64,000 nucleotides of DNA from Gemmatimonas sp. (lineage in GTDB: Bacteria; Gemmatimonadota; Gemmatimonadetes; Gemmatimonadales; Gemmatimonadaceae), in NCBI GenBank assembly GCA_021154325.1, contig JAJKIR010000135.1:1-64000 (forward strand). The letters run 5' to 3'. The position numbers were made by a program, and so were the translations under genes. Each line of letters begins with the position of its first letter. Positions within the stretch are counted from its first letter, which is position 1. The notes under the pieces are model-generated. The model ran no database searches. It was given only the letters and a program-made list of their open reading frames with translations, and was not told the DNA's origin. Shown here piece after piece: positions 1 to 64,000 of this stretch.

Positions 1-1966
<1,966 letters not shown>

Positions 1967-1975
1967 CCGTACAAA

Positions 1976-3301
1976 CTACCGGGATAGCGGAGACCGCTGC
2001 AAGCGAGCCATCGCGTCGCCGACCGTGTGAAAGGAGCCCGTCACCAGTGTCGTCTCGCCGACAGTCGACGCGCGCGTCAGCGCCTCGTCGAAATCCGGCA
2101 CCGTCTCGAGAGACAACGCGGCCGAATCGGCGAATTGCTTCACGTCTTCGAGGCTCCAGACGCGACCGGCTGGCGCTGACGGCGCAATCGTCGCAATGAA
2201 ATGCGCGACACGCGGCGCGAGGTTCCGGAGCATCGAGCGCCAGTCCTTGTCAGACAGCACCGAGAACAGCGCCACGACCGGCGCGCTCGGTTGCACGAGC
2301 GCGAGCGTGTCGGCGAGCACCAGCGCGCCTTCGGCGTTGTGCGCGACGTCGAAGATGAAACGGCCGTCACGCTGAAAGCGTCCGGCGACACGAACGCTGG
2401 GCATCGCGCGCGCGGCGTCGTCGAGCGTGCACCCGTAAGGCGCGCCGGCAGCCGCGAGCAACACGATGGTGAACGCAGCGTTCTCGGCCTGATGTCGTCC
2501 GGTGAGTGGCGTCGTCATCTGCCGGCGGGCACCGAGCGCATCGAGCGTGAATGTGGTGCCGCTGGCGTTGACCCTCACGTTCTCTATGGAGCACTCGTCG
2601 GCAACGACGCGGACCGGCGTCGCGCCCGCACGCCGCGCGTCACGCGCGAGCACCGCGCGCAACGCAGGGTCGGTCTCTCCCACCACAGCCGGCCGGCCGG
2701 CTTTGTAGATCCCGGCCTTCTCGCTCGCGATCTTCTCGAGCGTGTCGCCGAGATATTCGGTGTGGTCATAATCGATGGAGGTGACGCCGGCCGCGACGGG
2801 GTTCACTACGTTGGTGGCGTCGAGGCGTCCGCCAAGGCCGGTCTCGATCACGGCGACGTCGACTTCGGCGCGCGCGAAGTGGGCGAATGCGAGACACGTC
2901 GTCGCTTCGAAAAATGTCGCTCCGAGCGACTCGACCGTCGGCGTCCACCGCTCGACGAAACCGATCACCTCCTCCGCGCTAATCGGCTCGCCATTGACCG
3001 TGATGCGCTCGCGAAAGTCGACCAGATGCGGCGACGTGTAGGATCCAACGCGCAGTCCCTTGACGCGCAGCAACGCTTCGGCGGTGGCGACGCTGCTTCC
3101 CTTCCCATTCGTGCCTGCTATGTGCAGCGATGGAAATGCGCGGTGTGGATCCCCGAGCGCGCGCAGCAGCGCTTCCGTCCGTTCGAGGCCGAACTTGAAG
3201 GGACCGTTGGTGCGGGCGAAGAGATAGTCGAGCGCGTGCTTGTATCGGGACGCCGTGTCGTGTCCCGAGACCGGCGCGCGTGAGCTCAGGATGCCGCCCA
3301 T
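1976..3301 (-). CDS. folC: Folylpolyglutamate synthase / dihydrofolate synthase
   Basis: Mur-ligase-family enzyme that adds glutamate to folates (and in many bacteria makes dihydrofolate from dihydropteroate). ATP-binding IAGTNGKGSS and the SIDYDHTEYLG segment are visible, with the DVAHN motif in the C-terminal half. The open frame extends further upstream, but that part is only the shadow of accD. ATG 3301 (MGGILSSRAP) gives 441 aa, the usual family length, and overlaps accD by 16 nt, so translation is probably coupled. A GTG a few codons downstream is an alternative start. Confidence 0.9.
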   Translation of the reverse strand: MGGILSSRAPVSGHDTASRYKHALDYLFARTNGPFKFGLERTEALLRALGDPHRAFPSLHIAGTNGKGSSVATAEALLRVKGLRVGSYTSPHLVDFRERITVNGEPISAEEVIGFVERWTPTVESLGATFFEATTCLAFAHFARAEVDVAVIETGLGGRLDATNVVNPVAAGVTSIDYDHTEYLGDTLEKIASEKAGIYKAGRPAVVGETDPALRAVLARDARRAGATPVRVVADECSIENVRVNASGTTFTLDALGARRQMTTPLTGRHQAENAAFTIVLLAAAGAPYGCTLDDAARAMPSVRVAGRFQRDGRFIFDVAHNAEGALVLADTLALVQPSAPVVALFSVLSDKDWRSMLRNLAPRVAHFIATIAPSAPAGRVWSLEDVKQFADSAALSLETVPDFDEALTRASTVGETTLVTGSFHTVGDAMARLQRSPLSR

Positions 3302-4149
3302 CCCGTAGCCGCGGGCCGCCCCGACATGTGCCGCAGTAGCTGACCGACGGTGCGCTTCAGGCTCCGGCGATGCACCACGGCATCGAGCATACCGTGATCG
3401 AGAAGGAATTCCGAAGTTTGAAACCCGTCCGGCAAATCCTGCCCGAGCGTCTGCTTGATGACGCGCGGTCCGGCGAAGCCGATGACGGCGCCGGGCTCGG
3501 CGAGTATGGCATCGCCGAGCATCGCGTAGCTCGCGCTTACGCCGCCCGTGGTCGGGTTCGTCAGGATGGAGATGTAGGGAATGCGACGCTCGGCGAGCAT
3601 CGCGAGAGCTCCCGACACCTTGGCCATCTGCATCAGGGAAAGCACGCCTTCCTGCATGCGCGCGCCACCCGAAGCAGAGATGACGATGAGCGGAAACTTG
3701 CGCTCGAGGGAGCGCTGCGCCATGCGGGCGATCTTCTCGCCGACCACGGAGCCCATGGAGCCGCCCATGAAGGCGAAGTCCATGACGCAGAGATTGACCG
3801 GTAGGCCGTCGAGCGTGCCGTAGCACGCCAGCAGCGCGTCGGCGTCGCCGGCATTTGTGAGTGCCTTCTTGAGCCGCTGCGGGTACTCGGGAAAGCCGAG
3901 CGGATCGCCCGACCGGAGGTCGACCTCGAGCTCCTCCATCGTGCCGTCGTCGAGCAGCAGCGCGCAGTACTCGTGCGCGCGAATTCGGCGGTGGTAGTCG
4001 CAGCTCGGACAGACGTTGAAGTTCCGCTCGAACTTCTCACGAATGTCGGTGTGGCCGCAGGCTTCGCATTTTTCCCAGACGTCAGCCGGGATCTCGAGCC
4101 GATCGCGCCGAGGCTGACGGGGCTTCTTTTCCTTTCGGAACCATGCCAT
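3286..4149 (-). CDS. accD: Acetyl-CoA carboxylase carboxyltransferase subunit beta
   Basis: Carboxyltransferase half of acetyl-CoA carboxylase; it makes malonyl-CoA for fatty acid synthesis together with AccA, which is not in this window. The 287-aa product has the N-terminal four-cysteine zinc finger (Cys28, Cys31, Cys47, Cys50) and the crotonase-fold core with SASGGARMQEGVLSLMQM and the TTGGVSASYAMLGD loop. A heptad inverted array (4188-4281) lies about 40 nt upstream of its start, between rodA and accD. No good Shine-Dalgarno sequence is visible. Confidence 0.95.
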   Translation of the reverse strand: MAWFRKEKKPRQPRRDRLEIPADVWEKCEACGHTDIREKFERNFNVCPSCDYHRRIRAHEYCALLLDDGTMEELEVDLRSGDPLGFPEYPQRLKKALTNAGDADALLACYGTLDGLPVNLCVMDFAFMGGSMGSVVGEKIARMAQRSLERKFPLIVISASGGARMQEGVLSLMQMAKVSGALAMLAERRIPYISILTNPTTGGVSASYAMLGDAILAEPGAVIGFAGPRVIKQTLGQDLPDGFQTSEFLLDHGMLDAVVHRRSLKRTVGQLLRHMSGRPAATGWAAS

Positions 4150-4187
4150 GGGCGAAAGGTGGCGTGGGCTGAGGGCTGAGGGTAGAG

Positions 4188-4281
4188 GGGTAGAGAGTGG
4201 AGAGTCGAGAGTGGAGAGTAGAGGGTGAATTACTCCCTACTCTCCACTCTCTACTCTCTACTCTCGACTCTCTGCTCTCTA
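4188..4281. repeat. Inverted array of 7-bp units (AGAGTNG)n / (CNACTCT)n
   Basis: A purine-rich arm made of about five heptads (AGAGTGG, AGAGTCG, AGAGTGG, AGAGTAG and a degenerate unit) faces a pyrimidine arm of about six complementary heptads around a short AT-rich loop near 4226-4233. Further degenerate units extend the left arm towards 4165. RNA from either strand could form a long imperfect hairpin. It fills the rodA-accD gap and ends at the rodA stop. A transcription-stopping or processing role is possible; no T-tract follows the stem. Confidence 0.8.
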
Positions 4282-5532
4282 CCCGATCTGCCCCGTACGA
4301 CCACGCCCCTCGCTCGAAATACGCACGAGGATGCCGATCGCAAGCCAGCTCGCGAGCATGAAGGAGCCGCCGTAGCTGAAGAACGGGAGCGGGATTCCCG
4401 TGATTGGCATGAGGTTGATCGTCATGCCGATGTTCTCCAGCACGTGAACCAGCCAGCTGGCCAGCAGACCGAAGGCGATGAGACTACTGAACGAGTCGTT
4501 CGCGCGCTCGGAGATCCGAACGACGCGCAGGAAGAGCGCGAGAAAAAGCACCATGCCGAGCGTGACGCCGATGAAGCCGAGCTCTTCGCCGACGACGGCC
4601 CAGATGAAATCCGTGTGCTGTGCGGGAAGAAACGCGAGTCGCTTCTGGGGACCATTGAGGTAACCCTTGCCAAACCAGCCACCAGAACCGATTGCGACCT
4701 GTGATTGGATCACGTGGTATCCCGACCGCCGCGGATCGACCGACGGGTCCAAGAAGACGCGCAGTCGGTTCTGCTGATATGGCGCTAGTCGCTCCCATGC
4801 GATCGGGGCGAAGACCCCCATGATCACGTTCGCCGTCGCGAGCAAAACGCCTTCGAACACGTATGGCTTGTACCAGATCAGCAGCGCGACGAACAGGCAG
4901 AACCAGGACGCCCACACGCTGGTGCTGAAGGCCAGGATCAAGCTCACGACGGGGCTTGCGATGAGGACGAGCAGTCGCCACTCGACGCCGGCCCAGAACA
5001 GCATACCGAAGAAGATCCCCACGAAGACGATACCCGTTCCGAGATCGGGCTGCTTCATGATGAGCACCCACGGAATCCCGACGATGAGGCCAGGCCGCCA
5101 GAGGTCGAGCATCGACTTCGGCGCCTCACGATTCTTCGACAGGACGAGCGCGAGCATCAAGACAACGGCGAGCTTCGCGAACTCGGCGGGCTGACCGAGA
5201 CGATGTCCGGCGATCGTCAGCCAACCCTTCACGCTCGCCGCCGTACCAGCACCCGACCCAAAGCCGGGAATGAGCACGATCAGGAGCAGGACGACCGACA
5301 GCCAATACAGCGGCACGGTGAACCACTCGATGAGGCGTACGCTCGCGCGGCTAATGGCGTACGCCGCAGCCAGCGAGATGATGAACCAGACGATCTGCGC
5401 CCGCCATGCGTGGCTCACATAAGTCAACGCATCGGTCTGACCGGCCGAGAAGACGGTGGCAATGCCAAAGAGCGACAGGGCGAGCGCGATCAGCACGAGC
5501 GGCCAATCGACGTTGATTCTCCGCGTCGCCAT
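4279..5532 (-). CDS. rodA: Rod-shape peptidoglycan polymerase RodA (SEDS family)
   Basis: SEDS-family glycosyltransferase of the elongasome in the inner membrane. The 417-aa protein is rich in membrane segments and has family signatures: DLGTG (EPDLGTG region), GSGGWFGKGY, LPAQHTDFIWAVVGEELGF and the C-terminal MTINLMPITGIPLPFFSYGGS. I chose ATG 5532 (MATRRINVDW). The open frame continues to a TTG at 5568, but those codons lie inside a dispersed hairpin repeat and give an unlikely N-terminus. It follows mreC-mreD, but the partner transpeptidase PBP2 (mrdA), usually found here, is absent. Confidence 0.93.
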   Translation of the reverse strand: MATRRINVDWPLVLIALALSLFGIATVFSAGQTDALTYVSHAWRAQIVWFIISLAAAYAISRASVRLIEWFTVPLYWLSVVLLLIVLIPGFGSGAGTAASVKGWLTIAGHRLGQPAEFAKLAVVLMLALVLSKNREAPKSMLDLWRPGLIVGIPWVLIMKQPDLGTGIVFVGIFFGMLFWAGVEWRLLVLIASPVVSLILAFSTSVWASWFCLFVALLIWYKPYVFEGVLLATANVIMGVFAPIAWERLAPYQQNRLRVFLDPSVDPRRSGYHVIQSQVAIGSGGWFGKGYLNGPQKRLAFLPAQHTDFIWAVVGEELGFIGVTLGMVLFLALFLRVVRISERANDSFSSLIAFGLLASWLVHVLENIGMTINLMPITGIPLPFFSYGGSFMLASWLAIGILVRISSEGRGRTGQIG

Positions 5533-5549
5533 TAGCGTGTACGCGAAGA

Positions 5550-5613
5550 GGAGCTGGGGCGCGCGCAACGCGCGCGCGACTCCATATAGATGAGCTGCGA
5601 GCGGAGCGAGCTG
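5550..5613 (-). repeat. Dispersed two-hairpin repeat, copy 1 (between mreD and rodA)
   Basis: Read on the minus strand this contains the family core TATATGGAGTCGCGCGCG followed by a GC-only hairpin and CAGCTCCTC, with a second GC-rich inverted segment on the other side. The same core recurs at 8571-8638, 21361-21520 and 48617-48713, where it reads on the plus strand. This copy starts directly after the mreD stop and is in the opposite orientation relative to transcription from the other three sites. Confidence 0.7.
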
Positions 5614-5614
5614 C

Positions 5615-6100
5615 TCATGCGGTGCGGACCTCCATCAACGGTCGCAGCAACGCAACCGCCAGAACACCGGCCACCGCGGTGATCGCGGCCGACAATGACG
5701 ACCAGACGATGATCTGCATGAACAGCTCGGCGCCGTGCATCCGGTGTCCGACGAGCACGAAGATCAGATCGAAGGTCCACTTCCCGAGAAAGATGAAAAA
5801 GCCGTTCAACGCCAGATTGTCGGCGAAGAAAACCGCCTTCAACCACGACGCACCGAATCCGACGATCGACATCCCCAAGGCGGCGGCGCCGAACGCTCCC
5901 GGAGAGAGCGAATCGGACACGAGTCCCAATGCCAGGCCGAAGAGCGCGGCGAGGCCTGGCCGCATTCGCACGGCGCCGAACATGAGCGCGATGATCAGGA
6001 AATCGATCGACGCATTCCACGCGAGCAACGGGCGCACGGTGTAGTGCAGCACGATGAGAATCGCGCAGATGACCGCCGTTCGTACTGCATTCCAATTCAT
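5615..6100 (-). CDS. mreD: Rod shape-determining protein MreD
   Basis: Small integral membrane protein of the MreBCD elongasome, 161 aa, with five or so hydrophobic segments. It contains the typical ALFGLALGLVSDSLSPGAFG stretch. Its ATG at 6100 shares one base with the mreC stop (TGATG), as expected for coupled translation. Identification rests on gene order and hydropathy as much as on sequence, because MreD is poorly conserved. Confidence 0.88.
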   Translation of the reverse strand: MNWNAVRTAVICAILIVLHYTVRPLLAWNASIDFLIIALMFGAVRMRPGLAALFGLALGLVSDSLSPGAFGAAALGMSIVGFGASWLKAVFFADNLALNGFFIFLGKWTFDLIFVLVGHRMHGAELFMQIIVWSSLSAAITAVAGVLAVALLRPLMEVRTA

Positions 6101-7293
6101 CAGCGTCGACGAGTCGTAGTGTCGGGTCTCGTCGTGTCGCGGCGAATCGAGCTGTCGCGACGAAGCGAATCTCGACGAGTCGAATCACGTCGCACCGGTC
6201 GAACCGGACGCGCGGAGTCGGTGTTAGCCCGGCGTGGACGTGCTGTGGTATCGGCAGGCGCGGCAACAGGAGCTCGCCGTGGTGTCGAGTCGGCACGTGC
6301 AGATGCAGACGTTGGCGCCGCCGGTCTCGCCGTCGGCGCACGCTGCGCCGAATCGGCGGCGGCGCGCTTCACCGAGTCGGCAACCGCGTGCCGCGCGACT
6401 GAGTCGGCGCCGTTCACAACACCGCGAGTCGCCGAATCGACGCGCGCAACCATCTGCCAGACATTGTCCATCCGCTGCGGCGATCGTTGAGGAATCAACA
6501 CCATCACCGAGTTCACCTTCGCCGGATTTACCGAAGGCTGAAGCAGATACGTGCGCGTCCACCCTTCCGCGGTCTTCATCTCCCGCAACACGACGCCGAT
6601 TGGGATGCCGCGCGGAAAGGTGCCGCCGAGGCCGGACGTGTAAATCATGGTTCCGGCGGAGAGTGTCGTCCGGAACGGAACGCCACGGAGCTCGAGCAGA
6701 TATTCACCCGTGCCGCCGAGTCCCTGTTGCAGGTGCGGGTAGACGATGCCGAAGGAGCTGCCGTCGCCTGACATGGCGCTGGCGCGAAAATCCGGATGCG
6801 AGAAGAGAATCGCGATGCTGATGGACGGATCGGCCGTCTGCACGAGACCGACCACTCCTTCTGGCGACACAACGGGGCTGTAAACTTTGATCCCGGCCCG
6901 GGTGCCCGCCGTGAGAGTGAGCGTCGTCACGACATCCTCTCGAACGGCGTTGTGCACCGCTTCGGCTGGGACGAACCCTGTGCGGACCCGCGCGCCGAGA
7001 CCGAGAAGCTTTCGCAGCTGATCATTCTCCGACTGCAGCGCGACGGAATTGAAGCCGCGCATGACCGCGGAGTCGAGCCGCGCCGTGCGCTCTTCGCTCA
7101 GCTGCCAGGCTGTGTGCCACCGCTCCGCGTTGCTCTGCAAATTCACGAGCGGCGCTACTACGGAGCGACGCAACACTTCGGCGAGCGGCTCGCGCATCTG
7201 CAGCGGGAGCACGAGCGTCACGAGCGCGACGATGACGCACCCGATGAAAAGCAGAAAATCGATGCGGCTACTCAGCCGTGTGGCGCGTGCCAC
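6100..7293 (-). CDS. mreC: Rod shape-determining protein MreC with long charged C-terminal tail
   Basis: Periplasmic scaffold of the elongasome, 397 aa. It has one N-terminal membrane anchor (about residues 12-33), a coiled coil ending near SENDQLRKLLGL, and the beta-barrel core (VVSPEGVVGLVQTADP, GDGSSFGIV, TSGLGGTFPRGIPIG). After about residue 285 comes a tail of more than 100 residues, low in complexity and built from D-S/T-x-R-R units and Ala/Pro/Thr runs, ending DTTTRRR. Typical MreC proteins end soon after the core, so the tail is an added feature. Coding frame and codon use stay regular through it. Confidence 0.92.
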   Translation of the reverse strand: MARATRLSSRIDFLLFIGCVIVALVTLVLPLQMREPLAEVLRRSVVAPLVNLQSNAERWHTAWQLSEERTARLDSAVMRGFNSVALQSENDQLRKLLGLGARVRTGFVPAEAVHNAVREDVVTTLTLTAGTRAGIKVYSPVVSPEGVVGLVQTADPSISIAILFSHPDFRASAMSGDGSSFGIVYPHLQQGLGGTGEYLLELRGVPFRTTLSAGTMIYTSGLGGTFPRGIPIGVVLREMKTAEGWTRTYLLQPSVNPAKVNSVMVLIPQRSPQRMDNVWQMVARVDSATRGVVNGADSVARHAVADSVKRAAADSAQRAPTARPAAPTSASARADSTPRRAPVAAPADTTARPRRANTDSARPVRPVRRDSTRRDSLRRDSSIRRDTTRPDTTTRRR

Positions 7294-7303
7294 CGCCCCT
7301 CCG

Positions 7304-8341
7304 TCAGGTGCTCAGGACCGACCAGTACTTCTCTTCGTCGTCGAGAATCCGCCCGGTGCCGCGCACGACACAGGTGAGCGGATCCTCGTCGACGTGGATC
7401 GGCAGGCTGGTTTCCTGACTGAGAAGAAGATCGAGGCCGCGAATGAGCGCGCCCCCGCCGGTCATGACGATACCGCGATCGACAATGTCGCTCGCGAGCT
7501 CGGGCGGCGTGATCTCGAGGGCGCGGCGAACGGCGTCGACGATCGCCTGCACCGGCTCCTGAATCGCTTCGCGAATCTCGCTCGAGTGCACGCGCACGGT
7601 CTTCGGGATGCCGGAAACGAGGTCGCGTCCTTTGACCTCCATCTCCCGCTCCTCACCGACGGGTGCTGCCGAGCCGATCTGGATCTTGATCTGTTCCGCG
7701 GTGGGCTCGCCGATGAGCAAGTTGTAATTCTTGCGCATGAACTGAACGATCGACGTGTCGAGCTCGTCGCCGCCGACACGGATTGACGTGTCGCTGACGA
7801 TGCCCGAGAGCGCGATGACCGCGATCTCGGTCGTGCCGCCCCCGATGTCGATCACCATGTTGCCGGTCGGCGTCTCGACTGGCAGCCCCACGCCGATCGC
7901 CGCCGCCATCGGTTCGGCGACCATGAACACTTCCTTTGCTCCCGCGCCTAACGCGGAATCGCGCACGGCGCGCTTCTCCACCTCGGTGATACCCGAGGGC
8001 ACACACACGATCACCCGAGGCTTCACCTTGAAGAAGTGATTCTCGATGATGAGCGTGAGGAAATAGCGGAGCATCTTCTCCGTGACGTCGAAGTCGGCGA
8101 TGACGCCGTCCTTCATCGGCCGTACGGCGATGACGCCGTCCGGAGTTCGGCCAAGCATGCGCTTCGCCTCCAGCCCGACGCCCTTGATCTTTTTCGACTC
8201 GCGGTCGATCGCGACGACCGAGGGCTCGTTGAGGACGATGCCCTCGCCTTTCACGTAGATCAGAGTGTTCGCTGTGCCGAGGTCGACACCAATTGCGTTC
8301 GCGGGGAAAAGCGATCCCGCCTTGAAGAAGGGCCAGCGCAT
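7304..8341 (-). CDS. mreB: Rod shape-determining protein MreB (bacterial actin)
   Basis: Actin-like filament protein that positions cell-wall synthesis along the side wall. The 345-aa protein has the phosphate-1 motif [15 protein letters not shown], phosphate-2 [18 protein letters not shown], the connecting EPMAAAIG and the adenosine motif [11 protein letters not shown]. It heads the mreB-mreC-mreD-rodA operon. The 300-nt gap upstream of its ATG is the likely promoter region. Full length, no anomalies. Confidence 0.97.
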
Positions 8342-8643
8342 CCAGTCGTCCGTTCAGTCGTCACTCGGCCCGCTGGCGGAGCGATCGAACCGTGATTGAG
8401 GGAGGGAGCAGCAGCTTAAGGTAGTCGAGCGGGAGAGCACGTACAAGGCGTTGGCCTGACGCAACCTACGTCGCCTGTACATCGGTGAGCCTCGTCACAC
8501 GATCTACTCGCGGCAATGAGAGAGACGCGCGTTGCGCTGTCGCGCAACACGCGGCATTGCATGCCGCGTGCGCTCGCTGACGCTCGCGAAGTTTGATTGG
8601 GAGTCGCGCGCGCTGCGCGCGCTCCTGCTCCTCTCCCAGGACG
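8342..8643. other. ald-mreB intergenic region with stacked hairpins
   Basis: About 300 nt with no gene. The half nearest ald holds the dispersed repeat (8571-8638) and two further perfect small hairpins: 8531-8548 (GTTGCGC stem, 4-nt loop) and 8549-8569 (ACGCGGCAT stem, 3-nt loop). These could end ald transcription. The mreB-proximal half, about 8345-8465, is less structured and presumably carries the mreB promoter. A weak TTGTAC-17-TACCTT arrangement on the minus strand is the best I see there. Confidence 0.5.
8571..8638 (+). repeat. Dispersed two-hairpin repeat, copy 2 (3' of ald)
   Basis: On the plus strand: CGCTCGC-type inverted segment, a short linker, the core GATTGGGAGTCGCGCGCG, a GC-only hairpin and CTCCTGCTCC. 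It ends 6 nt from the ald stop codon (8644), so in ald mRNA it would be the first structure after the stop. The core differs from the copies at 21361 and 48617 by a few bases. Confidence 0.7.
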
Positions 8644-9759
8644 TCAATCCAGGAATCTTGCCGGCTCGCTGAACGGCAGCCCGAACGCCTCGGCAACGGC
8701 CGCGTACGTCACCTTGCCCTCCGCCATGTTGAGACCTTTCAAAAGAGCGGGATTGTCGCGCAGCGCCTTCTTCCAGCCCTTGTTCGCGAGCTGCATCGCG
8801 TAAGGCAGCGTCGCATTGGTGAGCGCGAGGGTGGATGTGCGCGGGACACCGCCCGGCATGTTCGCTACGCCGTAGTGGATTACGCCATCGACGACATAGG
8901 TGGGATTTTCGTGAGTCGTTGGCTTCATCGTTTCGACACAGCCGCCTTGGTCGATCGCGACGTCGACGATCACCGAGCCTGGCTGCATGCGCGACAGGTC
9001 GTCGCGGCGAATGAGCTTCGGCGCCTTGGCACCAGGGATGAGCACGGCGCCAACGACGAGGTCCGCTTTCTCGACCTCTGCCAGGATGTTGTGCCGGTTC
9101 GAGTGAATCAGGACGACGTTCGCGGGCATGACATCGGACAGGTAGCGAAGCCGCTCGAGTGACAGATCGAGGATCGTGACCTTCGCGCCCATGCCCGCGG
9201 CCATCTTCGCGGCGTTGATGCCGACGATACCGCCTCCGAGGATGACTACTTTCGCTGGCGCGACGCCGGGAACGCCACCGAGCAGCACACCGCGGCCACC
9301 ATACAGCTTCTCGAGGTACTTCGCCCCTTCCTGCACCGCCATCCTTCCTGCCACCTCCGACATGGGCGTCAGCAGCGGGAGCTCACGAGTCGGGAGCTCG
9401 ACCGTCTCGTACGCGATGCAGATCCCGCCGGTGTCCATGTGTGCTCGCGTCAGGCGCTCGTCGGCCGCGAAATGGAAATACGTGAACACCACCTGGCCGC
9501 GGCGAATGTGTTTCCACTCCGTCTCGATCGGCTCCTTGACCTTCATGATCATTTCGCTGTCGCGCCACACCGTTGCCGCGTCGGGCGCAATCCGCGCTCC
9601 GACGGACGTGTACATCTCGTCGGAGAATCCGCTGCCCAGCCCCGCTCCAACTTCCACAAGCACTGAATGCCCTGATGCAACGAGCTGCTCCGCGCCGGCC
9701 GGCACGAGCGCAATGCGGTTCTCGTTCGTTTTGATTTCCTTCGGAACGCCGATTTTCAT
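8644..9759 (-). CDS. ald: Alanine dehydrogenase
   Basis: NAD-dependent interconversion of L-alanine with pyruvate and ammonia. The 371-aa protein begins MKIGVPKEIKTNENRIA and has the N-terminal catalytic domain (EYR-like substrate region, KVKEPI lysine, HFAAD) and a Rossmann domain with VVILGGGIVGINAAKMAAGMG. GVANMPGGVPRTST near the C-terminus is characteristic of alanine dehydrogenases and distinguishes it from transhydrogenase alpha subunits. It appears monocistronic between an M16 protease gene and mreB. Confidence 0.96.
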   Translation of the reverse strand: MKIGVPKEIKTNENRIALVPAGAEQLVASGHSVLVEVGAGLGSGFSDEMYTSVGARIAPDAATVWRDSEMIMKVKEPIETEWKHIRRGQVVFTYFHFAADERLTRAHMDTGGICIAYETVELPTRELPLLTPMSEVAGRMAVQEGAKYLEKLYGGRGVLLGGVPGVAPAKVVILGGGIVGINAAKMAAGMGAKVTILDLSLERLRYLSDVMPANVVLIHSNRHNILAEVEKADLVVGAVLIPGAKAPKLIRRDDLSRMQPGSVIVDVAIDQGGCVETMKPTTHENPTYVVDGVIHYGVANMPGGVPRTSTLALTNATLPYAMQLANKGWKKALRDNPALLKGLNMAEGKVTYAAVAEAFGLPFSEPARFLD

Positions 9760-9874
9760 GGAGAGATGTCGTATCGTGTAAGAGCGAGACCGCGGAGCAA
9801 TGAAAAGTCACTACCATCGACGCGCTTTTCAACGGAGCCGCTCGCTCATCGCGCATCGCCGGTCGACGGCGTGA

Positions 9875-11143
9875 CTACGTGATCGAACCTGGTCCCAGAC
9901 TCAGCACGGTTTGCAGTTCCGGCGCGAAGAATTCCCGCGCCACGTTGGCGATGTCGTCCGCGGTCACGGCGTTTACGAGCGCCAAGGTCTCGTCGAGGGT
10001 GCGATACGGCTCGCCATATAGCTCGACCGCAGCCGCCCGATACATCCGCGCGCTGACGCTCTCCAGCGAGAGCGTCATCTGTCCCTTCAGCTGGGATTTG
10101 CCCATCTCGATCTCGTCGACTGGCAGTCCGGCGTCGGCAACCTTTGCAAGCTCGTCGCGAATTGCGTCGAAGGCCGGGCGCGCGCTCTCGGGTGACGTGG
10201 CGACGTACACCCCGTGCATTCCCGTGTCCGCATAAAACTGCTGGAACGTGTAGATCGAGTAGGCCAGCCCGAGCTCCTCACGAATGCGCTGAAAGAGTCG
10301 TGAGCTCATTCCGCCGCCGAGGAGCATGCTCAGCATTACCAATGCGTAGCGCCGTGGGTCGGCATAGCGAAGGCCGGGACTGCCAAGCACGAGGTGTGTC
10401 TGGGTCCCCTCTCGCTCCACGTGCCGAGTTGTCGGCGGCGCGCTCGTCGCGGCGGGCGTGACGAGCACGGCGCCTTCGCCACGCGGGATGTCGCCCCAGC
10501 CTGTCCGCTGGAGGACATTGAGCAGCGCATCGTGCGACACGTTGCCCGACGCGGCGACGACGAGCTGTGGAGGATGATACGCGCGCCCGTGGAGCTCCCG
10601 GAGCGCGCGAACGCCGAGCTGCTTGACCGTATCCCGCGTGCCGAGGATGGAGTGTCCGTACGGATGTGCTCCCCAGAGCACCTCGTTATGCAGCTCGAAG
10701 ACGAGATCGTCCGGGGTGTCCTCGACCATCGCGATCTCCTCGAGCACCACCTTGCGCTCGAGGGCGAGATCGTCGGAGCGGAGCGTCGGCCGAAACACGA
10801 TGTCGGCGATCACGTCCGCCGCCTGCGGCAGATGCTCGTCGAGGACGCGCGCCTGATAGACGGTGTGTTCGCGCGAGGTATACGCGTCGAGCGACCCGCC
10901 AAGCGCCTCGAGCTCGAGGGCGATCTGCTTCGCGCTCCGCCGCTCGGTTCCCTTGAACACCATGTGCTCGAGCAAATGTGAAACCCCCATTCGCTCGGGG
11001 CTCTCGTGCACGGACGCAGCACGTACCCAGGCCCCGAACGAGACCGACCGCACTCCCGGCATGTGCTCCGAGAGTACGGTCAGTCCGTTCGGCAGTACGC
11101 TACGCTGGAACTCCCGTTCCGAGTGTGTGGCGACGCGACTCAC
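9875..11143 (-). CDS. M16 family zinc peptidase (processing-peptidase-like)
   Basis: Metalloprotease of the pitrilysin/mitochondrial processing peptidase family, 422 aa. The inverted zinc motif HLLEH is at residues 56-60, with the downstream glutamate expected in the ALGGSLDAYTSREHTVY region, so this looks like an active subunit. The C-terminal half has the family's second domain with LGGGMSSRLFQRIREELGLAYSI. It starts at GTG 11143 and overlaps the pnp stop by 4 nt (GTGA). A pnp-M16 pairing is common in several phyla; the substrate is unknown. Confidence 0.9.
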   Translation of the reverse strand: MSRVATHSEREFQRSVLPNGLTVLSEHMPGVRSVSFGAWVRAASVHESPERMGVSHLLEHMVFKGTERRSAKQIALELEALGGSLDAYTSREHTVYQARVLDEHLPQAADVIADIVFRPTLRSDDLALERKVVLEEIAMVEDTPDDLVFELHNEVLWGAHPYGHSILGTRDTVKQLGVRALRELHGRAYHPPQLVVAASGNVSHDALLNVLQRTGWGDIPRGEGAVLVTPAATSAPPTTRHVEREGTQTHLVLGSPGLRYADPRRYALVMLSMLLGGGMSSRLFQRIREELGLAYSIYTFQQFYADTGMHGVYVATSPESARPAFDAIRDELAKVADAGLPVDEIEMGKSQLKGQMTLSLESVSARMYRAAAVELYGEPYRTLDETLALVNAVTADDIANVAREFFAPELQTVLSLGPGSIT

Positions 11144-13404
11144 TGGCGGCGTGAACGTTCACCACCACGGCGCGGGCGATCACCACGCCCACCCCGGTCC
11201 CCGCGCTCGCCCCGGTCCGAGGCGGCGCGTTCGACGGGCGCTTCTCCCTCGCCGCCCGGTGCATCGCCGCCAGTACGGCCGTTACCGCCTTCGCCCGATG
11301 ATCCGCCTTCACCCGGCTCGGGCGCCGGCAGAAGCGCCTTACGAGAGAGCCGCAACCGGCCGCGCTCGTCCCGCTCGATCAACTTCACGCGCACGCGATC
11401 GCCCTTCTTGACCACGTCCTCGGTCTTCTCCGTGCGGCCATGCTGCATCTCGGAGATGTGCAGCAGCCCTTCCGTGCCGGGCATGATCTCGATGAAGGCA
11501 CCAAACGGAGTGGTCGACTTCACCGGACCCTCGTAGATCTCGCCGACCACCGGCTCCGCCGTGAGCGCTTGCACCATCTGGCGCGCGCGCTCCATTGCGT
11601 CGCCGCCAACAGCGGCGATGGTAACGAGGCCCGAATCGTCGACCGTGAGCTCGGCGCCGGTTTCGTCCTGAATCCCGCGAATCGTCTTTCCCTTCGGTCC
11701 GATGAGATCTCCGATCTTCTCCGGATTGATCTGCATCGTGACGATGCGCGGCGCGAAGCGCGACAGTTCCGTGCGCGGCTGCGCAAGCGCCTTCTCCATC
11801 TCGCCGAGAATGTGAAGACGTGCCTCGCGCGCTTGGGCGAGCGCCTCCTTCATGATCTGCAGATCGAGACCCTCGATCTTGATGTCCATCTGGATCGAGG
11901 TGATCCCGTTGCCCGTACCAGCGACCTTGAAGTCCATGTCGCCGAGGTGATCCTCGGTTCCAAGAATGTCGGTAAGGATCGCGTACTTCTTCCCTTCCTT
12001 GATCAGCCCCATCGCGACGCCCGCGACAGCGGCACGCATCGGGACGCCGGCGTCGAAGAGCGCGAGCGAGCCGCCGCAAACTGACGCCATCGACGACGAG
12101 CCGTTCGACTCGAGGATGTCCGACACGATGCGGATCGTGTACGGGAATTCCTCGAACGCCGGCAGAACGCCCTGGAGCGCGCGCTCGGCGAGGTTCCCGT
12201 GTCCGATCTCACGACGAGAGGTACCCCGGACCGGTCGAACTTCGCCCGTGGAGAATGGCGGGAAGTTGTAGTGCAGCATGAACGACTTCGTCACTTCCTG
12301 CGGCTCATCGATACTGTCGAGGCGCTGAACGTCGTTCTGCGTGCCTAACGTGGCTACGACCAGGGCCTGGGTCTGACCGCGCGTGAACAGCGCGGAACCG
12401 TGCGCCCGAGGCAGCAGCCCCGTCTCGATCGTGATCGGCCGCACTTCCTTTGGCGTACGCCCGTCGACGCGGTGACCGCTCGACAGGACCTGACCGCGCA
12501 GCTGGTGGTATTCGACGTCACCGAGCAAGGTGTGGAGCTCCTTCGCCGCGTCCGGAAAGTCGCCTAACAACTGCTCGGCGACGTCCTTTTTGGCGCGCTC
12601 CACGGCCTCGACGCGCGTGTGCTTGTCCTTCTGATTGAGCGCCTCGCTGATGCGGCCTTCGGCGAGCTCCTTAACGCGTGTCTCCAGTCCTTCGGGGAGC
12701 TTCGCCTTTTCCCACGACATCTTCGCGGGACGCTCGATCTTCTGGAAGAGCTCCTCCTGCGTCGCAATCAGCTCGCGAATGCCCTTGTGGGCGATGCCGA
12801 GCGCCTCGACGACGTCGTCTTCGGAGACCTCGAGCGCGCCACCTTCGACCATCACGATGGAGTCCGCGGAGCCAGCGACTACGAGCTCCATGTCACTGTA
12901 CTCGAGCTGCTGGAAAGTCGGGTTGAGCACCCACTTCCCCTGAATGCGACCGACACGAATGCCGGCAATCGGACCGGCGAAGGGAACCTTCGACGCGTTC
13001 AGCGCAAAGGAGGTCGCGACCAGCGCGAGCACGTCGGCGTCGTTCTCCTGGTCCGCGGAGATGACGTAGACGAAGACCTGGACCTCGTTCTTGAACCCTT
13101 CCGGGAAGAGAGGTCGAATCGAGCGATCGACGATGCGTGCCGAGAGAATCTCGGCGTCGCTCGGACGTCCCTCTCGCTTGATGAAACCACCCGGGATTTT
13201 GCCCGCCGCATACTGTCGCTCTTTGTACTCGACGGTGAGCGGGAAGAATGGGAGTGGGCTTTGATTCTCACTGACGGTGACCGTGGCAAGAACCTGTGTT
13301 TCACCGAACTGCACCAGGGCGGAGCCAGCCGCCTGTTTCGCCATGCTGCCCGTTTCGATAACGAGCTTACGGCCGGCGAACGTCTTTTCGACGCGTTGCT
13401 TCAT
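11140..13404 (-). CDS. pnp: Polyribonucleotide nucleotidyltransferase (PNPase)
   Basis: Phosphorolytic 3'-5' exoribonuclease of the RNA degradation machinery, 754 aa from ATG 13404 (MKQRVEKTFAGRKL); the open frame starts 14 codons earlier without support. Two RNase PH domains are visible (KREGRPSDAEILSARIVDRSIRPLFP; RGTSRREIGHGNLAERAL), then a KH domain (IGDLIGPKGKTIRGIQDETGA) and an S1 domain (YEGPVKSTTPFGAFIEI). After the S1 domain comes an unusual tail of about 60 residues rich in Gly, Glu and Arg, ending in RGG-like repeats. Downstream of rpsO, the classic order. Confidence 0.96.
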   Translation of the reverse strand: MKQRVEKTFAGRKLVIETGSMAKQAAGSALVQFGETQVLATVTVSENQSPLPFFPLTVEYKERQYAAGKIPGGFIKREGRPSDAEILSARIVDRSIRPLFPEGFKNEVQVFVYVISADQENDADVLALVATSFALNASKVPFAGPIAGIRVGRIQGKWVLNPTFQQLEYSDMELVVAGSADSIVMVEGGALEVSEDDVVEALGIAHKGIRELIATQEELFQKIERPAKMSWEKAKLPEGLETRVKELAEGRISEALNQKDKHTRVEAVERAKKDVAEQLLGDFPDAAKELHTLLGDVEYHQLRGQVLSSGHRVDGRTPKEVRPITIETGLLPRAHGSALFTRGQTQALVVATLGTQNDVQRLDSIDEPQEVTKSFMLHYNFPPFSTGEVRPVRGTSRREIGHGNLAERALQGVLPAFEEFPYTIRIVSDILESNGSSSMASVCGGSLALFDAGVPMRAAVAGVAMGLIKEGKKYAILTDILGTEDHLGDMDFKVAGTGNGITSIQMDIKIEGLDLQIMKEALAQAREARLHILGEMEKALAQPRTELSRFAPRIVTMQINPEKIGDLIGPKGKTIRGIQDETGAELTVDDSGLVTIAAVGGDAMERARQMVQALTAEPVVGEIYEGPVKSTTPFGAFIEIMPGTEGLLHISEMQHGRTEKTEDVVKKGDRVRVKLIERDERGRLRLSRKALLPAPEPGEGGSSGEGGNGRTGGDAPGGEGEAPVERAASDRGERGDRGGRGDRPRRGGERSRRQ

Positions 13405-13483
13405 TGCTTTTTTGGCCTCAGAGAAATGCAAACGCGCGGGCTGCATAGATTGCGCCCGCGCGGTGCGTGTAGCTCATCCGAAA

Positions 13484-13744
13484 TCAATACCGGAGCCCGA
13501 GTTCCTGAACGACTCGGCGATAGCCGTCGACGTCGGTGCGCTTCATGTAGTTCAGAAGGCGGCGACGTCTGCCAACCATTTTGAGGAGGCCGCGACGGCT
13601 GTGGTGATCCTTCTTGTGCGTGCGGAAGTGATCGTTCAAGTAGTTGATTCGGTCGGTGAGAATCGCGACCTGCACGCGAGCCGAGCCCGTGTCGTTCTCC
13701 GAAATCCGATACTTCTCAACTGTAGCGGTCTTGTTGAAAGCCAT
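13484..13744 (-). CDS. rpsO: Ribosomal protein S15 (uS15)
   Basis: Primary 16S rRNA-binding protein of the small subunit, 86 aa from ATG 13744 ([13 protein letters not shown]). It contains the family block [22 protein letters not shown] (split by no gaps) and [13 protein letters not shown]. The open frame extends 42 codons upstream with no similarity to S15 and is not used. rpsO-pnp is a conserved pair, and S15 levels are often autoregulated through the leader; I do not see enough here to name such an element. Confidence 0.97.
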
Positions 13745-13845
13745 GCCGTGGAGTCCCCGCCGCGTCGCAAGCGGCTCGTTCGTCAGTCTGATTGGATGAG
13801 CCAGTAAAAGTAGCGAGTGAGAGGGGTTACGTGCTAGGGGGTCCC

Positions 13846-15276
13846 CTACCCTCGCAGCTTTGTGACCCAACTTGCGAGTCGCGCGAACCAGCTGTGGGTG
13901 TCGTTGTACATCACGACCACGAAGAGCAGCGCAATCGCGAGGAGGCCAAAGCGGAGGATGTATTCCCGCGTCCGCAGACTGAATGGCTTCCCCTTCGCTG
14001 ATTCGAGGACGTTGATGAGAATCTGCCCCCCGTCCAGGATCGGAATGGGCAGCAGATTGAGGATGGCCACGTTGATGCTGAGCAGCGCGATCAGTCCGAA
14101 CAGGCTCTCCAGGCCGCTGCGCGCTGCCTCGACGGACATCTGAGTGATTCCCACGGGCCCACTGAGCTGCCGGACGGAGAGTCGGCGCGTCACGAGCCTT
14201 TTGACGATGTCGACAATTGCGCCGCCCATGAACCAGGTGGTGCTTGCGCCTCGCTTGATGGCTGCCCCCAGACCCAGCGGCTCACGAATCGTGACGCCGT
14301 TCCAGGGGCCCGCGCCGATCTTTCCCACGGTTCTCACCTCGTGGGTGCCGAGGGCGGTGTCGGGCGTCGCTTTGGGAGCGACATTGATCTCCATCGCTTG
14401 ACCGCGGCGCACTACGGTGAAGCGAAGGACCCGTTCAGGCGAGCGGTTGACGACTGCAACGAGCTCAGCCCACGAGCTGATGGGCTGTCCATCGATTGCC
14501 ACGACGCTGTCCCGGCTCCGAAGGCCCGCCTCCTGCGCCCGGCCACCAGGCAGCACGGTGTCCAGAACGGGCGGGCGGTGCACGTCGATCGAGGCGAGAA
14601 TGTCCTCGACCGATGGGCCACCAGCCGCACCGACAGGGACTCGGACCACGCCACGCGTCGTCTGGAAGACGACGGTATCCTGGCTCGTCGCGATGTTCTG
14701 GTCGACGTCCTCCCAGGTCGTTATGCGGTGCCCATTCACGGCGACGAGCGTGTCGCCCGGGTGCAGTTGGGCGAGTGCCGGCGCGTTAGGCGGCGGAACG
14801 ACCCTTCCCACGATTCGGCTTGGTGTTACGGCGCGGCCGAAGTGCAGCGCGAGTCCGACACCGATCACGAACGTGAGGAGCACGTTCATCGAGACGCCGG
14901 CGATGAGGATCAAGAGGCGCGCGGGAAGCGGCTTGCTCTCGAAGAGCCGTCGCTCTGGGATCGGCAGCGGCCCGAACGGGATCATCGCGTTCGGATCGTA
15001 GTCCGGACTGTCGGCCCTCGGAGCGGTCTCGCTTCCGCCCTCGAGAAGCGCCGCGTCCTCATCCAGTCGCGACGCCATCCTCACGTATCCCCCGAGCGGC
15101 AATGCGGCGAGGATGTACTCCGTCTCACCCCACCGCTTTCGAAAGAGTGATGGGCCGAAGCCGATCGAGAAGCGCGGCGCATACACACCCATCGCCTTCG
15201 CCGCAAGAAAATGTCCGAGCTCGTGAACGAAGATCACGAGGCCGAAGACGAGAATGGGGGCGAGTATCGCTAGCAT
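13846..15276 (-). CDS. rseP: Site-2 metalloprotease RseP with two PDZ domains
   Basis: Intramembrane zinc protease that cleaves membrane-bound anti-sigma factors and signal peptide remnants. The 476-aa protein has the zinc motif HELGH at residues 18-22 in the first membrane segment, two PDZ-like domains in the periplasmic middle ([30 protein letters not shown]) and the C-terminal [12 protein letters not shown] motif carrying the third zinc ligand. It overlaps dxr by 7 nt. A short G/C hairpin around its stop codon may separate it from rpsO. Confidence 0.95.
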
Positions 15277-16403
15277 TGGAACCGGGTCCTGACGTGACGG
15301 CGCGCGGCCTCATCAGCGGCGAGGATGGCGTCGCGTGAATCGCCATTCCACTCGCCTAACGCCTCGAGCGCGGACTCGATCGCGCCCGGGATGTCGCCGA
15401 AGCGAATGCGTCCGTCGATAAAGAGTGACACAGCCTCTTCGTTCGCGGCGTTGAAGACAGCCGGCGCCGCGCCGCCGCGCCGACCCGCGGCGACTCCGAG
15501 CGCGAGCGCCGGAAAGTCGGCGACGCGTACACGCTCGAAGGTCATCGGTGAGCTCTCCACCGGATCGAACGGCGGAACGCCCGTGTCCGGCACCCGCTCG
15601 GGATGCGTCAGCGCATACAGCACCGGCAGCTCCATGCTCGGTACACCGAGCTGCGCCAGCACGCTGCCGTCGACAAACTCCACGAACGAGTGGATGACGC
15701 TCTGAGGATGCACCACCACGTCGATCTGATCGAACGAGAGACCGAACAGATGGTGTGCCTCGATGACCTCGAGTGCCTTGTTCGCCAGAGTCGCGCTATC
15801 CACGGTGATCTTCCTGCCCATGCGCCAGGTGGGATGCTGCAAGGCGTCGGTGAGCGTCGCGCGCTCGATCTTCTCGGACGACCACTGCCGAAATGGACCG
15901 CCCGACGCCGTGAGAATCACGCGTCGTACCTCGACACCGGTACGCCCCGTGATGCATTGAAGGATAGCACTATGCTCGCTGTCGACAGGCACGAGCTCGC
16001 CGCCGCCGCGCGCACGCGCGGCATGCACGAGGTGGCCGGCCATAACGAGTGTTTCCTTGTTCGCGAGCGCGACGCGCTTGCCGCACTCGAGCGCCGCCAG
16101 TGTTGCGTCGAGGCCGGCCGCTCCAACCACCGCATTGAGCACGATGTCGACGTCGTCACGTGTTGCCGCGGCGATGAGACAACTCCGTCCCGATTCCCAA
16201 GCCGCGTGCTCGCTGGCGCCATTGTTCACGAGCCCGACAAAGGCGGGACGAAATTCCACCTCCTGCTCCCTCAGCAGCGCGGCGTTGCTGAACGCGGTGA
16301 GCGCCGACACGCAGAAGCGCTCCCGCTGGCGGCTGAGGACTCGCAGCGCCGTGGTACCGATCGAGCCCGTCGAGCCGAGGATGGCGACGCGCCGCATCGT
16401 CAT
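15270..16403 (-). CDS. dxr: 1-Deoxy-D-xylulose 5-phosphate reductoisomerase
   Basis: Second step of the MEP isoprenoid pathway, converting DXP to MEP with NADPH. I place the start at ATG 16403 (MTMRRVAILGSTGSIG), which gives a 4-nt ATGA overlap with cdsA and 377 aa. The NADPH motif GSTGSIGTTAL, the KETLVMAG block, PVDSEHSAI (metal site), TASGGPFR and HPQSVIHSFVEF are all present. The companion dxs is at 49.6-51.5 kb in the same window, so the two MEP genes are unlinked here. Confidence 0.96.
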   Translation of the reverse strand: MTMRRVAILGSTGSIGTTALRVLSRQRERFCVSALTAFSNAALLREQEVEFRPAFVGLVNNGASEHAAWESGRSCLIAAATRDDVDIVLNAVVGAAGLDATLAALECGKRVALANKETLVMAGHLVHAARARGGGELVPVDSEHSAILQCITGRTGVEVRRVILTASGGPFRQWSSEKIERATLTDALQHPTWRMGRKITVDSATLANKALEVIEAHHLFGLSFDQIDVVVHPQSVIHSFVEFVDGSVLAQLGVPSMELPVLYALTHPERVPDTGVPPFDPVESSPMTFERVRVADFPALALGVAAGRRGGAAPAVFNAANEEAVSLFIDGRIRFGDIPGAIESALEALGEWNGDSRDAILAADEAARRHVRTRFQC

Positions 16404-17290
16404 CGCGGAGGCGCCCACACCAGCAGCGCGTTGAACAGCACGTACGAGACCGGGAGCACGAACAGCAGACTGTCGAATCGATCGAGCACGCCGCCATGAC
16501 CCGGTATGATGTGCGAGCTGTCCTTCATCCCGGCCTCGCGCTTGAGCAATGACTCAACGAGGTCACCGATCTGCGCCGCGACACTAACGAGAGCGGCGAA
16601 TGCAATGAGACCACCCCGCACAAAGGCGAGCTGCGTCGTCGGCGTCAGGAGGAAGCGCGCGTAGAGCCAGCCGATGATGATCGTGGCCCCGAGGCCGCCG
16701 ACCGCGCCGGCCACGGTTTTTCCCGGGCTCACTGATGGCATCAGCTTGCGCTTGCCGAAGGCGCGGCCGACGAAGTAGGCGCCGATATCGGAAGCCCAGG
16801 TGAGCAGGATCGGCAGCAGGAGCAACAACCCGCCCGCGCTCACGGCCACGCCGCCTAACGGGACGCGCACGGATTCGATGACGTACTGGTGATAGCGGAT
16901 GGCATAGCCGAAGCTCAACATGCCCCCAGTGTACAGCACACCCAGCACGGTGGACGACGCGGCGCCGAGCGGCCGGCCATTCACACCGCGCGCGAAGAGC
17001 GCGATGGCGAGTACCACGAGAACGGCGAGCGCCATCGCCGAGAGCGGCGGCTCGTACAAGCGGAGATACCGCGCGTGGACGAAGAGCGGCACGACGGCCG
17101 CGAGGGGAATGCCCACGTCCTCGAGCGGCGTGAGCCCCGAGCCGCGCGCGATGCGGAAGAACTCCCATGCCGCCAGCGCCGAGATGATCGCGAGGAGCGC
17201 GGCCAGCGCCGCGCCTCCGGCAAAGATGACGAGAACGCCGAGGGGTGCGGCGATGACTCCGAACAGAACGCGTCGCGTCAGCTCCGACAC
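16400..17290 (-). CDS. cdsA: Phosphatidate cytidylyltransferase
   Basis: Inner-membrane enzyme making CDP-diacylglycerol from phosphatidate and CTP. The 296-aa polytopic protein starts at GTG 17290 and has the C-terminal CDS signature with SPGKTVAGAVGG, ending near HGGVLDRFDSL. It follows frr after 46 nt. In many bacteria uppS (undecaprenyl diphosphate synthase) lies between frr and cdsA; there is no room for it here. Confidence 0.93.
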   Translation of the reverse strand: MSELTRRVLFGVIAAPLGVLVIFAGGAALAALLAIISALAAWEFFRIARGSGLTPLEDVGIPLAAVVPLFVHARYLRLYEPPLSAMALAVLVVLAIALFARGVNGRPLGAASSTVLGVLYTGGMLSFGYAIRYHQYVIESVRVPLGGVAVSAGGLLLLLPILLTWASDIGAYFVGRAFGKRKLMPSVSPGKTVAGAVGGLGATIIIGWLYARFLLTPTTQLAFVRGGLIAFAALVSVAAQIGDLVESLLKREAGMKDSSHIIPGHGGVLDRFDSLLFVLPVSYVLFNALLVWAPPR

Positions 17291-17336
17291 GAAAGCTCCA
17301 CCGGTAAGGCCGGCACGTGCGACGCGGCCCGGGCGA

Positions 17337-17891
17337 TCACACTTCCATGATCTCGGCTTCTTTCGCCTTGATCAGGTCGTCGATCTTGTGGATGTAATCG
17401 TCGTGAACCTTCTGCAGCTCCTTTTCCGCGTGCTTGACGTCGTCCTCGGACACGCCCTGCAGCTTCTTGAGCGCTTCGCGCGCGTGGGTGCGCGCGTGCC
17501 TAACCGCGATCTTCCCTTCCTCGGCGAGCTTGTGGACCACTTTAACAAGCTCCTTGCGCCGCTGCTCATTCATTGAAGGCAGCGGTACCCGGATAATGGC
17601 TCCTTGAGCCGATGGATCGAGGCCAAGGTCGGATTCCCGAATCGCCTTCTCGATGACCTTCGCCTGAGTCTTGTCGAACGGAGTCACGATGAGAAGGCGC
17701 GGCTCGGGCGCGGACACTGACGCGACCTGATTCAGCGCCATCGAGGTGCCGTACATGTCGACGCGAACTGTGTCGAGCATGTTGGGCGAGGCCTTGCCGG
17801 ACCGGATGGAACCGAACTCGCGCCGCGTGCTCTCGATGCCCTTGTCCATCGCGGCGCGCATGTCCTTCGTGATTTGCGGAATTGTCATCAT
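17337..17891 (-). CDS. frr: Ribosome recycling factor
   Basis: Splits post-termination ribosomes together with EF-G. The 184-aa protein has the conserved GKASPNMLD, VSAPEPRLLIVTPFD, the SDLGLDPSAQGAIIRVPLPSMNEQRR region (typically NLGLNP...RVPLPPLTEERR) and EVDKAEKELQ-like C-terminal helix. Starts at tandem ATGs; the first (17891) gives an ATGA overlap with pyrH, the second removes one residue. Confidence 0.96.
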   Translation of the reverse strand: MMTIPQITKDMRAAMDKGIESTRREFGSIRSGKASPNMLDTVRVDMYGTSMALNQVASVSAPEPRLLIVTPFDKTQAKVIEKAIRESDLGLDPSAQGAIIRVPLPSMNEQRRKELVKVVHKLAEEGKIAVRHARTHAREALKKLQGVSEDDVKHAEKELQKVHDDYIHKIDDLIKAKEAEIMEV

Positions 17892-18634
17892 CGAACCAGG
17901 GTACCGACGCGCTCGCCCCGGACAGCGGCGACGAATGCGCCCGGACGGTGGATATTGAGTACGATCAGCGGCAGCTTGTTCTCACTGCAGAGGGTGATCG
18001 CGGTCTGATCGATCACGCCCAGGTTCTTGAGCATGACGTCGCGGAAGCTGATCTCCTCGTAGAAGCTCGCCGTCGGATCCGTCTTCGGATCGGCCGAGTA
18101 GACGCCCTCCACGCTCGTCGCCTTGATGATGACGTTCGCCTTCATCTGGATGGCGCGGAGCACCGCCGCCGTGTCCGTGGAAAAGTACGGATTGCCGGTA
18201 CCAGCGGCAAAGATCACGATGCGGCCTTTCTCGAGGTGACGCAGTGCACGACGACGAATGTACGGCTCCGCGACTTCCTCCATGCGGATCGCGGTCATGA
18301 CGCGGGTCGTGAGGCCCTTGCGCTCCAGCACATCCTGAACGGCGAGGGCGTTGATAACCGTGCCGAGCATGCCCATGTAGTCGGCGGTCACGCGGTCGAC
18401 CTCCTTCGACAGGAGGCGACCGCGGACGAGATTCCCGCCGCCGATGACGAGGCCAACCGAGGCACCCGCCTTGACGACCGACGCGACTTCGCCCGCCAGT
18501 CGTTCGACGATCGCGAAGTCCCACGCAAAGCCTTTCTCTCCGGCGAGGGCCTCGCCGGAGAGCTTGAGAAGCACCCGCGGATACCGGAGATCGGACAGGC
18601 GCTCCGCGCCCGTCGGATCCGTATCGCGTCTCAT
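17888..18634 (-). CDS. pyrH: UMP kinase
   Basis: Phosphorylates UMP to UDP; amino-acid-kinase fold, hexameric and usually GTP-regulated. The 248-aa protein has VLLKLSGEALAGEKGFAWD, VIGGGNLVRGR, DYMGMLGTVINALAVQ and FAAGTGNPYFSTDTAA, all signature blocks. It belongs to the rpsI-rpsB-tsf-pyrH-frr-cdsA-dxr-rseP arrangement that is widely conserved in bacteria. Confidence 0.97.
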   Translation of the reverse strand: MRRDTDPTGAERLSDLRYPRVLLKLSGEALAGEKGFAWDFAIVERLAGEVASVVKAGASVGLVIGGGNLVRGRLLSKEVDRVTADYMGMLGTVINALAVQDVLERKGLTTRVMTAIRMEEVAEPYIRRRALRHLEKGRIVIFAAGTGNPYFSTDTAAVLRAIQMKANVIIKATSVEGVYSADPKTDPTASFYEEISFRDVMLKNLGVIDQTAITLCSENKLPLIVLNIHRPGAFVAAVRGERVGTLVR

Positions 18635-18666
18635 GAGATTAGCAACTTCTGATTGCGTCTCGATGA

Positions 18667-19269
18667 TCAGGCCTCGCCGAGCTGATAGCGGACGAAACGG
18701 CGTACCTGAATGTTCTCGCCGGTCTTCGCGGACAATTCCTTCACGAGGTCACCGACCGTCTTCTTCGGCTCCCGGACCCACGCCTGATGCAGCAGGGCGA
18801 CGTCCTTGTAAAACGCCTCGATCTTTCCGTCGACGATCTTCTCGATCATGTTCGCGGGCTTGCCGCTCTGCTTCACCTGCTCGACAAAGATGCGTCGCTC
18901 CTGCTCGACCTTCTCCGCTGGGATCGAGTCCTTGTCGACCGCGATCGGCGCCGCCGCCGCGATGTGCTCGGCCAGATAGCGCGCGACCTGCACGAACTCC
19001 TCATTCCGCGCGACGAAGTCAGTCTCGCAGTTCAGCTCGACGAGGACGGCGATCTTCCCGTTGTGATGGAGATAATGTCCGATCACACCTTCGCTGGCGG
19101 TTCGCCCAGCGCGCTTCTCGGCTTTCGCCGCGCCCGTCTTGCGCAGATGCTCGACCGCTTTGTCGATGTTGCCGCCGCACTCCTCGAGCGCCTTCTTGCA
19201 ATCCATCATCCCCGCGCCGGTGCGATCGCGCAGCTCTTTCACATCCTTTGAACTCACCATCGTAGCCAT
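18667..19269 (-). CDS. tsf: Elongation factor Ts, short form
   Basis: Nucleotide exchange factor for EF-Tu. I use ATG 19269 (MATMVSSKDVKELRDRTGAGMMDCKKAL), which has an AGGAAGG ribosome site about 9 nt upstream; the frame opens two codons earlier with TTG. The core has the TDFVARNEEF motif. At 200 aa it is much shorter than the E. coli protein (283 aa) and lacks one of the two core subdomains, as in Thermus-type EF-Ts. Located directly downstream of rpsB. Confidence 0.96.
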   Translation of the reverse strand: MATMVSSKDVKELRDRTGAGMMDCKKALEECGGNIDKAVEHLRKTGAAKAEKRAGRTASEGVIGHYLHHNGKIAVLVELNCETDFVARNEEFVQVARYLAEHIAAAAPIAVDKDSIPAEKVEQERRIFVEQVKQSGKPANMIEKIVDGKIEAFYKDVALLHQAWVREPKKTVGDLVKELSAKTGENIQVRRFVRYQLGEA

Positions 19270-19349
19270 ATCCAATCCGCCTTCCTGTCGTGGAAACGCC
19301 GCCGGCTCATGCCGGCGGCGTCAGATAATTTACTCGCGTCCGGGAGGCT

Positions 19350-20267
19350 TTACTCGGCCTCGTCCGCGCCTTCCGTCGTATCGCCGGTCTCCCCGCCTTC
19401 CGCCGCATCACCCTCGCCGGGCGCCTTGAGCCGCGCCGCGATCGCCTCGGGCTTCGCGCGACGACGGCGCGGACGGCGTCGACGGCGCCGCTCCCCTTCC
19501 TCGGCAGGCTCACTGCCGCGGTCGGAGCTGTACGTCGTCTGCCCTTCGCCTTCCTCGGTCTCCTCACGGATGGGCGCTGACTGCCGCGCCTCGACGATCG
19601 CATCGGCGATCGCCTTCGTGATCAGCTCCACGGAGCGAATCGCATCGTCGTTCCCGGCGATCGGAACGGTGATCAGATCGGGATCCGCGTTGGTGTCCGC
19701 GATGGCGACGATCGGGATATTCAGCTTGTTCGCCTCGTTGACGGCGATGCGCTCCTTCTTCGAATCGACGATGAACAGCAGGCCCGGAAGCCGCGTCATC
19801 GAGCGAATGCCGTGCAGGTATTTCTTGAGCTTTTCCGACTCACGATTGAGCATCAGCTGCTCTTTCTTCGTGTAGTTCTCGAACTCGCCGCCAGCCTCGG
19901 ATCCGGTTTCGAGGTCCTTCATGCGCCGGATCTGCTTCTTCACCGTCGTGAAGTTCGTGAGCAGGCCTCCGAGCCAGCGCTCGGTGATGAACATGGCGCC
20001 GGATCGTTCGGCTTCCGAGCGGACGATCTGCGCCAGCTGGGGCTTGGTGCAGACGAACAGAACGTTGTCGCCGCGCATGATGACGTCGCGCGCGAGCTTC
20101 TGCGCGATCTCGATCTGGCGGAGCGTTTTCTGAAGGTCGATGATGTGAATCCCGTTCCGCTCGGCGAAGATGAACCGACGCATTTTGGGATTCCAGCGTC
20201 GCGTCTGGTGTCCGAAGTGGACACCGGCCGCGAGGAGCTGCTCGACCGTAGGCTGCGTGTCAGGCAT
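19350..20267 (-). CDS. rpsB: Ribosomal protein S2 (uS2) with extended C-terminus
   Basis: Small-subunit protein near the platform. ATG 20267 gives MPDTQPTVEQLLAAGVHFGHQTRRWNPKM; the upstream open frame is not S2. The family blocks GIHIIDLQKTL, FVCTKPQAQ-like VCTKPQLA, RWLGGLLTNF, LPGLLFIVDSKKE and IPIVAIADTN are present. The protein is 305 aa, about 60 longer than E. coli S2, because of a tail with a run of arginines followed by an acidic Gly/Glu stretch. Upstream of tsf, the usual order. Confidence 0.97.
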   Translation of the reverse strand: MPDTQPTVEQLLAAGVHFGHQTRRWNPKMRRFIFAERNGIHIIDLQKTLRQIEIAQKLARDVIMRGDNVLFVCTKPQLAQIVRSEAERSGAMFITERWLGGLLTNFTTVKKQIRRMKDLETGSEAGGEFENYTKKEQLMLNRESEKLKKYLHGIRSMTRLPGLLFIVDSKKERIAVNEANKLNIPIVAIADTNADPDLITVPIAGNDDAIRSVELITKAIADAIVEARQSAPIREETEEGEGQTTYSSDRGSEPAEEGERRRRRRPRRRRAKPEAIAARLKAPGEGDAAEGGETGDTTEGADEAE

Positions 20268-20379
20268 GTCGTGCTTGGACCTCTGAGTGGTTAGTCGTCC
20301 CCCGCCGTCAGCGTCGCCTGCCACCGATTGCTCGGCACCAGCACGCGACTCGGGCGAAGTGTGATGTGTCTGCTGGAGA

Positions 20380-20775
20380 TTAACGCTTGCTGAACTGGAA
20401 CCGCTTGCGTGCCTTCGGACGGCCCGGCTTCTTCCGCTCGACCGCGCGCGCGTCGCGCGTGAGCAATCCGAGGTCGCGGAGCTTGCGGCGATGCGCTTCG
20501 TCCACCTGCACGAGCGCGCGCGCGACGGCGAGCCGGAGCGCGCCCGCCTGCCCGGTCGATCCGCCACCGTCGACGTTCGCCTTCACGTCATACCGCCCCA
20601 GCGTGTCGGTCGCCGTGAAAGGCTGCTGAATCGACGTCACGTGCGACGGACGCGGGAAGTAGTCGCCTAACGTCCGGCCATTGACGTCCCACTTGCCGGA
20701 GCCCGGCTTCACATAGACGCGGCACACCGCTTCCTTGCGGCGGCCAATCGCGTGAACAGTCTGCGTGTCCGCCAT
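20380..20775 (-). CDS. rpsI: Ribosomal protein S9 (uS9)
   Basis: Small-subunit head protein whose C-terminal tail reaches the tRNA P site. ATG 20775 (MADTQTVHAIGRRKEAVCRVYVKPG) gives 131 aa ending in the conserved KARKRFQFSKR. GGGSTGQAGALRLAVARAL is the family signature. The start lies 2 nt past the rplM stop, so rplM and rpsI are cotranscribed and probably coupled. Confidence 0.97.
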   Translation of the reverse strand: MADTQTVHAIGRRKEAVCRVYVKPGSGKWDVNGRTLGDYFPRPSHVTSIQQPFTATDTLGRYDVKANVDGGGSTGQAGALRLAVARALVQVDEAHRRKLRDLGLLTRDARAVERKKPGRPKARKRFQFSKR

Positions 20776-20776
20776 C

Positions 20777-21226
20777 TTACTTCTCACCTGCGTGCTTGAG
20801 GGTCAGTGGAGTGGGCTGCTGCGCGACGTGCGGGTGGTCGGCATTTGCGTACACGCGCAGCTTGCGACGCAGCACCTGGCGACCGAGCGCCGTTTTCGGC
20901 AGCATGCCGTACACTGCTTTCTCGATCACGCGCTCGGGATGCTTCTGGAGCATCGTACCGAGCGGAGTGAACCGCGCATGACCCATGTAACCGGTATGCC
21001 GGAAGTATTCCTTGTTCTCGGCCTTCCGGCCGGTCACCCGCACCTTCGACGCGTTGATGATGATGACACCGTCGCCGGTGTCCATGTGCGGCGTGAAGAT
21101 GGGCTTGTGCTTCCCACGAATGATCTTCGCGACCTCAGTTGCAAGTCGACCGAGGACCATCCCCTCGGCATCGACGACGAACCACTGCTGTTTGATATCG
21201 CGCGGTGTCGCGCTAAACGTCCGCAT
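20777..21226 (-). CDS. rplM: Ribosomal protein L13 (uL13)
   Basis: Large-subunit protein, 149 aa, with WFVVDAEGMVLGRLATEVAKIIRGKHKP, VIIINASKVRVTGRK and GMLPKTALGRQVLRRKLRVY. It is the first gene of the rplM-rpsI(-rpsB-tsf...) run. A good sigma70-type promoter lies about 90 nt upstream (21315-21343), so the L13-S9 unit is likely to have its own promoter. Confidence 0.97.
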   Translation of the reverse strand: MRTFSATPRDIKQQWFVVDAEGMVLGRLATEVAKIIRGKHKPIFTPHMDTGDGVIIINASKVRVTGRKAENKEYFRHTGYMGHARFTPLGTMLQKHPERVIEKAVYGMLPKTALGRQVLRRKLRVYANADHPHVAQQPTPLTLKHAGEK

Positions 21227-21314
21227 TGACTGACCTGGATACGAGTACTGGCCTCACCGGTGCGTAATGCAACCCGGGTCTCGGCAGCCCATAGGCATTT
21301 TTTGGCAGACAGTA

Positions 21315-21343
21315 ATGCTAGACAAGGACTTAGGCGCTGTCAA
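21315..21343 (-). promoter_or_regulatory. Sigma70-type promoter for rplM
   Basis: On the minus strand TTGACA (21338-21343) and TAGCAT (21315-21320) are separated by 17 nt. The -35 box is inside the left arm of the perfect 17-bp palindrome 21333-21369, so DNA or RNA structure could affect its use. Confidence 0.6.
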
Positions 21344-21369
21344 TGCGGCTTCGCCGCATTGACAGCGCC
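21333..21369. repeat. Perfect 17-bp palindrome with TTC loop
   Basis: GGCGCTGTCAATGCGGC, loop TTC, then the exact reverse complement. It abuts the tandem dispersed repeats, which share its right-hand GACAGCGCC end. As RNA from the upstream gene on the minus strand it would make a strong stem-loop. Confidence 0.85.
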
Positions 21370-21520
21370 GCTCGCTTCGCTCGCGGCAAGTCGATATGGA
21401 GTCGCGCATGCTCCGCGTGCGCTCCTCGGCGTACCGCCAGACAGCGCCGCTCGCTTCGCTCGCGGCAAGTCGATATGGAGTCGCGCACGCTGCGCGCGTG
21501 CGCTCCTCGGCGTACCGCCG
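21361..21520 (+). repeat. Dispersed two-hairpin repeat, copies 3 and 4 in tandem
   Basis: Two direct copies of about 80 bp (21361-21439 and 21440-21520). Each has GACAGCGCC, the inverted segment CGCTCGCTTCGCTCGCG, the linker GCAAGTCGATATGGAGTC, a GC-only hairpin, GCTCCTCGGCGTACCGCC. They differ mainly by a 2-bp insertion and a few changes in the second hairpin, which keep it able to pair. Confidence 0.85.
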
Positions 21521-21534
21521 CGCGAACTCAGCAA

Positions 21535-22461
21535 CTAACGTCCCGACGGTGGCTCGGCCACTATCGCCAGCCAGTGATGGTCCTGGCTCAACGCGAGACG
21601 CGAGATGTGTCCGAGTCCGAATTTGCTGAGATCGGCGAGTTGGGACCACCTGCCCGACTTGTCACTCGCCCTCCAGAGCCAGAGCGCTCTTCCGGCGCCC
21701 GCGATCGCGACCGCAGGCTGAAGCCAGACGACGTAGTCCGCATCGGGCGGCATGCGCACCAGCGGCATCGCGGTCGTCCGGCGGTCCAGTCCTGAGCCGC
21801 GCACATCGACCGCCATCAGCACCCACGAGCTGTCGGCCATTCGCTGGACGAAGGAGAAGCCGCCCCCGCTGGGCAACGGTACGAGCGATCGGCCGACGTC
21901 CCGGGCAACGGTGTCGACGCGGCCGCCACGCACATCCGCGACGACGAGCGCGTTGGGGCGACCGAGGAGGAACATCGCCACCGTCGTGGAATCGACCCAC
22001 GCGTGATAACCCACCGGCTTGATGGCGCCGAACAGCACGCGCGGGTCGCTTCCGTCGAGACGAAAGCTCCAGAGGCGTTGCGTCGAATCGGCCTCGACGC
22101 GGATTGCGCTGAATCGCGTGCCATCGCCGTAGACCGTCGCCGAGTACTCACTTTCGGGCGTGCTCGTTATGCGGCTGGTTGCGCGCGTGCGAAGATCGTA
22201 GCGGTAGATGTCCGCTTCCGCCTCTTCTCTGACGGAGGTGAAGAGCACCGATCTGGAATCGGGCGTGAACGACGGCTGGTTATCGTAGCCCGGGCGACTG
22301 GTGATGTTCACGGGTCGACCAACCACCGGCTTGCCGTTCTGAACCCGGAGCGGCGCGAGAAAGATGTCTGTCGATGGTGGCGCCGCTTGTGCCGAGAGCG
22401 CCTCGCCGGCGAGCGAGAGCGCGAGGAGTGCGACGGCCGACGAGACGAGCTTGCTCATCAT
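21535..22461 (-). CDS. Secreted TolB-like beta-propeller protein
   Basis: 308 aa with an N-terminal signal peptide (MMSKLVSSAVALLALSLAGEALSAQA, cleavage likely after AQA) followed by repeated propeller-type strands. The first blade has the TolB/PD40-like YDNQPSFTPDSRSVLFTS. Probably periplasmic; ligand or function unknown. It is the last gene of the carboxylase operon: its ATG follows the biotin carrier gene's stop directly (TGAATG), so expression is coupled. The link between a secreted propeller and acyl-CoA carboxylase is not explained. Confidence 0.75.
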   Translation of the reverse strand: MMSKLVSSAVALLALSLAGEALSAQAAPPSTDIFLAPLRVQNGKPVVGRPVNITSRPGYDNQPSFTPDSRSVLFTSVREEAEADIYRYDLRTRATSRITSTPESEYSATVYGDGTRFSAIRVEADSTQRLWSFRLDGSDPRVLFGAIKPVGYHAWVDSTTVAMFLLGRPNALVVADVRGGRVDTVARDVGRSLVPLPSGGGFSFVQRMADSSWVLMAVDVRGSGLDRRTTAMPLVRMPPDADYVVWLQPAVAIAGAGRALWLWRASDKSGRWSQLADLSKFGLGHISRLALSQDHHWLAIVAEPPSGR

Positions 22462-22968
22462 TCACTCCATCTCGAGGAGCAGCGCGCCCTTCTCCACCGC
22501 GGTACCAGGCGCGACGTGAACGCGCTTGACGGTTCCGGCGGCGGCGGCGCGAAGCTCGTTTTCCATCTTCATCGCTTCCATCACGACCAACCCCTCACCG
22601 GCCTGCACGGCGTCGCCTTCCCCGACGCTCACGCGAACGATCATCCCCGGCATCGGCGCGACGAGAGGCGCCGGCCCCGTCGGCTTTGCCGTAGCGGCAG
22701 AGAGCTCGCGGATGGCTCGCGTTCGCTCGTCGAGCGCTTCGACTTCGAACCGAAAGCCGTCGATCCAGAGCGTGTATCGGCCGCGGCTCTCGCCGGGACG
22801 CATCTGCACGCGATGAATCTCCTCGCCGATGGTCAACATGCGCAGCGGCGTCGACGGGCCATCGAGATCGAGTATTCGCGCGCGCGAAGCGATGTCGCCG
22901 ACCCGCACGGTGTCGGCATCGACCTCGATCTCGTAGCTCTCGCCGTTGACGCTGACGCTGTACTTCAT
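22462..22968 (-). CDS. Biotin carboxyl carrier protein of acyl-CoA carboxylase
   Basis: 168 aa. The C-terminal biotinyl domain carries EAMKMEN with the biotin-accepting Lys134, preceded by PLVAPMPGMIVRVSVGEGD. The N-terminal half (MKYSVSVNGESYEIEVD) is the short carrier-specific domain found in stand-alone propionyl/acetyl-CoA carboxylase carriers. It overlaps the upstream methyltransferase gene by 4 nt (ATGA). With the biotin carboxylase and pccB it completes a three-subunit carboxylase. Confidence 0.92.
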   Translation of the reverse strand: MKYSVSVNGESYEIEVDADTVRVGDIASRARILDLDGPSTPLRMLTIGEEIHRVQMRPGESRGRYTLWIDGFRFEVEALDERTRAIRELSAATAKPTGPAPLVAPMPGMIVRVSVGEGDAVQAGEGLVVMEAMKMENELRAAAAGTVKRVHVAPGTAVEKGALLLEME

Positions 22969-24206
22969 GCCGCTGCCACGAGCTCACAAACAGTTTCAAC
23001 GTGCGCCGTCTGGGGAAACATGTCGAATGTCTCCACCGACTGAAGTCGATAACTGGGCAGACGAGCGATGTCGCGCGCGAGCGTGGCGGGATCGCAGCTC
23101 ACGTAGACGATGGCACGCACGCGCCCCCGCTTGGCTTCGAGCGCGCGCGTCACTCGCTCGTGGAGGCCGATGCGGGGTGGATTGAGGATGACGAGATCCG
23201 CCGGCAGCGCGTTCGTGATCAGATTCTCCACGCGGCCAACGATGCTGCGCGATCCCGATGGAAGTCGTGAGGCGCAGAGGTTTGCGGCCTCGCGATCAAC
23301 CTCGATGGCGGTGACGCGGATGCCAACTTCGGCGAGCGCCGCCGCCGTTTCGCCCGTGCCTGCGTAGGCGTCGACTACAGTTCTCGGCGTGTAAGCCGCG
23401 ACGCGCTCTACCACATGGCGGTGGAGCGCCGCGCCCACGGCTTCATTGACCTGACCAAACGAGGTCCCGGCCGGCGCTGCGCGGCGCTCGAAGAGCAGTG
23501 TGGCCCGGCCACCATCAGGCGCCCACCAGAGCGCAGTCGCGCTCGCAAGCTTCTCCAAGAACGCTTCGGATCGCGGCCAGTCGGTGCCCCCCCTAACGAG
23601 AACGACAATCTGGTCGCCAGCGAGCCGCACGGTTCCCCGAAGCTCAGCCGCCTCGGGAAGCAGCGAAGACGCTGCCATGACCTCGCGCCACGACGCAACG
23701 ACGCGCTCGTCGGTGATCGGGCAATCCGCAAGCTGAAAGACGGCTGCCGGATCGTCGTATGGGTGGAGGCCCATCGTCCACCCGTCCGCGTCGCGGCGCA
23801 TCGCCAGCGTGAGCTTGTTTCGATAACGCCATTGCTTCGCGCTCGGACGGATCGCGGGCAGCTCCACGTTTGTCTTGGCGATACGCTGCAAGGAGTCCCG
23901 CACAACGATTCGCTTCGCCTCGAGCTGCGCGTCGTAGCTCATGTGTTGCAGCTGACATCCACCGCACCGGTCCACGACGTAGTGCGCGCACGGCGGCGCC
24001 ACCCGGTCGGGCGACGGCTCGAGAACGGATTCCACTGTCCCGCGCGCGAAGCGCTTCACGGAGTCGATTCGAACGAGTGCGAGATCGCCGGGGGCCGTGC
24101 GGGGAACAAAGACCACCAGACCCTCGCTGCGTCCGACACCATCACCGCCGGCGGCAATTGCGTGAACTCGTAACTGAATGACACCCGCAATCGCCGGCGC
24201 GGTCAT
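22965..24206 (-). CDS. rlmD: TrmA/RumA-type 23S rRNA (uracil-5-)-methyltransferase
   Basis: SAM-dependent methyltransferase predicted to make m5U in 23S rRNA. Start at ATG 24206 gives 413 aa and an ATGA overlap with the biotin carboxylase gene; the longer open frame only mirrors that gene. It has an N-terminal TRAM domain, an iron-sulfur cysteine cluster (Cys73, Cys81, Cys84 in CGGCQLQH, plus a later Cys in ADCPITDE), a Rossmann motif VVDAYAGTGETAAALAE and the catalytic cysteine in VSCDPATLARD. RlmD or RlmC specificity cannot be told by eye. Placed inside the carboxylase operon. Confidence 0.88.
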   Translation of the reverse strand: MTAPAIAGVIQLRVHAIAAGGDGVGRSEGLVVFVPRTAPGDLALVRIDSVKRFARGTVESVLEPSPDRVAPPCAHYVVDRCGGCQLQHMSYDAQLEAKRIVVRDSLQRIAKTNVELPAIRPSAKQWRYRNKLTLAMRRDADGWTMGLHPYDDPAAVFQLADCPITDERVVASWREVMAASSLLPEAAELRGTVRLAGDQIVVLVRGGTDWPRSEAFLEKLASATALWWAPDGGRATLLFERRAAPAGTSFGQVNEAVGAALHRHVVERVAAYTPRTVVDAYAGTGETAAALAEVGIRVTAIEVDREAANLCASRLPSGSRSIVGRVENLITNALPADLVILNPPRIGLHERVTRALEAKRGRVRAIVYVSCDPATLARDIARLPSYRLQSVETFDMFPQTAHVETVCELVAAA

Positions 24207-25717
24207 CGGAGCCCCTCGAGCCGCGCCGCGCGTTTCCACGCGGCCGCGGCTGGTGCGGGCGCGCTTGGCGCGGCGGTGATCGAGCCCCGGGGGGCGCCGC
24301 GCTCCCGATCGGCGATCAGCGCCCCAGCGATTGCCGCTATCTGCCGCAATGCCTCTGGTGCCTTCGCCTCGAGCAGTGACGAAAGCCGCCGCTCGAGCCA
24401 TTGAATCTCGATCGCGCCCCGCCGGAACTCGTCGTCCTCCATCACCCGCAGGTGAAAGTCGCGCGACGTCTCCACTCCCGCGATCACCAGCTCCGAGAGC
24501 GCTCGATGCATCCTGGCGATGGCAAGCTCACGCGACGGCGCCCAGACGATGAGCTTCGCCAGCATCGGATCGTAGTACAGCGTGACCTCGCTGCCGCTCT
24601 CGATTCCGCCATCCCAGCGGACGCAAGGTCCGCTCGGCAGATGCAGATAGCGAACGCGCCCGGTGGATGGCAGGAAGCCGTTGGCGGGATCTTCACTCGT
24701 TATGCGGCACTCCATGGCCCAGCCGCGCGGCACGATCTCCTCCTGCTTGAAGGGCAAGCGCTCGCCGGCAGCGACGCGCAGCTGCCATTGCACGAGATCG
24801 AGCCCGGTCACGAGCTCGGTGACCGGGTGCTCCACCTGGAGACGCGTATTCATCTCGAGGAAATAGAATTCGCCATTCGCATCGAGGAGGAACTCGCAGG
24901 TACCCGCGTTCACGTAACCGGCTGCACTGGCAGCGCGCACCGCGGTCTCGCCCATGCGTCGCCGCAACTCCCGCGTGACGGCCACGCTTGGCGCTTCCTC
25001 GATCATCTTCTGGTGCCGGCGCTGGACCGAGCACTCCCGCTCGTTCAGCGACAACATCGTCCCGTGAGTGTCGCCGAGCACCTGGATCTCGACGTGACGC
25101 GGGCCGACGATGTACTTCTCGACGTACACGGCGTCGTCGCCAAAGGCGGCCTTCGCTTCCCGCCGCGCCGTTTCCAGCGACGGGCCTAACGAGGCGGCAT
25201 CGCGGACGACCCGCATGCCCTTCCCGCCGCCGCCCGCCGCGGCCTTGAGCAGCACCGGATAGCCGAACCGCTCGGCGACGGCGCGCGCGTCCGCTTCGTC
25301 GCGAAGGGCCTCTGTCGTTCCCGGCACGACTGGAACGCCAGCCGCGATCGCCAGCTGGCGCGCGGCCGTCTTGCTGCCCATCGCCGCTATCGCCTCCGCC
25401 GGTGGACCGATGAAGACGAGTCCCGCTTCGCGCACCGCGCGCGCGAACCATTCACGCTCCGAGAGGAATCCGTAGCCCGGATGAATGGCTTCGGCGCCGA
25501 CGCGCACCGCGGCTTCGACGATGCGATCGCCCTTGAGGTAGCTCTCCGCCGACGGTGCGGGACCGATATGCACCGCCTCGTCAGCGGCGCGGACGTGTGG
25601 CGCGCGCTCATCGGCATCGCTGTACACCGCGACGGCGCGGACGCCGAGCTCGTGGCAGGCGCGAATGACGCGGAGCGCGATCTCGCCGCGATTGGCGATG
25701 AGAACTTTGGAGAACAT
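24203..25717 (-). CDS. accC: Acyl-CoA carboxylase biotin carboxylase subunit
   Basis: ATP-dependent carboxylation of the biotin carrier. The 504-aa protein begins MFSKVLIANRGEIALRVIRACHELG and has ATP-grasp features: AAGGGGKGMRVV, CSVQRRHQKMIEEAPS and the EMNTRLQVEHPVTE metal/bicarbonate site. The C-terminal 50 residues, after the usual biotin carboxylase end, are an Ala/Pro-rich extension. 19 nt downstream of pccB. Naming as accC or pccA depends on which carboxylase it serves; the neighbourhood argues for the pccB complex. Confidence 0.93.
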   Translation of the reverse strand: MFSKVLIANRGEIALRVIRACHELGVRAVAVYSDADERAPHVRAADEAVHIGPAPSAESYLKGDRIVEAAVRVGAEAIHPGYGFLSEREWFARAVREAGLVFIGPPAEAIAAMGSKTAARQLAIAAGVPVVPGTTEALRDEADARAVAERFGYPVLLKAAAGGGGKGMRVVRDAASLGPSLETARREAKAAFGDDAVYVEKYIVGPRHVEIQVLGDTHGTMLSLNERECSVQRRHQKMIEEAPSVAVTRELRRRMGETAVRAASAAGYVNAGTCEFLLDANGEFYFLEMNTRLQVEHPVTELVTGLDLVQWQLRVAAGERLPFKQEEIVPRGWAMECRITSEDPANGFLPSTGRVRYLHLPSGPCVRWDGGIESGSEVTLYYDPMLAKLIVWAPSRELAIARMHRALSELVIAGVETSRDFHLRVMEDDEFRRGAIEIQWLERRLSSLLEAKAPEALRQIAAIAGALIADRERGAPRGSITAAPSAPAPAAAAWKRAARLEGLR

Positions 25718-25736
25718 CAGTCAGTGACGAGTGCAA

Positions 25737-27287
<1,551 letters not shown>

Positions 27288-27293
27288 AAGAAA

Positions 27294-27376
27294 AGGTGCT
27301 AGGTCCTAGGTGATAGGTGCTAGAGCAACGCCTAGCACCTAACCCTAGCACCTAGCACCTAACACCCAGCACCTAA
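27294..27376. repeat. Inverted array of 7-bp units (AGGTGCT)n / (AGCACCT)n
   Basis: Four near-perfect AGGTGCT-type heptads (27294-27323) face about six AGCACCT-type heptads (27330-27376) across a 6-nt spacer. It fills the gap between the rpsA stop (27382) and the pccB start (27287), ending only a few nt from that start. RNA would fold into a long imperfect hairpin. The unit sequence is unrelated to that of the accD array, but unit length and layout are the same. Confidence 0.85.
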
Positions 27377-27381
27377 CTCCA

Positions 27382-29184
27382 TCAGCTCTCGATCGCGGGG
27401 ATGTCGATGCTGCCGTAGCCGTCGTCGTGCGTGTCGTCCATCGGGATGATCTCCGACGGCTTCTCCGGCCGCGGCGGCTGATCCTCCGGAATGTTCGTCA
27501 CGGCGAGGACGATGCGACGGTGAATCGGATCGACCTCGAGCACACGCATCTCGAGATTCATCCCCTCGTACACGACGTCCGCCGGACTGGCGACCTGCTT
27601 CCCAGTGGTGCTGAGCTGCGAGATCGGCACGAAGCCTTCGATGTCGTTGCCGATATCGACCACGACACCCTTGTCCATCAGGCGCACGACCTTACCGGCG
27701 AGATCGGTACCGACCGGGTACGTCTCACCAATGCGCAGCCATGGATCCTCTTCGGCCTGCTTTAGACCAAGCGAGATCCGCTTGTTCTCGGAATCGATGT
27801 TGAGAATCACCACGTCGACGGTGTCGCCCTTCTTCACGACCTCCGACGGATGCTGCACGCGCTTCGTCCAGCTCATGTCGGAGATGTGAATCAGACCGTC
27901 GATGCCCGGCTCGATCTCCACGAACGCCCCGAAGCTCGTGAGGTTGCGCACCTTCCCGCTGATGCGCGTCCCGACGGGGTACTTGAGCGGCAGCACCATC
28001 CACGGATCCTGCTCGGTCTGTTTCATACCGAGCGAGATCTTCTCTTCGTTCGGATCGACCTTGAGCACGACCGCTTCGATCGTCTCACCGATGGAAACGA
28101 GCTTCGATGGATGCCGCACGTTCCGAGTCCAGCTCATCTCGCTGATGTGCACCAACCCCTCGATGCCCGGCTCGAGCTCGATGAACGCGCCGTAGTTCGT
28201 GATCGAGACGACCTTGCCCGTGACGCGTGTGCCGACCGGGTACTTCTCGGCAACGTCCTTCCACGGATAGCTCTGCAGCTGCTTGAGGCCGAGCGAGATG
28301 CGCTCCCGCGTCCAGTCGATGTCCAGGACCTTGACCTCCAGCTCGGCACCGATGGCGACGAGCTCCGAGGGATGCGAGATGCGGCCCCAGGACATGTCCG
28401 TGATGTGGAGCAGGCCGTCGACGCCACCGAGGTCGATGAACGCGCCGAAGTCCGTGATGTTCTTCACGACACCTTTGCGCACCTGATCCTTCTGCAGCTC
28501 CTTCATGAGCTTCTCGCGCTTGCCCGCACGCTCGTTCTCGAGGATCACGCGGCGGGAAACGACGATGTTGCGACGTCGCTTGTTCAGCTTGATGATCTTG
28601 AACTCGAACTTCTGGCCAAGCAGCTCGTCGATGTTCGGCACGCGGCGCAGAGCGATCTGCGAGCCGGGCAAGAACGCGTCGACGCCCATGAGGTCCACCA
28701 CAACGCCGCCCTTGATCTTCTTGACGAGCGTGCCTTCCACTGGCTGATCGTTCTCGTACGCGAGTCGGATCTTCTCCCACACGCGCATGAAGTCGGCTTT
28801 CTTCTTCGAGAGGACGACCGCGCCCTCCTGATCCTCGAGGTGCTCGAGGAGAACTTCGACTTCGTCACCGGGCTTGATCGGCTCGAGATCCTTGAACTCC
28901 TCGCGCGCGATGGTGCCTTCGGACTTGAAGCCGATGTCGAGGACGACAGTGGTGTCGGTGACCGACTGAACGCGAGCCTTCACGATCTCGCCTTCGTCGA
29001 TCGACGCCATGGAGCCCTGATAGAGCTCCATCATGCGCTCGTAGTCGGCGGAGGTGTACTCGTCTTCGTCGTAGAGCTCTGGACGGCGGTTGGCAAGCGG
29101 ACGAAGCTGGCCGCGGACTGCGTCGCGTCGCTCGCGCTCCGACAGCGTACCGGTTGGGGGATTCGGGGTCTGCAGTTCGGACAT
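27382..29184 (-). CDS. rpsA: Ribosomal protein S1, six S1 domains
   Basis: mRNA-binding protein of the small subunit, 600 aa from ATG 29184 (MSELQTPNPPTG), which has AGGAGAT upstream; the open frame extends 36 codons further without support. After an N-terminal leader of about 55 residues, six S1 OB-fold repeats are visible, e.g. VKNITDFGAFIDLGGVDGLLHI, VSITNYGAFIELEPGIEGLVHI and VRNLTSFGAFVEIEPGIDGLIHI. Downstream of cmk, as in many bacteria. Confidence 0.96.
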   Translation of the reverse strand: MSELQTPNPPTGTLSERERRDAVRGQLRPLANRRPELYDEDEYTSADYERMMELYQGSMASIDEGEIVKARVQSVTDTTVVLDIGFKSEGTIAREEFKDLEPIKPGDEVEVLLEHLEDQEGAVVLSKKKADFMRVWEKIRLAYENDQPVEGTLVKKIKGGVVVDLMGVDAFLPGSQIALRRVPNIDELLGQKFEFKIIKLNKRRRNIVVSRRVILENERAGKREKLMKELQKDQVRKGVVKNITDFGAFIDLGGVDGLLHITDMSWGRISHPSELVAIGAELEVKVLDIDWTRERISLGLKQLQSYPWKDVAEKYPVGTRVTGKVVSITNYGAFIELEPGIEGLVHISEMSWTRNVRHPSKLVSIGETIEAVVLKVDPNEEKISLGMKQTEQDPWMVLPLKYPVGTRISGKVRNLTSFGAFVEIEPGIDGLIHISDMSWTKRVQHPSEVVKKGDTVDVVILNIDSENKRISLGLKQAEEDPWLRIGETYPVGTDLAGKVVRLMDKGVVVDIGNDIEGFVPISQLSTTGKQVASPADVVYEGMNLEMRVLEVDPIHRRIVLAVTNIPEDQPPRPEKPSEIIPMDDTHDDGYGSIDIPAIES

Positions 29185-29297
29185 ACCTGAGGGTGATCTC
29201 CTGGAATCGCGGAAGTTCAGGCTCGCCGCGCCGAGGGTTGAGAGTGTTCTAACAATCTCCGTCCCGGCTGAGGAACGGACGAAGTGAACCACGTAAG

Positions 29298-30014
29298 CTA
29301 ACCCGGCCCTGAGTCGTCGTCAACGGCAGAAGTTGTGGAGTCACGCTGAGTTACGGCCTTTACCAGGGCCACGATTCGCTCGACCTGCTCCTCCTGCGTG
29401 AGATAGGTCGTATCAATGAGGATCGCGTCCTTTGCCTGGACAGTCTGGGTCGCGTCCCGCGCGTCGCGCTGGACGAGCCGACCGGTCTCTTCGGCGATCT
29501 CCTCGTCCGTCGGACTGCGACCGAGCTGTTGCACGAGGCGGCGCCGCGCCCGCTCCCATGGGTCCGCCACGAGAAAGACCTTGAGGGTCGCGTCCGGAAA
29601 AACCGCCGTGCCCATGTCCCGTCCGTCGACGACGACGTCGTGGTCGCGCGCCGCTTCGCGCACCCGGTCGTTCACCCAATCCCTTACCCGCGGCATCGAC
29701 GCGACGCGCGAGACGTGCTTCGTGACCTCCAGGCCTCGAAGCTCCTCGTCCACGGACTGCCCATCGATCAGCGGCGTGAACGAGGTGCCGCGCGGAACCA
29801 GTCGCACCTTCCGGGCGGCCTCGCAGACCTCCTCCTCTGTCCAGGATTCCTCGCCCGTTCCGCGCCTGAGCTGCGCCGCCGTGGCAGCGCGGTACAGCGC
29901 TCCCGAGTCGACGTGGCGGAAAGCCAGTTGCTGCGCGACCCACTGCGCTGTCGACGACTTGCCCGACGCCGCGGGTCCGTCGATCGCAATCACGACGTGT
30001 TGGGCGCCGTTCAT
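29298..30014 (-). CDS. cmk: Cytidylate kinase
   Basis: Phosphorylates CMP/dCMP. Start ATG 30014 (MNGAQHVVIAIDGPAASGKSSTAQWVAQQL) overlaps aroA by 4 nt and gives 238 aa. P-loop GPAASGKSS, HVDSGALYRA and VVVDGRDMGTAVFPDATLKVFL are diagnostic for the bacterial enzyme. The aroA-cmk-rpsA order is widespread in bacteria. Confidence 0.96.
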   Translation of the reverse strand: MNGAQHVVIAIDGPAASGKSSTAQWVAQQLAFRHVDSGALYRAATAAQLRRGTGEESWTEEEVCEAARKVRLVPRGTSFTPLIDGQSVDEELRGLEVTKHVSRVASMPRVRDWVNDRVREAARDHDVVVDGRDMGTAVFPDATLKVFLVADPWERARRRLVQQLGRSPTDEEIAEETGRLVQRDARDATQTVQAKDAILIDTTYLTQEEQVERIVALVKAVTQRDSTTSAVDDDSGPG

Positions 30015-31273
30015 GATCCGGCGATGGCCGCCAAGTCCGACCAGAAGCTCGGGTACGACACCGCCACGCACTCGCGATCGTCGATGTGAATCTGGTTACC
30101 AGGCAGGGCACCGAGTATGCCGAACGACATGGCCAGCCGATGGTCGCCATGCGTCTGGATCGAACCACGCAGCGGCGAGCGCGAGCCGACGATCCGCATC
30201 CCATCCTCGAGCTCCGACGCGTCCGCTCCCACGGCGCGCAGATTGGCGACAACGGCTGCAATCCGATCGCTTTCCTTTACCCGAAGCTCCGCCGCGCCCG
30301 TGATCACCGTATCGCCTTCGGCGCGCGTTGCGACGCAAGCGAGGAGCGGCAGCTCGTCGATCATCGACGGAACGATCTCGCCACCGATGTGAATCCCGCG
30401 CAACGCACCAGGCTTGACGACGATGGGCGAGATCCACTCGCCGCCGCTCAGACGGTCGCGCCTGAACTCGACCTCAGCGCCCATGCCCCGGAGAGTATCG
30501 AAGAACCCTGTGCGCGTCTCGTTGACGCAAACGTCCTCGAGCGTGATCTCGCCGTCATCCGCGAGCGCGGCAAGCGCGGCGAAGAACGCAGCGGATGACG
30601 GATCGCCGGGCACGATGGTGTCCGCCGCCGCGATGCAGCGATGGGCCGGAGCCAGCTCGATCCGCGTGCCGCGCCTAACGACGTCCACCCCACGCGCACC
30701 GAGCATGCGCTCCGTGTGATCGCGCGTAGGCGCAGGCTCGTCGATGGTGACGCGCACGCCGCCGACGACGCCGGCAAGGAGAATCGCGCTCTTCACCTGC
30801 GCGCTCGCCACCTCGCTCTCCCAGTCCAGGTCCTTCAAGGCGCCGCCGTAGATGGTCATCGGCAGGCCGCCGTGCGGCGGCAGGTCGACGCGAGCGCCCA
30901 TCGCCGTCAGTGGCTTGGCAACGCGCCGCATAGGCCGACGGCTGAGGCTCGCGTCGCCGACAAATTGCGCCGTCACGGGGAGCGCCGCGACGACGCCGGC
31001 CATCAATCGGGTCGTCGTGCCACTGTTGCCGCAATCGAGCGACTCTGTCGGTGCGCGCAGCCCGCGAAGACCTACCCCGGTCACCGTCATGTCGGCGGCG
31101 AGCGCGGGAATGTCCGCTCCGAGCCGCCGGAGCACTGACGCCGTCGAGCGGACGTCATCGGACTCCAGGATTCGCGTGATTCGCGACGTGCCGTCGCCCA
31201 ACGCGGCGAGCATCAGCGCGCGGTGCGAGATCGACTTATCGCCCGGCACCCGGAGTCTGCCCGCGACGATCAT
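30011..31273 (-). CDS. aroA: 3-Phosphoshikimate 1-carboxyvinyltransferase (EPSP synthase)
   Basis: Sixth step of the shikimate pathway, joining PEP and shikimate 3-phosphate. ATG 31273 (MIVAGRLRVPGDKSISHRALML) gives 420 aa and a 4-nt overlap with tyrA. Signatures: PGDKSISHRALML, LDCGNSGTTTRLMAG, DPSSAAFFAALAAL and the C-terminal HGDHRLAMSFGI. Residues around the glyphosate site were not assessed in detail. Confidence 0.96.
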   Translation of the reverse strand: MIVAGRLRVPGDKSISHRALMLAALGDGTSRITRILESDDVRSTASVLRRLGADIPALAADMTVTGVGLRGLRAPTESLDCGNSGTTTRLMAGVVAALPVTAQFVGDASLSRRPMRRVAKPLTAMGARVDLPPHGGLPMTIYGGALKDLDWESEVASAQVKSAILLAGVVGGVRVTIDEPAPTRDHTERMLGARGVDVVRRGTRIELAPAHRCIAAADTIVPGDPSSAAFFAALAALADDGEITLEDVCVNETRTGFFDTLRGMGAEVEFRRDRLSGGEWISPIVVKPGALRGIHIGGEIVPSMIDELPLLACVATRAEGDTVITGAAELRVKESDRIAAVVANLRAVGADASELEDGMRIVGSRSPLRGSIQTHGDHRLAMSFGILGALPGNQIHIDDRECVAVSYPSFWSDLAAIAGS

Positions 31274-32127
31274 CCGTCCGCCAGCGACTCGATCCCCACT
31301 CGCCACGTAGTCGCTCGTTCCCATAATGCCCGCATCGTCTCCCAGTCACGGTTCTCGAGCGCGATTCGCAAACGCTCAACACTCAGCTCGAAGGCTCGGA
31401 GCGCGGCCACGGTTTCGCTCGGGGCCCGCTCGAGAATGGGGTACCACATCTCGAATGGACTCATCGCTAGCCGCGTCGTGTCGCGCGCGCCCGGTCCCGG
31501 CGACACCCCAATGTCACGCGGATCCGCCGCGGCGAGCGTGTCCGCCAACGCCTTCGACGCGAGCTGCGGCAGATGGCTGATCCACGCCATCGCGGAGTCG
31601 TGCTCCGGTGCATTCGCGTACGCGATTCGCTGGGCACCGGCCAGACTCCAGAACAGCTCCGCATCCTCTCGTTGGCGCGCGCTGGCACGGCGCTCGACAT
31701 ACACGACGGCATCGCGAAAGAGGTCCGCGCGCGCCGCGCCGAATCCACTGCGATGACTCCCCGCGATCGGATGCGTGCCGATCAGGCGCGCTGCAACTTC
31801 GGGAATCGCGTCGAGCGCCTCGAGGCGCTGCAAACTTCCCGCGTGCAGGATCGTCGCTGTATCTGGCGCGGCGCCGATCACCTCCGACGCCACTGGCGCG
31901 ATCCGATTCAGAGGCACCGCGATCAGCACCAAGCCAACTTCGCGGACCGCCGCATCGAGTGTCTGCGAGACGACAAGCCCCGCTTCCCGGGCCAGCGCGC
32001 AGTCCTGCGCACTCGTGCTGAAGGTGCGCAGCGGCGTCCCACGCTCGCGCACTCGTAGGGCAGCCGAGCCGCCGATGACGCCGAGGCCGATGATGGCCAC
32101 CTCAGCATCGGGGAGCCGCTGAATCAT
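31270..32127 (-). CDS. tyrA: Prephenate dehydrogenase
   Basis: Oxidative decarboxylation of prephenate (or arogenate) for tyrosine. ATG 32127 (MIQRLPDAEVAIIGLGVIGGSAA) gives 285 aa and an ATGA overlap with dapD. The Rossmann motif GLGVIGGS, the GTHPIAGSHRSGF catalytic block and the helical C-terminal domain are present. No ACT domain is seen, so feedback control, if any, is not through one. Prephenate versus arogenate specificity is open. Confidence 0.92.
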   Translation of the reverse strand: MIQRLPDAEVAIIGLGVIGGSAALRVRERGTPLRTFSTSAQDCALAREAGLVVSQTLDAAVREVGLVLIAVPLNRIAPVASEVIGAAPDTATILHAGSLQRLEALDAIPEVAARLIGTHPIAGSHRSGFGAARADLFRDAVVYVERRASARQREDAELFWSLAGAQRIAYANAPEHDSAMAWISHLPQLASKALADTLAAADPRDIGVSPGPGARDTTRLAMSPFEMWYPILERAPSETVAALRAFELSVERLRIALENRDWETMRALWERATTWRVGIESLADG

Positions 32128-33002
32128 CTCAGCCACGCTTCGAGGGTCGTCGCCAGATCGGTCTGCTCGTCGCGGTATTTCACGATCACCGGCGTCTGAA
32201 GGGACAACTGCTGCTCGCCGGCCCACTCGCCCTTCACCCGCCGGGCGCCCGGTACGACGACCGCTCCGGCTGGAATCTCCAGGGCGCGGTCAGCGCTGCC
32301 ACGATACACGGTCTCGTTGACCAGATCGTAAACCGGCGTGCCACGCGTGAGCACCACGCCTGCCGCGAGGACCGCCCGCTGTCGAACGACCGTGCCCTCG
32401 TACACGCCGCAATTGCCACCGACGAGCACTTCGTCCTCGATGATGACCGGGGCCGCATTCACCGGCTCGAGCACGCCGCCGATCTGCGCGCCGGCGCTGA
32501 GGTGCACTCGCGAGCCGATCTGCGCGCACGAGCCGACGAGTGCGTGCGAGTCGACCATCGTGTTCGGGCCTACGTGAGCGCCGACGTTGATGTACATCGG
32601 CGGCATGCACACCACACCGGGGGCGACGAACGCGCCGCGCCGGATCGCGGAGCCGCCGGGCACGATGCGCACGCCGTCCGTGAGGTCGAAGCCGCGCGGA
32701 GGGAAGGTCTGCTTGTCGAAAAAAAAGAATCGCGCGGGCGCGCCCGCGGTGACGTACGCCGTCATGTCGATGACCTGCGCGATACGAAAGCCGAGCAGGA
32801 TCCCTTGCTTCACCCAGGGCACAGCGTGCCATGTACCGCGCTCGTCCCGCCTGGCTGCGCGGAGTGTCCCCGCTTCGAGGCCACGGATGAGCTCTTCGAC
32901 AACGTCCGATGCGTCGTCCGGCATCGACCCCGTACTGGGGATGGCGCTGAGCTCCGCGATCCGGCGCGACAACGCTCCCGACTCAGTCAACGCGCGATTC
33001 AC
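32124..33002 (-). CDS. dapD: Tetrahydrodipicolinate N-succinyltransferase
   Basis: Succinylase-branch step of diaminopimelate synthesis. I place the start at GTG 33002 (VNRALTESGALSRRI), overlapping dapA by 4 nt (GTGA), for 292 aa; the open frame further upstream only mirrors dapA. The middle shows left-handed beta-helix hexapeptides (VVCMPPMYINVGAHVGPNTMV, VGSCAQIGSRVHLSAGAQIGG), and FFFFDKQTFPPRGFDLTDGVR-like lead-in is typical of DapD. Confidence 0.92.
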   Translation of the reverse strand: MNRALTESGALSRRIAELSAIPSTGSMPDDASDVVEELIRGLEAGTLRAARRDERGTWHAVPWVKQGILLGFRIAQVIDMTAYVTAGAPARFFFFDKQTFPPRGFDLTDGVRIVPGGSAIRRGAFVAPGVVCMPPMYINVGAHVGPNTMVDSHALVGSCAQIGSRVHLSAGAQIGGVLEPVNAAPVIIEDEVLVGGNCGVYEGTVVRQRAVLAAGVVLTRGTPVYDLVNETVYRGSADRALEIPAGAVVVPGARRVKGEWAGEQQLSLQTPVIVKYRDEQTDLATTLEAWLR

Positions 33003-33889
33003 ACGCGAACTCCCGTATTGGCAAGTGCCGAGCGGACCATCGCGCTGTGCTTCTCGTCCATCGGCACCAGCGGCAGCCGGAGTACGTTTTCTATTCTTCT
33101 CAACATCGCGAGCGCCGCCTTGACCGGGAGCGGATTCGACTCGATGAACGCGGCTCGCATCCAAGGAAGGAGGCGAAAGTGGCGCTCGCGGGCGCCGGCG
33201 AGATCACCTTTGCGCATGCACTCGCACAACTCGCTCATGAGGCGAGGCGTGGCATTCGACACGACGGAGATGATGCCGTCACCTCCGGCGGCCATCACCG
33301 CCAGGGTGAGCTCGTCGTCTCCCGACAGGACGCTGAACTCGTTAGGCCGTTCGCGGAGAATGTCGGTGATCTGGCCGAGGTTCCCGGATGCCTCCTTCAC
33401 CGCGACAATGCCCGGTGTTGCCGCAAGGGCAAGTGTCGTCTTCGCCTCGACATTGCTCCCCGTCCGGCCCGGGATGTTGTAGACGACGATCGGCAGGTCC
33501 ACGGCATCCGCGATCGCACGATAGTGCGCGACGATGCCGCGCTGCGGTGGCTTGTTGTACATGGGCGACGTGTGCAGGAGATGCGTTGCGCCCGCGGCCT
33601 GCGCCCCCTTCGACAGCGCGATCGCCCGCTGCGTGTCGTTCGACGCCGCGCCGGCAACGACGGGAACGCGGCCATTGGTCACCTCGACCACGATCTCGAT
33701 CACCCGTCGCTGCTCCTCGGGCGTCATCGTCGCCGCCTCTCCGGTGCTGCCGCACGGGACGAGGAAATGCACGCCCTCGGCGATCTGCCATTCGACGATC
33801 GAGCGCAGCGCCCGCTCGTCGACAGCTCCGCCCTGTGCGAAAGGCGTTACGAGCGCCGTACCGCAGCCGGCGAGGCGAGTCGATTTCAT
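32999..33889 (-). CDS. dapA: 4-Hydroxy-tetrahydrodipicolinate synthase
   Basis: Condenses pyruvate and aspartate semialdehyde. ATG 33889 (MKSTRLAGCGTALVTPF) gives 296 aa and an ATGA overlap with dapB. GSTGEAATMTPEE, YNIPGRTG with the catalytic tyrosine, and the Schiff-base lysine in GIVAVKEASGN are in place. The long upstream open frame is the shadow of dapB. Confidence 0.96.
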   Translation of the reverse strand: MKSTRLAGCGTALVTPFAQGGAVDERALRSIVEWQIAEGVHFLVPCGSTGEAATMTPEEQRRVIEIVVEVTNGRVPVVAGAASNDTQRAIALSKGAQAAGATHLLHTSPMYNKPPQRGIVAHYRAIADAVDLPIVVYNIPGRTGSNVEAKTTLALAATPGIVAVKEASGNLGQITDILRERPNEFSVLSGDDELTLAVMAAGGDGIISVVSNATPRLMSELCECMRKGDLAGARERHFRLLPWMRAAFIESNPLPVKAALAMLRRIENVLRLPLVPMDEKHSAMVRSALANTGVRV

Positions 33890-34605
33890 GATGCTCCCGG
33901 CGTCGCTCGAGACGCCAACACGTCCTGCATTGTAAACACGCCCTGGCGGCCAATGAGCCACGCCGCCGCAACGAGCGCGCCTTCCGCAAAGACGCGCCGG
34001 TCGCGTGCGGTGTGCGTCAACGTCACCGTCTCGAAGGCGGCGTCGAAGATGAGCTCGTGCGTGCCGGGGACCGAACCGGTTCGTACACTCGTTATGGGAA
34101 TCTCGCGCTCCCATGGCGGCGCCGCGGCGCGGCGGAGCAAGATTGCCGTGCCGGAGGGTGCGTCCTTCTTTGCCGCGTGATGCGTCTCGACGAGCTGTAC
34201 GTCGAAGCCGCCGACACCGGCGAGGAGACGCGACGCAACCGCTACGATTTGCTCGAATGCGTTCACACCGAGAGAAAAGTTGGCTGCCGTGAGCAGCGCG
34301 CCCTTCCGTGTGCCGACAAGCTCCGAGATCGACGCGAGCTGATCGGACCATCCCGTCGTTCCCACGACGATGGGACAGCCCGCGGCAACGGCAGCGCGCA
34401 CGTTCGCCGGTGCCGCGTTAGGCGACGTGAACTCGATGGCGACATCCGCGCCCGCGAGGGACGATGGTGTGACGCCGCGCGCGTCGCGGTTCTCGGCGCC
34501 GCCGATCGTCGCGACCACGTCCCACCCGCGCTCTGGCGCCAGCTGCGCGAGCGCGCGTCCCATCTTCCCGAGCCCGATCAGCGCGAGTCTTCGACGTGCG
34601 GTCAC
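33886..34605 (-). CDS. dapB: 4-Hydroxy-tetrahydrodipicolinate reductase
   Basis: NAD(P)H-dependent reduction step of lysine synthesis, 239 aa from GTG 34605, overlapping lysC by 4 nt. Shows LALIGLGKMGRALAQLA, VVGTTGW, ANFSLGVNAFEQIV and the catalytic ETHHAAKKDAPSGTA. Slightly shorter than E. coli DapB (273 aa), within family range. Confidence 0.95.
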   Translation of the reverse strand: MTARRRLALIGLGKMGRALAQLAPERGWDVVATIGGAENRDARGVTPSSLAGADVAIEFTSPNAAPANVRAAVAAGCPIVVGTTGWSDQLASISELVGTRKGALLTAANFSLGVNAFEQIVAVASRLLAGVGGFDVQLVETHHAAKKDAPSGTAILLRRAAAPPWEREIPITSVRTGSVPGTHELIFDAAFETVTLTHTARDRRVFAEGALVAAAWLIGRQGVFTMQDVLASRATPGAS

Positions 34606-35966
34606 GAGACCGGCGCTCCTTCGTGAAAGAACTCCTCGTGGAGGCGACGCATTACTGGCGAAACCTGCTCGCCGTCGACCACGATCGTCAGATTGATACC
34701 GGTGGCGCTGAGCGACAGCATGTGTATTGGCGTGTCGCGTAACGCGCCTAGCGCGCGCGCCATGTGCTCGCCGCCCGCGCTGAGCGCGGCGCCGACGACG
34801 GCGACGATCCCACGGTTGCGCTCGATCGCCACATCGCCGAGCTCGCGCAGGTCGGGAAGTAGTGCATCGAGCCGCGACGCGTCATCGATCGTGAGCGACA
34901 CCGAAACCTCGGACGTCGCGACCACGTCGACCGAGGCGCGATGCCGATGGAAGACATCGAACGTGGTGCGAAGAAACCCCTCGCTCAGGAGCATGCGCGG
35001 GGTGCGGAGCCGAATCAACGTGACGCCGCTCTTGCCAGCGATCGCCGTGACGCCGCGGCGCGGGGCCTCGAAGGTGATGAGCGTTCCCTTCCCGTCAGGC
35101 CGGCGAGAGTTGAGCACGAGCACCGGGATGCCGAGTCGCACGGCGGGATAGATCGTCATCGGGTGCAGCACCTTCGCGCCAAACGACGCGAGCTCCGACG
35201 CTTCATCAAAGCCGACGCGATCGAGCAGGCGCGCGCCCTCGACGACGCGCGGATCCGCCGTGAGCATGCCATCGACATCGGTCCATATCTCGATCGCCTC
35301 GGCCTGCAGCGCGGCGCCGAGGAGCGCGGCGCTATAGTCGGAGCCGCCCCGGCCGAGGGTCGTCGTGAGGCCGCGCGGCGTCGCGCCGATGAAGCCCCCC
35401 ATGACGGGGATCCGACCGTCGCGAGCGACCGGGGCGACGAGGCGCAGGGCCGCTTCGGCGATCGCGTCTGTGTTCGGCTCGGCGCGTGTGAACGCCTCGT
35501 CGGTGACCATCACGTCGCGCGCCTCGACGTGCTCTGCCGGGAGCCCGCATTTCCGGAATGCGGCTACGGCGAGTTGCGATGACAGCTGCTCTCCGTAGGC
35601 GGCGATCGCATCGAGGCTGCGCGGCGTCGCGTCGCCAAGGGTGTTCAGCGCTTCGGTGAGGTGCGCGAGCTCGTCGATCATCGCGCTCATCTCACTACAC
35701 AACTCGGCGCACTCCGGCGAGTCACCGAGCAGAAGCTCCGCCTGTTGCATGTGTCGTTCGCGCAGCGCTTCGACGCTTCGAATCGCGCCGATGAGCTGTC
35801 CTCGCGCGGACTGCTCGGCGATGGCGAGAAGCGCGTTGGTCACTCCCGCCATCGCGGACACGACCACGATCGGCTGACGTCCGCGACGCGCGGCGACGAT
35901 CGACGCCGCACGCCGAATTGCGTCCGCGTCGCCGACCGAGGTGCCGCCGAACTTGACGACGATCAC
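34602..35966 (-). CDS. lysC: Aspartate kinase
   Basis: First committed enzyme of the aspartate family. The 454-aa protein begins at GTG 35966 with IVVKFGGTSVGD and has TTLGRGGSDYSAALLGAAL, WTDVDGMLTADPRVV and a C-terminal regulatory region with two ACT domains. The monofunctional LysC (class III-like) layout suggests lysine feedback. It starts 3 nt past the asd stop. Confidence 0.95.
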   Translation of the reverse strand: MIVVKFGGTSVGDADAIRRAASIVAARRGRQPIVVVSAMAGVTNALLAIAEQSARGQLIGAIRSVEALRERHMQQAELLLGDSPECAELCSEMSAMIDELAHLTEALNTLGDATPRSLDAIAAYGEQLSSQLAVAAFRKCGLPAEHVEARDVMVTDEAFTRAEPNTDAIAEAALRLVAPVARDGRIPVMGGFIGATPRGLTTTLGRGGSDYSAALLGAALQAEAIEIWTDVDGMLTADPRVVEGARLLDRVGFDEASELASFGAKVLHPMTIYPAVRLGIPVLVLNSRRPDGKGTLITFEAPRRGVTAIAGKSGVTLIRLRTPRMLLSEGFLRTTFDVFHRHRASVDVVATSEVSVSLTIDDASRLDALLPDLRELGDVAIERNRGIVAVVGAALSAGGEHMARALGALRDTPIHMLSLSATGINLTIVVDGEQVSPVMRRLHEEFFHEGAPVS

Positions 35967-35969
35967 GCG

Positions 35970-37073
35970 TCACCGCGGCAGCAAACCGCAATTCACCATC
36001 AACTCCGCATTCAGCACCGACGCGCCAGCGGCGCCACGCACGACGTTGTCACCCATCGCCACGAGCTTGACGTCGAAGAGTGAGTCCGCGCGGATGCGGC
36101 CGACGACGACCGTCATGCCGCCGCCGCGCTGCACGTCGCGGCGCGGCTGCGGCCGATCGGCGGCATCGATCACTTCGACGGGACGTTCCGGAGACGACGG
36201 GAGCCCGCGCGCCACGCCAGCTCCACGCCATTCGTGCACCGCTGCTTCGACCTCACCTGCCGTGGCGCGATCCCGCAGACGCACCGAGAGGCACACCGTG
36301 TGGCCATTCTCCACCGGTACGCGATTGCAGTGGGCGCTCACGGCAATCGGCGCGGAGACGATCTCACCGGTGCCATTGCCTAACGAGCCAAGAAACTTGC
36401 AGAGCTCGGTCTCGAGCTTGTCCTCCTCGTCGTTGATGAACGGAATCACGTTCCCGAGAATGTCGAGCGAGGCAACGCCCGGGTAGCCAGCGCCGGAGAC
36501 TGCCTGCATCGTCGATACGAACACGTCGGTGATCCCGAATCGCTCGTGGATCGGTGCGAGCGCGAGGGCAGTAACGATCGCCGAGCAGTTCCCGTTGGTG
36601 ACGATGCCTCCTCCGTCCTGCCAACCGCGGTTGCGGCGCTGCGTTTCGAGAACGCGCAAGTGATCGGGATTCACCTCGGCGATCACCAGCGGGACGTCGG
36701 GCGCCATGCGGTGATTCTTCGCGTTGCTGAGCACGAGCTTTCCAGCCGCCGCAAAGGCCAGCTCCGCTTCGCCCGCGACGCTCGAATCGAGCGCAGAGAA
36801 GACGATGTCAGACGACACCTTACCGGGATCGCAGGCGACGATCGTGCGGCTCGCCACGCTCTCCGGCACCTGGCCGCCGCTCACCCAGCGCACGGCCTCG
36901 CCGTACTTGCGCCCGGCGGAACGCTCCGAGGCCGCGACCTCGGCGAGCTCGAACCAGGGATGATTCTCGAGCAGGCGAATGAAGGTCTGTCCGACCGCGC
37001 CGGTGGCGCCCAGCACGGCGACAGGCCGCTTGCGGACCTGCGAGCGATCACGCTCGTTCGATACAGGATTCAT
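35970..37073 (-). CDS. asd: Aspartate-semialdehyde dehydrogenase, archaeal/fungal-type
   Basis: Reduces aspartyl phosphate. ATG 37073 (MNPVSNERDRSQVRKRPVAVLGATGAVGQ) gives 367 aa. The catalytic cysteine lies in TNGNCSAIVTALAL and the histidine side in NRVPVENGHTV; this NGNCSA form marks the archaeal/fungal subgroup, not the common bacterial type. 4 nt downstream of dapE. Confidence 0.93.
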   Translation of the reverse strand: MNPVSNERDRSQVRKRPVAVLGATGAVGQTFIRLLENHPWFELAEVAASERSAGRKYGEAVRWVSGGQVPESVASRTIVACDPGKVSSDIVFSALDSSVAGEAELAFAAAGKLVLSNAKNHRMAPDVPLVIAEVNPDHLRVLETQRRNRGWQDGGGIVTNGNCSAIVTALALAPIHERFGITDVFVSTMQAVSGAGYPGVASLDILGNVIPFINDEEDKLETELCKFLGSLGNGTGEIVSAPIAVSAHCNRVPVENGHTVCLSVRLRDRATAGEVEAAVHEWRGAGVARGLPSSPERPVEVIDAADRPQPRRDVQRGGGMTVVVGRIRADSLFDVKLVAMGDNVVRGAAGASVLNAELMVNCGLLPR

Positions 37074-37077
37074 GGCC

Positions 37078-38073
37078 TCAACTCGCGAGCAGGGACCGTA
37101 CGATCCGGTCATATGACTCGACGGCGGCGCGGAGCTCGCGCACCTCGATGTACTCGTCAGGCGTGTGAGCGACGTGTATCGAGCCGGGTCCGAAGAGCAG
37201 CGGTGTGCCCCAACGGCTCAGCAGCGGGATGTCGGTCGTGTAGGCGACGGGGGCGACATCGAAGCCGTCGATGACGTGAAAGTGCTGCGCGGGAATGTAC
37301 GAGCCCCACTCGAGCTCCGCTCTGTCGCGTGCCCACGCGACGACCGTCTCCCGCAATGGCTCTACGGGACCGACGAGCCGAAACATCAGCTCGGCCTCGC
37401 AGAGCGCCGGGACGATGTTCGCCTCGGTGCCGCCGCGGATCGTGCCGATGTTCACCGTCGTATCGCCGAGCACGGGATCGGTCGGCAATGAGAGTTTGTG
37501 AATTGTGGGCAGGAGCGCAAGCATCGGCTCGATGGCCGAGCGTCCCAGGTGCGCGTATGCGGAGTGGGCGGCTTTGCCCCGGATGCGAACGGTGACGCGC
37601 TGTGACCCTTTCGCGCCGCTCGCGAGCTTGCTCTCCGTCGGCTCGCCGTTCACGAGAAAGCGGCTCGTCGCGGGCAAGCGGTTCGCTGTGCGCGCTCCAT
37701 CCGAGCCCTTCTCCTCGCCAACGACGAACAGGAGATCGACGCGTTCTTCCCCGCTCTGTGCGAGGCGTTCGGCGGCGGTGAGCATCGCCGCGGCGATTCC
37801 CTTCGCGTCCGCCGCACCTCGGCCGGTGAGGCGCTCACCCTGAAGCCGCGGTGGCAGGTAGGGGGGAACCGTATCGAGGTGCGTGGAGAGCGTGACGCCG
37901 CGGCCGCCGCGGGTTGCCCAGACGTTCGCGCGCCCGCGCGTCACTTCCTGAAGATTGACGTTCCACCCATGGGCGACGAGCCACCGCGCGACGAAGTCGA
38001 TGGCGCCGCTCTCGGCGCCAGTGGAGGAATCGATTGCCAACAGCTCCGCCGCGAGTGCTACGACGTCTGTCAT
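37078..38073 (-). CDS. dapE: M20 peptidase, probable succinyl-diaminopimelate desuccinylase
   Basis: Zinc amidohydrolase of the M20 family, 331 aa. The metal ligands are visible in TLSTHLDTVPPY, TGRGAADAKG and VGEEKGSDG. The family also contains ArgE and LysK; DapE is preferred because the gene leads a run of asd, lysC, dapB, dapA and dapD, and dapD shows the succinylase branch is used. Somewhat shorter than E. coli DapE (375 aa). Confidence 0.8.
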   Translation of the reverse strand: MTDVVALAAELLAIDSSTGAESGAIDFVARWLVAHGWNVNLQEVTRGRANVWATRGGRGVTLSTHLDTVPPYLPPRLQGERLTGRGAADAKGIAAAMLTAAERLAQSGEERVDLLFVVGEEKGSDGARTANRLPATSRFLVNGEPTESKLASGAKGSQRVTVRIRGKAAHSAYAHLGRSAIEPMLALLPTIHKLSLPTDPVLGDTTVNIGTIRGGTEANIVPALCEAELMFRLVGPVEPLRETVVAWARDRAELEWGSYIPAQHFHVIDGFDVAPVAYTTDIPLLSRWGTPLLFGPGSIHVAHTPDEYIEVRELRAAVESYDRIVRSLLAS

Positions 38074-38241
38074 GCCGCAAAGCTAGTCGCGCCGAAATCG
38101 CACTGCCAGCAGCGAATGACTTATCGAACGCGCGTTGGAGTGGAGAGACGGTGATCGCCATCGACGCGCACACCGCGGCCGCGACCACGCTGCGTCGGAC
38201 GTGGCATGGACGCCTCGGCGGGACCGACGCAATCGATGCGG

Positions 38242-38291
38242 CGTCGAGGATCGAGCCTCGACGGAGCGTCGCCGTCGTGCGGCGACGCTCC
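38242..38291 (-). terminator. Two stacked perfect hairpins downstream of the 38.3 kb gene
   Basis: Stem GGAGCGTCGCC with a 7-nt loop (38263-38291, 11 bp, perfect) and stem CGTCGAGG with a 6-nt loop (38242-38263, 8 bp, perfect), sharing one base. They lie 30 nt after the stop at 38321 in the direction of transcription and before the dapE promoter region. No T-tract, so termination is a guess. Confidence 0.5.
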
Positions 38292-38320
38292 TTCAGCCGA
38301 CGTCGATCGCGATTCGGGGC

Positions 38321-38884
38321 TCACATCGCCCCGAGGTCCTGCTGCGCGCGAGGCGTCGAGACGATGAGATGCTCGGCGCCGCGGGCATGCTCGACGAACA
38401 TCTGCTGAACGAGACGGTTCGCTTCCTTCACGTACTCGTCGTGGTGTCGCTCGCCCATCTCGCCGATATCGGCGAGCTGTTGAATTCCGAGCTGGCGCCC
38501 GCCTTCGCGGAACGTCTTGAAGGTGTCCTCGGCCTGGCGCGCCATGACAATGTCGCTCACGAGGCGAAGGAAGTCGCTCTGGCGCGGCGCGTCCGCGAGA
38601 TCCTTCGCCATGCCGATCGCGCTCCCCGCAGCGCGCTTCAGAACACCGCCGATGTTCTCCAGCGGATTGCTCTCATTGCGTGAATCGCCGCTTCCGAGAG
38701 TGCGCTGGAACTCCTCGAGCATACGCTGGTGCTCGCGCATTCGGGGAATGTGTCGCGAACAGAGATCGCGAAAGCGCTGATCCTGCGCCTGCGACTCGTG
38801 GTCGACCACGGAGCGCAGGAAGGAATCGTGCTGCATCACCGCGTTGTTGACCTGGCTTCGGAGAAAATCGATTCCGCTTTCCAT
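38321..38884 (-). CDS. Unknown helical protein
   Basis: 187 aa from ATG 38884 (MESGIDFLRSQVNNAVMQHD); a GTG at 38917 could add 11 residues. Predicted almost entirely alpha-helical, with many His, Glu and Gln residues spaced along helices (HESQAQDQRFRDLCSRHIPRMREHQRML; HHDEYVKEANRLVQQMF), which recalls four-helix ferritin-like or DUF892-type bundles. I cannot assign a family. No signal peptide or membrane segment. It follows the XRE regulator gene by 67 nt on the same strand and may be cotranscribed. Confidence 0.65.
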   Translation of the reverse strand: MESGIDFLRSQVNNAVMQHDSFLRSVVDHESQAQDQRFRDLCSRHIPRMREHQRMLEEFQRTLGSGDSRNESNPLENIGGVLKRAAGSAIGMAKDLADAPRQSDFLRLVSDIVMARQAEDTFKTFREGGRQLGIQQLADIGEMGERHHDEYVKEANRLVQQMFVEHARGAEHLIVSTPRAQQDLGAM

Positions 38885-38951
38885 CGTGTCGCTCGCTCGA
38901 AGATTGGTGGGCGACACCGGTGCACAAGACGCGCCATGCGTCGTGCGTGCG

Positions 38952-39476
38952 TCAGAGCTCGCCGCTCAGCACTCGTCGTCGCAACTCGAAGAATTCAGCA
39001 GGGAGCGTGATGTGGCGCTCCAGCGCGACGTCCTCCAGCGCGGTGAGGATCATACGCTTGAGCTCGCGGCCGACGTCGCCGTTAGGCAACGTGCGAAGGG
39101 TTCGTTCCGCCAGTTGTGGGGTACACAGATAGGTATCGAGGGAGATGCCGATCGCGCGTGTCGCGACCGCCGAGTCCGTCGCCGAGTCGCTGGCAGCCGT
39201 CGGACTCGTCGACGAGGCCGCAGAGATACTCGCAGTGGTCAGCGCTGCCGAGTCCACCTGAAGGGCAACCGCGAGCCGCTGACGTAGCGCGTCGGTGAGC
39301 TCGGATTTGCCAGTCATCACGCGCCACAACTGCTGGCGTGAGGTGCCGGCGAAGCGGGCGAGGTGCTGTTTCGACAGCCCCCGGCCAATGCGCAGCACCT
39401 CGATGCGTTTGCCGAGCGTGGTCAGCTCAGGAAAACCGACGGACTCGAGATCTGGCTTCGGCGAACCGGTTGACAT
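38952..39476 (-). CDS. XRE-family transcriptional regulator
   Basis: 174 aa from ATG 39476 (MSTGSPKPDLESVG). Residues 21-75 form a Cro/C1-type helix-turn-helix (LGKRIEVLRIGRGLSKQHLA, then GTSRQQLWRVMTGKSE). A Ser/Thr/Ala-rich linker (about 78-105) leads to a helical C-terminal domain of unknown type. The start codon is inside the -35 box of the divergent promoter at 39470-39498, so binding here would block the plus-strand cassette; repression is an inference. I see no clear operator palindrome in the 77-nt divergent gap. Confidence 0.85.
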   Translation of the reverse strand: MSTGSPKPDLESVGFPELTTLGKRIEVLRIGRGLSKQHLARFAGTSRQQLWRVMTGKSELTDALRQRLAVALQVDSAALTTASISAASSTSPTAASDSATDSAVATRAIGISLDTYLCTPQLAERTLRTLPNGDVGRELKRMILTALEDVALERHITLPAEFFELRRRVLSGEL

Positions 39477-39498
39477 ACGTAGCACCAGAGCGTACAAT
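39470..39498 (+). promoter_or_regulatory. Near-consensus sigma70 promoter of the Rad52-like cassette
   Basis: TTGACA at 39470-39475 and TACAAT at 39493-39498 with exactly 17 nt between them, the best promoter match in the window. It points at the GTG start at 39554 and overlaps the start codon of the divergent XRE gene. Confidence 0.8.
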
Positions 39499-39553
39499 AA
39501 TACCGAACAAACCCCGAATCGAGAGACATCTGTAACAAACGATAGGAGCGGGC

Positions 39554-39949
39554 GTGTCGAGAGTCAACAAATCGGGGCGCACAGCGGCAGCAGGCAAGAA
39601 GCGGCAGGCGCGGAGAACGGGCGCTCGCGGAGGGAGCGTCACGAAGACCAAGAGCAGCGGACGCGCAAAGGCGAAGCTGGTCCCCGCAAAGGAGCGGGAA
39701 GTTCAGTTTCGCGTCAGGGAGCTCAACGCCCAGCAAAAGTGCGGGGCTGGCACCTCGGTCGAGCGGCTCTTTCGAGTCGATGAAACGGTGGATGGCGCCG
39801 CGAAGGCGCATCTGGTCTTCCTCGACCGGCGGCACGGCTGGTACTGCGAGCACGGCGTCGAGTGTCCTGCAGTACGACAGGCACGACGGATTGGAGAGCC
39901 TAACAGACACCACAACGGACGGACTCACAACGGTGGGATGAGAGCATGA
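39554..39949 (+). CDS. Small basic protein with Cys/His motif, unknown function
   Basis: 131 aa from GTG 39554, with AGGAG 7-8 nt upstream. The first 45 residues are Lys/Arg/Ala/Gly-rich and look disordered and nucleic-acid binding (MSRVNKSGRTAAAGKKRQAR...). The second half is more folded and holds HLVFLDRRHGWYCEHGVECP, a possible metal site (two Cys five residues apart with a nearby His). The frame ends ATGA on the start of the Rad52-like gene, so the two proteins are made together. No family recognised. Confidence 0.75.
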   Translation: MSRVNKSGRTAAAGKKRQARRTGARGGSVTKTKSSGRAKAKLVPAKEREVQFRVRELNAQQKCGAGTSVERLFRVDETVDGAAKAHLVFLDRRHGWYCEHGVECPAVRQARRIGEPNRHHNGRTHNGGMRA

Positions 39950-40791
39950 TCGCACGACACGAGACACACATGGACAAGATGGACATCTGGTCGAAGCTTT
40001 CCGCGCCCCTGCCCTCTGGCGTCATCTCCTGGCGTCAGGACGGCAAACCTGTACAGCGTGACGGCAAGTACGTCGCGCGCTTCGTTGCTTACATCGACGC
40101 GAACACGGTGCGCGAGCGCCTCGACAGCGTCGTTCCGGGTGAGTGGGATCTCACCCTCGATCTCCTTCCGACGCTCGCGGGCCAGGATGAGAATGGGGAG
40201 CAGACCTGCTCGTTCAAGGCGCGTCTTCAGATTCTTGGCGTGATTCGCGAGGATGTCGGGACGGGCCGCGATTACAAGTCCGCAGCGACGGATGCGTTCA
40301 AGCGCGCGGCGGTTCGCTTCGGCATCGCGCACGAGCTGTACAGCTTCGAGCAGAACTGGGTGCAGGTCGACAGCGACGGCCGTTACGCAAAGCCGCTCGA
40401 AGAGCCGGCAGTGGTCTATGCGCGTCGACAGGCGCGCTCCGAAGCTCGGGAGCGCGCGCGCTCTGAACGGCAGGATGAGCAGCAGGCGACGCCTGGCGAC
40501 GTCCACATCGAGACGACGCTCGCCGGTCCCGCCACTGGGCCGCTCGCGCTGGATGAGCCGAGCTGCCCGAAGTGTGGAGGTCGGATGTGGGACAACCGAC
40601 TCTCGAAGCGGAATCCGAAAGCGCCGGACTTCAAGTGCCGCAATCGCTCCTGCGACGGTGTGGTCTGGCCAGCGAAGGCTGGACAGCGGTCGAGCAGCAA
40701 TGGACGGAACGCGTCGGGCGATTCCTCCTCCGAGCCCTTGGTCCCGGAGACGGAGCCCGCGGCGGCGGAGACGGATCAGATTCCATTCTGA
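39946..40791 (+). CDS. Rad52/Rad22-family annealing protein with zinc ribbon and SSB-like tail
   Basis: 281 aa. Residues about 15-140 match the Rad52/Rad22 (DdrA-like) fold pattern: RFVAYIDANTVRERLDSVVP, an SFKARLQILG strand and the diagnostic GRDYKSAATDAFKRAAVRFG. This family anneals single strands in recombination and repair. A charged linker follows, then a four-cysteine zinc ribbon (Cys207, Cys210, Cys231, Cys236; CPKCGGRMWDN) and a disordered acidic end finishing in ETDQIPF. That end resembles the DDDIPF tip by which SSB recruits partner proteins. Phage recombination proteins and DdrA are the nearest concepts. The SSB-mimic role is inference. Confidence 0.82.
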   Translation: MIARHETHMDKMDIWSKLSAPLPSGVISWRQDGKPVQRDGKYVARFVAYIDANTVRERLDSVVPGEWDLTLDLLPTLAGQDENGEQTCSFKARLQILGVIREDVGTGRDYKSAATDAFKRAAVRFGIAHELYSFEQNWVQVDSDGRYAKPLEEPAVVYARRQARSEARERARSERQDEQQATPGDVHIETTLAGPATGPLALDEPSCPKCGGRMWDNRLSKRNPKAPDFKCRNRSCDGVVWPAKAGQRSSSNGRNASGDSSSEPLVPETEPAAAETDQIPF

Positions 40792-40813
40792 CCGCGAAGA
40801 GAGCAGCAGTGAG

Positions 40814-40844
40814 CGGGGCGAGCGTTGAACTGACGCTCGCCCCG
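40814..40844 (+). terminator. Terminator-like hairpin after the Rad52-like gene
   Basis: A perfect 12-bp stem (CGGGGCGAGCGT) with a 7-nt loop, 22 nt past the stop codon, followed by the pyrimidine-rich TCTTCGCTT. It probably ends the two-gene cassette transcript. Confidence 0.65.
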
Positions 40845-40938
40845 TCTTCGCTTCGGCCGGCTCAACAATCTCGGAGCGCTGTCCGATATTTGAACTCGAG
40901 GGCAACGCCAACGCTCTCCAGAGCCGCCGGAGCACGTC

Positions 40939-41250
40939 ATGGAGTCATGCACCATCGCGGTCACGTCCCACGATTACGCCGATGCGCGGCGTGTGCTGTC
41001 CGAGTGCTGGATCTTTACGCCGGAGCGTGGTCTGCGAGCGATGACGCTTCACGGCAATGGCTCGACGGTCGCCATCGATGGCCGGCGACTCATTCGCTGG
41101 TGCATTCTGGATGATGGCGTTCCGCGGGCGATCCTGGCGTACTTGTACTGCGCCGAGCATCCGTCCGTCGAGCTGCGCAATGAGGTTGCAACCCTCGCGA
41201 GAGCGAGATTCGATAACGGCAGTCCACCGCGCCTCACCGCACGAACATGA
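40939..41250 (+). CDS. Small hypothetical protein
   Basis: 103 aa from ATG 40939 (MESCTIAVTSHDYADARRVL), with GGAG 9 nt upstream and codon use like its neighbours. It has several Cys and Trp residues (ECWIFTP, IRWCILDDG, YLYCAEH) and no signal or membrane segment. I recognise no family. It lies after the Rad52-like gene and its terminator and overlaps the convergent lipoprotein gene by 17 nt at the 3' ends. It could be expressed separately or by read-through. Confidence 0.5.
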   Translation: MESCTIAVTSHDYADARRVLSECWIFTPERGLRAMTLHGNGSTVAIDGRRLIRWCILDDGVPRAILAYLYCAEHPSVELRNEVATLARARFDNGSPPRLTART

Positions 41251-42931
41251 AGCCGGACCCCTCCTGAGTGATAACCGCGACCGAGGCATCGTTGGAGAAG
41301 ACGATGCGGCGTCCTCCGGTGGGCAGCGCGAGTGATCGGAAAGTCCGCGCGCCAAGGTCCACCATCTTCAGCGTGCCGCCGCTCACGACCCAGAGCTCCA
41401 GGCCGTCGGGCGTCAACGCGGCCCCGAAGCCACCGGCGCCAGAAATCGACGGGCCCTGCACACCACTGGCGAGATCGAACATCGCCAAGTCGCTGCCCTC
41501 GATCGCCACGTAGAGCGTGCTGCCGTCGGCTGTGACGACCGCCTCTTGTGCCGTGCCCCCCACATGGAAGGTGCGGGTGACGGTGTTCGTGGACGTGTTG
41601 ATCTCCGTGACGGCTCCCGCCTCGAAGCCGGTAACGTAGAGCAGGTTCTGGGAGGGATGCAGCGTCATCGCGTTGATCGTACCTGGTACCGTGATACGCG
41701 TCTTCTCGGCATGCGTTGCGGGGTCGTAGGCGACGACGAGGCCACCGGCTCCGACATACAGCGTTTGATCATCGCGGCTCATCTGCACCGCGATCGGCTG
41801 CACGACCGTGAAATTGCCCACAACGGTATTGCTGGCGACATCGACTACGTCGATTCGGTTGTTGACCTGGTTTCCGATGTATGCGGTCGTGCCGGTGCTG
41901 TTGAAGGTCACGTCGAGGCCGCCCGCGCTCCCGTTCGTGGGCAGAACCGCGCCGGCGGGATCCACGATTGCGCTATGAGCACCGTCGTAGCCCGGGGCGA
42001 CGATGGCGCCGTTCGAGGAAATTCCGAGTCCCCACGTGTTGGCGAAGGAGGCCGTCGTGACCGAGGTCCCGGAGGGACGGGAGATGTTGGCCACTTCGAC
42101 GGCGACGGTGCGCGTGAAGTTTCCGCTCTTCACCGTGATGGTCGTGCTGCCTAACGGTCCAACGGCTGTGACGACGCCAGTGCTCGAAACGGTGGCGATG
42201 GACTGATCATTCGACGTCCAGGTGATGCTCCCGCTTGGCATTGCGGCGCCCACCGCGTCGACGATGGTCGCGACGAGTTGCGCCTTCCCCGTCTTGCCGA
42301 TGCGAACGGACGACGGCGCGACGCGCAGGTCCGACGCGACCTGGTTGACGACCACCGAGATCGTCCGGTTCAGCGTCGGCGTCGACAGCATCAGGCTAGT
42401 TGTCCCCCCGGGCCCGAGCGAAGTGATGAGCCCTGTCGGCGAGACCGAGATGAGGGAGGGATTCGCCGGTGAGTAATTGATCGTCGAGCCGGGGATCGGT
42501 GTCCCGACGGCATCGACGACCTGCGCCTGCAATTGAAGCGTCGTTTTCTGGTTGAGCGTCGCGGGGTTAGGCGACACGGATATTCCCGAGCTGACCTGGG
42601 TGACGTTGACCGGTACGCTCGTCGACGCGCGGCCCGACTTGGCGATGACGTTCGCCGTCCCCGACGGCCCGACGGAGGTGATCACGCCGAGATTGGAGAC
42701 CGTGAGTATCTGTGTATTCGAGCTGCTGAATGTGACGACGGCGCCGGTGATCAGCTGATCATTCTGGTCCGTGACGGAGACGCTGAGCGTCGCGGTGCCC
42801 TGCTGGGGAATCGTGACGGCGTCAGGCGCGACGATGACGTGCGCGGGCTGTGGCCCATTGTCCGTAGACGATCCGCACGCGACAGCAGTAGCGAGGGCGA
42901 CGAGGGCCGTGACCAATCGGCGAGCGCGCAC
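41234..42931 (-). CDS. Lipoprotein with Big2 domains and a YVTN-type beta-propeller
   Basis: 565 aa from GTG 42931, which has GGAG 8 nt upstream; the frame opens 17 codons earlier at a TTG. A short signal ending ATAVACGSS supplies a lipobox, so the protein should be lipid-anchored on the cell surface or periplasmic side. Three bacterial Ig-like (Big2) repeats follow (e.g. TWTSNDQSIATVSSTGVVTAVGP), then a propeller of YVTN-like blades (LDVTFNSTGTTAYIGNQVNN; DDQTLYVGAGG; GSTLYVAIEGSD). Probably a binding or adhesion protein; ligand unknown. Confidence 0.85.
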   Translation of the reverse strand: MRARRLVTALVALATAVACGSSTDNGPQPAHVIVAPDAVTIPQQGTATLSVSVTDQNDQLITGAVVTFSSSNTQILTVSNLGVITSVGPSGTANVIAKSGRASTSVPVNVTQVSSGISVSPNPATLNQKTTLQLQAQVVDAVGTPIPGSTINYSPANPSLISVSPTGLITSLGPGGTTSLMLSTPTLNRTISVVVNQVASDLRVAPSSVRIGKTGKAQLVATIVDAVGAAMPSGSITWTSNDQSIATVSSTGVVTAVGPLGSTTITVKSGNFTRTVAVEVANISRPSGTSVTTASFANTWGLGISSNGAIVAPGYDGAHSAIVDPAGAVLPTNGSAGGLDVTFNSTGTTAYIGNQVNNRIDVVDVASNTVVGNFTVVQPIAVQMSRDDQTLYVGAGGLVVAYDPATHAEKTRITVPGTINAMTLHPSQNLLYVTGFEAGAVTEINTSTNTVTRTFHVGGTAQEAVVTADGSTLYVAIEGSDLAMFDLASGVQGPSISGAGGFGAALTPDGLELWVVSGGTLKMVDLGARTFRSLALPTGGRRIVFSNDASVAVITQEGSGFMFVR

Positions 42932-43008
42932 CGGCAACACTCCAGAGACAAGTGAGGGAGCCGATGATGTAGTGGTGCACAACCAAGCGCAAGCGCCATC
43001 GAGGCGAC

Positions 43009-43043
43009 TTAGCGCGGGCGGGCGAAACGCCCGCGAAGGCTAA
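43009..43043 (-). terminator. Hairpin downstream of tRNA-Leu
   Basis: Stem TTAGC-GCGGGCG paired with CGCCCGC-(GAAG)-GCTAA around a 7-nt loop, 22 nt beyond the tRNA 3' end in the direction of transcription. No T-tract. Confidence 0.5.
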
Positions 43044-43065
43044 ATGAGAGTCCTCTAGTGCTGAG

Positions 43066-43149
43066 TGCCGGGACCGGGAATCGAACCCGGATGGGGTTGC
43101 CCCCAAGGGATTTTAAGTCCCTCGCGTCTACCGATTTCGCCATCCCGGC
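43066..43149 (-). tRNA. tRNA-Leu (UAA)
   Basis: 84-nt class II tRNA. Acceptor GCCGGGA pairs with TCCCGGC, discriminator A, anticodon loop CTTAAAA (anticodon TAA), long variable arm TTGGGGGCAACCCCA and GGTTCGATTCC T-arm. The 3' CCA is not encoded. It reads UUA/UUG codons; UUA is rare in these genes except within the GTTAGGC motif. Confidence 0.97.
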
Positions 43150-43173
43150 GGAACACGACATGAGCAAAAGCTA

Positions 43174-43199
43174 AAGGGAGCGGCGGCGGCCGCTCCCTT
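43174..43199 (-). terminator. Terminator between tRNA-Gly and tRNA-Leu
   Basis: A 10-bp stem (AAGGGAGCGG with CCGCTCCCTT, plus-strand reading) with a 6-nt loop, followed on the minus strand by TTTAGCTTTT. It lies just after the tRNA-Gly 3' end. Confidence 0.65.
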
Positions 43200-43212
43200 C
43201 AACTTGCTTCAG

Positions 43213-43285
43213 AGCGGGAAACGGGACTCGAACCCGCGACCCCAACCTTGGCAAGGTTGTGCTCTACCAACTGAGCTATTCCCGC
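43213..43285 (-). tRNA. tRNA-Gly (GCC)
   Basis: 73 nt. Acceptor GCGGGAA pairs with TTCCCGC, discriminator T. D-arm AGCTCAGTTGGTAGAGC, anticodon stem-loop CAACC-TTGCCAA-GGTTG (anticodon GCC), T-arm with GGTTCGAGTCC. CCA is not encoded. Confidence 0.97.
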
Positions 43286-43382
43286 GTGTGCCGCTCAATA
43301 TAGGCGGCCGATTCCCGCCGCGACAAGCACACCGGCCTTCAACCAGAGAGCAGATCCCTCGTTGCACTCGGGTGACATCCAT

Positions 43383-45167
43383 TCACGGCCGCTCGCCGAG
43401 GGCGTTCACGGCATACCAGACACTCCACGCCAAAAGGCCGGAGAGCGCCGCGTCACCGCCGTTGCCGCGGGCGCGACCGTCGGCGTCCACTTCCTCGGCG
43501 GCGATGCCGCCATCCAGCGGAGCGCGCCGTAGCCACTGCAGAACCGAGCCCGCCTCCGGACCGATGAGGCGCGCGCACTGCTGTGCGAGGAGATGCGGCT
43601 CGGCGCCGATCGATTTCACGGTCCGCCGATAGGTGGAATCCTGGCGCGCGACGGTGTCGTACAGCGGGAGCCAGAGTGTCGAGCCGAGGGGATCGTCCTC
43701 GACGGAGATGCCGCCGGCGAGATCGACGGCGGCGGCGTAGGTGTCCTTCCCTTCCCGATCGACGACGAAATGGCGGCGGATGGCGGCCCGCACCGCCTCG
43801 GGATCCTCGACCTCGCGCGCCGTCTCCTCGTCGAGCGTGCGACGGAGGACGTCGAGCGCCTGTGCGACGACCGCGTTGCCATGCAGCGCGAAGGGGTATG
43901 CGGGTGGAGTCCCCGACGGGCTGACTTCGGTGTGGTAGAGGGGAACTCGTCGGTCGCGGCGCGAGGCCAGGTCGTCGGCCGCGAGGTAGAGGGTGTCGGC
44001 GAGCACCGGCTCTTCGACAATTTGGTCGTCGCCGGTGTCGCGGATGTAGCGATCGGTAGCGAGCGCGTACGCGGCAGCGCCCTCGAGGGTGAAGCCCGGC
44101 TCGAACAGGGTGCCGTCCATGTAGTGCACACCGCGCCCCGGCGCGTAGCCATGCAGCTCGCAGACGCGCAGCAGGAGCTCGCGTGCGAGCGGCGCGTCGG
44201 CGAGCTGCACGGCCGGGATGGTCCAGACGAGCGCCTCCCAGTCGCGCACGGTGATGCCGCGGCCATTCCAGGGGGCGCGGCTCCGCACGACGTAATAGTG
44301 CGCATCGTCGAGTGCGCGCCCGACCGAATAGAAGTAGGCGAAGAGCAGATTGCGATTGATGACGCGATCCATGGCGTCGTTCGTCGCGGTCTGCTGCAGA
44401 GACTGGAGCGCATCGCGCGTCGACGTGAGCAGCTGGCGCCAGCCGCGGCGCCTCAGCACGCGTACGGTTGCCTCCGCGCCGTCGCGCTCAGGCCCGGCGG
44501 CGATATAGAAGGCGACGTGCTCGCGCTCACCGGGCGCCACCCTAACGACGCGGCGGAGCGCGAAGTCATTGGTGCCATTGTCGGCAATCGAGAGCTGGGC
44601 AGCGCCATCGCCGCCAATGCCGACCGCGACGTCTCCCGGTGGCGCGCTTCCCTCGAGTAGCAAGACGTCTTCCGCGCCGTGGCTCACAACATTCGCGTCG
44701 ACGAATTGTCGCGCCGAGCGAACGCGCAGCTGGCGATGGGCGAAGCGTCCCTCGAGGCCGATCGTGATCTCGGCAGGCGCGCCCGTACGATTCTCGACCG
44801 AGAGCGCGTACACGGCGCCAGCGACGTCGGCGTCGCGTCCATACGGAGCGAAGATGCTGCCGCGCACGACGACGTCGCTGATGGTACAGGAGAAGGTCGG
44901 AATCCACCCCAGCGCTCTCTCCCACGCCATTTGCGCGCCGGCGAGATCGCGCGTGACGCCGCCGACGCCGAGCGTCGGCTTGAGCAGTGGCGTTCCCAAG
45001 CCCTGGAGAAAATCGGGGTCGCCCGCGAGCTCGATCGCAGAGCGCGATCCGCGGTGCAGAACACCGAGCGCGTGCAGCGAGCCGTCGACGGGATGGATGC
45101 ACGGCAGCGCGATCCAGTGGTTCCCGGTGATCTGCCAGGGAACGCGCGGCGGCGGGAGCAGTGTCAC
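43383..45167 (-). CDS. Putative six-hairpin glycosidase-like protein
   Basis: 594 aa from GTG 45167. The N-terminal third is beta-rich (HPVDGSLHALGVLHRGS...), the rest forms the repeated helical hairpins of an (alpha/alpha)6 barrel, with aromatic/acidic blocks such as GITVRDWEALVWTIP, GVHYMDGTLFEPGF and EDDPLGSTLWLPLYD. This layout is seen in glycogen-debranching and related six-hairpin hydrolases. I cannot name the family or the catalytic acids. No signal peptide, so cytoplasmic. Divergent from the outer-membrane protein gene. Confidence 0.6.
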   Translation of the reverse strand: MTLLPPPRVPWQITGNHWIALPCIHPVDGSLHALGVLHRGSRSAIELAGDPDFLQGLGTPLLKPTLGVGGVTRDLAGAQMAWERALGWIPTFSCTISDVVVRGSIFAPYGRDADVAGAVYALSVENRTGAPAEITIGLEGRFAHRQLRVRSARQFVDANVVSHGAEDVLLLEGSAPPGDVAVGIGGDGAAQLSIADNGTNDFALRRVVRVAPGEREHVAFYIAAGPERDGAEATVRVLRRRGWRQLLTSTRDALQSLQQTATNDAMDRVINRNLLFAYFYSVGRALDDAHYYVVRSRAPWNGRGITVRDWEALVWTIPAVQLADAPLARELLLRVCELHGYAPGRGVHYMDGTLFEPGFTLEGAAAYALATDRYIRDTGDDQIVEEPVLADTLYLAADDLASRRDRRVPLYHTEVSPSGTPPAYPFALHGNAVVAQALDVLRRTLDEETAREVEDPEAVRAAIRRHFVVDREGKDTYAAAVDLAGGISVEDDPLGSTLWLPLYDTVARQDSTYRRTVKSIGAEPHLLAQQCARLIGPEAGSVLQWLRRAPLDGGIAAEEVDADGRARGNGGDAALSGLLAWSVWYAVNALGERP

Positions 45168-45228
45168 GATCGTTTATGCATTTTTGGCGATGACCGGGTA
45201 GAATGATAACCTCATCCCACGTCAACGC

Positions 45229-46884
45229 ATGGCCGAGGCTGTAGAGGACACACACCAAACCCCCGACGCGCGCCGGCCAAGGAGCGAAAGGATTCGCTCG
45301 CGTTTGTTCCGGTGCGCGTCGCTTCTCATCGTCGCGGTCAGTCTCGCGGCGCGTGCGTCAGCGCAGCTGCCGCCCGCGCCGCTTCCGCTGAGCAACACCG
45401 AAGAGGCGCGGACGCTGCCCAAAGGCACCGTGCTCTTTCGCGCGCTGAATGCCTGGACGCGAATCGACGAGGTCTACGACGCGGCAGCAGACAGCGCGCA
45501 TCATCTGCATCCGCTCGGCGACGCGTTCAGCGCGAGCCAGCTCGGCGTGCGCCAGTTTCCGGCACTCGCCGCGGCCGAGAACGCGCTTCGGACGTTAACG
45601 GGGGATCCGACCCTGTCACTCAATCTCGGCCAGCAGTTCGCGACCGCGAACACGCGCACGGTGACGACACCGTTCACCCTGCAGTACGGTCTGACCGATC
45701 GCCTAACGATTGGCGCGATGGTGCCGGTGGTGCAGACGCACAGCACGGTTTTCGTAGAGCTCAATCCCCGACGACTGAACGGTAACTTCGGGGCCAATGT
45801 CGGGCCGAGCATACCGCAGCAGAACATTGCCCCCCTCCTCGCCCAGTTGCACGATGCGTTCGTGGATCTCGACAATTTCGTCAACAACTGCACGGCTGCG
45901 AGCGGGTGCACCGATGCACAGCGGCAAGCGGCCATAGAGCTCCGCAAGTCTGTGCAGGACGAGAGCGCCGCGGTGGGAGTTCTCTATGGCGCGGCGAGCA
46001 GGTTCTCCCCGCTCGGCAACGCTCAGGCGGCGGTACTCACTCAACTGGACAACCTGGAGTCGAGCGTCGGCAGCATAACGGGAAAGACGTATACGTTCAA
46101 CCAGCCTGCTGGCGCCAACGCGGTGGCAGCTCTGTTTCAGCTGCAGCAGCTCGCCACGGACCCGACGATCGCCGCGTATGACTCGTTAGGGTCGCCCGAC
46201 CGCATCGGAATTGGCGATATCGAAGTGTCGGCACGGTTCAAGCTCCTCGATGCCTTCGCCGACACGACCGGCGGCATGAAGCTCAGGGCGACGCTCCTCG
46301 GTGTCGTTCGCGTCGGAACAGGACGGCCGCCGACGGGGACCGTGCCTTTCGAGGTGGGTACCGGCACGGGCCAGACGAGCGCCGATGGCGGCGCATTGAT
46401 CGACGTGCGCTTCAGTCGGCGGTTCATGGCGACGTTCGGGGCGCAGTACACGAGCTACTTCACGAGCTCGGACGTGGCGCGTCTTCCCAACAGCGACTAC
46501 GCGCTCTTTCCGTTGGACGTTCCCATTGCGGGTAGCTGGCGAGAAGGCGATGCGCTGCAGCTCGAGGCGACACCGCGCATCTCGTTCACCGACTATTTCA
46601 GTCTCTTCGGCGCCTACACCCTGAGGCATCAGGCGGCGAGCAAGTACACTTCGCCCGACGCGTCGACTCTCCCGGTATTCAGCGCCACGACGGAACAGCG
46701 CGCTGGTCTGGGCTTCGGCTACTCGACGGTTACTCGTTATGTAAAGGGGCGGAGCAGCGTACCGATCGAGCTCTCGTTCACCCATCTCGAAACGCTCACT
46801 GCCTCGGGCGGACTGGTCCCGAAGTACAGCCGCGATCAGATCGAGCTGCGAATTTACTATCGCCTGCGCCGCACCGGCCGCTGA
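45229..46884 (+). CDS. Outer-membrane beta-barrel protein
   Basis: 551 aa. A hydrophobic signal (LFRCASLLIVAVSLAARASAQ) is preceded by a charged N-terminal extension of about 25 residues, so the true start may lie a little downstream. The mature part alternates beta strands typical of transporters or porins (TTPFTLQYGLTDRLTIGAMVP; FMATFGAQYTSYF; IELRIYYRLR at the end). No family named. Convergent with recN; the last 28 nt overlap the recN 3' end. Confidence 0.75.
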   Translation: MAEAVEDTHQTPDARRPRSERIRSRLFRCASLLIVAVSLAARASAQLPPAPLPLSNTEEARTLPKGTVLFRALNAWTRIDEVYDAAADSAHHLHPLGDAFSASQLGVRQFPALAAAENALRTLTGDPTLSLNLGQQFATANTRTVTTPFTLQYGLTDRLTIGAMVPVVQTHSTVFVELNPRRLNGNFGANVGPSIPQQNIAPLLAQLHDAFVDLDNFVNNCTAASGCTDAQRQAAIELRKSVQDESAAVGVLYGAASRFSPLGNAQAAVLTQLDNLESSVGSITGKTYTFNQPAGANAVAALFQLQQLATDPTIAAYDSLGSPDRIGIGDIEVSARFKLLDAFADTTGGMKLRATLLGVVRVGTGRPPTGTVPFEVGTGTGQTSADGGALIDVRFSRRFMATFGAQYTSYFTSSDVARLPNSDYALFPLDVPIAGSWREGDALQLEATPRISFTDYFSLFGAYTLRHQAASKYTSPDASTLPVFSATTEQRAGLGFGYSTVTRYVKGRSSVPIELSFTHLETLTASGGLVPKYSRDQIELRIYYRLRRTGR

Positions 46885-48596
46885 GCCGGAGCACTTCCAT
46901 TGGTCGCGGCGGCCGTCGTGGCCAGCTCGGGCGACGCGGCGCTCTCGAGCAGCTCCTGCGCGTGGGCGCGACTGACCTCGCTCTCGGGATCTCCGCCCAG
47001 CATCCGAGCCACCTCGGACACGCGATCGCCACCTGTGAGCACTGTGACGTCGGCCGTGGTAACGCCGCCCCGGGCGCCCTTCGCGACAAGGATGTGATGG
47101 TGCGCTCGGGCGGCGATCTGGGGTAGATGAGTAATCGCGAACACCTGATGGTGTGCCGCAACGCGCCGCATCGTCTCGCCGACCATGAGCCCAACGCGGC
47201 CGCCGATGCCGGCGTCGACCTCGTCGAAGACCAACGTCGGAACGCGGTCGAGGCGAGCGAGGATCGTCTTGAGCGCGAGCATCACGCGCGACAGCTCGCC
47301 GCCCGACGCGACTCGCGACAACGCACGCTCCTCGTGGCCGACGTTCAACGAAACCCGGAATTCCACATCCTCGGCGCCACACGGGCCAATTTCAGCCGTT
47401 GGCGTTAGGCGAACGCTGAAATGGCCATCGGGCATGCCGAGGTCCGGGAGCAGCTGATCGACGCTGGTGGCGATGCGTTGCGCCGCCGCCTGACGCAGCT
47501 CGGTGAGCGCGGCGGCTCGCTCCTGGAAGCGAGCTCGCGCGTCCCGCTCGCGAGTCTCGAGCTGCCGCAGATCGAGGCCTGCTGAGTCGATGAGATCGAG
47601 CTCCTCGCGCGTGCGGCGGCCGGTTTCGATCACGTCCGCGAGGGTCGCCCCGTATTTTTTCGTGAGGCGAAAGAGGAGATCGCGGCGCGCGCGGACTTCG
47701 TCGAGCCGCGCCGGGTCGAGATCGATCGACGCCTCGTATTCCTCGAGCTCGCGCGCCAGCGCCTCGAGATTGTAGTAGGCGCTGTCGTAAAGCTCCTGGA
47801 GCCGCGAGAGCGTGGGATCGATGCGCTGAATGGCGGAGAGATGCCGCTCCACGCCGCCGAGCACGGTGAGGACGGCCTCCTCTTCCCCGTCGATGCCCGA
47901 CGCAATGCCCGAGGCGAGACTCCGCAATTCCTCCGCGTTCTCGAGCCGTCGCGCCTCGTCTTCGAGGCGTGCGTCCTCGCCCTCCGTGAGCTTCGCATCC
48001 TCGATCTCCTTCGCGACGTGACGGAGGTAATCGGCGCGTCGCTCGGCATCCGCCTTTCGGCGAAGAAGATCGGCGATCTCGCGGCGCGTGGCGGCGAGAT
48101 CGTCGAATGCGGCCCGCGTGTGCGTCGCGGCATCGACGGCGCCGGCAAAGACATCGAGGATGAGTCGCTGCGACTCCGGATCGAGGAGGGTCTGTGCCTC
48201 GTGCTGGCCATGGAGATTGACGAGATGCTGGCCGATCTCCGCCAGGAGCGTGGCACTGACGGAGCTCCCGTTCACCCAGGCACGGGTTCGTCCCGACGCG
48301 GCGATCTCACGTTTGAGCACGACCAGTGGCTCGTCGGCGTCGATGCCGCGCTCGTCCAGCAGTTGAGCGATCTCTGAACGTTCGGCGATGTCGAAGACGC
48401 CTTCGACGCTCGCGCGCTCGGCGCCCGTGCGAATGAGATCGACACTGGCGCGCTCGCCGAGGAGGAGGCTCAGCGCGCCGACGATGATGGATTTCCCGGC
48501 ACCGGTCTCCCCTGAGAGCACGTTGAACCCTCGCGCCAGCGGCAGCGAGAGCGATTCGATGATCGCAAAGTTTTTTATGCGAAGCTCTGTCAACAT
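46857..48596 (-). CDS. recN: DNA repair protein RecN
   Basis: SMC-like ATPase acting at double-strand breaks. ATG 48596 (MLTELRIKNFAIIESLSLPLARGFNVLSGETGAGKS) gives 579 aa. Walker A GETGAGKS, a central coiled-coil region, the ABC signature SRVASGGELSRVMLALK, Walker B LVFDEVDAGIGG and the His switch region ITHLPQIAARA are present. The last 20 residues (Ala/Arg-rich, ending RPVRRRR) come from the stretch antisense to the outer-membrane protein's end. Directly after the tandem dispersed repeat. Confidence 0.96.
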   Translation of the reverse strand: MLTELRIKNFAIIESLSLPLARGFNVLSGETGAGKSIIVGALSLLLGERASVDLIRTGAERASVEGVFDIAERSEIAQLLDERGIDADEPLVVLKREIAASGRTRAWVNGSSVSATLLAEIGQHLVNLHGQHEAQTLLDPESQRLILDVFAGAVDAATHTRAAFDDLAATRREIADLLRRKADAERRADYLRHVAKEIEDAKLTEGEDARLEDEARRLENAEELRSLASGIASGIDGEEEAVLTVLGGVERHLSAIQRIDPTLSRLQELYDSAYYNLEALARELEEYEASIDLDPARLDEVRARRDLLFRLTKKYGATLADVIETGRRTREELDLIDSAGLDLRQLETRERDARARFQERAAALTELRQAAAQRIATSVDQLLPDLGMPDGHFSVRLTPTAEIGPCGAEDVEFRVSLNVGHEERALSRVASGGELSRVMLALKTILARLDRVPTLVFDEVDAGIGGRVGLMVGETMRRVAAHHQVFAITHLPQIAARAHHHILVAKGARGGVTTADVTVLTGGDRVSEVARMLGGDPESEVSRAHAQELLESAASPELATTAAATNGSAPAQRPVRRRR

Positions 48597-48600
48597 GTGG

Positions 48601-48720
48601 AAGCTTCGCTCCCACATGGAGTCGTGCGCGCTTCGCGCGCACTCCCACTCCTCGCTTCGCTCGGAGCCAATCGATTTGGAGTCGTGCGCGCTTCGCGCGC
48701 ACTCCCACTCCTCTCGCTTA
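48601..48720 (+). repeat. Dispersed two-hairpin repeat, copies 5 and 6 in tandem
   Basis: Two blocks exactly 60 bp apart (48617-48653 and 48677-48713) with an identical 37-bp core: TGGAGTCG, then a GC-rich perfect hairpin with a TTCG loop, then CACTCCCACTCCTC. Between them is CGCTTCGCTCGGAGCCAATCG, matching the first hairpin and linker seen at 21361. The element lies between the nadK stop and the recN start and ends within a few nt of the recN ATG, with AAGCTTCGCTCCCACATG reading into it. Confidence 0.85.
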
Positions 48721-48737
48721 GAGAGAGCATGGGGTCG

Positions 48738-49625
48738 TCAGGTCGCTGCATCGAAGCCGAACTTCTCATCGCGTTCCTTGAGGCCGCCCCAGCCGAGCTT
48801 CTGGCGCAGCGTCTTGAAAAAGCTGCCACCGGGGAAGCGCACGATGAGGACGCCTCCTTCGCCGCGACGGATGCTGAGCGTTTCACCGCTCGCAAAGGTG
48901 GAGCCCACCTGGCCGTCGATCGTTACCAATAATTCTTCCGGGAAACCCTCGGCTTGCACCGTCACCTCTGTCCCGGGCGGAAGGATCAGCGGCCGGATCG
49001 CGAGTGCGTGGGCAGACACCGGGGTGACGACGAGCGCCTCGAGCGTCGGAAAGACCACCGGTCCACCGGCGGAGAGACTGTACGCCGTCGAACCGGTCGG
49101 CGTGGAGATGACGACGCCGTCGGCACCATACGTGGCGATCGTTTCACCGTCGGCGCAGACGCGGAGCTCGACCACCCGCGCGAAGCCTCCCTTGTGGAGC
49201 ACGACGTCGTTGAGCGCGACCCACTGGTGTCGCTCGCGGCCGAACGCGTCGAGCACGCGCGCCTTGATCGCCATGCGCGATTCTACCAGATAATCGCGCC
49301 GCGCGAATCGCATGAGCGCCGATGCCAGCTGATCGGCCGGACAACAGGTGAGAAAGCCGAGCCGGCCGAGATTCACGCCGAGGATTGGGACTTGGTGTGG
49401 ATCGAGGAGGCGAGCGCCACGCAGCAGCGTACCGTCTCCGCCTAACGTGAGCATCACGTCGAGGTTCGACGGATCTGACAGCTCCTTGCCGTAGCCGGCC
49501 GCCTCGTGAATCTCGCTCTCGAAGTACAGCTCGAGGCCGAGGCCGGGCGTCAGCTCCTCCAGCGTCTGGAGAACGTCTGGCAGCCCCGCATAGCCCCGGT
49601 GTCCAACGACGCCGACGCGGATCAC
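48738..49625 (-). CDS. nadK: NAD kinase
   Basis: Phosphorylates NAD to NADP. 295 aa from GTG 49625, which overlaps the dxs stop by 4 nt. Has the diacylglycerol-kinase-fold motifs LTLGGDGTLLRGARLL, GVNLGRLGFLT and the conserved block DGVVISTPTGSTAYSLSAGGP. Confidence 0.95.
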   Translation of the reverse strand: MIRVGVVGHRGYAGLPDVLQTLEELTPGLGLELYFESEIHEAAGYGKELSDPSNLDVMLTLGGDGTLLRGARLLDPHQVPILGVNLGRLGFLTCCPADQLASALMRFARRDYLVESRMAIKARVLDAFGRERHQWVALNDVVLHKGGFARVVELRVCADGETIATYGADGVVISTPTGSTAYSLSAGGPVVFPTLEALVVTPVSAHALAIRPLILPPGTEVTVQAEGFPEELLVTIDGQVGSTFASGETLSIRRGEGGVLIVRFPGGSFFKTLRQKLGWGGLKERDEKFGFDAAT

Positions 49626-51526
49626 CCGGCGACCGCCTCGCTCTCCTGCTCGTGCAGCGCGCGCACCCGCGACGCGATGCCGGTGGCATCCAGCCCGGTG
49701 AGCGCGAGCTGGCGCGCGCGCGATGCCGCCGGAATGATGCGGTCCGGCACGCCGTGCACCGCGACTCGTACCGACGGATCCTGACGTGCGATAACAGTGG
49801 ACATGTAGGCGCCGAAGCCATTCACGATCGTGCCCTCTTCGACCACGAGGACGCGGGTGTGATTCGCGAGCACGGCGGCGAGCGTCACCTCGTCGTACGG
49901 CTTCATGAACCGACAGTTCACGACCGTGATGCGCAAGCCTTCCGCCGCAAGGACGTCGGCGGCCTGGGACGCGGGGCGCACCATCGTGCCCGTCGCGAGC
50001 ACCGCGATCTCGGAGCCGTGATGAAGCACTTCCCAGGTTCCGTAGGGAATGGGCTCCACCTCGGTGGCGGTCGGCACGCTGTCCGGCGCCGCGTCGCGTG
50101 GATAGCGGATCGAGAATGGCCCGCCCTCGTGAGCGATCGCCGTGCGGAGAAGACCAACGAGCTCGCGTCCGTCCTTCGGGGCCGTGACGGTCACGTTAGG
50201 CACGGCGAGCAGGTAGGCGATATCGTACAGCCCCATGTGGGTCTCGCCGTCTTCCCCAACGAGACCGGCGCGATCGAGACAGAACACGACTGGAAGCGAC
50301 TGGATCGCGACGTCGTGAATGATGCTGTCGTAGGCGCGCTGCAGGAATGTGGAATAGATCGCGACGACGGGACGCACGCCACGGGTTGCCAGGCCCGCCG
50401 CAAAAGTCACCGCATGTGCTTCCGCGATTCCGACGTCGAAGAATCGGCTCGGGTACGCCTTGGCGAAGAGATCCGTGCTCGTGCCACTCGGCATCGCCGC
50501 CGTGATCGCGGCGATCCGCTCGTCCTTCGCGCCAAGCTCAGTGAGGGCTTTGCCAAACACTTTCTGATACGACGTGCCTGACGCGGCGTGGCGCAGCTTC
50601 CCGGTCGACGGATCGTGATCGGGCGGGAGCGCGTGCCATTTCTCGAGGCTCTCGCCGGCCGGAAACCCCTTTCCCTTCTGCGTCCGCACGTGCACCAGCC
50701 GCGGACCGCCGAGGCTGCGCACGGCGGTGAAGGTCTCGATCATGGCGTCGATGTCGTGGCCATCGATGGGACCGAAGTAGCGAAAGCCCAGCTCCTCGAA
50801 GAGCACGCCGGGTGTGAGCAGTGCCTTGAGGCTTTCCTCCCAGCGCCGCACCCAGGTGCCGAAGCCCATCGACGAGAAGAGGCCACCGGCGCCATTGTCG
50901 GCAAGGTCGCCAATGGCTGAGCGCACGCGATTGTAGAGCGAGTTGCGCTGCACGGACGTCAGATACTTCGAGATCGCGCCCACGTTAGGCGCGATCGACA
51001 TCTCGTTGTCGTTGAGGACGACGATGACGTCCCGCTCGGAGTGACCGGCGTTGTTCAATCCTTCGTACGCCAGGCCGCACGTGAGCGCGCCATCGCCGAG
51101 GATTGCCACGACCTTGAAATCTTCGTGGCGAAGGTCGCGGCCTGCGGCGACGCCGAGCGCTGCCGAGATCGCGGTCGCCGCGTGGCCAGCACCGAAGACG
51201 TCGTACTCGCTCTCGGTTCTCTTGAGAAATCCCGAGATGCCATTCTCCTGGCGCAGTGTCTCCAGACCCTCGTTGCGACCGGTGAGAAGCTTGTGCGGAT
51301 AGCCCTGATGACCGACGTCCCAGACGAGTTGGTCGCGCGGCGTCTCGAAGGCGGCGTGCAGCGCGATCGTGAGCTCGACGACCCCCAGACCCGCGCCGAT
51401 GTGGCCACCGGTGCGCGAGCAGACGTCGATGAGCCGCGCGCGAATGTCCTCGGCGAGGATCTTCAGCTCGTCGGCGTTGAGGCGCCGGACGTCGTGTGGG
51501 GAGTGGATGCGATCGAGAATCGTCAT
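49622..51526 (-). CDS. dxs: 1-Deoxy-D-xylulose-5-phosphate synthase
   Basis: Thiamine diphosphate enzyme making DXP from pyruvate and glyceraldehyde 3-phosphate. 634 aa, starting MTILDRIHSPHDVRRL, with HIGAGLGVVELTIALH, WDVGHQGYPHKLLTGR, the TPP-binding GDGALTCGLAYEGLNNAG, and DVGIAEAHAVTFAAGLA plus CLDRAGLVGEDGETHMG in the pyrimidine domain. Sits with ispA, as in many genomes. Confidence 0.97.
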   Translation of the reverse strand: MTILDRIHSPHDVRRLNADELKILAEDIRARLIDVCSRTGGHIGAGLGVVELTIALHAAFETPRDQLVWDVGHQGYPHKLLTGRNEGLETLRQENGISGFLKRTESEYDVFGAGHAATAISAALGVAAGRDLRHEDFKVVAILGDGALTCGLAYEGLNNAGHSERDVIVVLNDNEMSIAPNVGAISKYLTSVQRNSLYNRVRSAIGDLADNGAGGLFSSMGFGTWVRRWEESLKALLTPGVLFEELGFRYFGPIDGHDIDAMIETFTAVRSLGGPRLVHVRTQKGKGFPAGESLEKWHALPPDHDPSTGKLRHAASGTSYQKVFGKALTELGAKDERIAAITAAMPSGTSTDLFAKAYPSRFFDVGIAEAHAVTFAAGLATRGVRPVVAIYSTFLQRAYDSIIHDVAIQSLPVVFCLDRAGLVGEDGETHMGLYDIAYLLAVPNVTVTAPKDGRELVGLLRTAIAHEGGPFSIRYPRDAAPDSVPTATEVEPIPYGTWEVLHHGSEIAVLATGTMVRPASQAADVLAAEGLRITVVNCRFMKPYDEVTLAAVLANHTRVLVVEEGTIVNGFGAYMSTVIARQDPSVRVAVHGVPDRIIPAASRARQLALTGLDATGIASRVRALHEQESEAVAG

Positions 51527-51620
51527 ACTGGCTACGGTGAAACCAATTTCACGGCCTAAAGCTAGCGAACTGCACAGCGGTCCGTTACTTCAGCGCGCAT
51601 GGCCAGCGCGATGCCAAGCG

Positions 51621-52547
51621 TCAGGCTCGTCGCCTCACGACGAAGCGCGCGATGCTCTCGAGCAATGGCGTAAGGAGGCCGACGGTGGACAGGGCCATGC
51701 ACCCTTCATCGATCAGGGCGTCTGCGCGCCGCATCGCTCCGTCTACGCCAAGAAGGGCTGGATAGGTGCTCTTCTTGAGCGCGACGTCGCGCCCCGCGGT
51801 CTTTCCGAGCGCTTCGGTGGTCGCCGTGACGTCGAGCACGTCGTCGATGATCTGAAAGGCGAGGCCGAGCGCGGCACCATACTGGGCAAGCGCGTCAACG
51901 GCGCCATGACGTGCGCCGGCCGCGAGGCCGCCGAGCAGAGCGGCCGTTGATACGAGCGCTCCCGTCTTCGCGCTGTGAATCTGCTCCAGCTCCGCGAGAC
52001 TCAGCGTCTTCCCTTCACCCTCGAGGTCCAGCATCTGGCCGCCGATCATGCCGCCGGCTCCGGACGCTCCCATGAGCTCGCGGACGATGCGGCCCGCGCT
52101 CGACGGCGACAGGTGATGCGCCGCGCGCGCGGCGGTTCGTGCCGCGAGCGGGACCATGACGAGACCGGCGACCGTTGCGACCCGTGCGTCGAACTTTCGA
52201 TGAACGGTGGGCCGGCCGCGGCGCACGTCGTCGTCGTCCATGCACGGCAGATCGTCGTGGACGAGCGAGTAAGCGTGCACGATCTCAATAGCCGCGGCGA
52301 GGAGCGTGGCGTCATCCGTCCCTCCTGCGGCTCGATACCCGGCGAGGAGGAGGATGCCGCGAAAGCGCTTGCCGCCACCCAGGAGACTGTACCGAACGGC
52401 GGCGGCGACGTCTGGCGTGCGCTCGTGGAGAGCAGTGAGCCCGCTGTCGCAGAGACGCGCGAGGGCGCCGTCGATCTGACTTCGATACGTCTCGACTTCG
52501 CCGATGACGCCGGCGTCGAAAACGTTGGCGCCGCCGCGATCAGCCAC
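51621..52547 (-). CDS. ispA: Polyprenyl (farnesyl/geranylgeranyl) diphosphate synthase
   Basis: Short-chain trans-prenyltransferase. Start taken as GTG 52547 (VADRGGANVFDAG), overlapping xseB by 8 nt, 308 aa; the longer frame mirrors xseB. First aspartate-rich motif DDLPCMDDDD, GGKRFRG, MIGGQMLD and second motif FQIIDDVLD are present. The residues before the first DD (Y/L positions) would set chain length; not decided here. Confidence 0.93.
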   Translation of the reverse strand: MADRGGANVFDAGVIGEVETYRSQIDGALARLCDSGLTALHERTPDVAAAVRYSLLGGGKRFRGILLLAGYRAAGGTDDATLLAAAIEIVHAYSLVHDDLPCMDDDDVRRGRPTVHRKFDARVATVAGLVMVPLAARTAARAAHHLSPSSAGRIVRELMGASGAGGMIGGQMLDLEGEGKTLSLAELEQIHSAKTGALVSTAALLGGLAAGARHGAVDALAQYGAALGLAFQIIDDVLDVTATTEALGKTAGRDVALKKSTYPALLGVDGAMRRADALIDEGCMALSTVGLLTPLLESIARFVVRRRA

Positions 52548-52785
52548 GAAAATCGGTGAGCTCGAACGAGCCGTCATCCCGCTCCACCAGGCGCTGGACT
52601 TTCGCGCGCGCGTCGGCGAGCTCTTTCGAGGCGGCGCGCAGGCACTCGACACCTTCCTCGAAGAGCGCGAGTGCGTGGGCGAGATCCACCTGGTCGCCCT
52701 CGAGCTCGTGGACGATGCTCTCGAGGCGATCGAGGCGCGACTCGAATGACACGGACGGAGCGGGCGTGGCGTTAGGCTTCGCCAT
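52540..52785 (-). CDS. xseB: Exodeoxyribonuclease VII small subunit
   Basis: 81 aa from ATG 52785 (MAKPNATPAPSVSFESRLDRLESIVHELEGD). The helical-hairpin core with FEEGVECLRAASKEL and the KVQRLV end matches XseB. Its start lies within the 3' end of xseA (overlap 14 nt). The long upstream open frame is a shadow of xseA. Confidence 0.94.
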   Translation of the reverse strand: MAKPNATPAPSVSFESRLDRLESIVHELEGDQVDLAHALALFEEGVECLRAASKELADARAKVQRLVERDDGSFELTDFRG

Positions 52786-54082
52786 CGGTGTGCGGAGTAA
52801 CGAAGTTGGTAGTCGAGCGCACGGTGCCGTCGCGCACGCGGAGGTCGAATTCCCGCCCCGGCGCGAATGCGTCGATCGAGGCGAGTGTATGTCCTTCGTC
52901 GTCGCGCGCGATGGCGTAGCCGCGTGAGAGAGTCGCAAGAGGACTGAGCGCATGCAGCCGGCCGGCCGCTGAAGCGATGCGGCTGCCGCGACGATCGATC
53001 GCGCTGCGACTCGCCGCGGTGAGGTCGCCGGCGACGCGATGAAGAGCGCCGCCCGCTTCGTCGATGCGCGATGCGACAGCGCCGAGCAGATGTCGCGCTC
53101 GCGACTGCAGCTCGCCAAGGAGCTCCTCGGTGGCGCGGACGGCCGCTTCAGCCGCGGCAGATGGCGTGGGCGCGCGATGATCGGCGACGAGGTCGCAGAT
53201 CGTGACATCGATCTCGTGGCCGACGGCGGAAATCGTTGGAACGGGACAGCGCGCGATTGCGCGCGCGACGCGCTCGTCATTGAAGGCGCGGAGATCCTCG
53301 CGGGCGCCGCCACCTCGGCCGATGATGATCGTGTCCGCGCCATTCCAGCGGCTCACCTGATCGATGGCGAAGCAGAGCTCCTCGATGGCGGCGTCGCCCT
53401 GCACCGTCGCGGGAACGACGACGAGCCGGACATGTGGGGCGCGTCGCCTGACGACGGCGACGATGTCGTGGAGCGCCGCGCCGTCAGGGCTCGTGACGAC
53501 GGCTATGACGCGCGGATAGCGCGGCAGCGCACGCTTGCGTTCCGGCGCGAGCAATCCATCAGCCTCGAGCTTCGCCTTCGTACGCTCGAGCGCCTTGCGC
53601 CAGAGCCCGTCTCCCTCCGCCTCGATGCGCCTAACGGCAAACTGCATGTCGCCGCGTGCCGCGTAGACCGTGAGCTGTCCGAGCACCGTCACCTGCATGC
53701 CATCGTCCGGCGGCGCCGGAATCGACCGCCGATCGCGCGACCAGACGACGCAGCGCAGCTGCGTGCTTCCGTCGCGGAGACAGAAGTACCAGTGGCCGTT
53801 GCGGTGTGCCTTGAAGTCGATCACCTCGCCCCGCACCCAGAGCGGCATGAACGCGCCCTCGAGAATGTCCTTCGCGGTCTGCGTCACCGTGGTGACAGTG
53901 ACGGCCGAGCCGGGCGAGGCTCCGGGGAAGGCGGTGCCGAGCTCCTCATACAATGCCGACGTCGCGGCGTCGAACGACGGCTCCACGCGCGGCTCCGGCT
54001 CTACTGGAGCGGCGAAGAGATCGAGGTCCGGTTGGCGGCTCGTGCTCTCGCGCGCGATCGAAACGTCACGTCGCTTGCGCAT
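52772..54082 (-). CDS. xseA: Exodeoxyribonuclease VII large subunit
   Basis: Catalytic subunit of Exo VII, degrading single-stranded DNA. 436 aa with an N-terminal OB domain (LWVRGEVIDFKAHRNGHWYFCLRDG), the catalytic region (VITSPDGAALHDI, IIGRGGGAREDLRAFNDE, SAVGHEIDVTICDLVADHRAPTP split here) and the SRGYAIARDDEG C-terminal strand. A 45-residue Glu/Pro-rich N-terminal extension precedes the OB fold. Confidence 0.95.
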   Translation of the reverse strand: MRKRRDVSIARESTSRQPDLDLFAAPVEPEPRVEPSFDAATSALYEELGTAFPGASPGSAVTVTTVTQTAKDILEGAFMPLWVRGEVIDFKAHRNGHWYFCLRDGSTQLRCVVWSRDRRSIPAPPDDGMQVTVLGQLTVYAARGDMQFAVRRIEAEGDGLWRKALERTKAKLEADGLLAPERKRALPRYPRVIAVVTSPDGAALHDIVAVVRRRAPHVRLVVVPATVQGDAAIEELCFAIDQVSRWNGADTIIIGRGGGAREDLRAFNDERVARAIARCPVPTISAVGHEIDVTICDLVADHRAPTPSAAAEAAVRATEELLGELQSRARHLLGAVASRIDEAGGALHRVAGDLTAASRSAIDRRGSRIASAAGRLHALSPLATLSRGYAIARDDEGHTLASIDAFAPGREFDLRVRDGTVRSTTNFVTPHTDGEA

Positions 54083-54089
54083 GACCGCC

Positions 54090-54974
54090 TCAGCGCGCCG
54101 CGCGCGCTGCCGCGCGGACGGTGTTTCGCATCAACATCGCGATGGTCATCTTGCCGACGCCACCCGGCACCGGCGTGATCAGCGACGCGACTTCACGCAC
54201 CCGCTCGAAGTCGACGTCACCGACAAGACGCGATCCGCTCTTCTTCGTCGAATCAGGAATCCGATTCATGCCGACGTCGATCACGACCGCGCCCGGCTTC
54301 ACCATCTCCGCGGTCACCATCTGCGGCCGGCCAGCGGCAACAATGAGAATGTCGGCGCGCCTGGTGTGCGCGGACAGATCACGCGTTCGGCTGTGACAGA
54401 TCGTGACCGTAGCGTCCGCGCCGGCGCCATTCTGCATCATGAGCGCCGCCATCGGCTTCCCGACGATGTTGCTGCGTCCGATCACCACGCACTCCGCGCC
54501 ACGTGTGTCAACTCCGCAGACCTCGAGCATGTACTGTATGCCCGCGGGCGTGCACGGCACGAACCCATCCGTTTCACCGATGAGCAACTTACCAACATTC
54601 ACTGGATGAAAACCGTCGACGTCCTTGTCGGGACGGATCCGCCGGAGCACGAGGTCCGCATCGATCTGCCGCGGCAGGGGCATCTGCACGAGAATGCCGT
54701 GAACCTGATCGCTTGCGTTCAGCCGGTCGACAATCGCGAGCAGCTCGAACTGCGTCGTGGCGGCGCCGAGGCGGATCGTCTCACCGGCCATGCCCACGTC
54801 GCGCGACGTCGATTCCTTGCTGCGCACATAAACCGCACTCGCCGGATCATCGCCGACGAGAACGACGCTCAATCCAGGGGTGATACCGCGCGCCTTGAGG
54901 CGATCGACCTCGGCCCGTACCTCATCCAGCACGCGCGCGGCGATTGCCGCGCCATCGATCACGTTTTCGTTCAT
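54090..54974 (-). CDS. folD: Methylenetetrahydrofolate dehydrogenase/cyclohydrolase
   Basis: Bifunctional one-carbon enzyme. ATG 54974 ([16 protein letters not shown]) gives 294 aa. Signatures: [14 protein letters not shown] (catalytic Lys), [47 protein letters not shown] and [15 protein letters not shown]. Between rny and xseA. Confidence 0.96.
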
Positions 54975-55029
54975 CGGGATGGACGTCCCGCGGCTCTCGT
55001 CCCGCGCCTCCCGCCCCACAACTGGCACA

Positions 55030-56610
55030 TCACCGCGCAAAGTCGACCGCCCTCGTCTCGCGAATCAGCACGACCTTGATCTGTCCCGGATACTGGAGCT
55101 CCGTCTCGATGCGACGTGCGATCTCCTCGGACATCGTCGTCATGCGGATATCGTCGATGTCGTCGGGCATGACGATGACACGTACCTCGCGACCCGCCTG
55201 GATCGCGTAGACCTTGTCGACACCCTTGTAGCTGCTCGCGATTCGCTCCAGACCCTCGAGGCGCTTCACATACGTCTCGAAGGCTTCACGGCGAGCGCCG
55301 GGACGTGAGCCCGAGATCGCGTCCGCCGCCTGAACGAGCACGGAGACCTCGCTCTCGTGGGGCACGTCGTCGTGATGCGCGGCGATGCAGTTCACGACGA
55401 GCGGATTTTCACCGTACTTCGTCGCGACCTCGACGCCGAGCTGCACGTGCGTCCCTTCGTGCTCGTGCGTGAGGACCTTGCCGATGTCGTGGAGCAGGGC
55501 GCCACGCTTCGCGAGTATGACGTCGAGACCCAGCTCGCCCGCCATGATGCCGGCGAGCCATGCGACCTCCTTGGAGTGCTGCAGGATGTTCTGACCGTAA
55601 CTCGTGCGCCAATGCATCCGGCCCACGAGCTTCACCAGCTCGGGGTGGAGGCCGTGAATGCCCGTCTCGTATGCCGCCTGCTCGCCGATCTCGAGGATCT
55701 GCGCATCGACTTCCTTGCGCGACTTGTTGACGACCTCCTCGATGCGCCCCGGGTGGATGCGGCCGTCGGAGACGAGCTTCTCGAGCGCGAGTCGGGCGAT
55801 CTCGCGCCGAATTGGATCGAAGCAGGAGACGACCACGGTATCTGGCGTGTCATCGATGATCACGTCGACGCCGGTGGCGAGCTCGAACGCACGAATATTT
55901 CGACCCTCGCGTCCGATGATGCGCCCCTTCATCTCGTCATTCGGGAGCGACACGGCGGACACGGTGCTCTCCGCCGTGTGCTCGGCGGCGATGCGCTGAA
56001 TGGCGAGGGCGACGATCTTCTTCGCCTCCCGTTCAGCGTTGCGGCGTGCCGTCTCGCGAATCTCGCGCACGCGATTCGCCGCATCGGCCTGCGCTTCCTC
56101 CTCCATGCGACGCACGAGCTCGGCCTTCGCGTCCTGGGCGGACATACCTGCCATCTGCTCGAGGCGGCGCCGCTCTTCGGCGATGAGAGTCGCGAGCTCC
56201 TCTTCGCGCTGCACAACTGTCTTCTCGCGTCGGCCGAACTCGCTCGCTCGGCGGCCGAGCTCTCGGTCTCGCTGCTCGAGGACATCGGACTTGCGATCGA
56301 GAACATTCTCGCGCTCGGTGATCCTTCGTTCCTCCCGCTCTACTTCCTCGCGGCGGCCGCGCACCTCGGACTCGAACTTCTCGCGCAGCCTGATCAGCTC
56401 CTCCTTTCCGGCAACGACCGCGCTCTTTCGCAAGTTCTCAGCTTCGCGCTCGCTCTCCGTGACGATCCGCTTCGCGGTCTCCTCTGCCGTCGACTTCGAC
56501 GCGGCCAGTCGCTTGACCTCGGCCGTTCTTCCAACGCGACGCCCGAGAAAGAAGAAAGCCGCCGAGGCGAGTATGACGGCGCCAAGCGCGGCTGCGAGTA
56601 TCTCATTCAT
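55030..56610 (-). CDS. rny: Ribonuclease Y
   Basis: Membrane-anchored endoribonuclease that starts mRNA decay. 526 aa with one N-terminal membrane segment ([20 protein letters not shown]), a long coiled coil (about 35-190), a KH domain ([21 protein letters not shown]) and an HD domain ([19 protein letters not shown]). The gene pattern zapA, small RNA, rny is known in other phyla. Confidence 0.96.
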
Positions 56611-56704
56611 ATGGATCTATGCTCCACCGCGTTGTGGGCCGCGGGGTAGGAGTAAACCGCGCCATCCGCAGGGCGCATCTCGAGCGCTCGACCGAGTTCA
56701 TGCC

Positions 56705-56845
56705 GACGAAGGGCACGAGCTGGGTTGAGCTAACTATAAAGAGCGCTTGTACCTACGGCTGGCTTGTTCCAGCGGCAAAGCTATGCCGCCAACGTGCAAA
56801 AGGCAACTAAGGTAGCTGAGCCTACCCGCCGGGCTCGCACAGCGT
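56705..56845 (-). ncRNA. ssrS: Candidate structured RNA, possibly 6S RNA
   Basis: The 242-nt gap between zapA and rny folds on the minus strand into a rod: an outer GGGU/ACCC pairing (56824-56827 with 56722-56725), a middle UACCU/AGGUA stem (56810-56814 with 56750-56754), and a terminal hairpin of GCGGCA/UGCCGC (56784-56789 with 56772-56777), with internal bulges. 6S RNA commonly lies between zapA and rny in several phyla. Boundaries are approximate, and I could not match consensus positions with certainty. Confidence 0.42.
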
Positions 56846-56852
56846 GCGTGCG

Positions 56853-57152
56853 TCAGGGCGTCGGAGAAACGTCCGCCTCGAGGAGCCATCGCGTCTCTTC
56901 GCTGAGCGAACGCAGCGATCGAGAGATCTGCTCGCCGTGCTCTCTCGCTTCGAAGAGCTCGCCGGCAATCTGCAACGCCGCGAGAATCGCCGCCTTGTTC
57001 GATTCGACGACCATCCCCGAGCTCATCACCTGACGGATCGCGCGGTCGACGTACTGCGCCACCGCGCGGGTGTGCTCCGTGGAGGTGTCACTTCGAATGT
57101 TGTAATCCTCATTGAGGATCGTAACGCGCACGGAATTGCGCTTGGTGCTCAT
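56853..57152 (-). CDS. zapA: Cell division protein ZapA
   Basis: FtsZ-ring bundling protein, 99 aa. The N-terminal strand block VRVTILNEDYNIRSD and the ALQIAGELFEAREHGEQ helix match ZapA. It overlaps the coiled-coil gene upstream by 4 nt (ATGA). Confidence 0.9.
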   Translation of the reverse strand: MSTKRNSVRVTILNEDYNIRSDTSTEHTRAVAQYVDRAIRQVMSSGMVVESNKAAILAALQIAGELFEAREHGEQISRSLRSLSEETRWLLEADVSPTP

Positions 57153-57448
57153 CGGTCCTCGAGCTGCGCTTGTTGCCTCAGAAAGTGCACGCGCTCGAGC
57201 ACGGAGCGAGTGCGTGCCGTGGCGGCGTCGAGTCGGCCACGAAGGGATGCGTTCTCCTGCTCGAGCGCGCGAATGCGCTCGCGGACACGTGGCGGGTCCG
57301 GATGGTCGTCGGGCGTCTCGAGATGACGAAGTTGCTCTTCGGCCGACAGCGCGCGTCGGCGAAAGCTGGCGAGCTGTTCGGCCATCTGCCTCACGAGCGT
57401 CTCGAGCTCGTGAACGGCTTCGACGTCAGGTCGAGCGTGGTCTGACAT
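57149..57448 (-). CDS. Small coiled-coil protein, possible ZapB-like partner of ZapA
   Basis: 99 aa, nearly all heptad-repeat helix: LETLVRQMAEQLASFRRRAL and IRALEQENASLRGRLDAAT, with a Pro-rich break (DDHPDPPRV) between. No enzyme motif, signal or membrane segment. It is translationally coupled to zapA and overlaps pheT by 23 nt. Size, coiled coil and the zapA link suggest a ZapB-type Z-ring factor; this is inference from context. Confidence 0.7.
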   Translation of the reverse strand: MSDHARPDVEAVHELETLVRQMAEQLASFRRRALSAEEQLRHLETPDDHPDPPRVRERIRALEQENASLRGRLDAATARTRSVLERVHFLRQQAQLEDR

Positions 57449-59870
57449 TCAGCGTCTTCTCCAGATGGCGAAGCACGTTCGTGCGGCGACCCTCCATTTC
57501 CTTCGCACTGAGTGTGCGCTCCGGATGTCGGAACGTCAAACGCCACGCAAGGCTGCGGCTTCCCGTCTCGATCTTGCCACCACTGTGCTCGTCGAAAAGC
57601 AGGATGGACTCGAGCAGATCGCCCGCGACGTCGCGAATCGCGCGCTCGACGGTCCCGGCATCGACCGACTGCGGCACGAGGAGCGCGAGGTCCATCGTGG
57701 ACGCTGGCTGCGAAGGAATTGCACGGAACGGCTTCACGCGCACCGGTGCATACTCGGCCCCCCGATAGGCGTGCTGTCCCGCAGGGGCGACGTTCGTGGA
57801 ATCGACGATGCCCAGCGACAGCTCGACACCGAACGCAGGCTTCGCCCAGACCGGTGCGTCGAGCGATAGCGCGCGAACGATTCCGACTCGTCTCTCGCCG
57901 ACCCGAAGCTCCCAGAGCTCGTCGCTGCTCCCGGCAACGAAGGAGACGGCACCGGGACCATACGCCTGGTCGCAGACGAGCTCCGCCAGCGCCTTGGCGT
58001 CCCACGCGTCGAAAGTCATCGCGCGGTCGAACTCGTCACTCTTCGGGTCCGTGAAATGCGGCGGGCGTCTCCGGCCCATGATGAGAGCGCCGACGTGAAG
58101 CTCCTCGTGTGGCAGGCTCTCGTCAGGCAGGAAGGTCGCCCCGATCTCGAAGAGGCGCAGATCGCCCTGCATCCGCGCCAGATTGTACTCCGCGCGCCGA
58201 CTCAACGTATCGAGGATGTCTCGGCGGAGAAACGCCTCGTTCTCGGCGAGCGGATTCGCGACGCGCACGTAGCCGGTATCGGCGCCCCGGACGAACGGCA
58301 TGGGACGCGTCTCGAGCAGGCCCGCGCCGACGAGCGCGTCGCGCACGCGCCGCGCGAGCAGCCACTGCGGATCATCGGGTACGTTGCCGGCGCGGAACGG
58401 TCGAATCTCGTCGGGAAAGCTGTCATAGCCGCGGAGCCGCGCGACCTCCTCGATGAGATCGATCTCGCGCTGAACGTCGATCCGCCAGCTCGGCGTCATC
58501 ACGCGCACCACGTCGTTGGACTCGACCCGGGCGTCGAAGCCGACGCCGCGCAGGAGCGACGCCACTTCGTCCGCCGGAACGACGTCACCGAGAATTGTCC
58601 GCACGCGGGAGACACGCAGCGGCAGCGGCATGGGGAGTGAATCGCCGGCATAAACGTCGACCGGCGCGTCATCGACGCGCCCGCCGGCGACGGCGACGAT
58701 GAGCCGCACGGTGCGCTCGAGGGCCGCCGGCGCGAGCAGCGGATCGACGCCGCGCTCGAAGCGGTAGCTCGCGTCGGTGGACAGGCCTAACGAGCGACGC
58801 GTCGCGCGGGTGCGCGCCGGGTCGAAGCTCGCGACCTCGAGCAGGATCTCGGTCGTAGACTCCGATACCTCGCTGTCGCGGCCGCCCATGATGCCCGCAA
58901 CCGCCTGCGGGCGCTGGGCATCGGCGATGACCGTCATCGTATCGGCCAGCGTGCGCTCGATGCCGTCGAGGGTGACGATCCGTTCGCCGGCGCGCGCGCG
59001 CCTAACGACGATGGCGCCGCCACCGAGACGCTGCAGGTCGAAGGCGTGGGTTGGCTGACCGAGCTCGTGGAGCACGTAGTTGGTCGCGTCGACGACGTTG
59101 TTGATCGACCGCGAGCCCACCGCCTCGAGGCGACGCACGAGCCACTCGGGGCTCGGCCCGACGCGGATGCCCCGGATCACGGCGGCCATGTACCGCCTGA
59201 CGAGTCCCTCCTCCTGAACTCGCACGTCGACTCCCCCCGTGCGGCCCTCGGCGCGAACGCGCGAGGCGGTGGGGATGGCCGCGTCGGCCCCGTCGATTCT
59301 TGGCAGCGTCACGGGGGAATCGACGGCGGCGGCGATCTCTCGAGCGACGCCGAGATGCGAGAGGAGGTCGGGGCGGTTGGGGCTGACGTCGATTACGAGC
59401 TTCGTATCACCTGCGGGCATGACCTTGAGGAACGGCGTGCCCGGTGCGGCGTCGACGGAGAGCTCGAGAATCCCTTCGTGATCTTCGCCGAGGCCCAGCT
59501 CGCGCGGCGAGCAGAGCATGCCATTCGACGTCTGACCGCGAATTCGGCGACGCTCGATCTTCAAGCCGTTAGGCATGGTGGTGCCCGTCGGCGCGAACGG
59601 ATAGAGCTTCCCCGCCTCGACATTCGGCGCACCGCAAACAACGTCGAGGAGCTCACCCGTGCCCGCGTCGACCTTCGTCACCCAGAGATGATCGGAGTCG
59701 GGATGCCGGCCGGCCTCGACGACGCGCGCGACGACAATCGGCGCCAGATCCTGGCGCAGCGGTACGAGCTCGTCGACCGTCGCCACACGCGACGTGATCA
59801 GGTCGCGCAGCTTCGCCGGCGTCTCGCGGAAAGGGACGAGCGCCCGCAACCATTCGTACGAAACGTTCAT
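57426..59870 (-). CDS. pheT: Phenylalanyl-tRNA synthetase beta subunit
   Basis: Large subunit of the heterotetrameric PheRS, with editing and tRNA-binding domains. ATG 59870 (MNVSYEWLRALVPF) overlaps pheS by 4 nt, 814 aa. N-terminal tRNA-binding (EMAP-type) domain with HPDSDHLWVTKVD, the B3/B4 editing region (NNVVDATNYVLHELGQPTHAFD), B5 domain, catalytic-like domain and a C-terminal ferredoxin-type anticodon domain are all in order. Confidence 0.96.
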   Translation of the reverse strand: MNVSYEWLRALVPFRETPAKLRDLITSRVATVDELVPLRQDLAPIVVARVVEAGRHPDSDHLWVTKVDAGTGELLDVVCGAPNVEAGKLYPFAPTGTTMPNGLKIERRRIRGQTSNGMLCSPRELGLGEDHEGILELSVDAAPGTPFLKVMPAGDTKLVIDVSPNRPDLLSHLGVAREIAAAVDSPVTLPRIDGADAAIPTASRVRAEGRTGGVDVRVQEEGLVRRYMAAVIRGIRVGPSPEWLVRRLEAVGSRSINNVVDATNYVLHELGQPTHAFDLQRLGGGAIVVRRARAGERIVTLDGIERTLADTMTVIADAQRPQAVAGIMGGRDSEVSESTTEILLEVASFDPARTRATRRSLGLSTDASYRFERGVDPLLAPAALERTVRLIVAVAGGRVDDAPVDVYAGDSLPMPLPLRVSRVRTILGDVVPADEVASLLRGVGFDARVESNDVVRVMTPSWRIDVQREIDLIEEVARLRGYDSFPDEIRPFRAGNVPDDPQWLLARRVRDALVGAGLLETRPMPFVRGADTGYVRVANPLAENEAFLRRDILDTLSRRAEYNLARMQGDLRLFEIGATFLPDESLPHEELHVGALIMGRRRPPHFTDPKSDEFDRAMTFDAWDAKALAELVCDQAYGPGAVSFVAGSSDELWELRVGERRVGIVRALSLDAPVWAKPAFGVELSLGIVDSTNVAPAGQHAYRGAEYAPVRVKPFRAIPSQPASTMDLALLVPQSVDAGTVERAIRDVAGDLLESILLFDEHSGGKIETGSRSLAWRLTFRHPERTLSAKEMEGRRTNVLRHLEKTLNVRPRST

Positions 59871-60931
59871 TCGCTGATCTGCTCGAGAAAGCGCACGTCG
59901 GAGTCGTAGAGAATACGAATGTCGGGAATGCCGTAGCGGCTGATCGCGATTCGCCCAGGCCCCATGCCGAACGCCCAACCGCTATAGCGCTCGCTGTCGA
60001 CGCCGGCCGCCTCGAGAACAGCGGGATGTACCATCCCCGACCCAAGAATCTCCACCCAGCCTGTCTGCTTGCAGACGCCGCATCCCTGTCCGCCACAGAC
60101 GCCGCACTGCACGTCCATTTCGGCCGAGGGCTCCGTGAATGGAAAGAAGCTGGGACGGAAGCGCGTCGGGCGTTGACCGAAGAAGCGGTTGGCGAATCTC
60201 GTGAGCGTCGCCTTCAGGTCGACGAAGCTGATCCCTTCGTCGATGCAGAGCCCCTCGATCTGCTCGAACGCCGGCGCGTGCGACGGGTCGAAGAAATCGC
60301 GGCGATACACCCGTCCCGGAATGAGTACGCGAATCGGCGGCGCGTAGCGCTGAAGGGTGCGGATCTGCACGGGTGACGTATGCGTCCGCAGCAGACCTTC
60401 GCCGCTGAGATACAGCGTGTCGTGAAGATCCATCGCGGGATGGTTCGGCGGGAAGTTGAGCGCGCCGAAGTTGTACCACTCCGTCTCGGCCTCGGGACCG
60501 ATCGCGATGGTGAATCCCAATTCCCGGAAAATGCCCTCGATCTCCTCGATGACGAGCGTCACCGGGTGCTTCGCGCCGCGCCAGCTCCGGCGCGCGGGCA
60601 TCGTTAGGTCAGCAGGCCGGGTCGTGCTGTCGTCACCGAGCTTGGCGATTTCCTGCCGTCGGAGCTCGAGTGCGTCAGTCAGCCTCGCCTTCGCGGCGTT
60701 GAACAGCCGACCCGCTTCGGGGCGCGCTTCCTTGGGCAGCTTGCCGAGGACGATTTGAAACTCGCGCAACTTGCCCCGCTGATCGCCGAGGAACTCGATG
60801 CGCGCGGCCTCGAGCTCGTCGGCATTCGCGGCGCGCGCGAACTCGGTGACGCCGCGCTCGGACAGCTCGGCAAGCCGCTTCTTGTATTCGTCGAGAGTCG
60901 GGTTGTCAGGGAGCATGACTGAAGTCGTCAT
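59867..60931 (-). CDS. pheS: Phenylalanyl-tRNA synthetase alpha subunit
   Basis: Catalytic subunit of PheRS. ATG 60931 (MTTSVMLPDNPTLDEYKKRL) gives 354 aa. Motifs: MDLHDTLYL, RTHTSPVQIRTL, FHQIEGL-type FEQIEGLCID, and the C-terminal GSGMVHPAVLEAAGVDS with AFGMGPGRIAISRYGI. The cysteine pairs in CGVCGGQGCGVC are usual for this form. Confidence 0.96.
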   Translation of the reverse strand: MTTSVMLPDNPTLDEYKKRLAELSERGVTEFARAANADELEAARIEFLGDQRGKLREFQIVLGKLPKEARPEAGRLFNAAKARLTDALELRRQEIAKLGDDSTTRPADLTMPARRSWRGAKHPVTLVIEEIEGIFRELGFTIAIGPEAETEWYNFGALNFPPNHPAMDLHDTLYLSGEGLLRTHTSPVQIRTLQRYAPPIRVLIPGRVYRRDFFDPSHAPAFEQIEGLCIDEGISFVDLKATLTRFANRFFGQRPTRFRPSFFPFTEPSAEMDVQCGVCGGQGCGVCKQTGWVEILGSGMVHPAVLEAAGVDSERYSGWAFGMGPGRIAISRYGIPDIRILYDSDVRFLEQISE

Positions 60932-61032
60932 GGTCGAGGCTCGGAAAGAGGAACGGCGGCAGTGCAGTAAGCTCGCACCGCCGCCGTCTCGCTTCAACGT
61001 GAACCGGGAGTCACGTCGATCGCAGAGCTCTC

Positions 61033-61383
61033 TCAGGCAGAGCGCGCCTTGTCGGCGAGGGCGGTAAACGCCGCCGGATCGTGCACCGCCAGATCGGCGA
61101 GAACCTTCCGATCGAGCTCGATGCCGGCCTTCTTCAATCCGCTGATGAATACGTTGTAGCTCATGTCGTTCTGATGCGCGGCGGCGTTGATGCGCGTGAT
61201 CCAGAGTCGCCGAAACTCACGCTTCTTCGCCTTGCGATCGCGATAGGCATACTTCCAACCGCGCTCGACGTTCTCCTTCGCCGCCTTCCACAGCTTGCTG
61301 CGGCCACCAAAGCCGCCGCGCGCCGCCTTCATGATCTGCTTCTTCCGCTTGAGACGCGGAACGTTCGATCTAGCTCGAGGCAT
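61033..61383 (-). CDS. rplT: Ribosomal protein L20 (bL20)
   Basis: 116 aa, MPRARSNVPRLKRKKQIMKAARGG onwards, with KENVERGWKYAYRDRKAKKREFR and LWITRINAAAHQN. Large-subunit assembly protein; in several bacteria L20 represses its own infC-rpmI-rplT operon by binding the leader. Here it ends that operon. Confidence 0.97.
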   Translation of the reverse strand: MPRARSNVPRLKRKKQIMKAARGGFGGRSKLWKAAKENVERGWKYAYRDRKAKKREFRRLWITRINAAAHQNDMSYNVFISGLKKAGIELDRKVLADLAVHDPAAFTALADKARSA

Positions 61384-61398
61384 TGTCGGTGTCCTCCG

Positions 61399-61593
61399 TT
61401 AAGCCTGAAGCAGCCGCTTGACGTGCTTCACCTCGCCCGTGGTCTTCACGAGTGAGGCTTGGCGAAGGCGGCGCTTTCGCTTCGCATCCTTCTTGGTGAG
61501 GATGTGGCTCTTGAAGGCGCGCATGCGCTTGACTTTACCGGAGCCTGTAACCTTGAAGCGCTTCTTCGCGCCCTTGTGTGTTTTCATCTTCAT
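61399..61593 (-). CDS. rpmI: Ribosomal protein L35 (bL35)
   Basis: 64 aa, [23 protein letters not shown], typical L35. Between infC (10 nt) and rplT (15 nt). Confidence 0.97.
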
Positions 61594-61603
61594 GGGAACG
61601 CCC

Positions 61604-62119
61604 TCATTTCGGCGCCAGAATCATCGTCATTGATTTGCCTTCCAAACGCCCAGCGCTCTCGATCTTGCCGACATCGGAGAGGTTTTGGGCGACGCGATCG
61701 AGCACTGCCTGGCCGAGCTCCGGATGCGCGACCTGCCGACCGCGAAACATCATCGTCACCTTGACCTTGTTCTTCTCCTCGAGGAATCGGCGAGCGTGCC
61801 GGGTCTTCGTGTCGAAGTCGTGGTCGTCGATGCCGGGGCGGAACTTCACTTCCTTCAGCTCGATGACGTGCTGCTTTTTCTTGGCGACTCGAGCCTGTTT
61901 CGCCATTTCGAACTTGTACTTGCCGTAGTCCATGATGCGGACCACTGGCGGGCGCGCGGTTGCGGCAACTTCGACCAGGTCGAGGCCCTGTTCCTCCGCC
62001 ATGCGGAGGGCTGCGTCGACCTCGAGAATGCCCAGCTGCGAACCATCTGCCCCGATCACGCGGACGGGAGTGATGCGGATCATGCGGTTGACCCGCACGC
62101 GTTTGGTAGTGTCCTGAAT
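61604..62119 (-). CDS. infC: Translation initiation factor IF-3 with AUU start
   Basis: 171 aa if started at ATT 62119: (I)[22 protein letters not shown], with AGAGGAT 6-8 nt upstream. A GTG at 62098 would remove seven residues that belong to the family's N-terminal extension. The N domain ([36 protein letters not shown]) and C domain ([26 protein letters not shown]) are complete. AUU starts are a hallmark of infC and allow IF-3 to repress its own synthesis by rejecting the codon. Confidence 0.93.
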
Positions 62120-62132
62120 ACCGAGATCCTCT

Positions 62133-62173
62133 GCGAGAGAAAAAGAAAACGCGGACCCCTGTTGGAATCCGCG
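62133..62173 (-). terminator. Attenuator-like terminator in the infC leader
   Basis: On the minus strand CGCGGA pairs with TCCGCG (62150-62155 with 62168-62173), plus GG/CC inside a 4-nt mismatch, followed at once by GTTTTCTTTTTCTCTC. It is the only hairpin with a clear T-tract that I found, and it sits between the presumed infC promoter and infC. Confidence 0.65.
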
Positions 62174-62311
62174 TCAGGCGCCCCTGAGCCTCGAGCGAGT
62201 CGAGGCCGCGGCGTCGAATGTGGACTCCTGCAGCACGCCTCGCGCGCGTCCGCGAGGGCCAGAGGGTGGGACCGACGACCGGCCGGTCCACTTAGCGCAT
62301 TGAAGCGGTTG

Positions 62312-62340
62312 AAGTTAGGCGGGAAGAACTGTCCAGTCAA
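62312..62340 (-). promoter_or_regulatory. Possible promoter of infC-rpmI-rplT
   Basis: Minus-strand TTGACT (62335-62340) and TAACTT (62312-62317) separated by 17 nt. The -35 box is good, the -10 box weak. It would give a leader of about 185 nt before the AUU start. Confidence 0.4.
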
Positions 62341-62351
62341 GCGCACTGGGT

Positions 62352-62459
62352 AAAAAGCGTTGGCGCGGACGAACACGGACACTGACGGACACCCACTGAG
62401 AAGGCTTTGTCTGCGTCAGTCGCCGTTGATGCGTCCGTGTCCGTCAGCGCCAAGCTTTT
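62352..62459. repeat. Long imperfect palindrome with A/T ends
   Basis: The left arm 62352-62380 (AAAAAGCGTTGGCGCGGACG then AACACGGAC) is nearly the reverse complement of the right arm 62433-62459 (GTCCGTGTCCGTCAGCGCCA then AGCTTTT), with about three mismatches or bulges. The loop region repeats the same GGACAC/GTCCGT hexamer. Flanking A and T runs fit a bidirectional terminator for the hydrolase gene. Confidence 0.7.
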
Positions 62460-62478
62460 GACGTGTGGACCGAGTGAT

Positions 62479-63363
62479 CTATTTGGCGCTACCGAGCTCG
62501 CTGAGCCTGCCCCACGGCGTCTTCGCGTCGTGCTCGAAAATGAAGAGCCAGTCTTCGGCCTGCGCCCTGGCGAGGATGCGCCGCTTCGTCTCCAGAGTCA
62601 CGAGCGGCTCGACGTCGTACCCCATGATCCAGGGCAGCGGCAGGTGCGCGGTCGTGGGAATGAGGTCGCCCAGATAAAGCGCGCGCTCCCCGTCCGACTC
62701 GATGAGCAGACTCTGATGCCATGGGACGTGCCCAGGGGTGCCCACGGAGCGAATGCCGGCGACGATCTCCCGATCCCCATCTACGAAGTCGAAGCGGTCT
62801 GCCTCGGCGATCGGCACGAAATTGTGCGCGAAGTAGCTGCCCGCCGTCCGCTCGTTGGTGTGCGTCGCGAATTCATATTCGCCGCGTTGCACGACATAGC
62901 GAGCATTTGGAAACGCGGGGTGGACTTCGCCCCTCGCTGTGCGCAGGGTGTTCCCGCCGGCGTGGTCGAAGTGCAGATGCGTATTGATCACGAGCGCAAC
63001 GTCCTCGGCGCGAATCCCGAGGTCGAGCAGACCGTCCTCGAGCGCTGTGGGTCCGCGCTCGCCGCGATTCTCGACACCGTAGATGTCGTGGAACTTCTCG
63101 TTCTCCTTGTTCCCTGCGCCGGTATCGATGAGCACGGGGCCGATCTCGTGCTCGATGACGAGACACCGCATGCCAAGCTGGATCCGGTTGCGCTCGTCGG
63201 GAACGATGCGCCGTTGCCAGAGCATCTTCGGCACGACGCCGAACATCGCCCCACCGTCCAGCTTCTGACCACCAGCCTGAATCGCGTGGACCGTCCAGCG
63301 GCCGATCCGGCGCGTCTCGACGCGCGGACCGAGGCCGCTTGCTGCATCGACGGCGGAGCTCAT
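62479..63363 (-). CDS. Metallo-beta-lactamase-fold hydrolase
   Basis: 294 aa. The zinc-binding motif INTHLHFDHAGGN, a later HVPWHQSLLIES and YLGDLIPTTAHL with the bridging Asp are present; the overall layout resembles lactonase-like MBL enzymes. Cytoplasmic. Substrate unknown. Overlaps the exonuclease gene by 4 nt (ATGA). Confidence 0.82.
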   Translation of the reverse strand: MSSAVDAASGLGPRVETRRIGRWTVHAIQAGGQKLDGGAMFGVVPKMLWQRRIVPDERNRIQLGMRCLVIEHEIGPVLIDTGAGNKENEKFHDIYGVENRGERGPTALEDGLLDLGIRAEDVALVINTHLHFDHAGGNTLRTARGEVHPAFPNARYVVQRGEYEFATHTNERTAGSYFAHNFVPIAEADRFDFVDGDREIVAGIRSVGTPGHVPWHQSLLIESDGERALYLGDLIPTTAHLPLPWIMGYDVEPLVTLETKRRILARAQAEDWLFIFEHDAKTPWGRLSELGSAK

Positions 63364-64000
63364 GCGGTCGTGTCCTTGTCGATGGGCCGCGGCATCGCCG
63401 GCGGCCGGCGCGGCCGGCGGCGCTTCGGCACCGGCGCGATTAGTAAACGCTGAATGTCGTGCCAGCTCTCGCAGCCTTCCCGGCGCGCGTCTTCCATCAT
63501 GCGAAGGAAGACCTGCGCCGTTGCGAGCGCGTCGCCGCCCGCGCGATGCCGGCGCGTGATCTCGACGCCATAGTGGAGCGACACATAATCCAGCGACCGC
63601 CGTCGCAACCCGGGAAGAAGCTTGCGCGCCAGGCGCACCGTACAGAGGCGGCGACCCGCGAGCGTGCGCCGCGTGGCGCGCTCGATCTCCATCGACAGAA
63701 AGCGCCAGTCGAAGTTCGCGTTATGCGCGACGAAGACACGCCCATCGAGCACACCGAGCAGCTGGTCGCAAATCTCAGAGAAGGTTGGCGCGTTCTTTAC
63801 CATCTCCCAGGAGATGTTCGTCAGACGGCTGATCCACGGCGGGATCGAGCGCTCGGGGTTGACGAGCGTATCGAAGACTGTGGTTGCGGCGCCGTTCTTG
63901 ACCTCGACGACAGCGACCTCGGTGATACGGTCGCCGCCGGTGACGCGGCCGCCCGTGGCCTCGACGTCGACGACGGCGTAAGTGAGCGCGGCGAGTGCGT
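63360..64000 (-). CDS. DnaQ-type 3'-5' exonuclease, partial (cut by window edge)
   Basis: The frame is open from the right edge and ends at 63360; about 213 residues are visible. DEDDh exonuclease motifs: Exo I AVVDVEATGG, Exo II VFVAHNANFDWRFL, Exo III HRAGGDALATA. Could be a DNA polymerase III epsilon-type protein or the N-terminal part of a larger exonuclease; the visible end is a basic Pro/Arg tail, so no UvrC-like domain follows. The start codon lies outside the window. Confidence 0.88.
   Translation of the reverse strand, partial: ALAALTYAVVDVEATGGRVTGGDRITEVAVVEVKNGAATTVFDTLVNPERSIPPWISRLTNISWEMVKNAPTFSEICDQLLGVLDGRVFVAHNANFDWRFLSMEIERATRRTLAGRRLCTVRLARKLLPGLRRRSLDYVSLHYGVEITRRHRAGGDALATAQVFLRMMEDARREGCESWHDIQRLLIAPVPKRRRPRRPPAMPRPIDKDTTA

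Follow-up and report, generated by a model that had tools for sequence, protein, structure and literature searches.

The question raised by this locus is why a protein with the core of a predicted strand annealer should end like the bacterial single-stranded-DNA-binding protein SSB. The gene lies on the + strand at positions 39946..40791 of the window, i.e., the whole 64,000-nucleotide stretch of Gemmatimonas sp. DNA that was analysed, which comes from a 4.74 Mb assembly that is 79% complete. It has an ATG start and a stop codon inside these coordinates, and encodes a protein of 281 residues whose start, MIARHE, is common to most homologues among those listed. The first-pass annotation had described this reading frame as joining a Rad52-type core, paired cysteines and an ETDQIPF end, all of which are present, and had suggested a fold comparison as a check on the core, which is now backed by both a sequence match and the predicted fold. 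The core spans residues 14-142 (39985..40371, + strand) and includes GRDYKSAATDAFKRAAVRFG, which falls inside a match to Rad52_Rad22 (PF04098; E 1.2e-10, 41.9 bits against a cut-off of 20.3 in the Pfam scan) and is also covered by a match to the Erf-like family phrog_1097 (E 1.5e-18 in the PHROG scan). The predicted fold of the core matches human RAD52; the protein therefore belongs to PF04098 both by passing the curated cut-off and by the Rad52 fold of its core. In the Pfam scan neither the ERF profile (PF04404) nor the SSB OB-fold domain (PF00436) matched the protein at E <=1, and a sequence search of the PDB found no relative (best E 0.4).

Three further parts follow the core on the same + strand. 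Residues 203-244 (40552..40677) form a predicted zinc ribbon, with its cysteines arranged as C207-x2-C210 and C231-x4-C236; these are invariant in an alignment of 42 rows, and named Pfam ribbon families match this region only below their cut-offs. Residues 245-274 (40678..40767) make up a linker that varies among homologues, and residues 275-281 (40768..40788) the SSB-like tip ETDQIPF. In the predicted structure the pLDDT is below 50 over residues 247-266 and 268-281, which marks the linker as disordered.

The gene has a close companion. Upstream, a gene for a protein of 131 residues (39554..39949, + strand) shares 4 bases with the beginning of the Rad52 gene. A homologue of it precedes that gene in 40 of 41 bacterial loci, the 41st (L017) being cut off at its start; it is absent from the viral locus L050. 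After removal of 12 repeats of the same contigs, the two genes lie on the same strand in all 28 distinct loci, with a spacing that goes from the 4-base overlap to 149 bases apart. The N-terminus of the encoded protein is basic and modelled with low confidence, and residues 51-110 reach a pLDDT of about 90; this part holds the motifs C..C.H....C and HGWYCEHG..C, in which C63, C98, H100 and C104 are invariant. No Pfam, PHROG or fold match was obtained for it; a role as dedicated partner of the Rad52 protein is likely. The closest named homologues of the latter, among the matches listed, are from Gemmatimonadaceae, and many loci share a gene order with a semialdehyde dehydrogenase and an M20 peptidase, often with an HTH gene, on one side and a GH125-like gene on the other; in L008 and L016 the partner gene is shared and the other common neighbours are missing. 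A prophage origin of the window gene was considered and is unsupported, the flanks being chromosomal and common to many loci. Just downstream, an open reading frame for 103 residues (40939-41250, +) has relatives solely in the closest loci (L004, L020 and L021).

A search of 395 genomes of the phylum gave 32 with any match, and 27, all of one family, with a Rad52 protein bearing the ribbon (L001 and L020-L045; the core of L043 escaped the text pattern, yet this protein matched over residues 1-261 in the phylum search). The ribbon is present in 27/27 and an [ILV]PF end in 24/27, the tipless proteins being those of L025, L044 and L045. The same end closes 107 of 120 homologue clusters (the best 120 of 2733); the remaining 13 comprise one IPL end, apparently clipped entries and a group that stops just past the ribbon. 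Throughout the 24 tipped loci the last two residues are P-F despite changes of the proline codon (CCG 17, CCC 5, CCA 1, CCT 1), and eight codons supply the I, L or V found at position -3; the acidic positions vary, as does the linker, whose length goes from 22 to 42 residues in the 106 homologues measured. The conservation of the tip is thus more than chance would give, and the -IPF end, which the first-pass annotation had singled out as the feature to follow among homologues, is kept in most of them and missing from the three genomes and 13 clusters just mentioned (some of the latter maybe clipped). These exceptions would suit a view of the ending as left behind by domain shuffling from an SSB or a phage protein, with little function in its present setting; such a reading is very improbable, given an invariant P-F in 24 loci that have changed their codons and their linkers. 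The Rad52-ribbon-tip build is genuine and conserved, in a protein that is Rad52-family by membership and SSB-like in its tip only.

When the Rad52 protein was used as a query, it also retrieved proteins that share nothing but its ribbon. One of them (L018) is an AAA_24 ATPase (E 1.2e-17) that carries the ribbon and ends DGEIPF; it matches phrog_1366 (5.4e-79) and, weakly, a Sak4-like family (1e-5), and its gene is flanked by a Gam-like gene on one side and an integrase on the other. Another (L058) is a RecT protein (E 2.9e-29) with the ribbon and the end KADDDIPF, present twice in the genome G080 on a replicon of 1,106,233 bases; the two copies (G080:C3:6971 and 60031) are about 53 kb apart and have identical match scores. 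Among 72,556 plasmid records, the sole one with the ribbon is plasmid 1 of Gemmatirosa kalamazoonensis KBS708, at coordinates nearly equal to those in G080 and very likely in the RecT form. A third group consists of nine distinct tandem-ribbon genes (L052, L054-L057 and L059-L062), all ending in [IL]PF behind several acidic residues; 631 relatives of these were found, 117 of the 120 listed clusters end [ILV]PF, and almost none has a precomputed Pfam domain. Alignment of eight ribbons of these proteins revealed 18 invariant columns. In all, the ribbon was detected at E <=1e-5 in 32 of the 395 genomes, with one copy in the genome of the window. The three-part build, which the first-pass annotation did not know as a described protein, is therefore present in the window protein and is not unique to it, since the ribbon and tip also occur on ERF, RecT, AAA_24 and other cores; in the open-access listings, abstracts and passages searched, no description of an annealer with an SSB tip was found. 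More than the window gene itself, the finding is the cassette formed by a predicted ribbon and the tip, and what should surprise the specialist is its portability across several annealing cores.

The distribution of the tip within genomes is restricted. A pattern of D/E, any residue, a hydrophobic residue, P, F and stop was run on six genomes and gave 40 matches, of which 18 read TGG (no stop) and 22 had a true stop; four of these 22 close frames of just 16-64 codons and 18 close frames of at least 100 codons. The 18 long-frame tips belong to six SSBs (those beyond the SSB of the window's own genome being named by likeness to it), six Rad52-ribbon proteins, three tandem-ribbon proteins, two RecT-ribbon proteins and one small protein, which is encoded in a stretch where Rad52-like matches, all partial, and a weak match of the Gam-like kind were also obtained. 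In the six genomes, almost all long-frame tips (17/18) thus sit on SSB or ribbon proteins; this holds for a pattern whose obligatory acid at -5 leaves out such cases as the AAA_24 protein of G021, with its DGEIPF end. The same pattern was not found in the stretches with distant core-only Rad52 relatives of the phylum (L064-L069). Enrichment of the bare DNA motif was ruled out, with 40 matches against 59 for a reversed control pattern in the six genomes. A separate stretch (L053 5263-6647, genome G159) encodes two ribbonless products, one a partial Rad52-like protein with the end ALPF and the other a small protein with the end DDDLPF.

The combination extends to uncultivated phages. When IMG/VR was scanned with the alignment of the ribbon, 87 loci were confirmed and 80 of them kept; 59 of these proteins end in PF, 6 in PY and 15 in neither. 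The set is redundant: clustering at 90% identity leaves 45 groups (27 with PF), at 70% 32 (18) and at 50% 19 (10). In a Pfam scan of 36 of the 59 PF-ended proteins, ERF accounted for 27, Rad52 for 2 and Gp3-like for 1, the rest being unmatched; among 20 of the 21 others there were nine ERF, one RecT and one Rad52. Further PF-ended ribbon proteins match phrog_10048, phrog_22961, phrog_11717 and phrog_16191, families without an assigned function (L164, L165, L168, L182, L183 and L187), and the ribbon-bearing phage proteins of these families may be unrecognised annealing proteins. If annealers do own an SSB-type tail, ribbon and PF end together make a signature by which recombination proteins of uncultivated phages can be picked out, also from families without an assigned function. 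As a control, 80 viral ERF proteins, out of a larger number, were gathered by their core alone: the PF end was present in 10/10 with the ribbon (four tail cysteines) versus 9/70 without it (Fisher p 5.6e-8, a generous value, the sequences being related and the ten ribbon ERFs overlapping the earlier viral set). Because nine ribbonless proteins also end in PF, this end can occur alone; four of the nine read DDPF, without the hydrophobic residue, and other ribbonless ends are DLPF, EEVPF or VEVPF (L257, L270, L274 and L278). The tip is absent from six Erf/Rad52 relatives of named phages, and 50,697 named-phage records gave no match to the 42-residue ribbon (E <=0.05, a short and hence weak query) or to a tandem-ribbon protein (E <=1e-3). 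The idea that the cassette replaces the phage's own ssb found no support: PF00436 was matched in 3/43 ribbon-bearing and 9/49 ribbonless ERF records (Fisher p 0.13; 43 of 80 and 49 of 80 loci, respectively, many of whose records may be fragments), eight of the nine matches in the latter set exceeding the cut-off, and ssb genes were few in both sets. For Firmicutes phages it is reported that erf adjoins ssb in almost 80% (PMC8093625).

What the tip might do on an annealer can be approached from SSB itself. In bacterial DNA repair, docking goes mainly by way of the tail of SSB; SSB displays its tip on single-stranded DNA, yet it has to leave before annealing can proceed, and an annealer with a tip of its own would thus keep the SSB partners at hand. 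Judging from its sequence, we favour as the probable reading that the window protein is a Rad52-family, likely ring-forming, strand annealer whose cassette tip docks SSB partners, such as RecO, at the site of annealing. The core would pair complementary strands, the predicted ribbon would give a second grip on single-stranded DNA, and linker and tip would act like the tail of SSB, holding the partners close during the exchange between SSB and annealer. Such a role had been proposed at first pass; it is supported in part, by the Rad52 core and by a conserved tip that in six genomes occurs almost solely on SSB and on proteins with the ribbon, and the tipless homologues, named at first pass as grounds for refutation, tell partly against it. 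For the last nine residues of E. coli SSB, over 17 binding partners are reported, including RecO, whose activity such binding can alter as it can that of the others (PMC7913777).

Some observations count against docking. RecO is encoded in 8/8 genomes tested, two of which have a tipless Rad52 protein, and together with the lack of the tip in 3/27 genomes this speaks against the docking reading. So does the lower acidity of the Rad52 tips relative to SSB: between -9 and -4 there are two acidic residues in 89/107 of them versus four in 101/117 tandem-ribbon tips, and the SSB of the window's own genome ends EDEDDDLPF. The presence of RecO in all eight genomes would also allow the tip to vie with SSB for one pocket, e.g., that of RecO, so that SSB is stripped from its partners or the annealer is handed DNA by the RecO pathway, and binding of the SSB tip by RecO is reported to shift its complex with RecR (PMC7913777); we hold such competition to be improbable, strong rivalry with a DDDLPF end being less likely for a tip of weaker acidity.

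A fair rival to docking is autoinhibition, in which the tip would fold onto the protein's own DNA groove or ribbon and be freed by DNA, tuning binding with no need of a partner. Autoinhibitory tails have been proposed for SSB and also for T4 gp32 and T7 gp2.5. In E. coli SSB, weak contact between the tail and the protein's own DNA site is reported (PMC5928155), and a predicted disordered linker of 22-42 residues would permit the contact; generic acidity would suffice for it, yet P-F is fixed, -3 is restricted to I, L or V, and it is the acidic positions that vary, which leaves this reading unlikely. On a wider scale, we propose tentatively, as a possibility we would not yet bet on, that a mobile ribbon-tip cassette turns Rad52, ERF, RecT and RecA-like ATPase proteins of bacteria and phages into SSB-like hubs with a ribbon that grips single-stranded DNA, and that the tandem-ribbon proteins ending DDDDLPF would be single-stranded-DNA binders without an OB-fold. 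The sub-cut-off scores of the Pfam ribbon families, the redundancy of the viral set, the nine ribbonless viral ERF proteins with a PF end and the tipless phage relatives also weigh against the docking and cassette readings. If docking is true, it would explain how an annealer retains repair partners on site as SSB departs; the ribbon on plasmid 1 of the cultured strain KBS708 makes the idea testable in an isolate.

The window protein resembles the Rad52/Rad22 family (PF04098; human RAD52, Mgm101, phage Sak) in core sequence and predicted fold, and differs from it by the C-terminal ribbon and the SSB-type tip; eukaryotic Rad52 is reported to use a specific region of its C-terminus to bind RPA (PMC9870868). 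The Rad52_Rad22 proteins described from Antarctic soil metagenomes belong to the same Pfam family, and the available text mentions neither ribbon nor tip (PMC10140301), a comparison by description only, and the two sets may overlap in part. A single structural superfamily is considered to unite Rad52 with the Red-beta/RecT annealers (PMC9870868), so the spread of the cassette over Pfam families is one over different families and not over wholly unrelated folds, the AAA ATPase being the clear exception. With bacterial SSB (PF00436) the likeness lies in a disordered linker followed by an acidic [ILV]PF tip, whereas the window protein has no match to the SSB OB-fold and fewer acidic residues in its tip. 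An SSB tail on another single-stranded-DNA-binding protein has been engineered in the chimera PriB-SSBc, which is man-made, built on another core and ribbonless; this fusion is reported to bind single-stranded DNA better and to stimulate PriA further (PMC8509808), and the window protein would, if the docking reading is true, be a natural precedent for SSB-tail fusions to recombineering proteins. Annealing is also tied to the SSB tail in Sak4 of phage HK620, which is reported to depend on the six C-terminal residues of its SSB (PMC5928155), and in lambda Red-beta, whose C-terminus is reported to interact with SSB (PMC9870868). As described, these known phage annealers grip the tail of SSB from outside, in trans, whereas here the putative annealers, that of the window among them, appear to have such a tail of their own.
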